A model generated the notes under the pieces. That model saw only the letters and a list, made by a program, of their open reading frames with translations, was not told the origin of the DNA and made no database searches. Position numbers and translations under genes: made by a program. Of a stretch of 64,000 nt of DNA, positions 1 to 64,000 are shown piece after piece; positions within the stretch are counted from its first letter, which is position 1, and each line of letters begins with the position of its first letter. Source of the stretch: Branchiostoma lanceolatum. Taxonomy: Eukaryota; Chordata; Leptocardii; Amphioxiformes; Branchiostomatidae. The stretch is from NCBI RefSeq assembly GCF_035083965.1, contig NC_089731.1, positions 9,336,501-9,400,500 of the forward strand, read 5' to 3'.

Positions 1-145
1 AACAAACTTCCTGCACTGAAGTGGAGTGGTGACGTCACGGTAACCAGGCAATAGCGTCTACTCTTATGTGCGACCTCTGGCGGATTTGGTGACACAGCAG
101 GGATGGCTCGCAACTTTGCAACATTATTTCTGCCTCCTGTAAGTT

Positions 146-382
146 AGACTATGTTGAGTTGATTATATGGATGACATCCACTGGGCACCCGAAAACTAAT
201 GCGAGCGTACGAATAAAAAAAGTACTTTTTTGGAAACGGGTAAAAATTGATTCGCGCGCGTATCAACCAATCAATCAATCGTTCGCAGGCATCAGTGTCT
301 GATGCATGGCGGCTGCAGACATGCATAGGGCTCGCCAGGCTGGCGCGCGGATGTCATCCATATAATAAAATCAACATGGCCT
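146..382. mobile_element. MITE copy A (AGGCCATGTTGATT family)
   Basis: Degenerate left terminal repeat (GTTGAGTTGATTATATGG, then ATGACATCC) at about 150-179 and its inverted partner (GGATGTCATCCATATAAT to ATCAACATGGCCT) at 350-382. The inside holds a GCGAGCGTACGAATAAAA stretch seen in the copies at 9709-10062 and 15325-15503. No coding potential. A non-autonomous DNA transposon is the natural reading; the superfamily is unknown and no clear target duplication is visible. Confidence 0.7.
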
Positions 383-3180
383 TACGTTCACTCCAAGCGG
401 AGGTTAGTAGGGAAAATTGTGAACATCTTATCATATGCTCCGTCCGCACGCCCCGCTATTAATAAAGAAGGTCACAATCTTTCCCACCAACCTCAGCTTG
501 AATAGTACATTAAAAGTACTTTAAAATTAGTTGTAACGTGTGACAAGGATGAAATTTTGTTTCTCCTTAGTATCTAATGAGACAGTTTTAGGAAGTCAAG
601 ATAAGGATAACAACACTAATATTGGAGGATTAACACGCCCTGCTGATATGTATGCATGGCGTTAAAGCTTTAAGACGATCGATGTTATACATAACCAGCG
701 GCCGTCACGTGCCCAGGAAGCTAGTATATTACACCGCGGTTGATTGATGAAGTACGCTTTATGAATTAAAGTAATATGAAAGAGCCTGCATATGACATAA
801 AGAAAAGTAAAAACTGCCGTAGCTTGTTTCACACACTTGTAAAAGAACCAACATATCAAGTTTGGTTCGTTCATCCGTAGTTTTCTTTTTTTTTCGGATA
901 TTACCGTGAAGACATGAGTCATATCCATGCCTTCCTATGCATATTTTCCTGCGCATATCTTCGACACATGCAGTTCAATGCATATGTCACATCAGACGTA
1001 GCCAAAGGAAAACTATTGTATACGTGCAAGGCATGTAAGGCCTGATATAATCAGAACCGAGAAGCCGTATCAAATCCCGGTAGCTATCAGAAAACTTGAC
1101 GTAGTTGTAGTTAAAAGAGAGAAGGCCGGCGTAAGTTACAACAGGGCCTAGAAATCTGAAACATATTGCTTGTCGCCCTGTCCAATGTTCGTCAAGGAAT
1201 GGAAGTATGTCCAACGGTTTGTTGCGAGATATATTCCGTCTGTTAGTGGCGCACTACAACCTTCCCTGTCAATCATAAGATGCAACCACGACAACCAATA
1301 TTAAAGATTTATATACTCCAGCTGTCTGTGACTCACAAATCCTCTTTATTACACAACTCCTTTTTATATCTGACGTCAACACTCGTGGTTCTTAATTTGA
1401 TTTGATGTGCCCGTAATGAAAAACTTCAGCTATCACCAAAGATGCAAGAACTGATGATTCGTGACAACTAACTGGAAATGTGTAAATGAGAGATGTAACA
1501 TTTCTCATTAAAACTAGGATTCATATCAGCAGTTATATGCACATGTGCTCACTTTGCTACCAGCCACTTAAATTACCTTGACGGTTAAGCTTTTTTACCT
1601 TATTAGACGCAGGTGAATTGTACTGTTTGTCAAAGCCAGCCACTAACAATATGCAATACAATTATATTACTATAGTGTCAGTTGATTATCCAGTATATCA
1701 TCTACTAAAAGGCCAACCTGTTGTTTCAAATAACTAACGTGTCATTCTGTACTACTGGAACTATCTATCAGGCCAATATTCACCCGGTCGCACATGTATA
1801 CAATATAATGATTGTTGTCTTCCCGTCCCCTACATATTCTTAAATCATTACATAATGTCACTCGACAAACAATGGGGTGGTCATTCACCATTCAACTCCT
1901 GTGTAGCAGAACTCTTGGGTCTATTCAATCCAATCTTTATTAAACAACCTGGCAGACACAAACGTCTGAATTGTGATCTTCTCACAAAATCCACTTCAGC
2001 TAATCCACGTATCTATTATCATATAAGTATACAGATAAGGTAAAATCTATGGTAGACATAAAACACATATTCAATCCATCTAAACACACTGTTATATCTG
2101 CACTGTTAGCCAGTCCCCATTTACCGTATCTACGTAGCGCGACCATAAGGGTTGTCTATATCCTGCTAACTTTTCATGTACAATGTATTCGTCTCATGCG
2201 GAGAGCCTTACTTTAGGAATAGGATCAAAGTGAGAGCCTTCCGGATCTGTTGCTTAAGTTTGTAACAAAGTTGATTGCCACACCGTATCAGTGACCCAAT
2301 TTAATGATTGAATTTGTACTGAGCCACAATGCCTATCCATCTCAATCGCTAGCTTCCGATTTAAGCTACGTATGAGCCGATCAACTCAACGGATCTTCTC
2401 TCCGAATCCAGCCTTGTAAAATACCTTACACAACACTATCATAATGTTCTTATAGTTATCCTCTTCCGATCACGTTACAAAACTTCAAAGTTACGTAAAA
2501 CCTCCCCAACCAATCACAAAGGGTTTCAGCCATATAGAAGGGCGGAGGTTATACTTAGCATCTCCAGAGATTGGTCCAAAGTCTGCTGACGAAACAGTGA
2601 TCTGAGGGGTGATAATCCCTACTACATCAGTACTAGCTCCACATAGGCCTCTGTCTACGACTGGCATTCTGGGGACGGCTGTTGAAGATTTTAAGGTATG
2701 TTTCTGATTCATTGTATATAATTTATAACTAGTAGACACTGTATGGATAGTTGATATATACATGAGCGGCTGATGAGCCGCTATGATTGAAAATTATTTT
2801 AAAGATACATGCAGTATACATACATATATTTTTTTGCAGATTTTTTTCCTTGGTTAAGAACTTTTGACTTCTCCGATGGTGAATCGCAGCAAACAACAAC
2901 AAAGCGATCATCCGTTTACTGTTATAATGTTCATCTTATGCATTACGCATTAAGTTGAATTTAACGGACATCAGATTTTTCTATCATTGTCAAGATTGAC
3001 TCTTTAAGCTAAGGACATATTGTGCGGGGATTCGCATTATACGTCTACGTATAACAACTGAAGAAACCGAGTAATATGCAATATGTAGTACGTGAAGGAT
3101 TTTGTCAAGACATCGGAAAAAGTGCATGGATCCGAAGAACAGTAAAAGCATTGGAGAGCAACGGCATGGTATAATTACGT
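383..3180. other. intergenic, no gene recognised
   Basis: Low-GC sequence with only short, dissimilar open frames on both strands. I see no splice-linked coding exons, RNA gene or clear repeat. A 5' untranslated exon of the first GPCR could lie here but cannot be located by eye. Confidence 0.5.
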
Positions 3181-3210
3181 CTTTTCAATTCCTTAATGCA
3201 GTCTGGACCG

Positions 3211-3253
3211 TATAAATCTTATTTCAATTCATTTTCTTTGCAGAAAAGCAAAT
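3211..3253 (+). promoter_or_regulatory. TATA-like motif and possible splice acceptor before GPCR 1
   Basis: TATAAAT lies at 3211-3217, 37-43 nt before the start codon. A pyrimidine-rich tract ending in TTTCTTTGCAG at 3233-3243 is also a good 3' splice site 10 nt before the ATG. Either transcription starts here with a very short leader, or an upstream non-coding exon is spliced to 3244. The sequence cannot decide. The promoter block shared by copies 2 and 3 is absent. Confidence 0.4.
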
Positions 3254-4474
3254 ATGGACATGGATATGGCGCTGGGAAACTTGACCTATGCTGTGAATGT
3301 CACAGTCAACGATGAAATGTTTCCATGTTCTAACGGCAGCACGATCAGTGACGAGATGCTCCCTTATTCGGATAACAGCACGATTTTCAGCACCAACGAC
3401 AGCACGATTTTCAGCACCAGCAATGTTTCACCCACGCCTGCTTCTCCCCAGCAGAAGGACTTCGTTGTTGGCATAGCGATTGTCATGGGCCTTCTGGCCG
3501 TGGTGGGAACCACGCTGAACGGAACCGTCATCTTTGCAGTCGGCTTTAACAAAAAGCTCCGAACGGCCACCGGCTGGTTCGTGGCCAATCTAGCGGCGGG
3601 AGACCTCCTGGAGACGGCGGTCTACCTGCCGTTCGGCGTGTACACCGCCATCACCTACCGGGTTCCGTTCCACCCCGGCGTGTGCGCCGCGCTCGGCACC
3701 ATCGGCATCTCCAACAAGTTCACTTCTCTGGCCTGCATGGCGCTCATCGGCTTTCATCGCTACATGCTCATCACCAAGACCAAGTCCACCTACAAGGCAT
3801 TCTTTACCACCAGAAACAACGTTCTTATCGTCCTGCTTGCCTGGCTCGTGTCCTGGGGTGCCGCTATTCCCTTCGTTATTGGCTACGGCTTCAACCGACT
3901 GTCTACGACTGGGACCTGTGTTGCGGCGACTGGGCCTGTTGTGACGACCCGTCGTGCGGTGATCGGGACGCTGTACGCTCTGCCACTTCTCACCATGCTG
4001 TGTAGCTACACCGCCATCTACCGCCATGTTAGGAAAGCGTCCTACAATCCTGAAAACCCCTGTCTTCAAAACCAACGTAAGAAAAATCTTCTGAAAGTGG
4101 CGAAAAATCTGGCAATTCTGGCATGCGTGTTCTGTGTCTTGGTAGGTCCCTCTTGTATTCATGTGGTTTTTGGTACGGGCTGGCCTACCCCTGCGAACGC
4201 GCTAGTCTGGACAATGTACTATGCTAACTGCTGTATCAACGCTTTTCTTCATATCAGAAATAATTCGGATTTTAAGAAATCCTGTCGAAAGATGCTGTTC
4301 TGTCTCCCACCACAGAGAGAGCAAAACACAAACGGTCCGAGACAGGCAAGATTGGGTCCACCCATTGGCCATCGGGTGGAAGGAAATCCCAGTGGAAGTG
4401 CAACCACACAACGTTTAAATGTACCCCGTCTTCAGCCTAGAGAGCCATGTGAGTTACCCACGGTGTCAACTTAG
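3254..4474 (+). CDS. class A-like GPCR, tandem copy 1 (406 aa)
   Basis: Seven-transmembrane receptor, presumably at the plasma membrane; ligand unknown. The extracellular N-terminus (~70 aa) is rich in N-x-S/T sites, with a duplicated NSTIFST/DSTIFST stretch not found in the paralogues. Landmarks: N1.50 at residue 89, D2.50 at 117, C3.25 at 144, P5.50 at 243, P6.50 at 299, and Cys in the tail after TM7 (palmitoylation-type). Usual class A switches are altered: the DRY position is HRY (168-170), CWxP is LVGP, and NPxxY is NAFLH (329-333). The tail ends REPC-x-LPTVST, shared with copies 2 and 3. The NKKLR loop and NA at NPxxY recall melatonin-type receptors, but the resemblance is weak. Coding is in one exon. 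The start was chosen because it heads the block conserved with the paralogues (MD..., then the AT-YAVN segment). Confidence 0.9.
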   Translation: MDMDMALGNLTYAVNVTVNDEMFPCSNGSTISDEMLPYSDNSTIFSTNDSTIFSTSNVSPTPASPQQKDFVVGIAIVMGLLAVVGTTLNGTVIFAVGFNKKLRTATGWFVANLAAGDLLETAVYLPFGVYTAITYRVPFHPGVCAALGTIGISNKFTSLACMALIGFHRYMLITKTKSTYKAFFTTRNNVLIVLLAWLVSWGAAIPFVIGYGFNRLSTTGTCVAATGPVVTTRRAVIGTLYALPLLTMLCSYTAIYRHVRKASYNPENPCLQNQRKKNLLKVAKNLAILACVFCVLVGPSCIHVVFGTGWPTPANALVWTMYYANCCINAFLHIRNNSDFKKSCRKMLFCLPPQREQNTNGPRQARLGPPIGHRVEGNPSGSATTQRLNVPRLQPREPCELPTVST

Positions 4475-5071
4475 ATAGCTGATATCAAACCAATAATACT
4501 TTCCTTTTCACCAAATTCGAAGTTTCAGTATAGAGCTCTTACGTGGAAGATAGGATCTAGGAGGGGGTCTCATTCAATCATTGATCCAAGTGGAAACGTT
4601 TCATCCCTCCGTTGGTATCTAGTCCCAGACAGAGCATTCCGTAGATGACGTTCCGCCGCTCACCATTGTCGTATCAAGGGGCGGAGATTTTTTCATCGCG
4701 TCGGCATTGGTCTGATGGTCAATCTAACTAAGGTCTGAGCTAGAAGTGGCAATTCCTGTGGAATGAATTCTGCCCAGACTTGCCATGGTCTCCCCGTAAT
4801 TAGCATTTTAGAACAAACACAGGCCGACACGATACGTTGGCTGTTGTATGTATATGTATGATTAAGCACATGGTACAATAACGTTGAGAATATATAGGTG
4901 GGGTCGTTCTGAAGGTTCATCAAACACAAGACATCGTGGATCGTCTGTTGAAGACTTGTCAATACATCACGTCATCGGAGAGACAATTGATTGAAAGAAC
5001 GTTTGCTTCCTTGATTAAAGGGCATTAGAAGGACCGGTACAGCCTGGTGACATACGAGGCTTAATTTTATA
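4475..5071 (+). other. 3' flank of GPCR 1 and spacer
   Basis: No gene seen. An ATTAAA hexamer near 5014 is the only candidate poly(A) signal. The flank is not obviously similar to the 3' flanks of copies 2 and 3, so copy 1 is the older or more diverged member. Confidence 0.4.
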
Positions 5072-5225
5072 ACCTGGCACGGAAAAGTCCCAAAATTTAT
5101 CAATATGAGTTGAACCTTATACAGTCGTGGTTTTAACATTAATAATGCAAGTTAAGACGTTCACAGTGGTCTATAAAAGCTGAAGGTTAATCTTGCTTGT
5201 ATCAGTTCCGACCGCAAATACACCA
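5072..5225 (+). promoter_or_regulatory. conserved promoter block of GPCR 2 (TATAAAA at 5172)
   Basis: The block matches 8152-8320 upstream of copy 3 almost base for base in patches: ACCTGGCACGGAAAAG, AATTTATCAATATGAGTT, GTGGTTTTA then CATTAATAATGCAAG, then TATAAAAGCTGAA and AATCTTGCTTGTATCA. TATAAAA lies 94 nt before the ATG. The CATTAATAATGCAAG patch looks like a homeodomain/POU-type site (inference). Confidence 0.75.
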
Positions 5226-5265
5226 AGAAAGTTGTTCCTAGCTCGAGCAACAAAAAAATATCGGT

Positions 5266-6486
5266 ATGGATATCGGATTTAAAAACGCAACCTACGCGGT
5301 AAACGCAACTGTCAGCGACTGGATGTTCACATACTCCAACAGCACGGTTTTCAGCACCAACAACAGCTCAATCAATGTTTCACCCACGCCTGCTTCGCCA
5401 CAACAAACGGGATTCACTGTTGGGGTGGCGATTGTCATGGGCCTTCTGGCCGTCGTGGGAACCACGCTGAACGGAACCGTCATTTTCGCTGTCGGGTTTA
5501 GAAAAAAGCTCCGAACGGCCACCAGCTGGTTCGTGGCCAATCTAGCGGCGGGAGACCTCCTGGAGACGGCGGTCTACCTGCCGTTCGGCGTGTACACCGC
5601 CATCACCCACCGGGTTCCGTTCCACCCCGGCGTGTGCGCCGCGCTCGGCACCATCGGCATCTCCAACAAGTTCACTTCGCTGTCCTGCATGGCGCTCATC
5701 GCCTTTCACCGCTACATGCTCATCACCAAGACCAAGTCTACCTACAAGGCCTTCTTTACCACCAGAAACAACGTTTTGATCGTCCTGCTTGCCTGGCTCG
5801 TGTCCTGGACGGCTGCCATTCCCTTCGTCCTCGGCTACGGATTCCTAGGAATGCAGGCGTCCGGCATTTGTGTTGCGGCGGCGGAGTCGTTCGTGATGAC
5901 CCGTGTGATGATCGGGACACTGTACGCGCTGCCACTCCTCATCATGCTGTGCAGCTACACCGCCATCTACCGCCACGTAAGAAACGCTTCCTACAACCCT
6001 GACAACCCCTGCCTCCAAAACCAACAGAGGAAAAATCTTCTGAAAGTGGCGAAAAATCTGGCAGTTCTGGCATGCGTGTTCTGTGTGCTAGTGGGTCCGT
6101 CCTGTGTACTTTTGGTGTCCGGTATGAACTGGCCTGGAGCTGTTAACGCCCTAGTATGGCCTATGTACTATGCCAACTGCTGTATCAATTCCTTTCTTCA
6201 TATTAGAAAGAACCCGGATTTTAGAAAGACTTACCGACGGATGCTGTTCTGTTGCCCGCCACAGAGAGAGCGAAACGAAGACCGCCCGAGGCAGGCAGAT
6301 GTCAGGCCATCTCCGGGTCAGAGGTCGGACGTTAATTCTGATCGACCTTTAGCCCTACAATCTTTCACCCAACAACCTTTAACCCCAAAACCTTTGTCCA
6401 CACAGCTTTTCACCCCCAAACCCTTGACCTCGGACTTTCGTTTAGAGGCTAGAGAACCCTGTTACCTACCTACTGTGTCTAACTAG
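5266..6486 (+). CDS. class A-like GPCR, tandem copy 2 (406 aa)
   Basis: Paralogue of the receptor at 3254-4474, with a shorter N-terminus (~50 aa, several N-glycosylation sequons). N1.50 is residue 69, D2.50 97, C3.25 124, HRY 148-150, P5.50 223, P6.50 279, and the NPxxY position reads NSFLH (309-313). Its C-terminal tail is the longest of the three, with a repeated TPKPL/TQLFTPKPLT segment before the shared ending REPCYLPTVSN. It is intronless in the coding part, behind its own TATA promoter. A poly(A) signal is at 7161. It is nearly identical to copy 3 up to TM5 and then diverges. Ligand unknown; lineage-specific expansion suggests a chemosensory or peptide role, but this is inference. Confidence 0.92.
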   Translation: MDIGFKNATYAVNATVSDWMFTYSNSTVFSTNNSSINVSPTPASPQQTGFTVGVAIVMGLLAVVGTTLNGTVIFAVGFRKKLRTATSWFVANLAAGDLLETAVYLPFGVYTAITHRVPFHPGVCAALGTIGISNKFTSLSCMALIAFHRYMLITKTKSTYKAFFTTRNNVLIVLLAWLVSWTAAIPFVLGYGFLGMQASGICVAAAESFVMTRVMIGTLYALPLLIMLCSYTAIYRHVRNASYNPDNPCLQNQQRKNLLKVAKNLAVLACVFCVLVGPSCVLLVSGMNWPGAVNALVWPMYYANCCINSFLHIRKNPDFRKTYRRMLFCCPPQRERNEDRPRQADVRPSPGQRSDVNSDRPLALQSFTQQPLTPKPLSTQLFTPKPLTSDFRLEAREPCYLPTVSN

Positions 6487-7170
6487 ATGACGATTTTCAA
6501 CAAGACTGGACATTAAGCCTTGTTCCACTGTCCATTCATTGATATTGTCAAAAAGAGTTATGGGAAATCCCCCTGTACAGTGAACCGGTATACACTATAA
6601 ACTGTACATAGCGTCTGTCTTCTCTGTAATGAAACGGTATATACTGTTCAACTGTTAATTGAGTTCATTGAGCTAAACTGGTTCGAGATCACTTTCTTTC
6701 ACTTTCACTTTCACTAAAGCTGATTGCAGATATGTGGTGTTTAATTGTGTTCAATGGTAAACGTGTAAGAATTTTAATGTAAACCTGTCATTGATCACCA
6801 CATTGCGTAATTCTGACAGTTGTTAGATATGTATTGACATGGTTGTGATGAAGATGTAACATAATTGATATCCTGTATAACGACTTGGGTCAAAGACTGA
6901 TAATGGAATCGTTGCATGAAATGCATATCTTTGATGTGTCCAAAGTCAAAAATGATGTTATGATTGTAGAAATTAAAGTCGTGAATATGTCATGTAACCG
7001 TGTATAAAACGGACGGCTGTGAACATTTCAATTCAACATTTAAATCTGTGTAAACGTCAGACTAGTGGAAATGTCATGCAATATGTGATACAGTATTGTA
7101 ACTTGGGCCACCTGTTGCCAATTTTTGATTTAACGTAATGAAATTTTGGTCGTTATTTTCAATAAAATTG
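6487..7170 (+). other. probable 3' UTR of GPCR 2
   Basis: Transcribed flank inferred from AATAAA at 7161-7166 and from colinearity with the flank of copy 3. A short CTTTCA repeat lies at about 6693-6716. The segment near 6725-6810 is the unoccupied counterpart of the transposon site at 9709. Confidence 0.5.
7161..7166 (+). terminator. poly(A) signal AATAAA, GPCR 2
   Basis: Canonical hexamer about 675 nt after the stop codon. The homologous position after copy 3 also carries AATAAA (10421). Confidence 0.5.
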
Positions 7171-8151
7171 ATATCTAAAACCCGTGTATGTTGTCTTATG
7201 TTAGAAAACAATACTCTTAGTACAAAATAAGAATAGAATGACGTGTCTCTTTATTTACTATCAGGATTGCGTGTCTTTTTGGGAAGTTTTCAGTACTTCA
7301 CCTGAGACCATTTTCTTCATGAAATTTACGCGGATGTTCCTTCACCGTTTCTTTGTTTACTTCCTTTCTTTCATATCTTTCTTTTCAATTGCTTAATTGC
7401 AATGTTTGTCTCTCCTGCCAACTGTACTTTCAATGACAGCAGCAATTTTGCAAGTGGCACAGCAGCAGGGCGATACATTAGTAAGTTATTGGCCGTTAGT
7501 CTGAAATAGTTAGCAGGTACAAATTATCTGGGTGGATATACCTTACAAGGTCTCACGATGAACTGCAGCAGTACGGCAACAACGTGACACACTTTCCTGT
7601 CTGTGTATTTATCGATATATCGATAATCGATTGAAACTTTACCATATCCACTGTAAAACTTTAATTAGATGCATTCATGAACATAGATTGCTTGGCATGG
7701 ATAGGAAAGAAAAGATTAGCCCAAGCATACAGCAAATTTCTTAAAAATATGAATGCATAAAAAATAACAGATAAAGTGTTCTATCTTAAGGCTAGAGGAC
7801 CACTCAGTGTTCCTATGGGCATCGTCTTAAAACACCATTGTCCTCAGCACAGGCTTCTTCTTTACAATGTTTTTATTTTGATATAATGTCATATTCTTGA
7901 ATCACTACCCGGAATCATCACACTATTTATACAGATAGCTTGTCATTACATGTACGCACACATACAGAACGCCACGCGACCTGCGAGTGAGGAATGGATT
8001 TGCACACACACATAGGTGGTGTTTTATGCGGCTTACTTGGCACGGCATTTTCGAGTACTGGTACCTTCCGAGTCTGTGTCGAGTAGGTATTTCCAACTTT
8101 TCAACTATTGCGTTAATATTCGCATTTTACAAATTACGCGCTATATTTTGA
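7171..8151. other. spacer of GPCR repeat unit 2
   Basis: Non-coding spacer whose order of blocks recurs at 10450-11480 after copy 3. Examples are the TTCCTATGGGCATCGTCTTA block at 7810 and 11091, the CACGCGACCTGCG block at 7974 and 11229, and the GGCACGRCATTTTCGAG block at 8040 and 11297. Confidence 0.65.
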
Positions 8152-8320
8152 TTACCTGGCACGGAAAAGCTCAAAATTTATCAATATGAGTTTTGCTTAT
8201 AGTTCAGAATTATAGCCCGTGGTTTTAGCATTAATAATGCAAGATAATACATAGCCAGTGGTTTATAAAAGCTGAAAGTCAATCTTGCTTGTATCATCCT
8301 AGCCCAACAAATACACAAAT
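8152..8320 (+). promoter_or_regulatory. conserved promoter block of GPCR 3 (TATAAAA at 8264)
   Basis: Copy of the 5072-5225 block with small indels. TATAAAA is at 8264-8270, 83 nt before the ATG. It includes the same CATTAATAATGCAAG patch and the ATCTTGCTTGTATCA segment just after TATA, where transcription likely starts. Confidence 0.75.
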
Positions 8321-8346
8321 GAAGGTGTTGCTGCAACAATATCGGT

Positions 8347-9522
8347 ATGGATATTGGATTTAAAAACGCGACCTACGCGGTAAACGGGACTATCAGCGAC
8401 TGGATGTTCACATACTCCAACAGCACGGTTTTCAGCACCAACGACAGCTCCATCAATGTTTCACCCACGCCTGCTTCGCCACAACATACGGGCTTCACTG
8501 TTGGTGTGGCGATTGTCATGGGCCTTCTGGCCGTCGTGGGAACCACACTGAACGGAACCGTCATCTTTGCTGTCGGGTTTAGAAAAAAGCTCCGAACGGC
8601 CACCAGCTGGTTCGTGGCCAATCTAGCGGCGGGAGACCTCCTGGAGACGGCGGTCTACCTGCCGTTCGGCGTGTACACCGCCATCACCCACCGGGTTCCG
8701 TTCCACCCCGGCGTGTGCGCCGCGCTCGGCACCATCGGCATCTCCAACAAGTTCACTTCGCTGTCCTGCATGGCGCTCATCGCCTTTCACCGCTACATGC
8801 TCATCACCAAGACCAAGTCCATCTACAAGGCCTTCTTTACCACCAGAAACAACGTTCTGATCGTCCTGCTGGCCTGGCTCGTGTCCTGGACGGCTGCCAT
8901 TCCCTTCGTCCTCGGCTACGGATTCCTCGGAATGCAGGCGTCCGGCATCTGTGTTGCGGCGACGGAGTCGTTCGTGATGACCCGTGTGATGATCGGGACA
9001 CTGTACGCGCTGCCACTCCTCATCATGCTGTGCAGCTACACCGTCATCTACCGCCACGTAAGAAACGCTTCCTACAACCCTGACAACCCCTGCCTCCAAA
9101 ACCAACAGAGGAAAAATCTTCTGAAAGTGGCGAAAAATCTGGCAGTTCTGGCATGCGTGTTCTGTGTGCTAGTGGGTCCGTCCTGTGTTTTTCAGGCGTC
9201 TGGTATGAACTGGCCTGACCCTGTGAGTGCCCTAGTCTGGATAATGTACTATGCCAACTGCTGTATCAACGCCTATCTTCATATCAGAAGGAACCCGGAT
9301 TTTAGAAAGACTATCCGGCAGATGCTGTTCTGTTGCCCGCCACAGAGAGAGCGAAACGAAGACCGCCCGAGGCAGGCAGATCTTAGGTCATCTGTGGGTC
9401 AGAGGTTGAAACCAAATTCTGATCAACCATTCACCCCGCAACCTATCCGCCCACTAGCTCTGACCTCGAACTTACGTTTTGAGCCCAGAGAACCCCGTTA
9501 CCTACCTGCCGTGTCTAGCTAG
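8347..9522 (+). CDS. class A-like GPCR, tandem copy 3 (391 aa)
   Basis: Closest to copy 2: only about seven replacements in the first ~270 residues, but many in the end of TM6, the third extracellular loop, TM7 and the tail. N1.50 residue 69, D2.50 97, C3.25 124, HRY 148-150, P5.50 223, P6.50 279, NPxxY position NAYLH (309-313). The FCCPP after helix 8 suits palmitoylation. It ends REPRYLPAVSS and lacks the TPKPL tail repeats of copy 2. Single coding exon, own TATA promoter, poly(A) signal at 10421. Ligand not recognisable. Confidence 0.92.
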   Translation: MDIGFKNATYAVNGTISDWMFTYSNSTVFSTNDSSINVSPTPASPQHTGFTVGVAIVMGLLAVVGTTLNGTVIFAVGFRKKLRTATSWFVANLAAGDLLETAVYLPFGVYTAITHRVPFHPGVCAALGTIGISNKFTSLSCMALIAFHRYMLITKTKSIYKAFFTTRNNVLIVLLAWLVSWTAAIPFVLGYGFLGMQASGICVAATESFVMTRVMIGTLYALPLLIMLCSYTVIYRHVRNASYNPDNPCLQNQQRKNLLKVAKNLAVLACVFCVLVGPSCVFQASGMNWPDPVSALVWIMYYANCCINAYLHIRRNPDFRKTIRQMLFCCPPQRERNEDRPRQADLRSSVGQRLKPNSDQPFTPQPIRPLALTSNLRFEPREPRYLPAVSS

Positions 9523-9708
9523 ATAATGAATGTCAGCAGAACCGCCCTGACTACATGAACTCGGAATGTTATATAATACTACTATTTTCCTAACCTGATA
9601 TACGTAGGCGTGCAATGTAGTATGTATAGCTACAGATGTATCAAGCTAGTAGTAGTAAGTACGTGGTGTGTAATTGTGTCCAATGGCGAACATGTAAAAT
9701 TTTGTCTA

Positions 9709-10062
9709 AGGCCATGTTGATTTGATTATATGGATGACATCCTCTGGGAACCCCAAAACCGATGCGAGCGTGCGAATAAAAAGTTGCATTCATTACGAAA
9801 TCTACGTGGTCAGGAAGGTTGAACAAATGAATAAGCACACAGTATGGTATACACACTGTTTTTTACTTTAGAACTGACTTACATATAGGCATTAGTATCC
9901 GTTTTCCCAAATGTTTTTTGTTGCAATTTATGGCATATATTTGCTCATTTTGTAGCTGCTTTGTCAGTGATTTACAGTATGGTCGAAAACGTCTTTATCT
10001 TTAAACGGACGGAAATTGGTGCGCGCGCGGATGTCATCCATATAATCAAATCAACATGGCCT
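9709..10062. mobile_element. MITE copy B (AGGCCATGTTGATT family, 354 bp)
   Basis: Best-preserved copy: terminal inverted repeats of ~33 bp, starting AGGCCATGTTGATTTGATTA and ending with the complement ATCAAATCAACATGGCCT. The empty site is visible in the duplicated flank of GPCR 2 (near 6770), so the ends are well placed. No open frame of note; non-autonomous. Confidence 0.85.
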
Positions 10063-10420
10063 GATGTAAACCTGTTAATGATCACCACACTGTGTATCCT
10101 GGTGGCTGTTTATATGTACACGCCTAGCCTAACATGTAATAGGTTTGATAATACATGTTTGACTATTTGAGTATAAGGCTGACAATAGCAAATATAGATT
10201 TGTCATGTAATGCATCACTTCAATGTGCGCAAATTCGAAAGTGATATTGCACTGTAAAACCGGCAGTTGTGAATATGTGATGTAACGTTGTGTGTAAACC
10301 AGACTATTGTGAAGTAGTTTTTAAATACGTGAAAAACTGACAGTACTGGACATGTGATGTAACATACATATGTGATGTAACATGGACCGCTTACTTTGTG
10401 CCCAGGTTGTGATTTAAAGT

Positions 10421-10426
10421 AATAAA
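10421..10426 (+). terminator. poly(A) signal AATAAA, GPCR 3
   Basis: Canonical hexamer about 900 nt after the stop (about 545 nt without the inserted MITE), in the homologous position to the signal of GPCR 2. Confidence 0.5.
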
Positions 10427-11353
10427 GAGCTGGTCATCATTTACCCGTGTTTGTTCTTTTACTTTAGAAAATAATTATACTAAATGCACATGTCACGATT
10501 CTTTATCTTCAGGATTTTGTGTGTTTTCTGAATTACCATGACAGATTGAGATACCCGCCAGTTTCCAAAAGAAAGTTTGAATTGCCTTTATCCCCATTTC
10601 CTTTTCTTGCTTAATTCCTTTCTTTTTCTTCAGTTTTCTTTTTATATTTTTGCCTTTGCTGTAAACAATTCTCTCAATAACAGCAACAGTTTGACAAAAA
10701 CCAGTAGCAGTATGATCCTTCGTTTAGTTTATTGACCTGTAGACAGTAATAGTTAGCAGGCACACATCATCTGAGTACATGTAGATACCTAACAAGGTGT
10801 CATGATAAACTGAGACAATACGAAGAACGTCACACTGTCTGTCTGTATCCATCACAAATCGGTTCCAACTTTGAATTATATATATATCATATAGAAGGCA
10901 ATTTCCACAATGTTCCGTACACATTTGGCAATATAGCAACTTTCTCAACATTCATGAAAATATATTGCTTAGCAGGGATAGGACAGATAGCCCCCATCAA
11001 ACAGTAACTTTCTTCAAAACATATACATTGTGTGCATCAAAAATACATATATACTTTCTCTCTAGATCTCATAGCCAGATAAGGTCAGTGTTCCTATGGG
11101 CATCGTCTTATATACACCATTTTCCAGGCTTCTGATTTACAATTTCTGTTTTACGTCATTATCACATATTTCTATTAGTACTTAAAATATAGAGACAGCC
11201 ACTATACATGTATGTACATACAAGAGAGCACGCGACCTGCGGCCGAGGAGCACTTCTACACACGCACACGGGTCTGGAGTTTTAAGAGGTTTATATGGCA
11301 CGACATTTTCGAGAGCTGAGTAGCGTTTGAGTTCGTGCCCAGTACGTTTTTCC

Positions 11354-11428
11354 ACCCTCCTCCAGCAGGCTTGAATCCCTGGAATCCGGGAGGCTGTACC
11401 AAGGGATTCAAGCCTGCTGGAGGAGGGT
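11354..11428. mobile_element. foldback hairpin insertion in GPCR spacer
   Basis: Perfect 27-bp arms (11354-11380 and 11402-11428; arm starts ACCCTCCTCCAGCAGGC) around a 21-nt loop. GTTTTTCCA occurs on both sides (11346-11354 and 11431-11439), which reads as a 9-bp target duplication. The duplicated spacer near 8097 lacks the insertion. Confidence 0.75.
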
Positions 11429-11713
11429 TGGTTTTTCCAACTATTTCGCTACTATGCGTATGTTACCTGATATCTACAGGTCAAGCTGTTAGAATTGAAC
11501 GCTAATGGAGATCTTAATAAAACGAACAAACAAAAGCTAAGTCATCTGAAATAGATTGTTCTACATTGTATATCTCAACAACAAAGGCATACAACGCATG
11601 ATACACTTCCGGCAGAACGCACTAGACATTAGACACAGTTCTGCTAGCTATAGAATATTCACTCAGCTACATTTTCTGGTGAGCCAGCTCTTTTTATGAG
11701 CGGTGGATAGTTA

Positions 11714-11806
11714 GCCTGAGTGTCATACTGTTTAGTTCCAGGCTCTACCTTCACCAACCAGTTTGGTGACGGTAGAGCCTGGAACTAAACATGATGACAC
11801 TCGGGC
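11714..11806. repeat. long inverted repeat (44-bp arms, 5-nt loop)
   Basis: Left arm 11714-11757, right arm 11763-11806, near-perfect (GTTTAGTTCCAGGCTCTACC core). It lies just 42 nt past the opsin stop codon, so opsin transcripts extending this far would contain a very stable hairpin. Probably a foldback element. Confidence 0.7.
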
Positions 11807-11847
11807 TAGTAGATAGCCAACCTTCCCTGTGTGTCGACAGGAACGGC

Positions 11848-11939
11848 CTAGCTACGCTCTATAGATGCACATCGAGACGTTATATCTCGTTTGGGGCGGC
11901 GTCTGGATACGGGAATCCATGGTAGAACTTCTCGCAAAC
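11848..11939 (-). CDS. opsin exon 8 (C-terminal tail)
   Basis: Acceptor CGTTCTGCAG. Encodes GLREVLPWIPVSRRRPKRD and a short Ser-containing end with a TAG stop at 11848-11850. The tail is basic and short for an opsin (~31 residues after helix 8 begins). Confidence 0.8.
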
Positions 11940-14900
11940 CTGCAGAACGAAGTTGAAGGTAATCTGTTTCATGGTGCATTTTTGTCACTGGCATACTGAC
12001 GTCTGCTCCAACAGTGCATGGGTCACCAAGACAAGCACTTGGTAGGGTAGGCCCTACCACAACATTTCTGCTAATCATGCAAAGAAAATAGAACCATATG
12101 CATATTCATAGCGTTGCTGAGGCGTTAATTGCCACTGTTCTTTTTTTCTTATTCCCTTCTAGAGAGTCACTTAACTCCCCCTTCCCTTCCAACGAACGTT
12201 TATAGACTAACAAAAACTCCTTTTCCCCATTAGGTTTCGAAATTGTGACAACATAGGAAGTTACGTACCTCGCTTGAAGTCCGGCATCATTGCCGCATAC
12301 ACGATGTAGTTCACTATAACAGCCGCTTTGGCAATTGCAGCCGGAATAGCTCCCGCAAGGGGTGTTATCAAGTGACCATATCCAGCCCAACCAATCAGAG
12401 CGACGATTGCAAAGGGTGTCCAGGACAGGATGAATAACAGGGTGACCAGGACCCCGACCTTGGCGGTGTGGACGTCGACGTGGCGCCGCTTTTTTGATAT
12501 CTTCTAAAGGGACACAGAGTATTCTTCTTTTACGGTCTATTCAGTACTTTACATTCATATTTATTCCTTCACCAGTATTTAATATGTATATCTTCCATGA
12601 ACTAATTCATATGACTGATATTCTAAACGATTCGCTATAATCGTCGAGCAAGTAATGTTACAAAACTGTCTAAAGCTGCTAAATTGATTTTAACGTGACA
12701 CAGATTCAATCATAACTTATCCGTCAATTTCACAAACATCGAGACTGAACTACTCGTACCTGAAACGTCCTTCGGTCCATCATGCCTTTGAGCGCGAGGG
12801 TGCTGCGACGTGCGGCCCGCCAGATGGCGTAGTAGCAAATTATCATCACCACCATCGGTAGGACGAAGACTGCTAATGTCAGGGCCATGATGTACCATCT
12901 TTGGAATGCATTATCTGTACAAACGGAACACAAAACTACACCGGTCAAGAAAAGGAAGGCTCAGGAGAGACGAGAGACACATGTGTTTTTGGGCAACGTA
13001 TTTGATCAAGTCCCCGGAAGCGTTCGGGACGCATCAGCGAAGTTCGACCGCGCTAGGGAGATTTGAAAAATGGCTGCTCCCCCAGCCGTGCCGATAGCGC
13101 GACAATTTTCTGTGAGCTCTCACATCACAACGACGTCGTATTTTCGCATGATGGACGTCGCTATACATTGTGATAGTGTTGTTTGAACGAACTAATCATG
13201 TATGGAAATTACTGAATAGATTGACTTTCAAAATCCGATTTTCGGGGGATAAAACTGCTTTACCTTCCTATAATGTTTTTATCTCCATGGAAAATGGAGA
13301 AATTGTTTTGGGTGTGTCTCTCTGTGTGTCTGACTGCCTGTGTTCCCGGTGAGCCAATCCGAGATGCCCGTGCCTAGATTCGTCACGTGATATTTAAATT
13401 TTTCGTCACGATGACGTCATGTTCGACAGGTGTTGCATTCTCGATGTAGCGTGGTCGGTTCGACGTGTCCAAAAGTTCCAAATTTTAGCACCCCAAAATT
13501 AAAGTTTTCTCACATTTTCGCGGAAATATTTTTTTTACAAAAATGCAGAGAAGGTACTCTCGAATAACATGGACGAGAATGGACGGACAAAGTTTGGTGA
13601 GCAGCTAATGGTACATAATGAAAAAGAAAATGTTTGAAAGTGTTTTCTCAGTTTCTTTATAATCCAAAGCCCAATGTCGAAAAAAAAAGTACAGATAAAT
13701 GCTGGCTAAGAGAGTGTACCTGACAAGTAGTTGAAGGTGCAGCCTGTCTGGTATTTCTGCATGGACCACTTGTTCCAGCCGAAGAACGGAGGTAAACACC
13801 AGATGAGGGACCACAGCCACACCACCGCCACACTGATGGTCACCCTCCGGCCTGTAGTAGGACAGTAATGGTATAGATACATGGATATAAGAATATTGTG
13901 ATGAACCAGTGATGAACCGAGACGAGGGGGGATACAAGCTCAGCCACATTTGGGATTACGTTCTCGCCGCAAAAGCGCCACCTACATCGGCTACTTATAG
14001 CGGTGAGAAGCAGTACTCCAGTCAGAAGCTCTGAAGAAGGTGTCTGACAGACACCGAAACGTCAGCAGGTGAGATTACCTGGTTGTGTTAAAAGAAACTC
14101 CAAATATCCTATGGATATAAGACATTGTCACTGCGTTATATATAGTCCGTAAATGATTTGATGACAAGTAGTCAATTTACAGCATCTTGGAATATATAGT
14201 GTTTAAAACAAGACACGAACTCTGACTTTTGTAATCAACAAATTGATCGATACCCTGCCATGCAGATGAGTTACATGTTTTAACCTAAATTCTATCTAAT
14301 CGACTGTTATTTTTACGTGCTCTTAAGATTGTCCTTTTTTAGACATGTAAAGAATCTAACGCCTTTTAGTTGTTTCTTTCAAGACATGTCTACCAAGCTG
14401 ATTTTACAGTAAAGATTGACTGATATATGTAGCTTTATTAGTTCCCAAAACAACAGCAACAACAACAATGGAACAACATTCATCAAAAAGCTTACCCCGA
14501 TTAAGTTTACCGGTCAACGGCATAGTGATAGCGATGCACCGGTCGAAGGCGATGGCCGCCAGCGTGCAGATAGACTGTGTGCCGAACCACCCCGCCATGA
14601 AACCGGTCATCTGGCAAACTGTAGGCAGTATAATCAAGGGTCAAACAAGTTCGTGTTGAAACAAGCAATATGGCAAACTGTCCATAAACTTTTGCAAGGC
14701 TCGATTAGGCAAATCATCTAAACTGAGTAATCGAGATTTGATAATCAATTCAGATCAGTGATCATCAGTCATTAACCAAGATCACAGTGAAGATTTTTAC
14801 GTTTGCTGTGGGTCAAAGGTGAAAGATTACGGTGATATGTTTACGGCGCTCAGCGTATTGACAGACAAAACCCATTTATTCTATGGTAACATTTCTAGTC

Positions 14901-16145
14901 CGGGGCCCGGCCGGGATACTAGCTGAGACCAAAACAAAAGAAGTGGATATAAAGAAATATACATCAACTATACTGATGAATATCCTTTTTACGTTTTATG
15001 TGGTTTGATATGTGTTATGTAATCTTTTACTTAAAATATCATAGTTTCCGTTCCCGCAAACTGCCCGGCCGGGCCCCGGTTTGGAAAGGTGACCATGTAT
15101 TTACCTGTATCACTGAAGATCCACTTCCGGCTGAAGCTTGACGTCACGAAAGTCGGCACCGTCGCTAGGCACATGAGCACGTTCGTGATGGCTAGGTTCA
15201 GCGTCAGCACGTTCTTTGTGTGGTGAAAATGTTTCGACCTAGAAAGGGGAGAAGAAACAACGTCGCTGATATTTGAGTGCACGCGTCAATGACGTGATTT
15301 GAAGTAATACAGTTTATCACCCTAAGGCCATGTTGATTTGTTTATATGCCATACTCTGTGCTTAGATTTGTTCATCCTTCCTGACCACGTACAGTAGATC
15401 ATTTGCCAAAGGCGACTTTTGCCAAACTTTTTTTATTCGCACGCTCGCATCAGTTTTTGGGGTCCCCGAGGATGTCATCCATATAATCAAATCAATATGG
15501 CCTAAGGGAATTAAGTATAGCTAAGGCTTGTCTATCGGTGTGACTGTCTATCTGTGCTTCTGCGACTCCTAGTGTGTGCAATACAGCATCGGCATACATA
15601 CCCAGTGCTTAATTAATGACAATGCTATTAACGAAGTCATCTGAGGAATGGAGGGGAAGCAAGCATCTCAGGCTAATTGCGTTGTTTCAAATGTCTTACA
15701 TACACCGGACGACAATTACTACAATAACTTTATTGCACAACAATTGTACAAGGTACAAAGTATCGCATTCACTGGTGCATAGATAACTTTACTATTCTCC
15801 CATGACTTTCTATGTGGGCCATACTGACTGGTTGTGAATATAAATGAGTCAATCTTACCTGAAGAAGACATAGATGATAAGCAGGTTTCCGATCCAACCG
15901 ACGATGCCCACCACTAGGACGAACGCCCCCAAGGAGTAAAAAATGATCGGGTCCAACATCCTTTGCAGTTGGGAGCCCCAAACCTCAGAGTGGATGATTC
16001 TGTAGGACAAGCAAGATTTCGTAATTAATCATGTTGTAGTTATCTACGTTTCTGTCAATGAGAACGCCAATATGATGTCATGATACAGCATATCTGATTT
16101 AACATGGGTTTTGTTTAGTAGTTAAGAAACGTATTACCGAGGCAT
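11848..16145 (-). CDS. opsin with retinal lysine but without E113/E181 counterions (334 aa, 8 coding exons)
   Basis: Exons: 16138-16145, 15859-15999, 15105-15238, 14511-14618, 13720-13851, 12760-12914, 12269-12503, 11848-11939. All junctions are GT/AG and phases sum to 335 codons. Landmarks: GN at residues 40-41 in TM1; disulphide Cys 96 and 168; DRC at 120-122 in place of E/DRY; SWTP with W254 in TM6; and Lys285 in TM7, exactly 31 residues after that Trp and six before the Asn of NYIVY, as in rhodopsin K296 and NPxxY. So it should bind retinal through a Schiff base. Position 113 is Thr99 and position 181 is Gln162, so neither usual counterion is present; the D83 site is Asn69 and NPxxY is NYIVY. 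An in-frame ATG two codons upstream (16151) is an alternative start. The subfamily is not assignable by eye; GW-N-x16-NYLS in loop 2 recalls r-opsin/Go-like forms. Confidence 0.9.
12269..12503 (-). CDS. opsin exon 7 (TM6-TM7, retinal lysine)
   Basis: Acceptor TCCCTTTAG, donor CGAG|GTACGT. Encodes HTAKVGVLVTLLFILSWTPF and TM7 AAIAKAAVIVNYIVY with the Schiff-base Lys, then MMPDFKR. Confidence 0.92.
12760..12914 (-). CDS. opsin exon 6 (TM5, loop 3)
   Basis: Acceptor TTGTACAG, donor CAG|GTACGA. Encodes DNAFQRWYIMA, TM5 (VFVLPMVVMIICYYAIW) and ALKGMMDRRTFQ. Ends in phase 0. Confidence 0.88.
13720..13851 (-). CDS. opsin exon 5 (TM4, extracellular loop 2)
   Basis: Acceptor TACTACAG, donor TCAG|GTACAC. 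Encodes TM4 with PPFFGWNKW and loop 2 with the disulphide Cys of GCTFNYLS; Gln stands six residues before that Cys. Confidence 0.9.
13893..14110 (+). mobile_element. 218-bp retroelement-like insertion with hammerhead core (Penelope/retrozyme-like)
   Basis: Flanked by a perfect 12-bp duplication, ATGGATATAAGA, at 13881-13892 and 14111-14122, so both ends are defined. Inserted in opsin intron 4 on the opposite strand. It contains a hammerhead-ribozyme core at 14028-14066 and, near its 3' end, TTACCTGGTTGTGTTAA, which resembles the 3' module of the elements at 30696 and 42891. Hammerhead cores are known from Penelope-like elements and from non-autonomous retrozymes. It has no protein-coding capacity. 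Confidence 0.7.
14028..14066 (+). ncRNA. candidate minimal type I hammerhead ribozyme
   Basis: Reading 5'-3': stem I strand GCT (14028-30); invariant CTGAAGA (14031-37, the CUGANGA box); stem II GGTGTC (14039-44), loop TGACA, GACACC (14050-55), perfectly paired; GAAA (14056-59); a two-pair stem III formed by A-C/G-T with no loop; cleavage triplet GTC (14061-63); and stem I partner AGC (14064-66). This matches the very short stem III forms described for Penelope-like elements, which act poorly as monomers. Activity not shown. Confidence 0.65.
14511..14618 (-). CDS. opsin exon 4 (TM3)
   Basis: Acceptor GCCTACAG, donor ACCG|GTAAAC. Encodes VCQMTGFMAGW to FDRCIAITMPL: the disulphide Cys, Thr at the 113 counterion site, and DRC at the cytoplasmic end. 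Confidence 0.9.
14900..15079. mobile_element. GC-tipped TIR element in opsin intron 3
   Basis: Perfect 16-bp inverted ends CCGGGGCCCGGCCGGG (14900-14915) and complement (15064-15079) bracket ~150 bp of AT-rich DNA with no open frame. The right end stops 25 nt from the exon 3 donor. No sure target duplication. Confidence 0.6.
15105..15238 (-). CDS. opsin exon 3 (loop 1, TM2)
   Basis: Acceptor TTTCTAG, donor ACAG|GTAAAT. Encodes RSKHFHHTKN and TM2 with LNLAITN, so Asn replaces the usual Asp at the 83 position. Confidence 0.88.
15325..15503. mobile_element. MITE copy C (AGGCCATGTTGATT family, 179 bp)
   Basis: Inverted ends AGGCCATGTTGATTTG at 15325 and ATCAAATCAATATGGCCT ending at 15503, in opsin intron 2. 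The inside shares TTTTTATTCGCACGCTCGCAT and CCTTCCTGACCACGTA with copy B in the opposite orientation. TA flanks both ends (CCCTA / TAAGGG), which hints at, but does not prove, a TA target. Confidence 0.8.
15721..15762 (-). mobile_element. LINE 3'-end fragment
   Basis: On the minus strand it reads GTACCTTGTACAATTGTTGT then GCAATAAAGTTATTGT, closely matching the 3' tail of the LINE at 39.5-41.2 kb (GTACCATGTACGATTGTTGA, GCAATAAAGT). A short, 5'-truncated copy in opsin intron 2. Confidence 0.55.
15859..15999 (-). CDS. opsin exon 2 (N-terminus, TM1)
   Basis: Acceptor CTTGTCCTACAG and donor AG|GTAAGA. Encodes IIHSEVWGSQ through TM1 (GIVGWIGNLLIIYVFF). Confidence 0.88.
16138..16145 (-). CDS. opsin exon 1 (start codon exon)
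   Basis: Encodes Met-Pro and two bases of Arg, followed by the donor GTAATA. Phase joins exactly to the next exon. Small start exons are easy to mis-call, so this is the weakest exon of the model. Confidence 0.6.
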
Positions 16146-16151
16146 GATCAT

Positions 16152-17830
16152 GATAAGAAAAAAAAGGAGGAAGAAACTGTCAAACAAATTGCAAAAGGTT
16201 CTTCCCCTAGATACGCAAGATGTCTGCCTGGTTAAAGACGGCAGCTGCTTGGCTGATTTAAGGTTGGTAAGGCTTGTTTGTACGTGCGGCTTTAACGTGT
16301 ACATGTACATGTCCTTATCATTTTTCGCATCGGACACTGAAAAAATGCACCACAATAAGCCGTGATTGCTGGTTAATGCCATGCCACTGCTGTTGCTTTG
16401 TTGGTCCCAGGACTGTCATTAGTCAGCACTTATGAAGTCTCGCATCAGACAAACGACGTCCAAGATATCAGAAGCCATTCGTCTCGCGTTAATTAAAGGA
16501 TACTTGAAGCTTTGATGATAATGAAGCTTTGACATTCGTATCACCTATCAATTTAGATTGGGAGAGCGATACCTTTATCTGACTTGCTTCTCTTTCAGAC
16601 AGGTTATCGGATGGAAGGGCTGTCAGAAAACAGGACAAGTCAGAAGTAGGTCACAATCATTCCAACTAATCTTTGCTTGGGGAGTACGTAGCGGGATGTT
16701 TAACAAAGAAAAATGTCCTCAACGCACGCCATGATCAGACATATTCTAATTTAGTTTCAAACGATTCTCCCACTTATTTCCATCAACTTTTGAAAACAAC
16801 CTTTCACTGCAGGCGTGACTTTTGTATAATACTACTAGTTTATTCAAAACATTGCTCATGACCTTTGAATTCGCGGTAGTATGAAATCAATAGATGCCTG
16901 AATGATTGCCTTTATTCGTGCACAATCAAGTAAGACCTTTTCCTGGCTCGGAGAAGAAATTCGTAATTAGCGTTAAATCAAAATGGCTTACAAGGAATAC
17001 ATTGAAAATACATACATACTTCCCTCCTTACATGTTGAAACATAACTTGTATAAGGTGTATGTCTCCGGCTTTTTTCTCCATGTACATGCAGCGTTTCTT
17101 ACCTCTTTCAAAAGATAAGTGGTTGACTCGAACCGAGGTGCAACGCACCAGTTGGTACAAGTACAAATCCACGTCGACACTTAGTGTTTTCCCTCGCCAT
17201 ATTGCATGAGTTTGTAATCTCCAAAGAACTGAGATACGAACAGAAACTCCCCGCTTGTCTCACTTGTCAAACCAGTATAGACATCAGTATTCTGTACCAT
17301 AAATGGTTGGGAGACCCTTTTCTACATATATATATTCCGTAGAATAATACTACCTGTGGCCTCAATACTTTGCTTTTAATCTCGCAAATGTGTAAGGTGA
17401 ATTTTTATGTGTTGATTTAGCTTTTAAACAGGTCAATTGAATGTACGTCGGTTTATAATTCACTTTTTATCTGGGACAAACCAATTAAGTCCTCTTGAAT
17501 CTACTGTTTGTGACATATTCCTATTTTGCTCATGTCACTTGTTTTCTGTAGGTCACCTGACATTAACTAGTCTGCGCACATGGATGAAATGTCATTCCAG
17601 TCACGCGCGAGGAAACTTATAAAACGACTTCCCATGACGCGGCGGTAGCCCATTTTGCTTTGATATGCGTGCAACATTCGACACCGGCCATATTTAGTAC
17701 GGAAGTTGAACTGCTTACCAAGTCAAAACGTCCATGTCATCAAAAACACAGCCTGTGATCAGGCATTGATGACAAAAATGAGCAAGCTGGTGTGTTGCGC
17801 CGAAGGGCGGTTATACCGGCTACATAGATA
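16152..17830. other. upstream of opsin, no gene recognised
   Basis: Presumed 5' flank of the opsin. No exon, repeat or RNA gene that I can support. The frame containing the opsin ATG stays open far upstream, but its codons look unlike protein. Confidence 0.4.
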
Positions 17831-17984
17831 CAGACACAGAAATAGATACAGAAATGTTTCAATATAAGTCCATCAACAGGGTCCATGTACCTCTTACTCG
17901 TGGAATTGTGGTTTTCAGAAACGAAAGTATGGTTTCACGGGAGCAGGCCAATGGATGTGGACTGAAGAAGTGCCTAATTGGTGG

Positions 17985-18362
17985 CAGTAGCACAGAGTTC
18001 ATTTACCTTTCACTCAAAGAATGGTTGCTTTCAGAAATTAACCATTTCAATGAAATATTGTGCTTAATGAAGGTTTTGGGCCTCCCTGAAAGCTGATGTA
18101 TTGTAATCGTTGACGTGTTGGTTTATTTATTTGCTTGTTTGCTGCCATGCATGCTGTTCGTTTGCCCTGATGCGCGTCCGCAGTTCCACAATCGGCATTT
18201 GAATGCTAGTTTCATGGGAGTAAGGCCGAGAGACAGAAAATTAAATTCTCAACTGATAGCAGCAGAGTCCATTTACCTTTCACTCATGAACTTAAGGAAT
18301 GGTTGTTTTCAGAAAACCACGTCGGTGAAATATTGTGTTTTCTTTGTTTCATGGCAGTAAGG
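17985..18362. repeat. imperfect direct repeat (two ~90-bp copies)
   Basis: The first copy at ~17985-18075 shares ordered blocks with the second at ~18255-18345: AGAGTYCATTTACCTTTCACTCA, AAGGAATGGTTG, TTTTCAGAAA and GGTGAAATATTGTG-like segments. Similar GTTTCATGGSAGTAAGGC segments flank them. Nature unknown. Confidence 0.5.
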
Positions 18363-18677
18363 CATGAATAAGCGCTAGGGAGATGGCGCGTGCCGCTGTA
18401 AAATCAATAAAGAGCTTTTCCCGACTTAGGAAGCGATTTGTTGTTCAGCCTGTAGTATCGGTATATAGCAAAGCTGGTAAGGTTATGGGCTTTTTTAGGA
18501 TCAACCGAGGCCATGCAAATTTACAGAGGATTACCGCGTGGAATGTACTTTGTTTTCGTCATCTCAGTCGAACGGAGGAGGTTTCTGGTTTCTTTGTCTT
18601 CACTTGCTGACTTGGTTTCTGAGGAAAATAATGTTTTGGCTGGACGTGATCTCATTGAATCAATGGGAGACAGTCTA

Positions 18678-18950
18678 GGTAAAGGTAAAGATCTCAATCT
18701 TTTTGAGGCCGTAGAGATACTGATCTTGTTATCCACCGTGTCTAGGGCACAGTATTGGGAAACAGAGCCCATCTCTCCCCTTCCATCACCTTTTACGTCC
18801 TCAACCGAAGTCAAGTACCCATTCCACACCTGGGTGAATTGAGGAAAGGCATTTTTCAAGGACGCAACATAAAGCCAGGGATACTAGGAATGGAACCCGT
18901 GGCCTCTGTATATCGTGTCCGCTAGCTAAAGTCTAGCCACGCGGCCTTCC
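18678..18950 (-). mobile_element. tRNA-derived SINE
   Basis: On the minus strand: a tRNA-like head (~18950-18880) with an A-box-like GGCCGCGTGGCTAGACTTTA and a B-box GGTTCCATTCC, then a body with CACCCAGGTGTGGAATGGGT and ACTGTGCCCTAGACACGGTG, ending in a TTTACCTTTACC tail at 18678-18690. The short-repeat tail and pol III boxes are typical of SINEs. Confidence 0.6.
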
Positions 18951-19199
18951 GACGCTACCAACGTCATTCTAAACCTGTTATTTGATTATCATGGTTTCCG
19001 GCTTGTACATAAGCCTCTTAGTCTTGCAATGCAGGGATGTAACTTTGAACCATTGTACATTCCTCCCAAGCTCATCGTCACAACTTTGTTCCCTACTGTG
19101 TAAACAGGACACGAGGAGACGCACGGTTGCATTAGTGTGGTGCACTGTAGGCCTTGTCCACAGGTGCATGTTCCTTCCAGCACCCCCTTAAGTACCAAT

Positions 19200-19460
19200 T
19201 AAAATTAAGACTATCCCCTAGAGGTAGGGACGTCCCTGTACTAGTTCAATTGGTTGCAGCCTTACAGTTGAGATTCAGATTAATTGGTAACTGGGAGACT
19301 CCGATTGAAACCTTGGGAAGGGCATCTCGGTTGAAGCTGCCCCATCTTTCGGTACTGACGTAAAATGGGGGCCTCGAGCACGTTAAAAGGTAAAGGCTAG
19401 CAACCCCTCCCTGTATAAGTATATCCTGCTACTGAAACAGCAAGGAAACATGCTAACCTA
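19200..19460 (+). mobile_element. SINE/LINE 3'-end-like fragment
   Basis: Contains GAGATTCAGATTAATTGGTAA, GGGCATCTCGGTTGAAGCT, CTTTCGGTACTGACGTAAAA and ACGTTAAAAGGTAAAGGCTA, phrases I associate from memory with dispersed invertebrate retroposon tails. No coding frame. Family not assigned. Confidence 0.4.
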
Positions 19461-21613
19461 CGTGCCACTAGGCATTACAAGGTGAACAAAAACATCCTCT
19501 AGGCCAAACCCATGACGTAGGTCTGACCTTCTCTATCTCAAGAGTGATTACGCAGTTTGAATGGCCTGGTATTACGTAGTACATACATAGCCGTTCAGGG
19601 TTCGATTTCCAGGTCTCTCGGTCGGCCTAAGCCTATCTTATCTAAAGCAACCAGTCATTGTAATATAATTGGAATAACGTTTGAAACGGTACCCAAGGTA
19701 ATAATGCTATTAGCACCTAAGCATAATCGGATTCACAATCGGACTGGTTTTTCAGAAGATACAATACACCGTGGATAGGATGTAATGGGATTCGAGCTCT
19801 GCCTACACATTTGTATAATACTCTCCAGTAGACTATCATGGTCTCCAGCCACCCAGAATCGACTCCAAAATGGTGATCAATAGAAAGCAAGAGCAGTAAT
19901 CTAGTAGAGTGTTAAATGAGATGCGTATGATACATTTATATTCATGTAAGGATAAAGATTTGATTCTGGTCACGCGACGCGCGTCTAAAAGTGTTGACTA
20001 TAAAACGCTCAGACGTGGCGTTTGTCTCATAAATTCTTTATGCATGTACTTTGAAAAATAAAACGTTGATTCTACTCACGTTATGGAGTCGACATGGGTG
20101 AACGATATTTGATCAGAAGGAAATTTTCCTTTCTTAACTTGTCCTCTTGGGACCTACCTCTGAGTCTTCCATCATTAACGCCTGTACTCCGGGGAAACGT
20201 ACATGAGAGCTATTCTTCACATTCGTAATGTCTTCGGTTTAACCTGCCTAGGGTTACGGGATATAGCGTCGTTGAGTCGCTATCATTTTTGTGCCTAGAC
20301 ATCGTGGTACCTGAGAGACATCCTCGGAATCCGGGATTTTAACAAACAAGTCAGTGAACTTCCAAATACATATTTATACATGTTTTGGAGAGACACAAAC
20401 ATGGATGTTCAGATTTCCTTCGACGAGCAAGAGACTTCACACGATAGACCCGATAATTTAGCTGGATTAAAAGCGAATGAATGAACTTATCCAAATCAGA
20501 AATCAGAGTTCCCAGGCCCAAATCAACAAAAAATGGCTCTTTGGTAGACATCTAGATAGAGATGTGGATGTAAAGAGGTTAAAATATTGACAATGTTTAA
20601 AACCTCTATTACAGTTCGGTAAAATAGGGTGTGTCTAGCAAAGCACATACAAAAGGGTACTCAATCATATCATGATGTAGGGACTTTTTTTTGCTTCACT
20701 GAAATAAATAAAAAAATGTCTAACAATCTTGGACGTAAATAATATCATATGTGCTGGGCGTGTCACCCTCGGGCGTAGCTCACGAGTTTCGCCACGCTTC
20801 AGTGGTTGATTATATAAACCAAAGATGTTGCGTACATCAACGCGTTATGGGCCCGCCAAACATTTCCTAACCTTTTGTCTTGGTTAGGTAACCTTCAAGT
20901 GCTGCTTACGTGTGCGGGAACATTCTACAGTGAAACTGAAAATGATGAAAATGCCTCAGGGAAACCACTGATTCCTATCGTCAGTTCCTTAACCGACGTT
21001 AACATTTCTGTGAGCGTCTGGCTCATGACAACCCGTTAAAGTTAAGGGGACAATGCGCCGAATTAACAGGAAACAACAGTGGTTTGTATGTGGTGGAATA
21101 TGTGCTGTAGCACCTGTTCCGATAAAACGTGCACGTTGTCAGTCGCTCAGTTCAAGAGATCAAGAGCTAGACCCACTCCGCTTTGATACAGCCGGACAGC
21201 CTTCTCTGTGCTTTTTGTTCTGTTCTTTCTTTTAAATCTTGATCTTGCAGAATCAAGGGAAGATCTTAAACAACCCAACACACACCACGCACAGTACAAA
21301 GTCTACCATGTTATGCGCGATTTGTCCTTTATGATATAAGTACGACCATTGCATACAATGAACAACGGCCAACGCGTACAAGTGCTGTGATGGGAACATT
21401 TTCTAGGTGCATCATAAATGTTTGTAAAAATGTGAAACCTTATAGTATATATAAGTTGTGGCTAGCATTAGGTCAAGTATTGCCAAGGCAGTCAGATAGG
21501 TCCGTATTAAATGTCACATCTGGACACCCCCCTTTACAACAGAGGCTGCGGCCACCGAGCGAACAAAGGTTTGACAGATCGCTTAAATAAAGAATTACGT
21601 GGATAGAGAAGGA
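19461..21613. other. intergenic, no gene recognised
   Basis: No supported exon. A weak box B-like GGTTCGATTTCC near 19598 may mark another old SINE, but no matching A box is convincing. Confidence 0.4.
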
Positions 21614-21922
21614 ATTATTTGACGTTTTGTGTGTTCTGTTGTATTTTAAAAGATGCATCTTGCATCATATTCCAAATATGGATAAAGAACTAATTATTTG
21701 ACGTTTTGTGTGTTTTGTGGTATTTTAAAAGATACACCTTGCATCATATTCCAAATATGAATAAAGAACTAATTATTTGACGTTTTGTGTGTTTTGTGGT
21801 ATTTTAAAAGATACACCTTGCATCATATTCCAAATATGAATAAAGAACTAATTATTTGACGTTTTGTGTGTTTTGTGGTATTTCAAAAGATACATCTTGC
21901 ATCATATTCCAAATATGAAATC
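21614..21922. repeat. 79-bp tandem repeat, ~4 copies
   Basis: Unit starts ATTATTTGACGTTTTGTGTG; copies begin at 21614, 21693, 21772 and 21851, and the last is incomplete. Copies 2-4 are almost identical while copy 1 has more changes, as expected for expansion from one end. Confidence 0.85.
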
Positions 21923-24386
21923 AAAGGTCACATAACTCCAATGTTGGTCCCTTCATGGTCTCTCAGCGAACGCCTTCTAGATCACTCCGTCAGGCGACGA
22001 CATAGTGAATAATCTTACAAGGAATGAGGAATTCTACCAACCTCAATACACCACAGGCTTCCGTCACAGCGCCGATACCGACATCCCAGGCGCTGTCCGC
22101 TGTCTTGTCCGTCGAATGTTCCAAAACACGGTGTTTACTCGTACTTGCACGTGTCTTCGCCTGCTGTCACTCTTCAGATATCAACCGCGTGCTTATTGAT
22201 GCTCATTCGATTTGTTACATTATCATCATCACTTATCTGTCTATCACCTGTTGCCATGGGGATTCCACATCTTGACGTCCAATGAGTCCCCTTCTTCTCT
22301 CTTTCAAGATGGGGCCAACCAGGCTGTTACACAACGGTACCGTCAAACGCGTGGAATCAGAAACAGTATGGTTATATCACTGACACAGTGACGCTGAACT
22401 AGCTTAAGTGCATGCGACCGTGTGCGTGAGGGAGAGAGAAGGAGAGAAAGAAAGGGGGAAGAGAGAATAAACGCGAGGCACCCCTTTGTTCACAATGGAC
22501 TGTCCCTGACGAGTTGAGGATCGATCCTTCATCATCCTTATTTCGCGTGAAAGAGATCTTGTAAATGGGTCGTGATCTTGTGTGATTATGTTTTTCGTGA
22601 GGACTTGCCTAAGGCACAGTTCGTGCCAGCCATGACAGATCTCCGTGGTTTATGTGATAAATTACACAACTGCTGCCAGTACAGATATGGGTGTGGCGTT
22701 ATCAAAATCAAATAACGTGACATAATCAAACTACATGGTAAATAATTTGCAACGTTGTATGTACACGCATATGCATAACTATGGGTCAACTATTCTTTCT
22801 GACCTCAAATAGTACATGTATTCTCAGTACCTAAATTTGGATACCTTTATGCACGGTCATGCCACAGGATTGGAGTTATCCTACACCGATGAGACAAAAT
22901 ACTACAGACCATGACAATATGCTTTAGGCAAGATGTTGTGTTTCCGGGTACTTGACCAAACCTTGGTCAACCGCTGGCAAGGAACAGAAGGTTTCCAATC
23001 TGATGTCTGAAGAGACTTTTTTTCCAACATGCATGTTCTTCTCATTTCTGTGCCAAAGGAAAAAGTGATAAACAGACCCCCCCCCCCAACCCTAGGTCCC
23101 CTTTAGGTTGACATCCTGCATGATAGTATATCTATATTTGTAAACTGTCGTTGTTGGTGACTTCAGCCGAAATCTTTAGAAAAGGAAGAAGAAGAAAAAA
23201 AGTCCCGACCGACCGACACTATTTTTTTCAGGACTGTAACCGGAAACACAACATTTTTTCCAGGCCTTAGAAGGACTCGTGTGATGCTCGATGCTGACAT
23301 CGGACGCAGCTGTGATCGTTGCAATCAGAAGCTTCATAACCTTTAATAGCAGGTTAAGAAGGTTATGACGGTTGAGGACGTCGAGCATTTGAATACTCAC
23401 CTTGGATAGATTATCATACGTTACGTCATCAGGGGTTACACAAGCTCTGAAACGTGATCCGTAATCCTATTATTAGGAAACCTTTATGACGTCACGAATT
23501 GAATCAAGGCCGTCGTTACAAACAGTCTGTGGCTATATCATGCTAGCCGCCAGATGGCGTTTATCACTTGTGATCTGGTCACGGCTCACGGCAGTAGTGG
23601 TCAGGAAGGCAAGTCGTGTTAGGTAGAGCAGAGTAAATAATCTTGACCTCCCTGTCCTTTTTATTTGTAGGCTGAGATTAACAGAGCTTTACACCTGTGC
23701 AGATGTTTTATTCAGACTGGTCAGACATTGTTGCTTGAATATTCCTACACCACACAGCACAGTTTACACATGGACGCCCCTCACATGCGACATTCGACCC
23801 AGTCTTCAAGAATTTTGGCCGCACTGCTTTTGGTACCCGCGTCGTAGACACTGGGAGTCGCGGATTATGTTATGCAACCTTCACAAGATTGTGTAAAAAG
23901 GCAAACCCTATATTTATAAAAATGATAACGCTGATCTTACTCTCTGGTTTTTGTTCCTCGGTTTCGAGGTTATCAACTGAAGCTAATGTCTATTGCAAGA
24001 AACTAGCAAAGTTGCAGTTCCAACGATCGTCTAGGTTGGTAAGATTTGGGCCGAAACAACTCTATTATTTCCCAGCAGTCAAATTAAGCTCTTCTTAAGC
24101 AGGTATCTCACTAGGCTGTGCTCACAAGATTATGTCTTTCGCAATTTGGCAGAATCAGGCAAAGGTTCTTAAACCAACGCCATATAATGTCGCCTGAAAT
24201 GAAATTTTCTGAAAATGCATTCAAAAAAATCGCAGTTGGCAAAATGGCGCAGTCACTGCAAATCTATTTCCGGTGAACCATTGCACATTGGCAACACTGA
24301 GATTTACAAAAAAATATACATGTATTCAGTATCTGATTTGGAGCCGAAACTGTGAATGTGACATTCCGATCGCGGCCATTTTGTCT
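21923..24386. other. intergenic, no gene recognised
   Basis: Only short open frames; a poly-C run at 23077-23087 and purine-rich tracts near 22435-22465 and 23178-23200. Confidence 0.4.
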
Positions 24387-24574
24387 TACTCTCCAAGCAG
24401 AGGAGTGGGTCCGGCAGGTTTTTGACGTGTTTTTAGGCGTTTTTGTCGGGCTTTCTACTTTGTCATGGTTTCTTTCTAAAGATAGAAAGAAACCATGACA
24501 AAGTAGAAAGCCCGACAAAAACGCCTAAAAACACGTCAAAAACCTGCCGGACCCACTCCTCTGCTTGGAGAGTA
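24387..24574. mobile_element. 188-bp perfect palindromic foldback element with 9-bp target duplication
   Basis: Two 91-bp arms (24387-24477 and 24484-24574) are exact reverse complements around a 6-nt centre. The arms start TACTCTCCAAGCAGAGGAGT. ATTTTGTCT is repeated directly at 24378-24386 and 24575-24583. A 9-bp duplication with long inverted repeats suits Mutator-like or Foldback-type transposons. No arm mismatch means a very recent insertion or active arm correction. Confidence 0.9.
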
Positions 24575-24583
24575 ATTTTGTCT

Positions 24584-26392
24584 GTATTTTACCGTGAGCG
24601 CGTCGCACGTCAGTGTGACCGGAAGGGAAAATGGGCGAAAGTTCTCAAAGTTGGCGCAACTAGGCGCAGTCCAGTGAGATACCCGCTTTATGACGGACTT
24701 ATGACAAAGTGGTCTACTACGCGGCAAACACGCATGAGTGTTGCAGCTTGAACTATATAAAGCTCCCAGGAAAGGGCTGGGAAAATTCTTGGGATCTTCG
24801 TTGAACGGCGTTTGAAGAAAGCACGCCAGGGAGGAGGAGCAGCTATCTCACACCCTGGTGCAAGGTGTAAGAATACCCACTCACGCAAGTCTATAGAACT
24901 TACGGGGAAAGAAACTTCTCAAAATATCGTACTACAGATGTTTAACGTACATATCTGTGTCTTATTCACCTTTCATGACTTGTGTAAGGAAATCATTACA
25001 TGTAGTATAGATCATTACGATCTATCCATTTTTCGTCGAGTTGTATTTTGACGTCCTTTCTGTTAATGTTATCTTTTTTCCTCCATACTTACATCAGCAT
25101 GTGTAATTTCAGGCCTGTGTTGTTACGTGTACATGTGTTCATTTATCGTTCATAAGTAAGTACACCACATCAAACTGTGTAAAAATAGATATAGCATCGA
25201 CAAGTAGTGTTGAAACATGTAATTTTTCAGACACTGATTATTCCAGCCTTTACCTTGAAGTAACCCACAAATATGAGATTTCAGCTTCTTTCCTGACCAC
25301 TGTGTCCCCGCTTACAACCACTATTGCGTTCCGATATTGCCATTTTTCTTGATCTCTAGTCGCTACAGCATTTATCTTGACCCATTATATTGTTAGCAAG
25401 AGTCTTTAAGAATGAAGAGATCTAGAGACTTTGAAGAGTACGATAGGGGACCCGCTAGGGAAAACGTTTTGTAACATCAGCAGTAAAAAAAAAAGTTCAA
25501 ATACGCAGGACACCGATACATCATCAAGTATTTGATAGACTATCATAAATTTATCATACAGTCCCATGAACTGCCTGCGGATTGTCTATTCTGTACCATT
25601 GTTGGTGTGTGTCTGAAATGTAGTCATTGGTGTAACGCTAAGCTTCTTGGTGTTAGTTTAATTGCTTGACACACAAACAACAGGCCATCCTCACACCACT
25701 GAGTGGTTCCCTCCTTATACTTAGCAGTTTGTTCTTCGCAGTTCTGTGTGATCGGAAAAGACTGTGTCTCCAGAAGGAGGAGGTCTCGAGAACTAATGAG
25801 TCCCATATCACGAGAAATTGCTCAGAAACATTTTAGACGAGTAAGTTCTTATTGTACATCCTAATATAACATCCACGTTACTGTTTGTACAAAGAATGTT
25901 CGTGACAAATCAGTGCACAAGTGGGCAAAGAAGCTACGTTCTATTGCAAAACGACATACCAGATCCATTTTAAGACAAACTCCTTCCACCCCTCCCCATC
26001 AAAAATGTATACCAGAAACAACCCAGGATCTTGTAAAGCCACTGGACTGTCGTACACAACCCTCCTCCTTCCTGTTTTCAATACACGGGCCAAACGAACA
26101 AGACAATTAAAATCTGCTGCAAATTCTGTGTTTTCTCAGTTTGATCCTGGCAGTGACGTTCAGCCAGCATGCCTCCGTCAGTCGAGCTAAATTGGCCGTG
26201 ATGAGGAATGTCGTGTGTACACTGCCGCAAAGGGAAACCCCAGTTTGGCCTGTTGTTTGCCGAGTGCTTGTCGAGAACCCGAGTTTGGCCTAGTCCTACC
26301 CTTGGACAGCCTTCCCGTCACAAGAATTTAGCACGCGAGTTACAAGAAGACAAATCAGCATCGCCATAAGTGGATTTGAAGAGGGGCCCATT
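24584..26392. other. intergenic upstream of actin A
   Basis: No gene or clear repeat recognised. Short open frames near 25.9-26.2 kb are not similar to anything I know. Confidence 0.4.
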
Positions 26393-26454
26393 CCAAATAC
26401 GGGCGCTACTTCCAAGAACACGGTGCCGAGCATGTAAGGTACCGGGTATATATA
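26393..26454 (+). promoter_or_regulatory. actin A promoter: CArG-like box and TATA
   Basis: CCAAATACGG at 26393-26402 is one mismatch from the CArG/SRF consensus CC(A/T)6GG; TATATATA is at 26447-26454, 54 nt downstream. The same pair at the same spacing precedes actin B. SRF control of muscle actins is established in animals; its use here is inference. Confidence 0.65.
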
Positions 26455-26536
26455 CCGGGCCGGATCGCCCTGGTCTTCACTGCAGTCCAAGATTTGCCAG
26501 GTTCTTCTCCCAGTTCCAGTGGTGCTACCAGACTAA

Positions 26537-27841
<1,305 letters not shown>

Positions 27842-28150
27842 ATGCCAACCGAAAATGTTTAGCTCTTAAACCTGTCATGATGTTCAGTGCTAGATATGTC
27901 TCGGTAGTGGAATTTCCCCCTGTTATTGCCATCAAAATAACAATCGATGTAAAAGTGTAAGGGTAAGAAAATTGTGAAGATGACATTGGATACTTCCAGA
28001 ATGAACACTATGGGATGGGTTCGCTACTTCCGGTATGAAACGCTGTGAGAATAGATACTTCCGTGATGGAACGCTGTGGGTGTAGATACTTCCATGTAAC
28101 CTGTCTGAAGATGTGTCAGGATGTCTGACGGCTGTGAAATAAAATAGATG
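27842..28150 (+). other. actin A 3' UTR with short repeats
   Basis: Between about 27988 and 28095 a ~30-bp unit is repeated imperfectly three to four times (ATACTTCCRK-ATG-AACGCTGTG). AATAAA at 28139 is the likely poly(A) signal. The sequence departs from actin B immediately after the stop codon. Confidence 0.6.
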
Positions 28151-30695
28151 TACATCTGACTTTACTTCGTGAAGCTGTTTTCTTGCGTTGAAATGGAGTA
28201 TCTATCTTAGGGTCTAAATGTTAGAAGGTCCTGTCCTTTTACTATGCCAATTAACTAAGTACCTCAATGTTTGGTCAGACAGTTTCCTTTGTAATTGTAG
28301 TCGCCAGTTGTAGGTTAAACAGACAATTGAAACATTATGAACAGTCAAATTGCGATAAATCCACTAGAAAAGATAATCAGGGATTTTTTTTATTTACCTT
28401 CCTTTCTTTATTCCCTTACATCCGTGGTCTCTTTCTTTCTTTCTTTGATGAGCCAAAAATAAATAAGTAAGGATTCGAACGAAAAACTCTCCTCTCATAG
28501 TTTACACTTCTATCTTTAGCGGTAGCTTGCACTGAAGACGTGCTGTACAAACCTTAACAGACCCTCCTGCAGTGGGATATCCCGCCTAAGTACACATAAC
28601 GGGGAATCGATTGACTTGATGTAAACAAGGCCGGAAAGCGGCGCGCGGAATGTCCACACAAGACGAGTTAGTAATGGTTTGTAAACTACAAGGCTCTATG
28701 TATGGGCATGGGGCTTGTGCTGTAGTAGGGAACGCTGGGTTCACATAGTTCACGTAAGGACAGTTTGCTCTTTCCAAACATACTAGGGGTGCAATACACT
28801 ACAACCCAACGGTGTGTGCATGTGTCCATGGTTCCTGATAATGTTTGTGTACTCTTACTTATGACATGTACGCATGCACAATCATTGGAGTCGGTGATAT
28901 GATAATAGCAAGTGAGCAAGAACGACCCCAGCCTAAAGGAAAAAGGAAAGTAACGGCTTGCAGCCAAGAGCCCTCTATACGGAGGCAGTAGAACTGTGAC
29001 GTCAGTCCCGACAAGTCAGGCCGCACTGACTTGATTATAAAGCTGACACGCGCTCTGATCATTTTTCGTCCGTTTCAACAACAGAAATTCGACCACACTG
29101 TAAATCGTACAAGGAAGCTGCAGTATGAGCAAATGTATGTCGTCAATTGCACAACAAAAAAACCCACAGAAAACGGCTTCTTTTGTTGTAGAGTGCCACA
29201 GCCAATTACAAAGTCAGAGAAGATAATGTGAAAGGACAAAGATAGAGTTTATTTTTGGTACAACATGTTCTGTGTGTTTAGTCACTTGTTTAATCTTACT
29301 GACCTTTTAGATTTCATAGTGAATGCAACTTTATTCGTCCAACTTTTATTCGTATAGTGTACGTTCCATGAATTGTAGGACAACACAAAATTCATATGTC
29401 TGATTTTGTTTCTAATAACTGCCCATACAAAGTATTAGCATCTAATGAGGACAAGTAATCAAAAAGTAGAAAATATCAACTATACCAAGTTGTAAAGAAT
29501 TAATACTAATAAAATGTTTTCCACCTATACTAATAGTACATTTCATTGTTGCTCAAGAGGTGAAGCTGCTATTTTGACTATTCAAGTGGGGAATTAAACT
29601 TGTTATCTTTTTGTCCCTTTTAATCATAATACTAGTAATACTTAATCGTAATGATTATTACTTTCATGAATACACATCAAAGTCACATATGTGAGAATAT
29701 ACCATTAATAAATATACCTAAAGAGATGTTTAGCCCAATTCTTTATATTTTTCAAGTGAGAGCTAGAAAGTTCGGATTAGATTAGGATTTTGAATATCTA
29801 AAAAATCTTTTAGCAAATCCAACTTGTTTCTCATTACAACTACATGTTTCCCGCCAATATCCTTCTGGCGTCTTTGTCAACCATACACGGCTACTTCGTC
29901 AGGCTTCAGTATTAAAAGTAAGGCTTCAAACGTTAAAAGCTCATCAGATTATAAATGAATCTAGTTAGTCCGAATGGACTTGATAGACAGAAGCTAGGAA
30001 TATCGGATGACCCACCGGACTGCTCATTCTATTTCTGACGTCACGTGTACGTGTGATGTTGTACTAGCAAATATTATGGGATAGCTGATCAATCATCCAA
30101 CATGGCGGCGCCCAGTAGCATTGAATTCTTAAAGTAAGGGGGGCAACGAGAGATCGTAATCGTATTCGATAAAGATACAATGTATTTCAAACCGGAAAAA
30201 ACGGCCTGTATGAAGTTAATATGCCCCCTGTACAAAGCCATTACGACGAATGTATCAAATTTGTTTGTCATATGATTTGTTGCCCATTGGCATCGCAGAC
30301 ACATACCCTTATTTGTAAGCTTACTCTGATTATAAAAAGTATGTTTGCAAAATTGCAGCCTGTTGCGTTGGTCGACCCCTATTTTTAACACGAATGTTAG
30401 CTTGCAAAGCGTTTGAAGCATTATTTCTATGACTAAAGTTGTTCTGTTTTTTGTGGACCAGTCCAAAGCTATGATAAACACGAACAAGTCGACACCGCGT
30501 CAATATTCTGAACCAAGCACATTATTGTTTGTATGTTTCGTTTGTAAGAAACATATGCTTCTTGAACGAACACTCTCGAAAATGAGTTTATTGTTGTATC
30601 TTTCAAAGAGACTGGTGTCCTTTGCTCCATCTCTTCACTTAATCTGTCATCTCGGCTGGCATTCAACCCATTGGGACATGAATACACAGTAAAGG
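28146..30695. other. intergenic, little recognised
   Basis: AT-rich, no supported exon. One degenerate transposon end at 29018. Confidence 0.4.
29018..29080. mobile_element. degenerate end of AGGCCATGTTGATT-family MITE
   Basis: Reads AGGCCGCACTGACTTGATTA then TAAAGCTGACACGCGC and TTTTTCGTCCGTTT, matching in order the right end of copy B read in reverse (AAACGGACGGAAATTGGTGC, GCGCGCGGATGTCATCC). The opposite end was not found. Confidence 0.45.
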
Positions 30696-30820
30696 TTTGC
30701 CAAATGGCAGTTTGACTCAAGCAACTGGATCAAATTTGATAAAATAGAATTTCATCCAGTTGCTTGAGTAACTGCTATGCGGCGTATTTTATAACCTGGA
30801 TGCCTAACCTTTATCGACAT
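30696..30820 (+). mobile_element. short hairpin retroelement-like insertion, copy 1
   Basis: Flanked by a direct 10-bp repeat ACAGTAAAGG (30686-30695 and 30821-30830). Contains a 16-bp hairpin arm ACTCAAGCAACTGGAT and its complement, then the module GGCGTATTTTATAACCTGGA followed by TGCCTAACCTTTATCGACAT. The same module ends the element at 42891-42998. Variable left ends with a constant right end suggest retrotransposition. Confidence 0.65.
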
Positions 30821-30830
30821 ACAGTAAAGG

Positions 30831-31604
30831 CTCTTTCACAGTTTCGTTTGAACATCAAGGAAGTCTTCAGATGTTAATTTCTATTTCACATTTAGCTTTT
30901 GTAGGAAAAAAGCACCGCCTTGCTCCTTTCCACAAATATTCTTCAAAGGTGAACATCGTAACAGGAGACCATTACACTCCTTAAAGTCTTGAGTTGTTTC
31001 AGATTTTGTGATGATTCCCTTTCCCACAGAAAGTCCTGTCCTAAAAACGAGTTCTTCTAACGGACAACTTAGGGTGCAGATGTTTGACACATTTAGTATG
31101 ACGATTTCACAGACTCGGGCATTAACCTCTTTGACATATGCGAACGACAAAGGTAACATAATTATAGTGAGCTTCGTAAATCTGTCTTCATTTGGCATGG
31201 ACAAGTTACAGACGATTTCAACTTTGATTCAGAATTTACAGACGAGTTTTAGTACGAACCTATATTTTGTATACCACCATAAAAGTTGGTCTCCCGCTTC
31301 CTCCAGACTCTGCAGACCCCTAGTGAAGGTTAATGAAAATAAGAAAAAAACTACACATCAAAAAGATATAACATATAAAGTATTCATGTCGATGGAAAGT
31401 GTCACACATGGGCAATACCTTCTAAGTGTCACTGTGAGTCTTACCAGCCCACGTGACGTCCGTGTGTCTTGTGAGTAACAGCGCAAACTCTCCACGAATA
31501 GCTGGGACAAGCATTCCACTTCCCGCCCGCTGGCAGGAATGTCACACACTAGTCACTCTGCTGTATAGTACCGAGGCCAAAACAGGAGTCTAACCAAACG
31601 TCTT
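30831..31604. other. intergenic upstream of actin B
   Basis: No gene recognised. An open frame of 156 codons at 31008-31478 has no recognisable domain and atypical composition. Confidence 0.35.
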
Positions 31605-31666
31605 CCTTATACGGGCGCTACTTCTGCGAACGCGTTTCTAAAAACTTCAGGTGCCGGGTATATATA
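31605..31666 (+). promoter_or_regulatory. actin B promoter: CArG-like box and TATA
   Basis: CCTTATACGG at 31605-31614 (one mismatch from CArG) and TATATATA at 31659-31666. The spacing of 54 nt equals that of actin A, although the bases between have largely diverged apart from GGGCGCTACTTC. Confidence 0.65.
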
Positions 31667-31748
31667 CCGGGCCGGATCGTCCTGGTCTTCACTGCAGTCC
31701 AAGATTTGCCAGGTTCTTCTCCCAGTTCCAGTGGTGCTACCAGACTAA

Positions 31749-33053
<1,305 letters not shown>

Positions 33054-34510
33054 ATATGTCTTTGTCTTTTTATTTCGTAAGGATTTGTACCAAATTTTCG
33101 CCATACCTGTTCAAACTCAACGCAGCCCCTGCATGTAGAGAGATGTCTTTCCTGGCGCTACAAGTGAAGAAATCACAGAAACAATGAATTTTATGTTGTG
33201 TTTGGCTGATAGCTTGATGCCAATAATACCAGAATGCCGGTTAATGACAGAAAGCCATTTGAGTCTGCAAGACGAGAATGTTATCCAGCTTTACGATACG
33301 TGGATCAGGAGATATTTTGGAGAGGACGATGCCGTCATCACACACGTAGTAGTGGGAGGGGAAGTGTAAGGAAGTCGTTAAGAATGTGAAGTACCGTGAC
33401 GAGAAAACGAGGCAATCCGGCCACAGACAAAACATGATGTACCCCTTAAGTTATGTCTTCATTGTTTGTTCTTTATGTATGTCAACAGCTGATTATTAAA
33501 AGTTTTTGTCACCAAAGTTACATTGTTGTGGTCAATCTTAAGTATGATCGTACATCTAATATAACTGTTTTCGTGACTTGGTTGGGGGTCTCAGTCTTCT
33601 ATGTAATACCTTTCCCCATTTATAGAAGTTGACCGAATGCCAATCAAACAATCGAAAACATGGACTTCTTTCAGTCTGTTTATTAAGATATACAAGTTCT
33701 GTGTAAAATGTTCAACTTTGAAATGATATTTCAATCTCTCAATTTCAACATGTTTGATAAACTTAAGTACATAATACTTCTAGAGTTTAGTCGGTGCACT
33801 TCTTCAGTTCAAAACACATACATATGCCTAATTAACCTTAAATCTTAACGAGTTAAATCTAAAATCTAAACTTAAAGAGTTTTGTACAGAAGTCGTTGAA
33901 ATATAAAGTTTTTCTAGTATTTATAGTTACGTGGTCGTATTTTCAAAGAAATGATACCGTCATTCACGAAAAGGTCCTAAATTTTTTGTTGTCAGAAAGT
34001 TTCTAACCTAGCAGTCATATCGATAGAATTCAAATGTTCACATTTTCTTTCTGGCCACTACAGTCATTTGTGTTTTCTTTATCTAGTTGTCTAAAAGCTA
34101 TATTGCTATATCTTTTCTATCAACAAAAGCGTAGATACAAAAGAGAAAACTTACTTACGAAAAGATTTACATTTAAGAATCTCAGGAAAAATACCTACAC
34201 CAAATACCCTTATACCATGATTCGTCTGAACATATCACAACAGTTAGTAATATTGTACACGTTAACTAAATGTACCTCGTATATCTATTCTACTGCTGTA
34301 AAAATGACGACTATAATAACATATCTTTCCTGCCACGTATATACTTTCAACCCAGATCTGTTTATATGCATTATTTCGAATGATCTCACACGCGAAATAT
34401 GCAATTCATTCCTTTGCACGACGTCGATTTGCACATATACATGTATCCTTCTGTTAAATGTTTACAAAAATAACTAAATCCAGTCCGAAAAATTGAGTCA
34501 TCATATTTCT
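33054..34510. other. actin B 3' flank and AT-rich intergenic DNA
   Basis: ATTAAA near 33495 is a possible poly(A) signal for actin B. A 147-codon open frame at 34034-34477 lies in very AT-rich DNA and looks like chance. Confidence 0.4.
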
Positions 34511-34648
34511 TATGTTACATTCCAAGTTCTTTCTAAGCCAAGAATGTCTTGCCCGTGGGGTAGGAGTACGTAGTAGCCTTATGTTACATTCCAAGTTCTT
34601 TCTAAGCTAAGATTTTCTTGTCGGTGGGGTAGGAGTAGTAGCCTGAGT
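34511..34648. repeat. 69-bp tandem duplication of the claudin-like gene 3' end
   Basis: 34511-34579 and 34580-34648 are direct copies starting TATGTTACATTCCAAGTTC. The right copy holds the used C-terminus (SYPTDKKILA, stop); read on the minus strand, the left copy holds a parallel ending SYPTGKTFLA, stop. The left copy lies after the used stop codon. Confidence 0.8.
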
Positions 34649-34801
34649 CCCAGGCGCTGACCAGCAGCCCGCCGGAGATGAAGGCTAGCCCGGCGGCGAT
34701 CCACTCCAGGATGTAGGACCAGCCGTAGTGCGAGATGTGCCCCACCACGGGGTCTCCTGTGTAGGCTGTGTAGACGATCACACCACACAGCAGCAGTAGG
34801 C
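34602..34801 (-). CDS. claudin-like exon 3 (TM3-TM4, tail)
   Basis: Acceptor CCCTCCCCTCCAG; encodes GLLLLCGVIVYTA, TM4 and the tail YYSYPTDKKILA with TAG at 34602-34604. Confidence 0.85.
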
Positions 34802-37078
34802 CTGGAGGGGAGGGTGGGGGTTGGTTATCTGACACAGCAGTCTGATAATTATAACCGTTATGAGGATTCCCATTTATAATCGTCTTTCGCATGATGACAA
34901 CGAAGTATCAACTGTCTTTAATCTTTATAACACGTGCACTTTGAATATTTGTGAAAAGGTATTGGAAATCCAGACTGTCTGACATATATTCAAAGTCAAT
35001 TATCCTTATAATCAGAGCATGGTGAGAATGAAGACACCACAATATAGAGGAAATACAAGCTCTTTCAAATCAAATCAAATTACATGTAAAATAGCAAGTG
35101 ACAAATATAACTCTAAGGCTTCCAAACATAATTTCATTGAGATTAATGCAAATTTCTGACACAAGCGGTTTGTCTGTTGCCACGGTGCTGTTGCAATTTT
35201 GGTTTTGAGCATGCTGCCCAAACCCTATGAACGGTGATTATCTGATACTTACCGGCTGAGATCATGACGATGCCCGACACCAGCGGCATGTCGGCGGCGG
35301 TGCCGTTCTTGGCGAGACCCACCACCGCCATGATGAACGCCGCGAACACCAGGAGGAGACCAAACAAGGAGCAGAACCGGACACCGTGGAACCACATCCG
35401 GTTGTCTGCAGGGTCTGGATTGTAAGGAATGGACATTTTGTTATTAAAGGCACACTATGTAAGATCTCATTTAAACCTCTGTGGGTAAGATTCGGACAAT
35501 ACAACACATTTGAATACAGACAGTAAATTTTCTAACACTTCTTTTCATAGTAAGTTTGAATCAATCCTATGGCAGTGTATACCAATATTTAGGGAGAGAA
35601 GTTGCAACTATTGCAATGATTGAAGGAAGAAATTAACAAAATGACGGTATGAAAGGGCACAATAAAAAGCGAGGTGAAATTACATCTATGGAATTCATAG
35701 ATCTATAATCGACAGTAAAAGAAAAACTCTTTGGGGTTCCGTATCAAAAAACTTCACAGAGGGAAGGACATTCATAAGCCTTTAAAAACACTCTTCAATC
35801 AAGTTAAGCGTGTTGAATCCCATGCTCAACTAACTGTGATCTTCCACAAACGTGTGGGTTTGCTATGACCAATGCTGTGCCAAACTGCACCTCTCGTTAC
35901 ATCAAGGAGGTTACATTTGGTATGGCCCTTTGGCCCTTACGGAGAAACCAACAAAAATCCTTGAGTCTTCCGCTGCAGGTAATTACAGACAAATCCCCCT
36001 GTTCACCGACCCAGAAAGGAATTACTGCCGCCATTCTGGTGTTTACACAAAATCTTACCGGAAACACAACAACAGTGTCCATTACAGCTGGGAATGTTAT
36101 GGCATAAAATCGACACTTCATGGTAAATCTTATGACACGAAAACAATTATTTGAGAAAATCAAACCGCATTCCCAACCGATAGAAAGCGAATTAGTTTTT
36201 TAGAATTTAGGTAAAACACACAAAAGAAGACAACGATGTTACCAACAGGAATGTTGTGCAACAAAAGGGCCATGTTGTGAGTGCCGTAGTGAATTCAAAC
36301 CAACCACGAACTTTGAACACACCCGACTCAGTATAAACCAGCGCCTCCGGCCTGAATAATAACTGTCTATGGCAGGGAGTGACGCATGGTAAACATCTTA
36401 CAAACAAGTAGAGTTTATTCGCATATGTCAGTAAAAATACCTCCGCTGTACATCACTTTTAATTTGAAACATTATGGTGAATAAAAACCCTTCTTCTAAT
36501 CCTACGGTAGTTCATATTACCACGCAGTTTACCTTCGTTTGTACAAGTTTGGTTTCCTTGTACTACTTATTCCATTAGATGTCTTTGGACTTAATCGACA
36601 CTTAAGTAACTGCCCCTCTTTTGTTTCCGTTATGTTTTAAAGCCGAAGAAGAATAACTTTATTGCAAAAGTACACAACGAAAACAGAAACGGCCGAATAA
36701 AGAGACAGAACCAACCCCCCCACCCACCTGTGAACAAATGTCGGATTCCGTCGTGCAACAATTCAAACGACCGGGATTAGCGGACCGTGTCGTGTGTCAA
36801 CGAAGGGTGGGGATGCACTCGAGGTATCATATAACACATTAGAAATATCCCTGATTTAGCAATGATAAAACTTCGAGTATATGGTACATAATTTTACCTT
36901 CTGGTCCGATCTGTTTGCAGCCTAGCGTCCAGTCCCACCAACAGCGTCGGAACAGCCCGTCCTCCCAGTACCCGTCAAAGGACAGCCAGCTAGTGGACGA
37001 TATGGACACCACAGCGAACACCAAGGCGCAGAAACCCAGCACGATCCCCGCGATTCGGAATCCCATTCCGTGGACCAT
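34602..37078 (-). CDS. claudin/PMP22-like four-TM protein (180 aa, 3 exons)
   Basis: Exons 36898-37078, 35253-35414, 34602-34801; GT/AG junctions, both phase 1, total 181 codons including stop. TM1 (IAGIVLGFCALVFAVVSISS) is followed by a first loop with W...GLF...C...C (SWLSFDGYWEDGLFRRCWW, then GC), the superfamily signature W-GLW-C-C with Phe for Trp. TM2 is FCSLFGLLLVFAAFIMAVVG, TM3 spans exons 2-3 (GIVMISAGLLLLCGVIVYTA) and TM4 is YILEWIAAGLAFISGGLLVS. Expected in the plasma membrane, at cell contacts if a true claudin. The short first loop (~30 aa) fits PMP22/EMP or claudin-like forms rather than classic ~50-aa claudin loops. Either of the first two Met (1 or 5) may start it. Confidence 0.82.
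35253..35414 (-). CDS. claudin-like exon 2 (TM2, start of TM3)
   Basis: Acceptor TTACAATCCAG; an alternative in-frame acceptor CCCTGCAG nine bases on would remove three residues. Donor GCCG|GTAAGT. Confidence 0.82.
35415..36897. other. intron 1 of claudin-like gene
   Basis: No nested gene seen. At 36647-36675 there is a minus-strand GCAATAAAGTTATTCTTC, a LINE-tail-like end. Confidence 0.5.
36898..37078 (-). CDS. claudin-like exon 1 (TM1, loop 1)
   Basis: ATG at 37076-37078; donor GAAG|GTAAAA. Holds TM1 and the GLF-C-C signature. Confidence 0.82.
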
Positions 37079-39530
37079 GATGAAGTGTTAGAATTCGTAC
37101 TCAGTCCTTGAGAAAAGAAGCTACTGAGACGATAGTCTACAGGTTTCCGTCCACTGTCTTTGTCTGTTGTAGCCTGTCCGGAAACTAAGATGGCGGACTG
37201 CAAAAAAAATCCAAGAACTGAGTAGTTCTGCGTTCAAACGTTCACAAGCACGAAAACTCAACAGAAAACAGCAGAAAAGGTCACGATGACTGAAAAATAA
37301 GGGCGTAAGCTTTGTCCAAAACCGTCACCTCTTCTCCCAGACGGTTAAATTTGTTGTCGGTTAGGAACTGGCTGGACAGGTTTTGTAGAAAGGGCGTGTC
37401 CACTCTCTCACGCAGGTGGAAATTGTCAACAAACCGGTGGGAAAAACAACGTCGCTGACTGGCTTTGAACCAGAACGATTTAGTGTGGTAATTCTAAATA
37501 CTTCTGAGAATGTGTTGTTCGTTAAACCAACGTGCCCTTCACAACAGGTTGTTGTATGATATTTTTCGATTCCGCACCACCCCCTTGACGCATGTTGATG
37601 GTATGTTCCTGAGCGGCTGGCGGTGCCATCCCCCGCGGCAGGTAAGTCGGGTATTGTTCGTGACGACTCACCTGTGTCCTTCTCCGCACAAACAGAACAC
37701 GCAGCAGTGCGCAGGCGCGGGGAGATGTTTTGGGGCATACCGAACCCGTGACGTCACGGCGGGTTCACGGGAAACTGACAGGTCAGACCAATTTGAAAGT
37801 ACGGTCACGCACAGCTTGAACAAATTTATCTTTATAAAGTGGATCTTTATGAAAGACTTTCTCAGCACTGGACTTCCAGTGATGACGACCGGTCACACTA
37901 ATTACCGAAAACAACCAAAAATGCCTCCGCGTGACTTTTGTACAGTTGCAAAGTGATCAATCATTTATGCCAACGTGCTTTCCAATCAAAAGTTCTGTTG
38001 CATTCATGCAGCCACCTGACTTGTTCCTCCACACATGGCGCATTGCGATCCACCCCAAGGCCAGAAACGAACCGTCTCTTCCCGTAAGGCCCAAGTGGAA
38101 CTTGAGGTACCCTCTTCACAAACACCGCTCCATACTCATCTCCAAACAGACGTTGGACTTCTCTGTAGCCTCCTTTGTATGCCTTCTGGGCGACGTCGGC
38201 GTTTTGTGTGTGTGTGTGTGTGTGTGTGTGTTTGGTGACCGCTGCGCTGATTCGCGATTTTCAACTTATCCGGTCCAGGGTCTTTAGCTGGGGTAACCGT
38301 ATTGCCGCTTTCACGAAGCCATCTTACCCGAAACTGAAAACAGACATAGAAATAGTGCTATCCCTTACTTGTGGAGACTCCTAAATACCATTTAAACTCA
38401 TCTGCTGTGCAAACGTCTCGCCTGAATGTTGTAATGATGGTACAGTAAACTACTCAATATATCTATTGAAACACGATAAGCTTTGTCTCAAGAAAGGAAA
38501 GTGTAGCAGCGGGCACTTTATAAGGTCAGGGTTGGTCTTGTTTAAACGTTTACAAATGACTGGAAATGTGAAGGTATATCTCGATGGAAGTCATTCTTAC
38601 AGCACAATACTTCTCGCTAGGGTTGTTTGTTCTAGCGTGAGTCTTTTTTCAATGGAGGACGCTGACCGTCCGTTCTGATTGGTGTAAGTTCTCCCGAGTG
38701 CATACAGGCTAGATTCAGGCTACAGTTCGCAAAACGATCGCTAGATGACGCAAAGACATTGTCTGTTCCTTGACCTGCTGCTTTCCTGAAATTCGCATAG
38801 ATTTTCACTAAAAGCTGCTGAAAGTTGTGACGAGCTTGACCGTTTACAATTGATCAAATTTGCAATTGTACACGAGGACTACAATGTGACTTTACAGATA
38901 GATTAAGACTCAGAGGAGACTTTGAAGCGCCGTCTTAATTGATAGATGAAAACACAGTCGCACATACAGATGATGGAGTTGCGTGGGAACGCGTAATACG
39001 CCTAACATACTTACCATGGTCAGCAAAGAAATGTTGAAAGCCCGCATTAGATGGGTCCAGTTGAGTTCATCATCTGGTTATCCACGGTGAGGGCTGTCAG
39101 GAATGACTCGACTCCCAGGTGGTGAGAAAGATAAGAAAACAGTTACCTTTGAGTGCCAGAGTTACTGCGGTAATCCCAATGTGTGTTTTGTTCGCTACAG
39201 AGCTTAATATATATAGAAGTTGTCACCTCTGTCGGGGGAAAGTTGAGCTTTTGGTAAAGATTTATTCCCAAGCCACCGTGTGATCAGATAGATACTCGTT
39301 TCTCTTTGTAACGTGTCGGATGAGTTGACTTTCGTCCTGAATTGACCTTCTTCAATTGGAATCTCTCGGTCTTTGAAGCGAACGTTAATCGTGTCTTAGA
39401 AAAGGCGGCCTTGCCTCTTTATTGGCGTCCATTGTCTGAAGTAGACTTTAAACAATGGATAGTACACCTGGTGGTGAGAAACACGAGATGTAACTATGTA
39501 ACAATGTCTCTATAACATTTTATTTTATTT
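37079..39530. other. intergenic, no gene recognised
   Basis: 5' flank of the claudin-like gene, then low-complexity DNA. A 125-codon minus-strand frame (37361-37738) and overlapping frames show no recognisable protein. Confidence 0.4.
38205..38231. repeat. (GT)n microsatellite
   Basis: Uninterrupted GT dinucleotides, about 13 units. Confidence 0.9.
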
Positions 39531-41192
39531 TAGTTCTCAATGTTAGGTTTGCCAAGTAATTGTGTAGATCGATTAGATTTTATTCCATGTAAATCAGAAT
39601 CAGGCCTAAAAGAATGCCTGAGGACACTGGACCAATTTTGTTCCCTATGGAAATTATCAATCAATAAGAACAAGACAAAAGTAATGATTTTCTCAAAAAA
39701 GGGACGGACAGCCAATTATAAGCATTCTCCTTTCAAATCTCAAGGTCAAGCTTTAGAGATAGCTAAATTTTACACATACTTAGGAGTGGACATTACACCG
39801 TCAGGATCTTTTAGTCGTGCCATTAAACAGTTAAGACTGAAAGCTTTACGTGCCTCTTTTAGATTAAAATCATTATTATCATCAAACTCAAATCCGTCAA
39901 TCTCCCTAGCTATTGATCTGTTTAACAGTTTGGTGAAACCTATTCTGCTTTATTGCAGTGAACTTACTGGAATAAATGTGCAATGTAGAGACCTAATTTT
40001 CAAAGGGATTAAGGAATATCCCAATGAAAAGATCAGAACATCTATAGATACAATCCTCCGTCCGATATTGGGGTCGGATGTTGGTTTACTGAGAGTTAGT
40101 CGCTTAGGAAGGATATCAGACCCCTCGTCTACAGTTGCTCGCCCTGTTGTTGTTCGATTCAAGAAGTATAGTGACAAACTGAACGTGATTTACCAGTCAG
40201 ACACTCTGTTAAGGAACCAGAATGTCACACTAGATCAACCAAAAATTTCCTATGAAATTCCTGACTTGGAATATGTACTTTTAAATTTTTGCAAAATTAT
40301 ACTACGTGTTCCAAAAAGTTCTATAAATGCCGCCGTAAGGGGTGAATTGGGCGTATTCCCGTTGTTCATTGACAGTCAAACACAGTTGATTAAATACTGG
40401 CTAAGATTGAAGAATTCACCTAATGACAGGATTGTTAAAAAAGCATACGACACTTCAGTCGAAGAAGAACATGACTGGGCTACTCACGTTCAAGATATAT
40501 TATGTAGACATGGGTTCCAAAATGTTTGGCTTAACCCCGCAGTTAATGCCAATTATTTTGGAATCATATTTAAAGAACGTCTGAAAGACTCATTTCTCTC
40601 TGGCTGGAGGGAACAACTTAGACATTCCAGTAAACTACACGCATATTCTAAAATCAAAAAGCACTTTGGCATGGAAACATATCTCACATCAATTCATAAT
40701 AAACTGTTTGCAAATAGCATAACAAAGCTGAGAATCAGTGCACATTGCTTAGAAGTTGAAAAGGGTCGACACCACAACACACCAGCCACTCAGAGATTGT
40801 GTCCAACATGTAATGGAAGTGTTGAAGATGAATTCCACTTTGTGATGAATTGTCCAACTTATAGCAAAGAGAGAGATATGCTTTTACAGACTATTACTAC
40901 TAAGACAAACTTCACCCTATCTGGTACACACAGCGATATTTTCTATGTACTGTTGTCATGTCCGACTCCTATATCCATGTACATAGGTCAATTTCTCCAT
41001 AAATCATTCGAAAAGCGAGACAGAATTACCCATACTTGACTATATATTGTAACAAATACACTGGTTTCGAAAATATTTTGTACTTAGAATTGTAGGATAG
41101 ATTAGCCTTGTAGAACAGTTTGTTGATTTCATGCCATACATTGTACCATGTACGATTGTTGAGCAATAAAGTACACTTCACTTCACTTGTAA
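39531..41192 (+). mobile_element. 5'-truncated LINE (non-LTR retrotransposon)
   Basis: Holds the C-terminal part of a non-LTR reverse transcriptase and a 3' end GAGCAATAAAGTACACTTCA with CACTT repeats instead of a poly(A) tail, as in CR1/L2/Jockey-group elements. The 5' part, including endonuclease and RT catalytic centre, is missing. Related tails lie at 15721 and 36647. Confidence 0.75.
39540..41039 (+). CDS. LINE ORF fragment: RT thumb and C-terminal zinc-finger region (499 aa)
   Basis: Starts about where the YADD box would be (no such box is present); SESGLKECLRTLDQFCSLWK and LSINKNKTKVMIFSKKG are typical of the palm-to-thumb transition in Jockey/CR1-type RTs. KFYTYLGVDITPSGSF and KPILLYCSELTG follow. 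Near residues 418-445 is CPTCNGSVEDEFHFVMNCP, the usual C-terminal zinc-binding motif. The frame is open for 499 codons with an in-frame stop just before the Met, so it is a recent truncated copy and cannot act as an RT on its own. Confidence 0.8.
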   Translation: MLGLPSNCVDRLDFIPCKSESGLKECLRTLDQFCSLWKLSINKNKTKVMIFSKKGRTANYKHSPFKSQGQALEIAKFYTYLGVDITPSGSFSRAIKQLRLKALRASFRLKSLLSSNSNPSISLAIDLFNSLVKPILLYCSELTGINVQCRDLIFKGIKEYPNEKIRTSIDTILRPILGSDVGLLRVSRLGRISDPSSTVARPVVVRFKKYSDKLNVIYQSDTLLRNQNVTLDQPKISYEIPDLEYVLLNFCKIILRVPKSSINAAVRGELGVFPLFIDSQTQLIKYWLRLKNSPNDRIVKKAYDTSVEEEHDWATHVQDILCRHGFQNVWLNPAVNANYFGIIFKERLKDSFLSGWREQLRHSSKLHAYSKIKKHFGMETYLTSIHNKLFANSITKLRISAHCLEVEKGRHHNTPATQRLCPTCNGSVEDEFHFVMNCPTYSKERDMLLQTITTKTNFTLSGTHSDIFYVLLSCPTPISMYIGQFLHKSFEKRDRITHT

Positions 41193-42876
41193 AGTTGACT
41201 AAGGTAGTGCTATGTGCAAATCTGTAATTGTAAATGTATATGTGGTTATTTATAGCACAGGATTCCAGGAAGAATAGTTATGATCTACGATGTATGGTAC
41301 TAATGGATGTTCCAAATATACAAACAGACAAGCCTCAGTTGCAGACCCCTCCAGACACAATTTTAAACTACGCATGCGCACTGGTTTAGGATTGCTACCG
41401 GGTTCTGATTGCATCTAATGGCCGTAAAGAGTAACAAATTAGTATCAGATGTAAATCATAAGACGATGTATAATCATTAAATCGTATATGGCTAAAGAAA
41501 AACGGTTAGTGGGTTTTGTATGCAATGGAGATGTCCGAAATGCCCGAATAAGATTGTCTACGAGTACGTACACTTGTCCAGTCATCCGATTAAAAGTTTG
41601 GTCCGCCGGTATGAGCGCTCAGTAAGAGTGAAGGGATGACCAGGCACAACATGCACGTGGAGATCTCTATGATAGCGGTTCGGCAAACAGTAAAACATGT
41701 AACGTTATCAGTCAAAGTGCAATAACATCTCGGCGCATAGCGTCTCGGCTGACAAGAAAAGAGTAGCCACTCTAAGACCTTTTTAGTAACAGTTCATAGA
41801 TCAGACTTATTGCAGGATGAAAAACTTCTAAGATTTTTGCCTTGTTCGTTACATAGGATTACACTTGAAAGGGTTTCTAATCAGTGAGCTTTATCGCCAG
41901 TCTTAGTGTGTAATCTTAATGGAAACTGGTGTCTTGTGATGTCGAGTGAAAAGTTGGAAAAGACCATGTTACAGCGCAGCTGCACTCTCTTGGGATCGAT
42001 CTGATTTGTACCTGAAAGGAGGCTAGAATTTTCCCACCATACTCCTTCTATCGTCTCAGATAACCATCAACAACATTTGAAGGTGATGAAGTCAGTTCGA
42101 GGTGCCGATATGTCAGAAGGTCAGGATAAAAGTGGAAACGGCGGTTGTTTGTGGGCCCCAGGAGAGTTGTTAAAGGTGAGGGGTTAGTCGGCTCAGATAA
42201 CGATTCGCAATTCTTTACTACGCTCGCTGATTGACGACCCAGATCACTGCGCAAAACGCGGGAAGAATTAGGCAGGGGCCTCAGAACGACGATTTTGAGA
42301 GAGTTATTTCAGTAGTTTCGTCTCCACATGGGTTCAGCTTGATCAATATCTGCGTGTAGTTGGCGGAGAGAATATCTTATAGGTAAGACGAAAGCTTAAA
42401 AGTGAAATGCCAATTGGCGCTGAAGGGTAGGATAGAGTAAAAAGCACAGCTCCGCAAAAATAGATCTGGAAAAGCCAGTAATTTGGATGGACAACGCACA
42501 TTTACACCCTGCATTTGTAAAAACGCACACATATCTATCCCATATACTCGTAACTATTATACCCCATTGTGTTGTAAAGTCACGCATGAACCTGGTATAA
42601 AGGTGTAAACTAAATACCCCATAGCTCGTTTATGAATTGCATATTTCAACTTGCACCTGCACTTTTACTAAAGAGCATTATCCCATATATACAATGCATG
42701 TGTGTTTTTATTAGATAGTTTTCAACGGCATTTGGAGGTTGATATACAGCGAGTATATGTGACAAGTCGTTCGATGTAATGTAACAACCTGTCAACGTGC
42801 GCCCGAGAATGTTACACTAAAGGCCAGTTACATATACTACAAATGTGTCACCAGGACTGGTTTCATTTCTCTGTAC
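41193..42876. other. intergenic, no gene recognised
   Basis: Low-GC sequence with no supported exon or repeat. Confidence 0.4.
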
Positions 42877-42890
42877 AACTGATGTATTAT

Positions 42891-42998
42891 ACGCCAAAAA
42901 TAATTACTCAAGCAACTGGATAAAATTTTGAAACAGTTGCTTGAGTAATTATTTTTGGCGTATCTTACTACCTGGATGTCTAACTTTCATTAACGTAT
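42891..42998 (+). mobile_element. short hairpin retroelement-like insertion, copy 2
   Basis: Flanked by a 14-bp direct repeat AACTGATGTATTAT (42877-42890 and 42999-43012). A perfect 28-bp hairpin (arms 42891-42918 and 42934-42961, start ACGCCAAAAATAATTACTCA) is followed by ATCTTACTACCTGGATGTC and TAACTTTCATTAACGTAT, the module shared with 30696-30820. Confidence 0.7.
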
Positions 42999-43012
42999 AA
43001 CTGATGTATTAT

Positions 43013-44975
43013 CCTAATCAGCCGTGATGTTTTACCAGGAAACAGCCCACATCAAAAGAAAGGAGTCGAGAGTTTTTGCGGAATTTTGATGAAGCGCTGC
43101 CGTGGCCTAGTAGTGGCGTCAGGGGAACTGGTCTCGGACTGCACATGTGGTGATCTGCAGTTTATCTACATCTCCTACATCCACAACAATTAGGCCAGAG
43201 CTTTGTTCTTTCAACCATTGTGTCGTTGGTGCACAACAGGGAGTCGTTCTGAACATCTGTCTTCAGCGGTACGGACAGCTACTTCGTAAAAACGTCTCTC
43301 CCGGTAGTTCGACCTGTACGTTGAAGAAGCTTCGAGGGGTTAGAAAATCGCCTTTGAGAGTTGTCGTGCAATTGAGAGCGCAATTGGAAAAGTTTTATCC
43401 TCATGTCTGAGTTGCTGACTATGCTAGACTGGCTAACGATTCACCGCCCACACAACGTATGCCGGTTTGGTTAGGTCTAACAGTCTTGGATACCTTCTCA
43501 ACTGTTCCAGGGTTTAAATATGATGTTTCAGCCATAGAGTCAGAACTACAGATTGACATCGCTCGAGACCATAGTAATACCCACTGCCCAATTATAACTC
43601 ACACAAAAGAAGTTGTTTGCGCTAGAAAGGCTATAACGATAACTCCTAAACATTGGAAGCAATGTCTTTTATATATCTGGGCGTATATCATCACATTAAA
43701 AGACCCTAACGGCAGAGATAAGATGCCACCATCGTTACTCATAATGGGTTCCAGAACAGTTAGCCTGGCTGATAATGTCCCCTGTCATGTCAAAGTGGCA
43801 CTACGCTGTGCGGGAAATATTGTTAGAATTACGGGGCGAGGACAATTGGCAGGGGAAAAAAGCTATACACAGTCCCATTACAGTGGGTCGAACGTGCCAA
43901 TCATTTCCATATACAGACACACTATTTGGGTCATGCATTGCCTGTCAAACTGCTATGCTACGCGGGACTCATATATAACGGACGTTGTGCTGTTTTGATG
44001 AGTGACTGTGAAGTTAGGCGTAGAGCATCGACCCCATGTCATGAATAGATGAACCCAAGCCAGCCGTAAAATTTGCATCAGCAATTATGCTAACAGGATC
44101 CCAGGTTGAGGGTATTCACTGAAAGCTCGATATCTATCGCCAATATGAGTCCAAAGCAAACAACATTGACGTTGATTTGTTGATACGTTAGGCTCAAGAA
44201 AATATCAAACTTTGAGTAGTTCTGTTCTCTATCGTATATGTGTATCAAACGATTGCTTGACAGTTATACACAGAGGGTTCATATCAGATGATTAGATGAA
44301 GAGTTGACGAATAGCATAATACAAGTTTTCCTAAGGTAACGTATGCATAGTGAACGATGGTAACGACATGGGGATGACGTAGGGGTTCAGGATGTGATAG
44401 CCATAAGCCGCACGTCCCTCCCAACAGCGGCCTCTTGTCCCTAATGCGCGGCAGACTATAACATTAACTGTAGCTGCGCGCTGTGCGTCAAGCGGTCGAC
44501 AGTGACAGATGCGAGCTGTCTAGTCTTTTCATGGGTCCGTTTTCATGATAGCCGTCCCCCTCCCCCCAATCGCACTACATTCTTTTATGGCCCTCTGTTA
44601 AGATTTACGGCCTCATCATTCCTGCAGTTCGCATGGAAGCTGTACCGTTAACCTGACAGGAAACGTCGGATTGCAGTGACCAATGGCAGCCCCGCATGAT
44701 AGGACATGAATTATTCAGCATGCAATGACTACTACGCTATTCGTTGCTGCCGGCTCTGGTACAGTTTCGGCGACTGTGGGGGTCGGTTATCAACTTTATC
44801 ACGCTCAGTCAGCGGTTTTGTTCCAGGGTGTCTGCTAGTCCATCTTGACTTCAGCGGTCTGTGCATCAGCAGACTACGGCATAGGTATCCCTAACGGCGC
44901 TCACAAATTTGCCGTAGATTTAGCGGTGGTAGCCACCGAGCTGTGCGGCAGCCGTCCCGGCCAACTTGAGCAGGC
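43013..44975. other. 5' flank of glycine-receptor-like gene
   Basis: A 179-codon open frame at 43459-43998 has no recognisable domain and is not called. From about 44390 the sequence becomes richer in GC and probably contains the channel gene promoter and leader; no TATA box stands out. Confidence 0.4.
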
Positions 44976-45055
44976 ATGGTGATGGGGACACTACGCGCTG
45001 CTGGCCGGCGGACTGTTCTGATGCTTTGTGCTCTACTAGTCGGATGCTTGCACAG
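44976..45055 (+). CDS. GlyR-like exon 1 (signal peptide)
   Basis: ATG GTG ATG..., then two Arg-rich turns and TVLMLCALLVGCL; donor ACAG|GTAAGT leaves two bases. The phase matches the next exon 8.56 kb away, and no better signal exon is seen nearer. Linkage is inferred. Confidence 0.7.
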
Positions 45056-48000
45056 GTAAGTGCCACATACTTCAGATACTGTGTGTTCTCGAAGACCATA
45101 TATTAGAGGTCGGCTGTTGGAGCATATCATGGTAACTAAAAGTAGTACATATGCGTTGTTGCTGCAAGTCAAATACATTTAAGACCACCTGCTGTTGAAC
45201 GTTCTCTTGCTAAGATATGGGGTATTGAATGAATCTATGATGACAGAAAGGCATTGCTCCAGGAGGTCTAGTATAACGTCCCTCAGTAACCATCCACATG
45301 GCCGTTTATACCGTCTTACCTGGTGTTTAACTATGAAAATGTGGCTCATTAAAATGTCGTGCGTTCAGCCAAGAGCTCTCAACTGGTTAACATGGCGTTT
45401 TGGTCTTGACCTTTGAAGCCCCGTGGTACTGGGTCTACAAGTTGTTGATTCAACGAATAATAAATCAAACATAAATCATCTTAGATATAATGTGGGAGTG
45501 TATCGGCCTTTAAGAGGATGCCTAGATTCGAAACATGGCGAAATAAAGGGTATTTGTGTAAGAACTGAACAGACAACAACAAAAACTTAATAGCGTAACA
45601 ACCGATCCATATTTGTCAACTAAAGCTAACATCCAGCTGAATTCACAGTCTTTATTTTACATGCACGCCTAACAATTACTTCTCGATATGCAAAGACATG
45701 TGACTTGACTGCAAGCAAAGTCGGCCATCGTGTGCGCAAATGTAAAAACAGGTCGAAGTCAATACAAACGCGAATTTCATCCAGAAACTCTTTGTGTATG
45801 TATCATATAGCAATGGTCCGTATCCATTAGGCTATAGATACGCATTGTACCCAGTGTTGATTTGCCACCGTGAGCAGAAACAACCATGCAGTGATGACCG
45901 TTCCCTCGCGTTACATATGTTGTACATACTTTAATGTAGATGAATCTTTTCTTCCGCTGCTACCCCTTAAATCAGAGGCTGGCTCCCACACAGACACGCC
46001 TGAAAGGTGAAAAAAGTCTAGATAGTATTACGAAGTTGAACTAAATACAGATTCATTGACGAGACAGAAGCGTGACTACGCCGGCCTCTACCCCTACATG
46101 TAAGTATCTAGCGTTTCCTTAGTCCAAAGCTAGGCTTATATAAAGTACGTTCTTTACGGTAGTGAGTAAAGCAGCTTAAAGGCTCAGAACCCAGCGACCT
46201 GCACCGCACCCCATATCACAGAAGGGTCATTTTGTGTTGTTATAATGTCATGAAAATCTGAAACAGAAGCCGTAACGACTTACAAGGAGCTATTCGCCCT
46301 GTATGTCCGACGCCAAGATATCGATGTTCGATTAACGTTCATTTGGAGTAATGCCTTTCTCTCATCATAAATGCATTTAATTCCCCATATTTCAATAACA
46401 GGAAGATCCTGGATTCCTCGCTGATGTATCGGGAATTTCCTGGATTTATTTTGACTGACCCATTTTGTTGACTACAGAGCACAAACCACGCGTGACGCAT
46501 ACTGAGTATTGGTGTGTAGCTACACATTGGCGCATCTGGGATGTTGGAGCAACTCGTTTATCGAACGCGCCTTAAACATCCGAGATATCTGCTGTATTTT
46601 CTGGGACGTGTCGTAATCGATTTATTGAGAAAATAAAGTTCGAGCTACATACATACAAAGTTTTTGAAAACTGTTTCGTTCGTGGATCCATTAAGTGTTT
46701 TACTAATGATTTTGCAATCCACCAAATCCCACACTAAATCAACTAGACATGCTCACAGACGCGCACTGATTGCCTCTGCGGTTTAACGGAACTTAAGTTA
46801 AATTCAGAATACGTCATGAGGGAGGACATTTTGTGTAGAGAATCCACAATGTATAACTGCCAGCACAGTGCAATGATTATGCAACGCTTGAAGTTGATAA
46901 GGCACTGGGCCCATGATCCAACTAGTTAACTGTTTTAAACTTTTCCTTTCAGTCCATGCAAGAAGTAGCGACTTTTAATGTGACTCGTGTGCACATTCTA
47001 GCCCCACTCCAACTCCTGGGCCCATCTTGGCCCACGCTAATGGTCAAGTTTCTCCATAAGTTGACCTGAACAGCAATGTCTTCTTATAATGGTCCCCGGC
47101 TAATGTATAGCTACACCGACAACGCCAACGGCCACGATGTTATCGCTTAGATAATTAGCTGGTTGCTTCCCGTTACAACTTTAAACGGCAGATATGTCCC
47201 AAAGTCCCTATAGAAGTACACTTTCCCAGTAACAGCGGTCGTGCAGTCTCCATCAGCAGTGTTTGAGGGGTAGTGATCTCCTTCGCTCTGCTCACTCCGA
47301 TGGCACATCAATCAGGAAGAGCTCTCCCTTGAAGGCGTACCTACCCGTCACTCAACAGAAGCTAAAATAGGGCTTACCATATGTTTTGCGAATCTGTGTC
47401 CCTCCTGCCCATTTCTAGACCACTAGGAAACTACAACTGAGCATATTTATGAGAAGACGGTCCGAATGTGAATCGCTAATCGTTAGAAAATGGGACGCTT
47501 GTCGTCATACAACTATTCGCTTATCTTTTTGAGAAGTTGTTCAGAATTATGGGTTGCTTATCTTTCTCGGCAAAATGGTCCATGAAATGAGTTGCATATT
47601 TTCATGGGTAGATGGTCCTCCGATATGACATGCGTATCGTCCTCGCAAAATTGTCCCTGACATGCATATTTTCATGAGAAGATGGTGTACGATAGGAGTT
47701 GCTTATCTCCATACGTTAAGTTGATGCTAGTCTTGAGAGCAAAACTCACATTATAAATGAGATATTGAACCTTCTTTTATCCATTTCTCATATTTTAAAA
47801 AATGACTTTCCAAGTCTAACCTGTAAAAGTTGAATGAATGATAAATCAGGGAGCTATATACGGCCATATTGGCAGTTAAAGGTAGTGATATATATCTTGT
47901 CGGCTCTATGCATCAATCATCACTATCTATTGGACAGATTTTGTCATAAACATTATTACGCGGCAGTACAATTTATGACACACCCGAGGGGGAAAGTAAG

Positions 48001-51000
48001 TTGGCTACCGTGACTGACAACATGGCTTCAACGGAAGGCAGGAAATATAGTAAAATATGTTTCACAAGTTGATTAGAACCTGTTACAAGTTACATCTCAT
48101 GTGATTCCTATCGCAACCAATGACCTAACGGTTCCAGTCCAAATTATTCTGGTCCTTGCCAACGCAAAAATACTTTGCTGTACACTGAGTGTGTAGAATC
48201 ATAATTCACAGGTGTTATCTTCCACAGTAGCATATTGGTCCTGACATTTTGCAATTTAGTTGGCGTGGCAGAAATACTCGCGTGTCCGGTCATTGGCAGC
48301 GGGTTTCGCAGCTCCATCATCATCACCATCAGTAAAAATAACATGATACTGCGTATGTGCAAGAAATCATTGATACCGTTCTGTCTCCAAACATTGATCC
48401 AAGCATCCAACGAGTCACTGCGTATGTACCTGAGGTCGCCAATGTCTCTCGTACCGAGCTTAGCGCACGAAGATTGTATTGCCGGCCAAATATGAAGAAG
48501 GATGACGGGGTAAAAACGGAAATATCAAGGTATCGGGGATTGGTATCAGACGCGCCACGATGGAACCCTCTGATCTTGCCCTTTGATCTTACCCCATGAC
48601 AACAGTCTTGATTTACTGCACAACAGCATATCTACCTGATCATAGAATCTTCACATATCAGTCATTATCATATAACTATGGGTGCAGACCATAAAATCAA
48701 GACCTAGAACAATGAAGAATGGAAGACAAAATTACAAGAAGGGCCTCTTCATCAAAACAAATGGGTTGAAAAGCGCAAGGATCATTGTAAATTAAGATAG
48801 ATGTTATTGTACATCAGTGTTCATTCAAAGTAGCTTAGCATTGTGTTTATGGTACCCGCGCTCCGCCTCTTGGGCTAGAAAGGAAATATAGCTTGTATGT
48901 TCATGCTACTCTTCTTCATAGTCACAACACGATAACCAATCTCCGGCTGGCTATATCTCCCGCAGACTCCTGGAGTGGGTACATAAGGATGTGTACCACG
49001 ATGATTTGGTTAAATTACGTTTCTATAGACGTATGTTAAATTACGTTTGTGTAGAGTCTATAATGCATTTTTTCAATATATGTCGAGGTCAATTAGTTAA
49101 GATTATTTTACATATCATACGTATGCGTAACAACAGTAAATGTGTAATAGCAGATTCACAACACATTCCGTAAGATAAAAAGGCACATTGAGTGCAGTAT
49201 GGACGTTGAAATACTTGCTTCAATTGAGCCCTGGACGTATTGGCGGTAAGCTACAAGCATCAGGACCAAATTGCACCGTAAAAGCAGCAATGATGAGGAG
49301 GAACCAAATTGCGAATGGCCCTCGTGCAATCACATTCCTCTGAACCTTAATGATAACTTGAATTGCTACATGTTCCAACACAACGTAATCATGCGCCATT
49401 CCAAACCTAATCCGCCGGCATGGTATACGAGTCTTCTTCATGAAACTGCTACAAATGTCATATCATTAGGGCAAAGTTCCTTTTTGATCCGCTAGACGAC
49501 CGTGTTATTTTTGCGCCCGGCTCTCTGCGACCCCAGCTGGCCAGAGGCCATGTAGGACGGCCGATTGGGAAGGTTTGATCGATAACCGAGCTACACCTCA
49601 TCGCGCATGAAAATTGCGGTGCGATCAGTTTCCTTCTCGTGGTAGCCCTAGTTTCAAACGTCCGTAATGGTAAACCGAATGTCCATCCCTTGACATGCTG
49701 ACTGTGTGCGGGATATGATCCGGGAGTTTGTCTTGCTTCTGTGTTACCTCCGGCGGACGAAGCCCCCATGTTACCGCTAGGAGGTCTATTATAGGTTGTG
49801 GCCGGAGTAAATGTGAAGGAGTCACCGCAACTGGATGAGTTGAAGATTACTGGTTAAGATTGTTACCACAAGAGCACGTTCATATACAGAGAACGTGACC
49901 ACTGTTGATTGGCTCTATACCAACTGCAAATCCTGAAATGGTATTTAAAGTGAGGCTATTGCCAACCCTTAAGTCATCATAACGGCCGCAGTGTAAAAAT
50001 GAATAAATGATATGTTTAAAGTTCGAGATACTAAATCCATTATAGCCACGGTATATGGCCTACATAAGACAGTGAACGTATAACATGCAGAAATTACGAC
50101 GCTAAAGTTTGTTACCAGCGCAGCTATACGTGTACGTGTAAAGTCTCTTTTGTTGACCGTAAATCGATTCTACCGATGTATTCAGAGAGGATTCTTTGTT
50201 TCCCTGTGGATTCTGATATGTCCCTTAAAGTAGGATATATGGTGCGCCGCTCGGTGAGTAAGGAGTCCTGCTGTGAGGCTTCGCGCCTCACTACAGCATA
50301 TCATTGAACCCCTTAGTGCCGCTGTGGTTGGTCTATGAATAATAAATTTTCAGCATAGTGATAGCTGTCTGGACGTTTCAAAGTATATACCCACATAAGT
50401 CGTTTAGGGCACTTAGTGCGGTTCATAATTTTGATATAAAGATAAAGAAAAGCCGATAAATCAAAAGTCATTGACATATTCCGAGGTAAAAAGACAACTG
50501 TGTTAGGACAAATGATAAACATGCAGGAATGTCAAAAGTCGTCCAGGTAAACATTAGCAGCGAAATGCTCAATTTTGTGAAGGAAATGGGGCAAGGAAAA
50601 TCAAGATCGTAGGTCAAGATAGTGTATTAGATAAAGAGATAATTTTCCCTCAAATCAGCAAAGATACAGTTAGATAGCCGCCAAGTCTGTGTTAGCAAAA
50701 GACAGTTAATTAAAAGCGAGAACGGTTTGTGACTCCAGTTTTCAGAGTAAGACTTCTTACCAGTTTTGGATGTACATTTGTGTAGGTGAAAAGTTACACC
50801 GTCACATGTGATAGACCAATAGGCATAGTTGGAGTGATAACTTCCGATGAGGATTCTGCGTTGATAACGATGTACAATCAGTCTTACTCAAGCGTGAAGG
50901 GTAGAGGGAAGTTTTCTGCTGCGTTTCGTGGAATGATCGGCGGATAATACTCCCTCTGCTGAAGACGGATTAATATTTGATCACCTACAGGAAAGTCAAC

Positions 51001-54000
51001 GTCCTGCGGTAATGATTTGCTTCAAGCTGCCAGAAGCAAACTCATCAGTACTGCAAGACCGAAGCATGACTGATCGCATGCCTGATGAAGCTGTCTCCTT
51101 TCACTACCACCTTAACGAAGCTAAGCCAACTCAAAACATTCCATCGTCTGGTTTTGACATTGGCGTTGTTGGATTGACAAAACCAACTGGTAAGCAATCA
51201 TCAAAACTTCAGTATTTTTGGAACTAGGAAGGTCATTCGATTGAAAGTCCAGATGAGTTTCAGACTCTGTCATTCACGACGTTTGAGTTCGCCACACAGA
51301 TGACTTTTAGCCATTTAATCACCTCACGTGTTCTCATCCCGGGAGGTCCAATCAACCACAAGGCAATAATTACGCTCTCTCCGCGTGTTGATGAAGAAAA
51401 TGGGATTAGAGGCAACGGCGTTGAATGTCCAGAACGATCCAATCCTAGGCTTTCTAATCGAAACATGTTGGCAACTCTAGAAGCAATTTAGAACTTCAAG
51501 AAGAGATAGTGATGATTGCATCCGATGTCCAGTGAACGTGATCTTATCTTCAGCAAACAAGTGGTTAATGCGTCATCAATGTTGGGCTATCCCCACACCC
51601 TGCACGCCTTGGGGTGGGTTCCTCGATGACGTAGGTCCAGATATTCGATCTGGTCCACCAGGTCTATCGATCGTGACTACTGCAGGGAGGTTAGTCAAAC
51701 ATATGCTGACGTCTATGCTCCACGGTTCGCTATGTGAAATGTTCAAATGGTGCTGCCTGTAAATGAGGATCAATATCAATTTTTATCCTTCGTGCTTACT
51801 ACCACCACATAGTCCAACGTTTTCCTCACAATTTTGTCTTCAAAAATGCACCTCATTGGCTTAGCGGAGACGCAGCAAACGATCTTACGGAGGGCTGGTC
51901 TGTAATTTGCATCAAATAGACTTTATCGATGATTCTGAAGTACTACTACTAAAGTCCGTCGATCTCGTTCAACAGACGTCAACTCCAACTACCAATGGCT
52001 CACAATCAGACTTCAGAACACAGATGTCTTTGAATCCCCAACTTTCTGGCTCAGAAGGGAGATCGATATTGCCATACGCATTCCTCTAGACAGCGACTTG
52101 TATACACCTTAGTTAGACAGGGATTTGCTATGTTTCGGTATGTTTTGGTTGGATAAATGTTTGCGGTCGTCGCTGTCCCTTCAACTAAACAGTTGAAGCA
52201 AGTTAAAAACATAATGAGAGGCAGTCATAAGCAAAAGGAAACTATCTATTTATAACTTTTACTCAAGGCAAAAATGGTAACTAAAGCAACAAACTAGATG
52301 AGCAGACAAAGTAGCCTGAATGAAGCGAAAATGTTTCATCGTACATAATTCATGTACAGTTATTGATGAATAGCTATATAGCATTCGACAGCAGTTGTTT
52401 CAAATTACGGCGAGTTCTTAGGTGGGGTTTACCAGACAGTTTCATTCGATACGCCTGGGTGTGCAGTCGTGCCAGGCCGGCCGTCTTCTTAATTTATGTG
52501 TTTCTGGAGCTCCCTCATCGCACACTGGTAATATAAAACCGTGCCACCCGAGAGAGAGTGAAGATTGGAAAGGCTTCAAGCAACCCAAACCCTCGGCAAT
52601 GTTAAACTAATGACTCCAATAACTTCTTTTTCCAACTAACATACATTATCCTGGTTACTGCTGCATTTTGCTGGGGCTTATTCAAGTTTTTATTGCCACA
52701 CTGTAACCACTAAAGTTCCACAGCTACAATGCCATGTCATAGTCATTGTAACTGCAGAACATTAGTGGTTACAAGATGGTCAGAAGCCTCCAAATAATCA
52801 AATATATTTGGAGGTTTCTGACCATCTTGTTCATGGGTTCCTTCAACAAGATATATCTACAACAGAGGAGCCTTTATTGATGAGACCTATTCCTTCACTG
52901 AGAAGGAAAATGATTAAGTTATGGGCTCCTTAATCTAATAACTGTGTGTTCGTCAGGCTCTAATGGTGTCTAAAAAGCTGTGTGATGAGATGAAGGCAAT
53001 GCTTTGTTCTTCACCAGATTCCTCTTACCTAACTATCACATGGGTGCGAATGAGTAGTAGAGATTGGACAAATTAAGGGTGCATAATTTGTCAAAGGAGT
53101 TAGCGGCCGGCCAAAGAGGCGTCCATACAGTCTCCACACGCCTCCTCCCGAGGCCGAATGAATAGGACAAATTGGCCACACAGGATGAATAATTTGCCGG
53201 AAGACGTACCGCGTCGGCCAGCTCCTGCTCTGGCGAATTATTCATTCTACTTGGCCGATTCTTACGTTTTTATCAGTCCCCAAAGGAGACTAGATTGAAG
53301 TTTGCTTGCCGGCCTACTCCTCTGCCAAATTACCCAAATAGGTGAGTGATTTGGCTAAGGACGTCAGCTCGCCTCTGGTGAATGTCTTTTTTTATCCTGT
53401 TCGGCCAATTCCTAAAGTTCTTTTAGATTTAACTTTCTTTGGTAGCAAACTCCTCATCAGTCACTCTATTTGGTCCAATTTATACTGCCCATTCAGTTCT
53501 ATCAGGGCGCTTGTGGACATCCCTGTACGGGATATCACACTCTCTTTGTGAAGCGACTTCACTGTTTACATGTTGAGCAGGTCTGGCATTGATAACAGAT
53601 TATGTCTTTTCAGACAAGCGGCTGCAGCAGACAACATGACCGAACTAATGGAGACACTCCTGGGGGAGCAACCGCGCAACCTTCGGCCGAACTTCGACGG
53701 TGAGTTTTCTACATAACTTTCATACTACCCTGCAATAACCTTTGGCTTTGTCGAGAAATTATTAAGCGAACTTTGACAGAAAGTTATGACAGGTCATCGC
53801 GAAGCCACTTGAAATTCAAATGTTGATTGTAAATGCACTTCCAACAAGCTGTAAATGCATTCCATGTCAGCAAGGTCCTATGGGCACGGCATGACATTGG
53901 AGGAAATTTCAGCTAAAACAAGCAGACTTAATCAAATTGACATGTACGTGCGTCCTTGGACAGCATGGACAGGTTGAATATCTATGCCAGCACCATGTAA

Positions 54001-57000
54001 CCCTACATATCACTTGATACCCTACATACCACTATATACTCCACAGGTCCACCCGTAGAAGTGATCGCCAATGTCTACATCAGCAGTATGGACTCTGTAG
54101 AAGAAAAGACAATGGTGAGTAATATCAAAACTTTATTTGCGATAAACAGATGTGCCTGTGTAGACTAATTAGCGCCAGACGTTGGAAAATGGACCCCATA
54201 TAATCGACTTTGTGGGCACTTAGAATTAAACGCTATATCACATGCGTCATTGTATTGATAGCTGTGGAACATTACGTACTATATGTTTCAGACGCCCTTT
54301 CTATACTAGGCTAAATGGTAGCATCAAATTGTAGCTCTTAGCTCTGGCTATATGTTGACATTTTTACACGAAGATACTCGTGTATGATGATTGATTGATT
54401 GATACAGGCATTTTATAAAATGCATTAATGACATTTTCATGAAAAATTGTAGGAACATCGATTTTTTGCTAACGACATTCTTTTATTCATTCATATTTCT
54501 TCAAACAAATATCAAACGCAAAATGATTTCTCAAATGCCTCCAGCCAGTTGTTCAACAACACTTGATAGGAAAGTCATTTCATGATCATACTTTTCATAA
54601 GTATTGTGACGAGCATGTGACAAGTAGCAATGTAAGAGTCATCAATTCCAAGCATTTACATTGTATACATAGTACATACTAGGCATTCTGGAATGATAAA
54701 TGTTTTAACATTAAGTGCGGAATGGTTGTTATGTGCTGACTGGGTGACTCTGCCAATTCGGCACCCGGTTTGTTGGCGTAATTGAGGTGATTGTCAATTA
54801 AGGCTAATTGAAATTTTTGTCAATTGATTTTAATTATTTGAATAAGATCTTGCAGATTTAGCAGCAGCTTCATTATTTGTTGATTAACTTCAACTTTGAT
54901 GAGAGTGTCATGCGCTTTCAACTGGATATGTCAGTGCGTTTGCTTGGTGAATTATGTGTGCTCCATTGATGGTTCACGAAAATGTAGAGTGCAGATTTTC
55001 TTTCTCCGTTTACTCGAACCATCACATTTCTACTCATACTTACGTACCAACTTCATTCAGTTCTATAGATTTGTTGTGTACTTCTGGTTCAGGACTCCCA
55101 ACCGTGTTTTCCAAATATAAACCTCAATCGTTGCTACCGCACAGTGTGCGGTTGACCCGACTTAATTTCATTAACCACTGGACTGAGCGATTGGCTGAGG
55201 GATTGATCTTTGGTTGAACTGCCCGGTAATTGATATTGAGCTGAGGACCCAGAGCAAGGTTGAGCCTGGGAGTGGATTCAGTACGGCTCATTACGTGAAG
55301 CCCGTGGAATATCATAGGAAACATTATATTGGAATCCAATATATATCATCTATCGCTTGCAACAGCGTGTGGATGTAGGTTTGCATTGTATGTTTCTTTT
55401 TAGACGATTGATGATTGCCATGTTTGAATCTTGTACCTGGTGGATAGATCTCAGCAATTACTTATCACAATGCAAGCACACAAACACACACTATACAAAT
55501 CTGTGTATGCATGGACCAAGCACACACACGCTATGCAAGTATACCTTAATTACTGACTTGGAATCGGCCGCTAAGTACTGTATTTTCGACTGCCTTTATC
55601 GACATTTATGGAGACCTCGAAGCAATTAGCATATGACCTGCTAACACGTAACCCAGTTGGAGATATATTTATCGATTTATTAGTGAAACATATAATCTCT
55701 ATTCATTCCCGGAGTACAAGATTGATTTGTGCATGAAACAAACATCAATAATCGACGATCTACTACTTTTCCACACATCGATCAGGAAGATGTATATATA
55801 TTGAAATTAATGTATAATCATTATTAGATTCTGGCATGCACTGCTTCATCATGATTTTGATCGAATTATAACACAGCTCACACGAGAATACGCTTGAATA
55901 CTTCTTGTCCAGGAAGCTTATACATAATAAATATTAGAAGATCATTAATATTGTTATCATACAATCACCACAATGACTATAATGCTGACAGATTGTGTTA
56001 ATAGATGATAATTCATCAAAGTGTTGACAGTCACAAAGCTGAAATTTTCAAATGTCTTACATGTACATGACTGAAAAACTGACACACTGACTTGACTATG
56101 TAGAGAATGGTATAGAAATAAGGAGATGGCCCAATAACACAATTTCATTTGAAGTGTTGAAGGTCTTTTAGGTCTTTCCTTAATGATTGTCTGAACTGAT
56201 GTTTAGATTTGTAACAGTCTCATCACGTCAAAGAACATATGGACATAACCCTGAACAAATTGGAGTGTTTCTAATTGCCATAGGGCATCCTTACACAGGT
56301 CAGATAGGCAGGATGTTACAGCACTGTGACTCTTCGCAATAGATCAGGGCATAGGCATTGACAGAATTGCATTGGCGAACCCAAGCCACTTCACATCATC
56401 AAGTAAAACACAGACAAAGAAGCAAATCGTTATTTTAAACTTACAGTTATTATAGTGCTAATTAAAGAACGGACACGTTTATGGTTAATCTTCATGAGAA
56501 TCACCGAGCAACATTGATCCCACCTAGTTGACAATGATTCACTGAAAAGACATCTGGCAAATTGGCAATCCAGCTTAATCCATGCTGTGCATAAAACAAA
56601 TGACAGGATTAGCAATAATGAGGCAACGATAAAACAAATAATCATGATATACGCACATGAGAAATTAGGTTGAACAATGCGGGCACGTGTAGCAATGAAA
56701 TTATGTATACTGAAGAATGCACTCCATTACTGTCTTTTAGATACATCGTGCTCCTTAGATAGCTTAGAAGTTAAAACCCATGTATCATTAAGTTGTGATG
56801 CATCAGTCTTAGTCTTACCAACCAATAGGTAGAACATACAAATCATGCATGACGTTTTCAAGGCCAAATTAACCTAAACTGAAAGTTATTTATTGTGTTA
56901 AACGTGATGACAGTCATGACTCGTGCTTTGAATCGGATGTACCATGACATAGTAATGGATAGTGTGATATGGAGAAGCGTCGACCCAGGTATTATTAATG

Positions 57001-60000
57001 AGAAACCACGAGCGTAGTGTTTAGAGTTATTAGAAACTTCAACTGTGATTTCTACTTCTAGTTTTCGCAATGGGCAGGGTCACTTTGGTTGCCATTGACG
57101 TGGGATGAGGACACAAAAGAAAGACTTACTGTTCATCCGTTTACCATCATCTAGAGCATCATGAAAATGAACACTTCCTATTATTCTTCTCCGTTTATGC
57201 GCCCCTCGTAAAGAAAGGTCTTTGGTAGGATAATTAGGTGTCTACATAAAATGTCTGCTGGCATGATAGCAGACAACAGACGGCGTATATTGTACCTCCA
57301 ATGGGCCTGTGGACAGATTGGCAGTTTGCCATTTATGACAGAGTAGAAGTGGCTATCCCTCGCTTCACCAAATGGATAGGACAGAGGCTGTCATAACATA
57401 CAGCAATGATGCCACCTATGTACTAAGACAACTTGCTTCTTGATGACCTTCAGAACAGCAACCAATAGTGCCAAAGGTTATAGAGACGGATCTGACCTGT
57501 TCACATTTGATGGCTATGCCTGCTTATTACATCTGCCAAATGGTGGATGGATGGGGGTAGAGTAAGCTCGGGTTTCATGGCCATGGCCTGTGTATATATA
57601 CGTATACAATCATTCGACAAAGTGCCAATTTCCTTTTGTTACATTCACGTTAACAGTTTCCACAGACAGTTGTGGCTTTAATGGTCAGTTTGTCTCAGAA
57701 TAAGCCTCTAAATGAGCGACATAGATAGAAACAGCTTTAATACAGCATTTTCCCAGTCGACGTCTTCTTTACCTAGAATATGTAAATTGTGTCATGAAAG
57801 ATAGTACCAGCAAAATATAAAGTTCACCAATCAGGTTCGGATCAACAAGATATCGACCAGGTCCTAACAAAGCATAGACAACATCAAAAACCATCTCTGC
57901 TTTCAGTATTGATCCTCCCTCATCACACGGGGATAAATGAGCCATCACATTGGAAGTGGCAATCAGCGGCTGTGCAACCCAGAAAACAGTAATTGACAAA
58001 TGGAACACATTAAAGGATGTTATAAAAGACGCACAACGGGTGTTATGAAACTAGACATATGCCTTCTCGACGTTTAGTTTGCAGTTGACAAGAAAACATA
58101 AATACTGCCGCAAGTGTTGATTTACAACATATCGAAAATGATACTGCCGCTGCAATTCGATCGGAACAAGCTGTCGATGCGCTCCGAAAACAGATAACAG
58201 AATCCAATACAGTTGCTACACATGCTTCAAAACAAAGTAAAGATGCATCCGGATCCGGCCGTCAAACAGTTACTTAACTACAGGTGCTGTCGCTAAGATG
58301 GTGTTTTGAAACGTCCATGGTTCGCAGGTGCAAATCGATTATTTCTGAACATGCTGCCATTCATGACTTGGTACCTGATGACAAGTTACGAGAACCAGTG
58401 AGGAATCTATTATCCGGCTGAAAGGTTTAACACGCAGCAAAGTCTAAAACGGCGGTGCCGGCATGCCATCTCACAATGGGATGCACCAATATCATTTAGG
58501 TAATAATTCAGTTGGCCAAATAGGGGCTTTAAAATAACTGTGACTGCTGTCAGCTCCTCGTCATCCTATTATTTTGCTTTTGAAGCACTGAAATTCGTCA
58601 ATGCTTAGCAGAAATGCAATCATTAAAATACGATTTTCTCCTGTATTGATGACTCGAATACGTCAATGGAGTCACGTGGTACCATATCCGCCTCCATTAG
58701 TTTATAAATGACCATACAAAGGCCTCGTAATGAGTACAAAGAAAATTAAAACGCAAGCGCTAGTAACTAGTAATAGTCCAAAATTACATGTGGGTAATCA
58801 ATGGTGGTCCGCTGTTTATTTCATTGTATACATAATGCGCAATGAATGGGTTTACCTACATACTTGTTTATTGGGTTGTTAGAGCGTGCATGCACCAAAT
58901 GGATAGCTGGAAAAAAAACATGCCAACTACAGATTCGAACATTTTGATCATGGGCAGAGAGAAATCGAGAGCTTTGTACCATCGAGAAGGAACGGATGAA
59001 CCTCACTCAAATATTTAAAAGGGAGCTAAAAGCTTGTATCGCATAGTCTCTATCGGTCTAGCTGTGCCATCCTGATATGCCGAGTCTCTTTGATCAATAG
59101 ACACGGTGAGAATGTGATGAAACCGCCGTTGACCTCAGTGGTTAATGCACTGCCAAGTCTCAGTGGTTACCGCGTGACTAGATCAGTATATTTGCTGGTT
59201 AAAGTCCGGTTGTGTACGTTCCAATGCTTCTGCAATCATCAATAACGTTATGGTTTTAGACAGAATGAAGCAGTGACGACTATCTTCGTGTGCAGTTAGT
59301 GCCACTCTAACTTACTTGTAGACTAGTCCGGTACAACTTTGTCGTAAACATGACGTCAAAGAATAAATCAATGGCCGTAACGTCGCTGAATAGAGGAGAC
59401 CTTGCGTCTGGGTTTAGAAGTACTGAACAAATCGTCAGGCTGGGATCAGTTTGCATCAACTCTTGAAGACATGTCGAAGTAATTATTAAGGAATGAATAC
59501 AGTCAAGTCTGATCAGGCAACCACTTGGCGCAAGCAATCACTTGTAGTCACAAGCCACATTAAAACAGTCCTGACCATTTTAACATAGTTAACACGTTCG
59601 CCATTTCCTGAGCTACCACCTTTCCTAAGCGACCAGTTTTCCTCAGTCCCTTTAGTGGCTGCTGAATCTAGGTTTGACTGGTAATAAGGAGATAACATTG
59701 ATTATCTGAGTCTCTTGGAGACTCGGAGTGAATGCACCGTTAAGACACAACACAGAAACTTTATAGATTTTCTCATCAGACAAATTAAGGTAAAGGTAAA
59801 CGACCTCAGGGCACTACACAAAGAAAACTTCAATAGCGATCCAGACTAGAAGTCTACTGAAGAACGCAAGGTATACGTCTCCAAGGTTTTAAGTTACGTA
59901 CAGATACATTGTACATCCCAGGAAGCTAACGATTATCACAGCCGGCCAAGACAGAGATTTGGTGATTATTAATTACGCGTGCCTAATTGACAGCTTGTAC

Positions 60001-63000
60001 CACGGGGGCGGTCCGTTTCACTAGCCTTTACACGGCTTTACACACAGTCCACTTCAAATAACGGGCGGAAGGCAGTGCGCCACCCGTGGTGCAAGATATT
60101 ACAGTTGCTCCTCTCATATTTCTTTTGTTTGCTACAAGCGTTTTCTGGCATATATGAAATAGTAAGGGCCCAACAAAAAAAGGAGGATGAGACGCATGTA
60201 CAGGGACAGGCAAGAGCAGGCTTGAACCCGCCGGCGTTCGTCCTCGCCGCGCTGGCTGTACTGCAAGCCGGGCACGTTGATCGGGTCATAGGAGAACACC
60301 AAAGAAGAAGCAGCCACGGGTGGCAGGCCATTGCACTTGAAACATTAGAAAACTTTCAATGACAATTGCACAAATGTTTCAGAATGAGGAAAATATGCTT
60401 CTATCGCTAGCGCAGGCTTATTAGCATATCATTATCATGACCCCGAAAGCGGTCCCGGAGCCAGTTTCCTTTTTACACACAGAGAGGAACCGCATCGACC
60501 CCCCGCTGATGTGGACTGTGGTCTGGTGCGGTTCCTGGAAAAACCGGATTCTCCTCTTTAGACTGGGAGCGGGAGGCGAACTAGTTCGGGTAAAGTGGAC
60601 TAGTTCGGGTAAAGTGGACCCAGTCTAAAGTCACCCTTAAGCTAAATGCAGGGCTTTCAACTCTTTCGCGCCGTTCCACTGTACAGAAACTGTAGCTTTA
60701 GCTTCCATCTGCATCCGGCAGTATGATCTCATATTATGTAGCGGTACATGTATGTGGGATGGAAGGTGGAGGCTCGAATTAAATATAGCCACATGAAATA
60801 AGACAGCAACCAGTCAACTAATAACAGATATGTTTCATGTCGTATACTATTCATCATTGTTATCAACTTATCATTATTGTTTTCTTGATTATCATTGTCA
60901 TTAAGTTTTTCTTTGCATACTACTGTCTGTATCTTATATATTTATGACGCAGGGCCCCACTGCAAAGCAGTGACGATTACTGAGCTGGACAACCGTGGAA
61001 AAATATGACAGAAAGTAAAGACTAGTAAATGAAATGTCTTACTGACTAATTCATAGACCAGTCTCTTATACTGCATGAGTGCTGAAATGCCTTCCACTGA
61101 AACTAAAAGTGGACCTCTCCAACAGGATTACACAGTGGGCATCTACCTCCGCCAGTTCTGGCGGGACCCGCGTTTGGTGTTTGAAGGTTTAAACAAGACC
61201 ATCAGTCTGGACTCGAACATCCGGCCGAAGATCTGGGTGCCGGATCTGTTCTTCGTCAATGAGAAGGACGGCAAGATGCACGCCATCACCACAGCGAACA
61301 AATACATCAGGATCCACCCCAACGGCACCGTTCTCTATAGCATGCGGTAGGTACACGGGCCTCCACATATTTATGATACTTGTAGTAAATAATTGTAGTA
61401 AATAAATTGGAATCTGCATTAGCAGTTGCCTAGCTGCATCAGGTATCCAGTCCTGTATAATACCAGCGAGATATATACACTCTCCAACAAGAAAGTTTTT
61501 GCTATTGATAGATATCTGGATAAAACTTTGGCATAGGTTTTGAACTGGTACTCCGCGATTTCCTCATAGGCAAGAGTAATTCATGCCATATTCAATATTA
61601 CCGATGTATTCAATGAATGACAGGTAAAGCAACAATTAGAGGTAAAGCATTAGATATGGAACTTTATGTCATGCCTGGGCCTGATACGGGTGTTCCGGAC
61701 CGTGTGATAACTATCCGGATCACATAGGGTTCGGGAGGGTTATCACACAGGCTTCCATAGAATATTTCGAACGCATTTCGAGCGCGCCGGTTGTGCGGCC
61801 GTCGGAAATTCGAATACCGGATTCGGAGATTGGAATCAATGTTGCTACAGTTTCTTGTTCGAGGACACAAAACTCCCTCAACTTCTGGCGCATTCCGCAT
61901 TGAAATGTGTGTTTTCTCGGGTGGGTAGGGCCAAGGTATGACATAAATAAAATACAACACGTTGTATTCCGCATCACCCTCGGTCCCAGCCCTCCCGCGG
62001 TCGGGCTGGTACCTCGGGTGATACGGAATACCCCATGTTGTATTCTATATGTATGTTGACTTCTCAACCTCACCTGGTTGACCTGGTATTGAGTCTGATG
62101 TGTTTGGACAGGCAACGACGTCAACTTGCCAAAGGAGAATCGAATAACCCACTTCTCACTGTATCCTATGGATCCCTGTGGCAGAAATAATGGGCTCTAG
62201 CAAACCACCCACCCGTACATGGCACTAACCTTCGTGGTGTAACGTGTAGAATTACAATGAGGAAGATATCGACGACATCCGTTCATCTGAGAAGGATATC
62301 TCCTAATCAAATCACTGACCATACTTTCTATTGGTTGTTTTTGAAGACCAGTTGTCTGAATCACCAAGCGTTCAATGAGTGGATTATGTAGATAACCAAG
62401 TGGATCTGCTCTTTTGTGTTAAGCTCTCCGTGTTAACGTTGATGAATATTGTTCGATTTAGAGATTAGAGAAATGATTCCATGGCCAACTTTATTATGTT
62501 TCAGGCTGTCTCTGAAGCTGTCGTGCTACATGCACCTGCGCAGCTTTCCTGCTGACAAGCAGTACTGTAAGATGCAGATAGAGAGTTGTAAGTCCCGATG
62601 ATTCGTCCTTCGAAACTCTTTTCATGGCAAGCCGGTCGTCTCAAATTGGTTGATGGGAGTTAATTTGATTTTCACGTCACAACCGATTGACTTCTACATT
62701 CTGATGAGTAAAACAACACAAAGTGTATAGCAGTGGTCCGGACTTACCGTTATTAACTGAAGGTCATTAGTGTTGTGAACGGAACGCTTAGAAAACAGAA
62801 TGACGTGCCAGAAAGTTTTGATGGACGAATTAGAAATATATAGACAGTGGAACTGTATCTCGATTGTGACGGGAACATAAGTGGTAACCACAAACGGGTT
62901 GAGACAGAATCATACTGTAATCCTGAGTGCTATCAAAATATCATCCAATTGTTATTTCCGTGCTATTTATGCTTTTCCTATGCATTTCATACATTTGGCA

Positions 63001-64000
63001 GGTTTCTCCCTTATCGTAGATTCTTCGTATTCCAACATTTTATATTCTGCAGATGCATGTTTTTCTATGGAGTTGTTTGTCACCGTATCAGCTTGCTATA
63101 TAAATTCCATACTTACGTATCCTATCATTATACTCTCATTGCGGCTCAAGGACAAATCTATGTACTTTATACAAACTGCTCTGGACTCTGAAACCTTGTT
63201 TCCGGTCCCTTCAATACTTCTGTTCCCAAACATCCCAGATAGCTACACCACCCAGGACATGGTGCTGGACTGGATCACCACCAGAGCGCCCCTGGAGATA
63301 TCCCGGGAGGTCCACCTGCCTGATTTTGACCTCAGCATTGCCGACGTGAAAAGTTGCACTGCAGGGTATTCCACAGGTTCGTTCCATAGTCTCATATTGT
63401 CTTCGACAAATGTGTGTGATCATGATAGCTGCCCTCTCATGACATCTTCAGCAAAGTTCATCAAGCAAGGCTTCGAAAACTTAGCTATAACCATATCAAA
63501 GATTATATATTTAGGTAACGACACAGATAAGGCAATGCAAGTGTAATGGAGAAGCTCATGATCTGATGATTCTGTTGCTTTTGATAACTACGGTTAAGTC
63601 AGAGTCACGTACAACCAAAGATCCAATATCTACATGACCTTTCGTTGCAAAAAGAGACTCATTATACGTAGTCTTATCGTGACTTATGTAACGGAGAGGA
63701 CATCATTATTAGGTAAAGGACGACTGAAAGTACCGCGAATGAACATTCAGTACTCCAACCTGAGTAAGACTTTGTCTCCAGCAAGTTTTCATTGGTAAAC
63801 AGAGAACTTTGATTAGTTTGAGCTGGGATCTCTGAAGATCTTTCTTGCTTATCTCGCACAATATTCTGTGATGGTCTGACAGTGGGAATATTGCAATTGT
63901 ATCTACAGATTGTCGAGGGATAACAGTATAGCTTACTTTAACCTAAAACCACATCAGCTCGAGACGTCATTACTGGGCTTTAACAGACAGGAAGTTCTGA
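44976..64000 (+). CDS. glycine-receptor-like Cys-loop channel subunit, N-terminal part (6 exons, 225 aa in window; partial)
   Basis: Exons 44976-45055, 53614-53699, 54047-54114, 61126-61346, 62505-62587, 63239-63376; phases fit throughout. The 68, 83 and 138 bp lengths of exons 3, 5 and 6 equal those of vertebrate GlyR alpha genes as I know them. Signal peptide (TVLMLCALLVGCL core), NLRPNFDGPPVEV, YLRQFWRDPRL (Arg of the glycine site), IWVPDLFFVNEKDGK, NGTVLYSMR (Ser129 equivalent), Cys-loop C-x13-C (CYMHLRSFPADKQYC), IESYSY (Glu157 equivalent, then Tyr where GlyR has Phe159) and loop C CTAGYSTG with the second GlyR-type Cys, Tyr202 and Thr204. Sequons NKT and NGT. Predicted pentameric anion channel; the pore-forming TM exons lie beyond the window. 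Confidence 0.9.
45193..46405. repeat. inverted ~60-bp repeat pair
   Basis: 45193-45262 and the complement of 46335-46405 share CTTGCTAAGATATGGGGTAT-like and ATGATGACAGAAAGGCATTG-like blocks (~80% by eye). The 1.1 kb between has no open frame of note. Could be the ends of an unknown element or two copies of a short repeat in opposite orientation. Confidence 0.4.
50950..52110 (+). pseudogene. possible decayed coding relic, unrecognised
   Basis: One frame runs protein-like over 50953-51490 with little interruption (DEAVSFHYHLNEAKP, GGPINHKAIITLSPRVDEEN), and coding-like text continues to ~52.1 kb in more than one frame (FESPTFWLRREIDIAIRIPL). No family identified; it may be an old mobile-element ORF. 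Broken and not translatable as it stands. Confidence 0.25.
52702..52830. mobile_element. two adjacent foldback hairpins
   Basis: Hairpin 1: 52702-52773 (outer arm TGTAACCACTA, inner GTTC-CACAGCTACAATG pairing with CATTGTAACTGCAGAAC). Hairpin 2: arms 52771-52795 and 52806-52830 (ACAAGATGGTCAGAAGCCTC, one mismatch) around a 10-nt loop. They abut, sharing ACA. Confidence 0.65.
53614..53699 (+). CDS. GlyR-like exon 2
   Basis: Acceptor TGTCTTTTCAG, donor GACG|GTGAGT. Encodes QAAAADNMTELMETLLGEQ and RNLRPNFD, the mature N-terminus. Confidence 0.85.
54047..54114 (+). CDS. GlyR-like exon 3 (68 bp)
   Basis: Acceptor ATACTCCACAG, donor ATG|GTGAGT. Encodes GPPVEVIANVYISSMDSVEE and KTM, matching the GlyR segment GPPVNV...SIAETTM in position and exon size. 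Confidence 0.92.
54115..61125 (+). other. intron 3 of GlyR-like gene (7 kb)
   Basis: Mostly AT-rich with no supported nested gene. At 60575-60620 ACTAGTTCGGGTAAAGTGG is repeated twice in tandem. A tRNA-like stretch near 59120-59215 has weak pol III boxes and may be an old SINE. Confidence 0.5.
61126..61346 (+). CDS. GlyR-like exon 4 (loops D, A, E)
   Basis: Acceptor CTCTCCAACAG, donor GCG|GTAGGT. Encodes DYTVGIYLRQFWRDPRLVFE through PDLFFVNEKDGKMHAIT to NGTVLYSMR. Confidence 0.94.
61951..62044. mobile_element. foldback MITE-like hairpin in GlyR-like intron 4
   Basis: Left arm 61951-61991 (AATACAACACGTTGTATTCC start) and right arm 62004-62044 are inverted copies with several mismatches (GTATTCCGYATCACC core) around a 12-nt loop. 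A GTGTGATAAC/GTTATCACAC inverted pair lies nearby (61702-61748). Confidence 0.6.
62505..62587 (+). CDS. GlyR-like exon 5 (Cys-loop, 83 bp)
   Basis: Acceptor TTATGTTTCAG, donor AGTT|GTAAGT. Encodes LSLKLSCYMHLRSFPADKQ, YCKMQIES: the 13-residue disulphide loop that defines the superfamily and the Glu of the agonist site. Confidence 0.94.
63239..63376 (+). CDS. GlyR-like exon 6 (loops F and C, 138 bp)
   Basis: Acceptor CAAACATCCCAG, donor CACAG|GTTCGT (weak but GT). Encodes YSYTTQDMVLDWITTRAPLE, VHLPDFDLSIADVKSC and TAGYSTG. Confidence 0.92.
63377..64000 (+). other. start of GlyR-like intron 6
   Basis: The exon encoding TM1 is not in the window. No other feature seen. Confidence 0.5.

Follow-up and report, generated by a model that had tools for sequence, protein, structure and literature searches.

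The insert and its opsin intron

The locus lies within an opsin gene on the minus strand of the window, by which we mean the whole 64,000-nucleotide (64-kb) stretch of Branchiostoma lanceolatum DNA that was analysed. Three of the four exon frames on this strand match 7tm_1 in Pfam, two of them above the curated cut-off, and translations of the exons, once joined, have 278 matches among PDB sequences with E values up to 1e-10. The rhodopsin entries 4ww3, 2ziy and 2z73, which we take to be squid, lead these matches. One intron of the gene holds a short insert bounded by direct repeats, and the features discussed below are the following.

13852 to 14510, minus strand: opsin intron of 659 nt, GT...AG, holding the insert (in-frame splice ...MPLTG/RRVTIS...)
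13881 to 13892, no strand: left copy of the target duplication, ATGGATATAAGA (exact match to 14111-14122)
13893 to 14110, plus strand: 218-bp insert, very probably a 5′-truncated copy of a Penelope-like element (PLE) (bounded by the repeats; match to the PAc model at 14016-14081)
13898 to 13907 and 13909 to 13918, plus strand: two copies of GTGATGAACC, an 11-bp step duplication beside the 5′ end of the insert
13909 to 14034, plus strand: open frame VMNRDEGGYKLSHIWDYVLAAKAPPTSATYSGEKQYSSQKL and stop, presumably the terminal part of a PLE endonuclease ORF (translation; putative identity)
14028 to 14066, plus strand: minimal type I hammerhead (descriptor, comparison with PAc, PAc model)
14028 to 14030 (GCT) with 14064 to 14066 (AGC), plus strand: possible stem I
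14031 to 14037, plus strand: CTGAAGA of the core, followed by the unpaired A at 14038, stem-loop II at 14039 to 14055 and GAAACGTC at 14056 to 14063
After 14063, plus strand: predicted cut
14064 to 14110, plus strand: 47 nt from the predicted cut to the 3′ end of the insert, possibly the beginning of the following unit as far as an internal reverse-transcription start
14111 to 14122, no strand: right copy of the target duplication, 12 bp (repeat comparison)

The initial annotation described a 218-bp insertion inside the opsin gene, with 12-bp target duplications that define its ends. The ends are borne out, in that the two ATGGATATAAGA repeats match exactly and stand directly at both edges of the insert. 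Its position in the gene is also correct and can be narrowed to the intron, where the target duplication begins 29 nt from the acceptor end; however, the ribozyme is on the strand opposite to the gene. Because it is antisense to the opsin pre-mRNA, any activity would need antisense transcription, and most likely the hammerhead does nothing in the intron now.

A pair of exact 12-mers is not in itself rare in a window of this size, since pairs spaced 100-400 nt apart occur at a mean of 1.77 per window in 100 dinucleotide shuffles. For the two 60-nt flanks of the insert, a match of at least 12 was reached in none of 4000 mononucleotide shuffles, and it is unlikely that a 12-base repeat was placed by chance at the edges of a hammerhead-like motif. 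The insert is a single unit: there is no second copy of the 218 bp within the 64-kb window, and Tandem Repeats Finder, which returned 10 rows for the window, finds no tandem array there. Its overall predicted fold is unremarkable (z -1.10). At the 3′ junction, a short palindrome (ATATCC-TAT-GGATAT, 14104-14118) straddles the boundary between insert and target copy; it is possibly a product of chance, or possibly tied to priming or target choice.

Other features of the window are recorded here for completeness. Three similar long ORFs stand in a row at 3254-4474, 5266-6486 and 8347-9522 (406, 406 and 391 aa); the first matches 7tm_1 (Pfam, E 1e-30) and the other two are alike by eye, which suggests an intronless receptor array. 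Two pieces of actin-like genes, separated by about 5.2 kb (26546-27841 and 31758-33053), each with ORFs of 239 and 164 aa, appear to be a tandem duplication, the first copy matching Actin in Pfam. A 79-bp unit is arrayed in tandem at 21613-21919 (3.9 copies, 96% matches; Tandem Repeats Finder). Finally, a 499-aa ORF at 39540-41039 is probably an old retrotransposon, with a weak RVT_1 match (E 0.00025) below the curated cut-off.

A hammerhead-like core with one extra base

The CUGANGA and GAAA elements of the core are as first described. Stem II, which had been given as 6 bp, is instead a 7-bp helix (GGTGTCT/AGACACC) with the three-nucleotide loop GAC (a one-nucleotide loop would give 8 complementary bases), and the initial annotation also missed A14038, the one unpaired base that separates CUGAAGA from stem II. 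A descriptor that allows either 0 or 1 extra base at this point, followed by a helix of 4 bp or more, GAAA and NGUH in that order, has one match in the window, which is the insert, and no match in 300 shuffled windows. A canonical hammerhead is ruled out, as the strict descriptor without the extra base has no match in the window. Similarly, Rfam is blank for the window at gathering thresholds, and for 13700-14300 it is blank up to E 5. Both blanks arise because the unpaired A precedes stem II.

How such a core would reach an active form is a separate question. When the whole insert is folded as a single RNA, the predicted pair probabilities are 0.80-0.98 for stem II and 0 for stem I. A two-pair stem III without a loop cannot close inside one molecule; ACGU is self-complementary, so that stem III could form between two molecules. 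A dimer of this kind would need two RNAs, because the insert is one unit with one motif. By simple predicted energies the active dimer is not favoured: in its drawn form it comes to -23.7 kcal/mol, against -33.0 for a pair of monomers and -44.1 for the most stable dimer.

A closer standard of comparison is PAc (Poseidon_Ac), a PLE of Anolis carolinensis with a published RNA sequence (PMC11167929). The PAc hammerhead is CUGAGGA-U-GCCUGC...GUGGGC-GAAACGUCAGG. Common to PAc and the insert are CUGANGA, one unpaired base, a stem II of 6-7 bp, GAAACGUCAG and a weak stem I of 3 bp. A covariance model was built from PAc alone, a single sequence entered twice, so that its calibration is rough. The sole strong match of this model in the 64 kb is 14016-14081, at 26.3 bits and a rough E value of 6.6e-6, and the next of the 26 matches listed scores 14.9 bits. 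With the structure removed from the model, the insert still ranks first, weakly (10.2 bits, E 0.039). The earlier reading of a retroposed unit with a target duplication is supported, and this match supports a minimal, PLE-like type I hammerhead within it; the covariance search that had been proposed as its check gives background with the Rfam models and the 26.3 bits with the PLE model.

Alignments point to the same region. When 14009-14110 is aligned to the region of the PAc ORF start, its score is reached in 1 of 2000 shuffles, and for the whole insert against PAc a stringent local score is equalled in 61 of 2000, a weak result. The 47-nt 3′ part by itself gives a non-significant local alignment to PAc (426 of 2000 shuffles as good), which taken alone proves nothing. 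A MAFFT alignment of PAc and the insert was set aside, the two cores being out of register. In sequence and structure combined, the hammerhead region of the insert is very much like that of PAc.

These results bear directly on whether an unrelated repeat pair merely flanks a chance hammerhead-like string. Repeat pairs at such spacing are common enough for this (about 1.8 per window), and the core pattern does occur in large collections, at 3 loci in viral_contigs and 29 in genome_contigs; however, stem II exceeds 3 bp at none of these 32 loci, against 7 bp here, and coincidence would also have to account for the absence of descriptor matches in 300 shuffles, the E value of the PAc model and the flank match reached in 0 of 4000 shuffles. 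We regard such a coincidence as extremely improbable. The 32 loci, all viral-collection or prokaryote records, were considered as relatives of the insert and rejected as chance occurrences. The top score of the PAc model on them (260,315 bases) is 13.6 bits, and 26 of the 32 sit within 120 or more codons free of stops. Among them are four near-identical 32-base core-pattern strings on a Sutterella chromosome (L005 6030, L007 2947, L019 282 and L023 5474), which lie in short stop-free spans, have no stem II and are probably a bacterial repeat.

The flanking segments and the origin of the insert

Upstream of the core, a frame of 41 codons (NRDEGGYKLSHIWDYVL...QKL) ends at a stop that is the UGA of the ribozyme's own CUGAAGA. 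NRD-x-GG is the usual last stretch of PLE endonuclease proteins, and the frame is a putative C-terminus of one. Searches of Pfam, viral contigs and PDB sequences give no relative of the peptide; single weak matches are to plasmids (E 6) and phages (E 10), all these collections being poor in animal retroelements, and its peptide strings give unrelated matches at most in the literature. A frame of this length is unremarkable and no evidence by itself; one of 73 codons lies on the opposite strand at 13843-14061.

Downstream of the core, another 47 nt follow the predicted cut before the insert ends. As described in PMC11167929, PAc reverse transcription starts inside its RNA, downstream of the hammerhead, at 111-118 nt into the ORF and at an adjacent site, the interval between them being an optional tail of 30-40 bp. 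The insert likewise has its hammerhead just upstream of its end, which is compatible with the internal reverse-transcription start of PAc. When five PAc end points were tried against the 47 nt, +85 was best, with 34 of 1000 shuffles as good (60, 84, 247 and 259 for the others). It may be, by analogy, that the end of the insert is the counterpart of the nearer PAc start. The two elements differ in other respects. In PAc a 126-nt UTR is followed by an ORF whose AUG overlaps the core, whereas in the insert an open frame ends in the core, there is no AUG at that point, and there is no reverse transcriptase or endonuclease domain.

Taken together, a probable ORF end, a hammerhead, a 47-nt stretch after it and a target duplication make up the anatomy of a 5′-truncated PLE, and we consider it very probable that the insert is a dead copy of this kind, lying antisense in the opsin intron. 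Most likely it is an ordinary genomic fossil and not a new kind of mobile element. The initial annotation had held that the unit was not a truncated long element, a claim not supported by the open frame leading up to the ribozyme, the PAc-like hammerhead and the end 47 nt past the cut. We infer the truncation from the frame itself and not from comparison with a full copy; 5′ truncation on insertion is the rule for PLEs (PMC8969392). Endonuclease-containing PLEs have an ORF with a telomerase-like reverse transcriptase and a GIY-YIG endonuclease, of which the insert has at most the 41-codon end piece; no longer copy and no reverse transcriptase or GIY-YIG part of one was seen, nor are there pLTRs on both sides or tandem copies in the window. 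With one unit present, we class the locus as a PLE fragment and not as a full PLE; tandem copies are not required of a short truncated one.

A plausible scenario begins with a PLE RNA that would span the junction of two tandem copies, and would thus hold the end of the ORF, the pLTR with its hammerhead, and the start of the next unit. The PLE nuclease would cut an AT-rich target, reverse transcription would then begin at the internal start, shortly beyond the hammerhead, and the cDNA would reach about 218 nt before synthesis stopped within the final part of the ORF. The 12-bp target duplication would be left by repair. The 11-bp step duplication of GTGATGAACC might be a trace of slippage or of re-reading of the template at the truncated end. 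In the element itself, the minimal hammerhead would cut with the help of either a second RNA, through ACGU-ACGU pairing, or the PLE protein, one of these being needed because stem III has no loop. PMC11167929 gives several findings on PAc: the PAc cut was shown to be of the hammerhead type through partial rescue by C3G/G8C, PAc RNA without the PAc protein gave no cleavage, hammerhead mutants left insertion in vitro unchanged, and no RNA-seq ends were found at the PAc cut site.

Two further origins within the PLE world have to be weighed. The first is that the insert belongs to a PLE-derived family of short, non-autonomous elements, in effect a ribozyme-bearing SINE with a unit of about 218 bp that borrows PLE proteins. 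The unit is short and complete-looking, it has its own target duplication, and neither another PLE part adjoining it nor a second copy is seen in the window; nonetheless, the single copy in the window also speaks against a family, and the 5′ end lies inside apparent coding sequence and beside the step duplication, as truncation predicts. In addition, ARAGORN finds no tRNA in 13700-14300, and none of the 22 B-box-like matches of the window falls in the insert, the Pol III-type heads looked for being tRNA-like ones and B boxes. Such a family is therefore unlikely, and equally so is its stricter form, in which many copies would share both ends, each having kept no more than the last part of the endonuclease ORF, its minimal hammerhead and the site where reverse transcription starts. 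The earlier label of a SINE-sized retroposon is not supported: frame, hammerhead and 3′ stretch read as a truncated PLE, and neither a tRNA nor a B-box-like match falls in the insert.

The second is that a longer PLE was inserted and that its inside was lost later, by deletion or by pLTR recombination, so that truncation would not date from the insertion itself. Solo pLTRs are known among Penelope copies of A. vaga, which have target duplications of 8 and 9 bp (PMC3846280). An exact target duplication at both ends, however, better suits a single insertion event, and the left end appears to fall within ORF-like sequence and not at the edge of a pLTR, which makes later loss a very unlikely origin.

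Comparison with known ribozyme-bearing elements

The size and layout of the insert also recall the metazoan non-LTR retrozymes, which like the insert are small retroposed units with type I hammerheads. By the description in PMC7229834, its size falls inside the published range of about 170-400 nt, and target duplications are possible in retrozymes. The same description has them as tandem repeats with canonical hammerheads and circular RNA, none of which is seen at the insert. Membership among retrozymes would call for tandem repeats of 150-450 bp, and the insert consists of one unit; moreover, its core is non-canonical, with no strict match and an Rfam blank, and its stem III is loopless. There is accordingly very little likelihood that the insert is a monomer of such a small circular-RNA retroelement.

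A truncated PLE remains the preferred reading, and besides PAc the close parallels are the minimal type I hammerheads of PLEs and Terminons, compared here by their review descriptions (PMC7761336 and PMC6155905). These hammerheads likewise have no loop on helix III and are expected to act as dimers, and they are reported to be dispersed through many animal genomes in thousands of copies. The insert has one motif in one unit. Because such hammerheads have already been reported in thousands (PMC7761336), the insert matters little by itself. It is a tidy example in which the probable end of an ORF, a hammerhead and a nearby 3′ end are found within one short unit. The one-base spacer that hid the motif from both Rfam and the strict descriptor is common to the insert and the biochemically tested PAc ribozyme, and screens for canonical cores may therefore undercount motifs of this kind.
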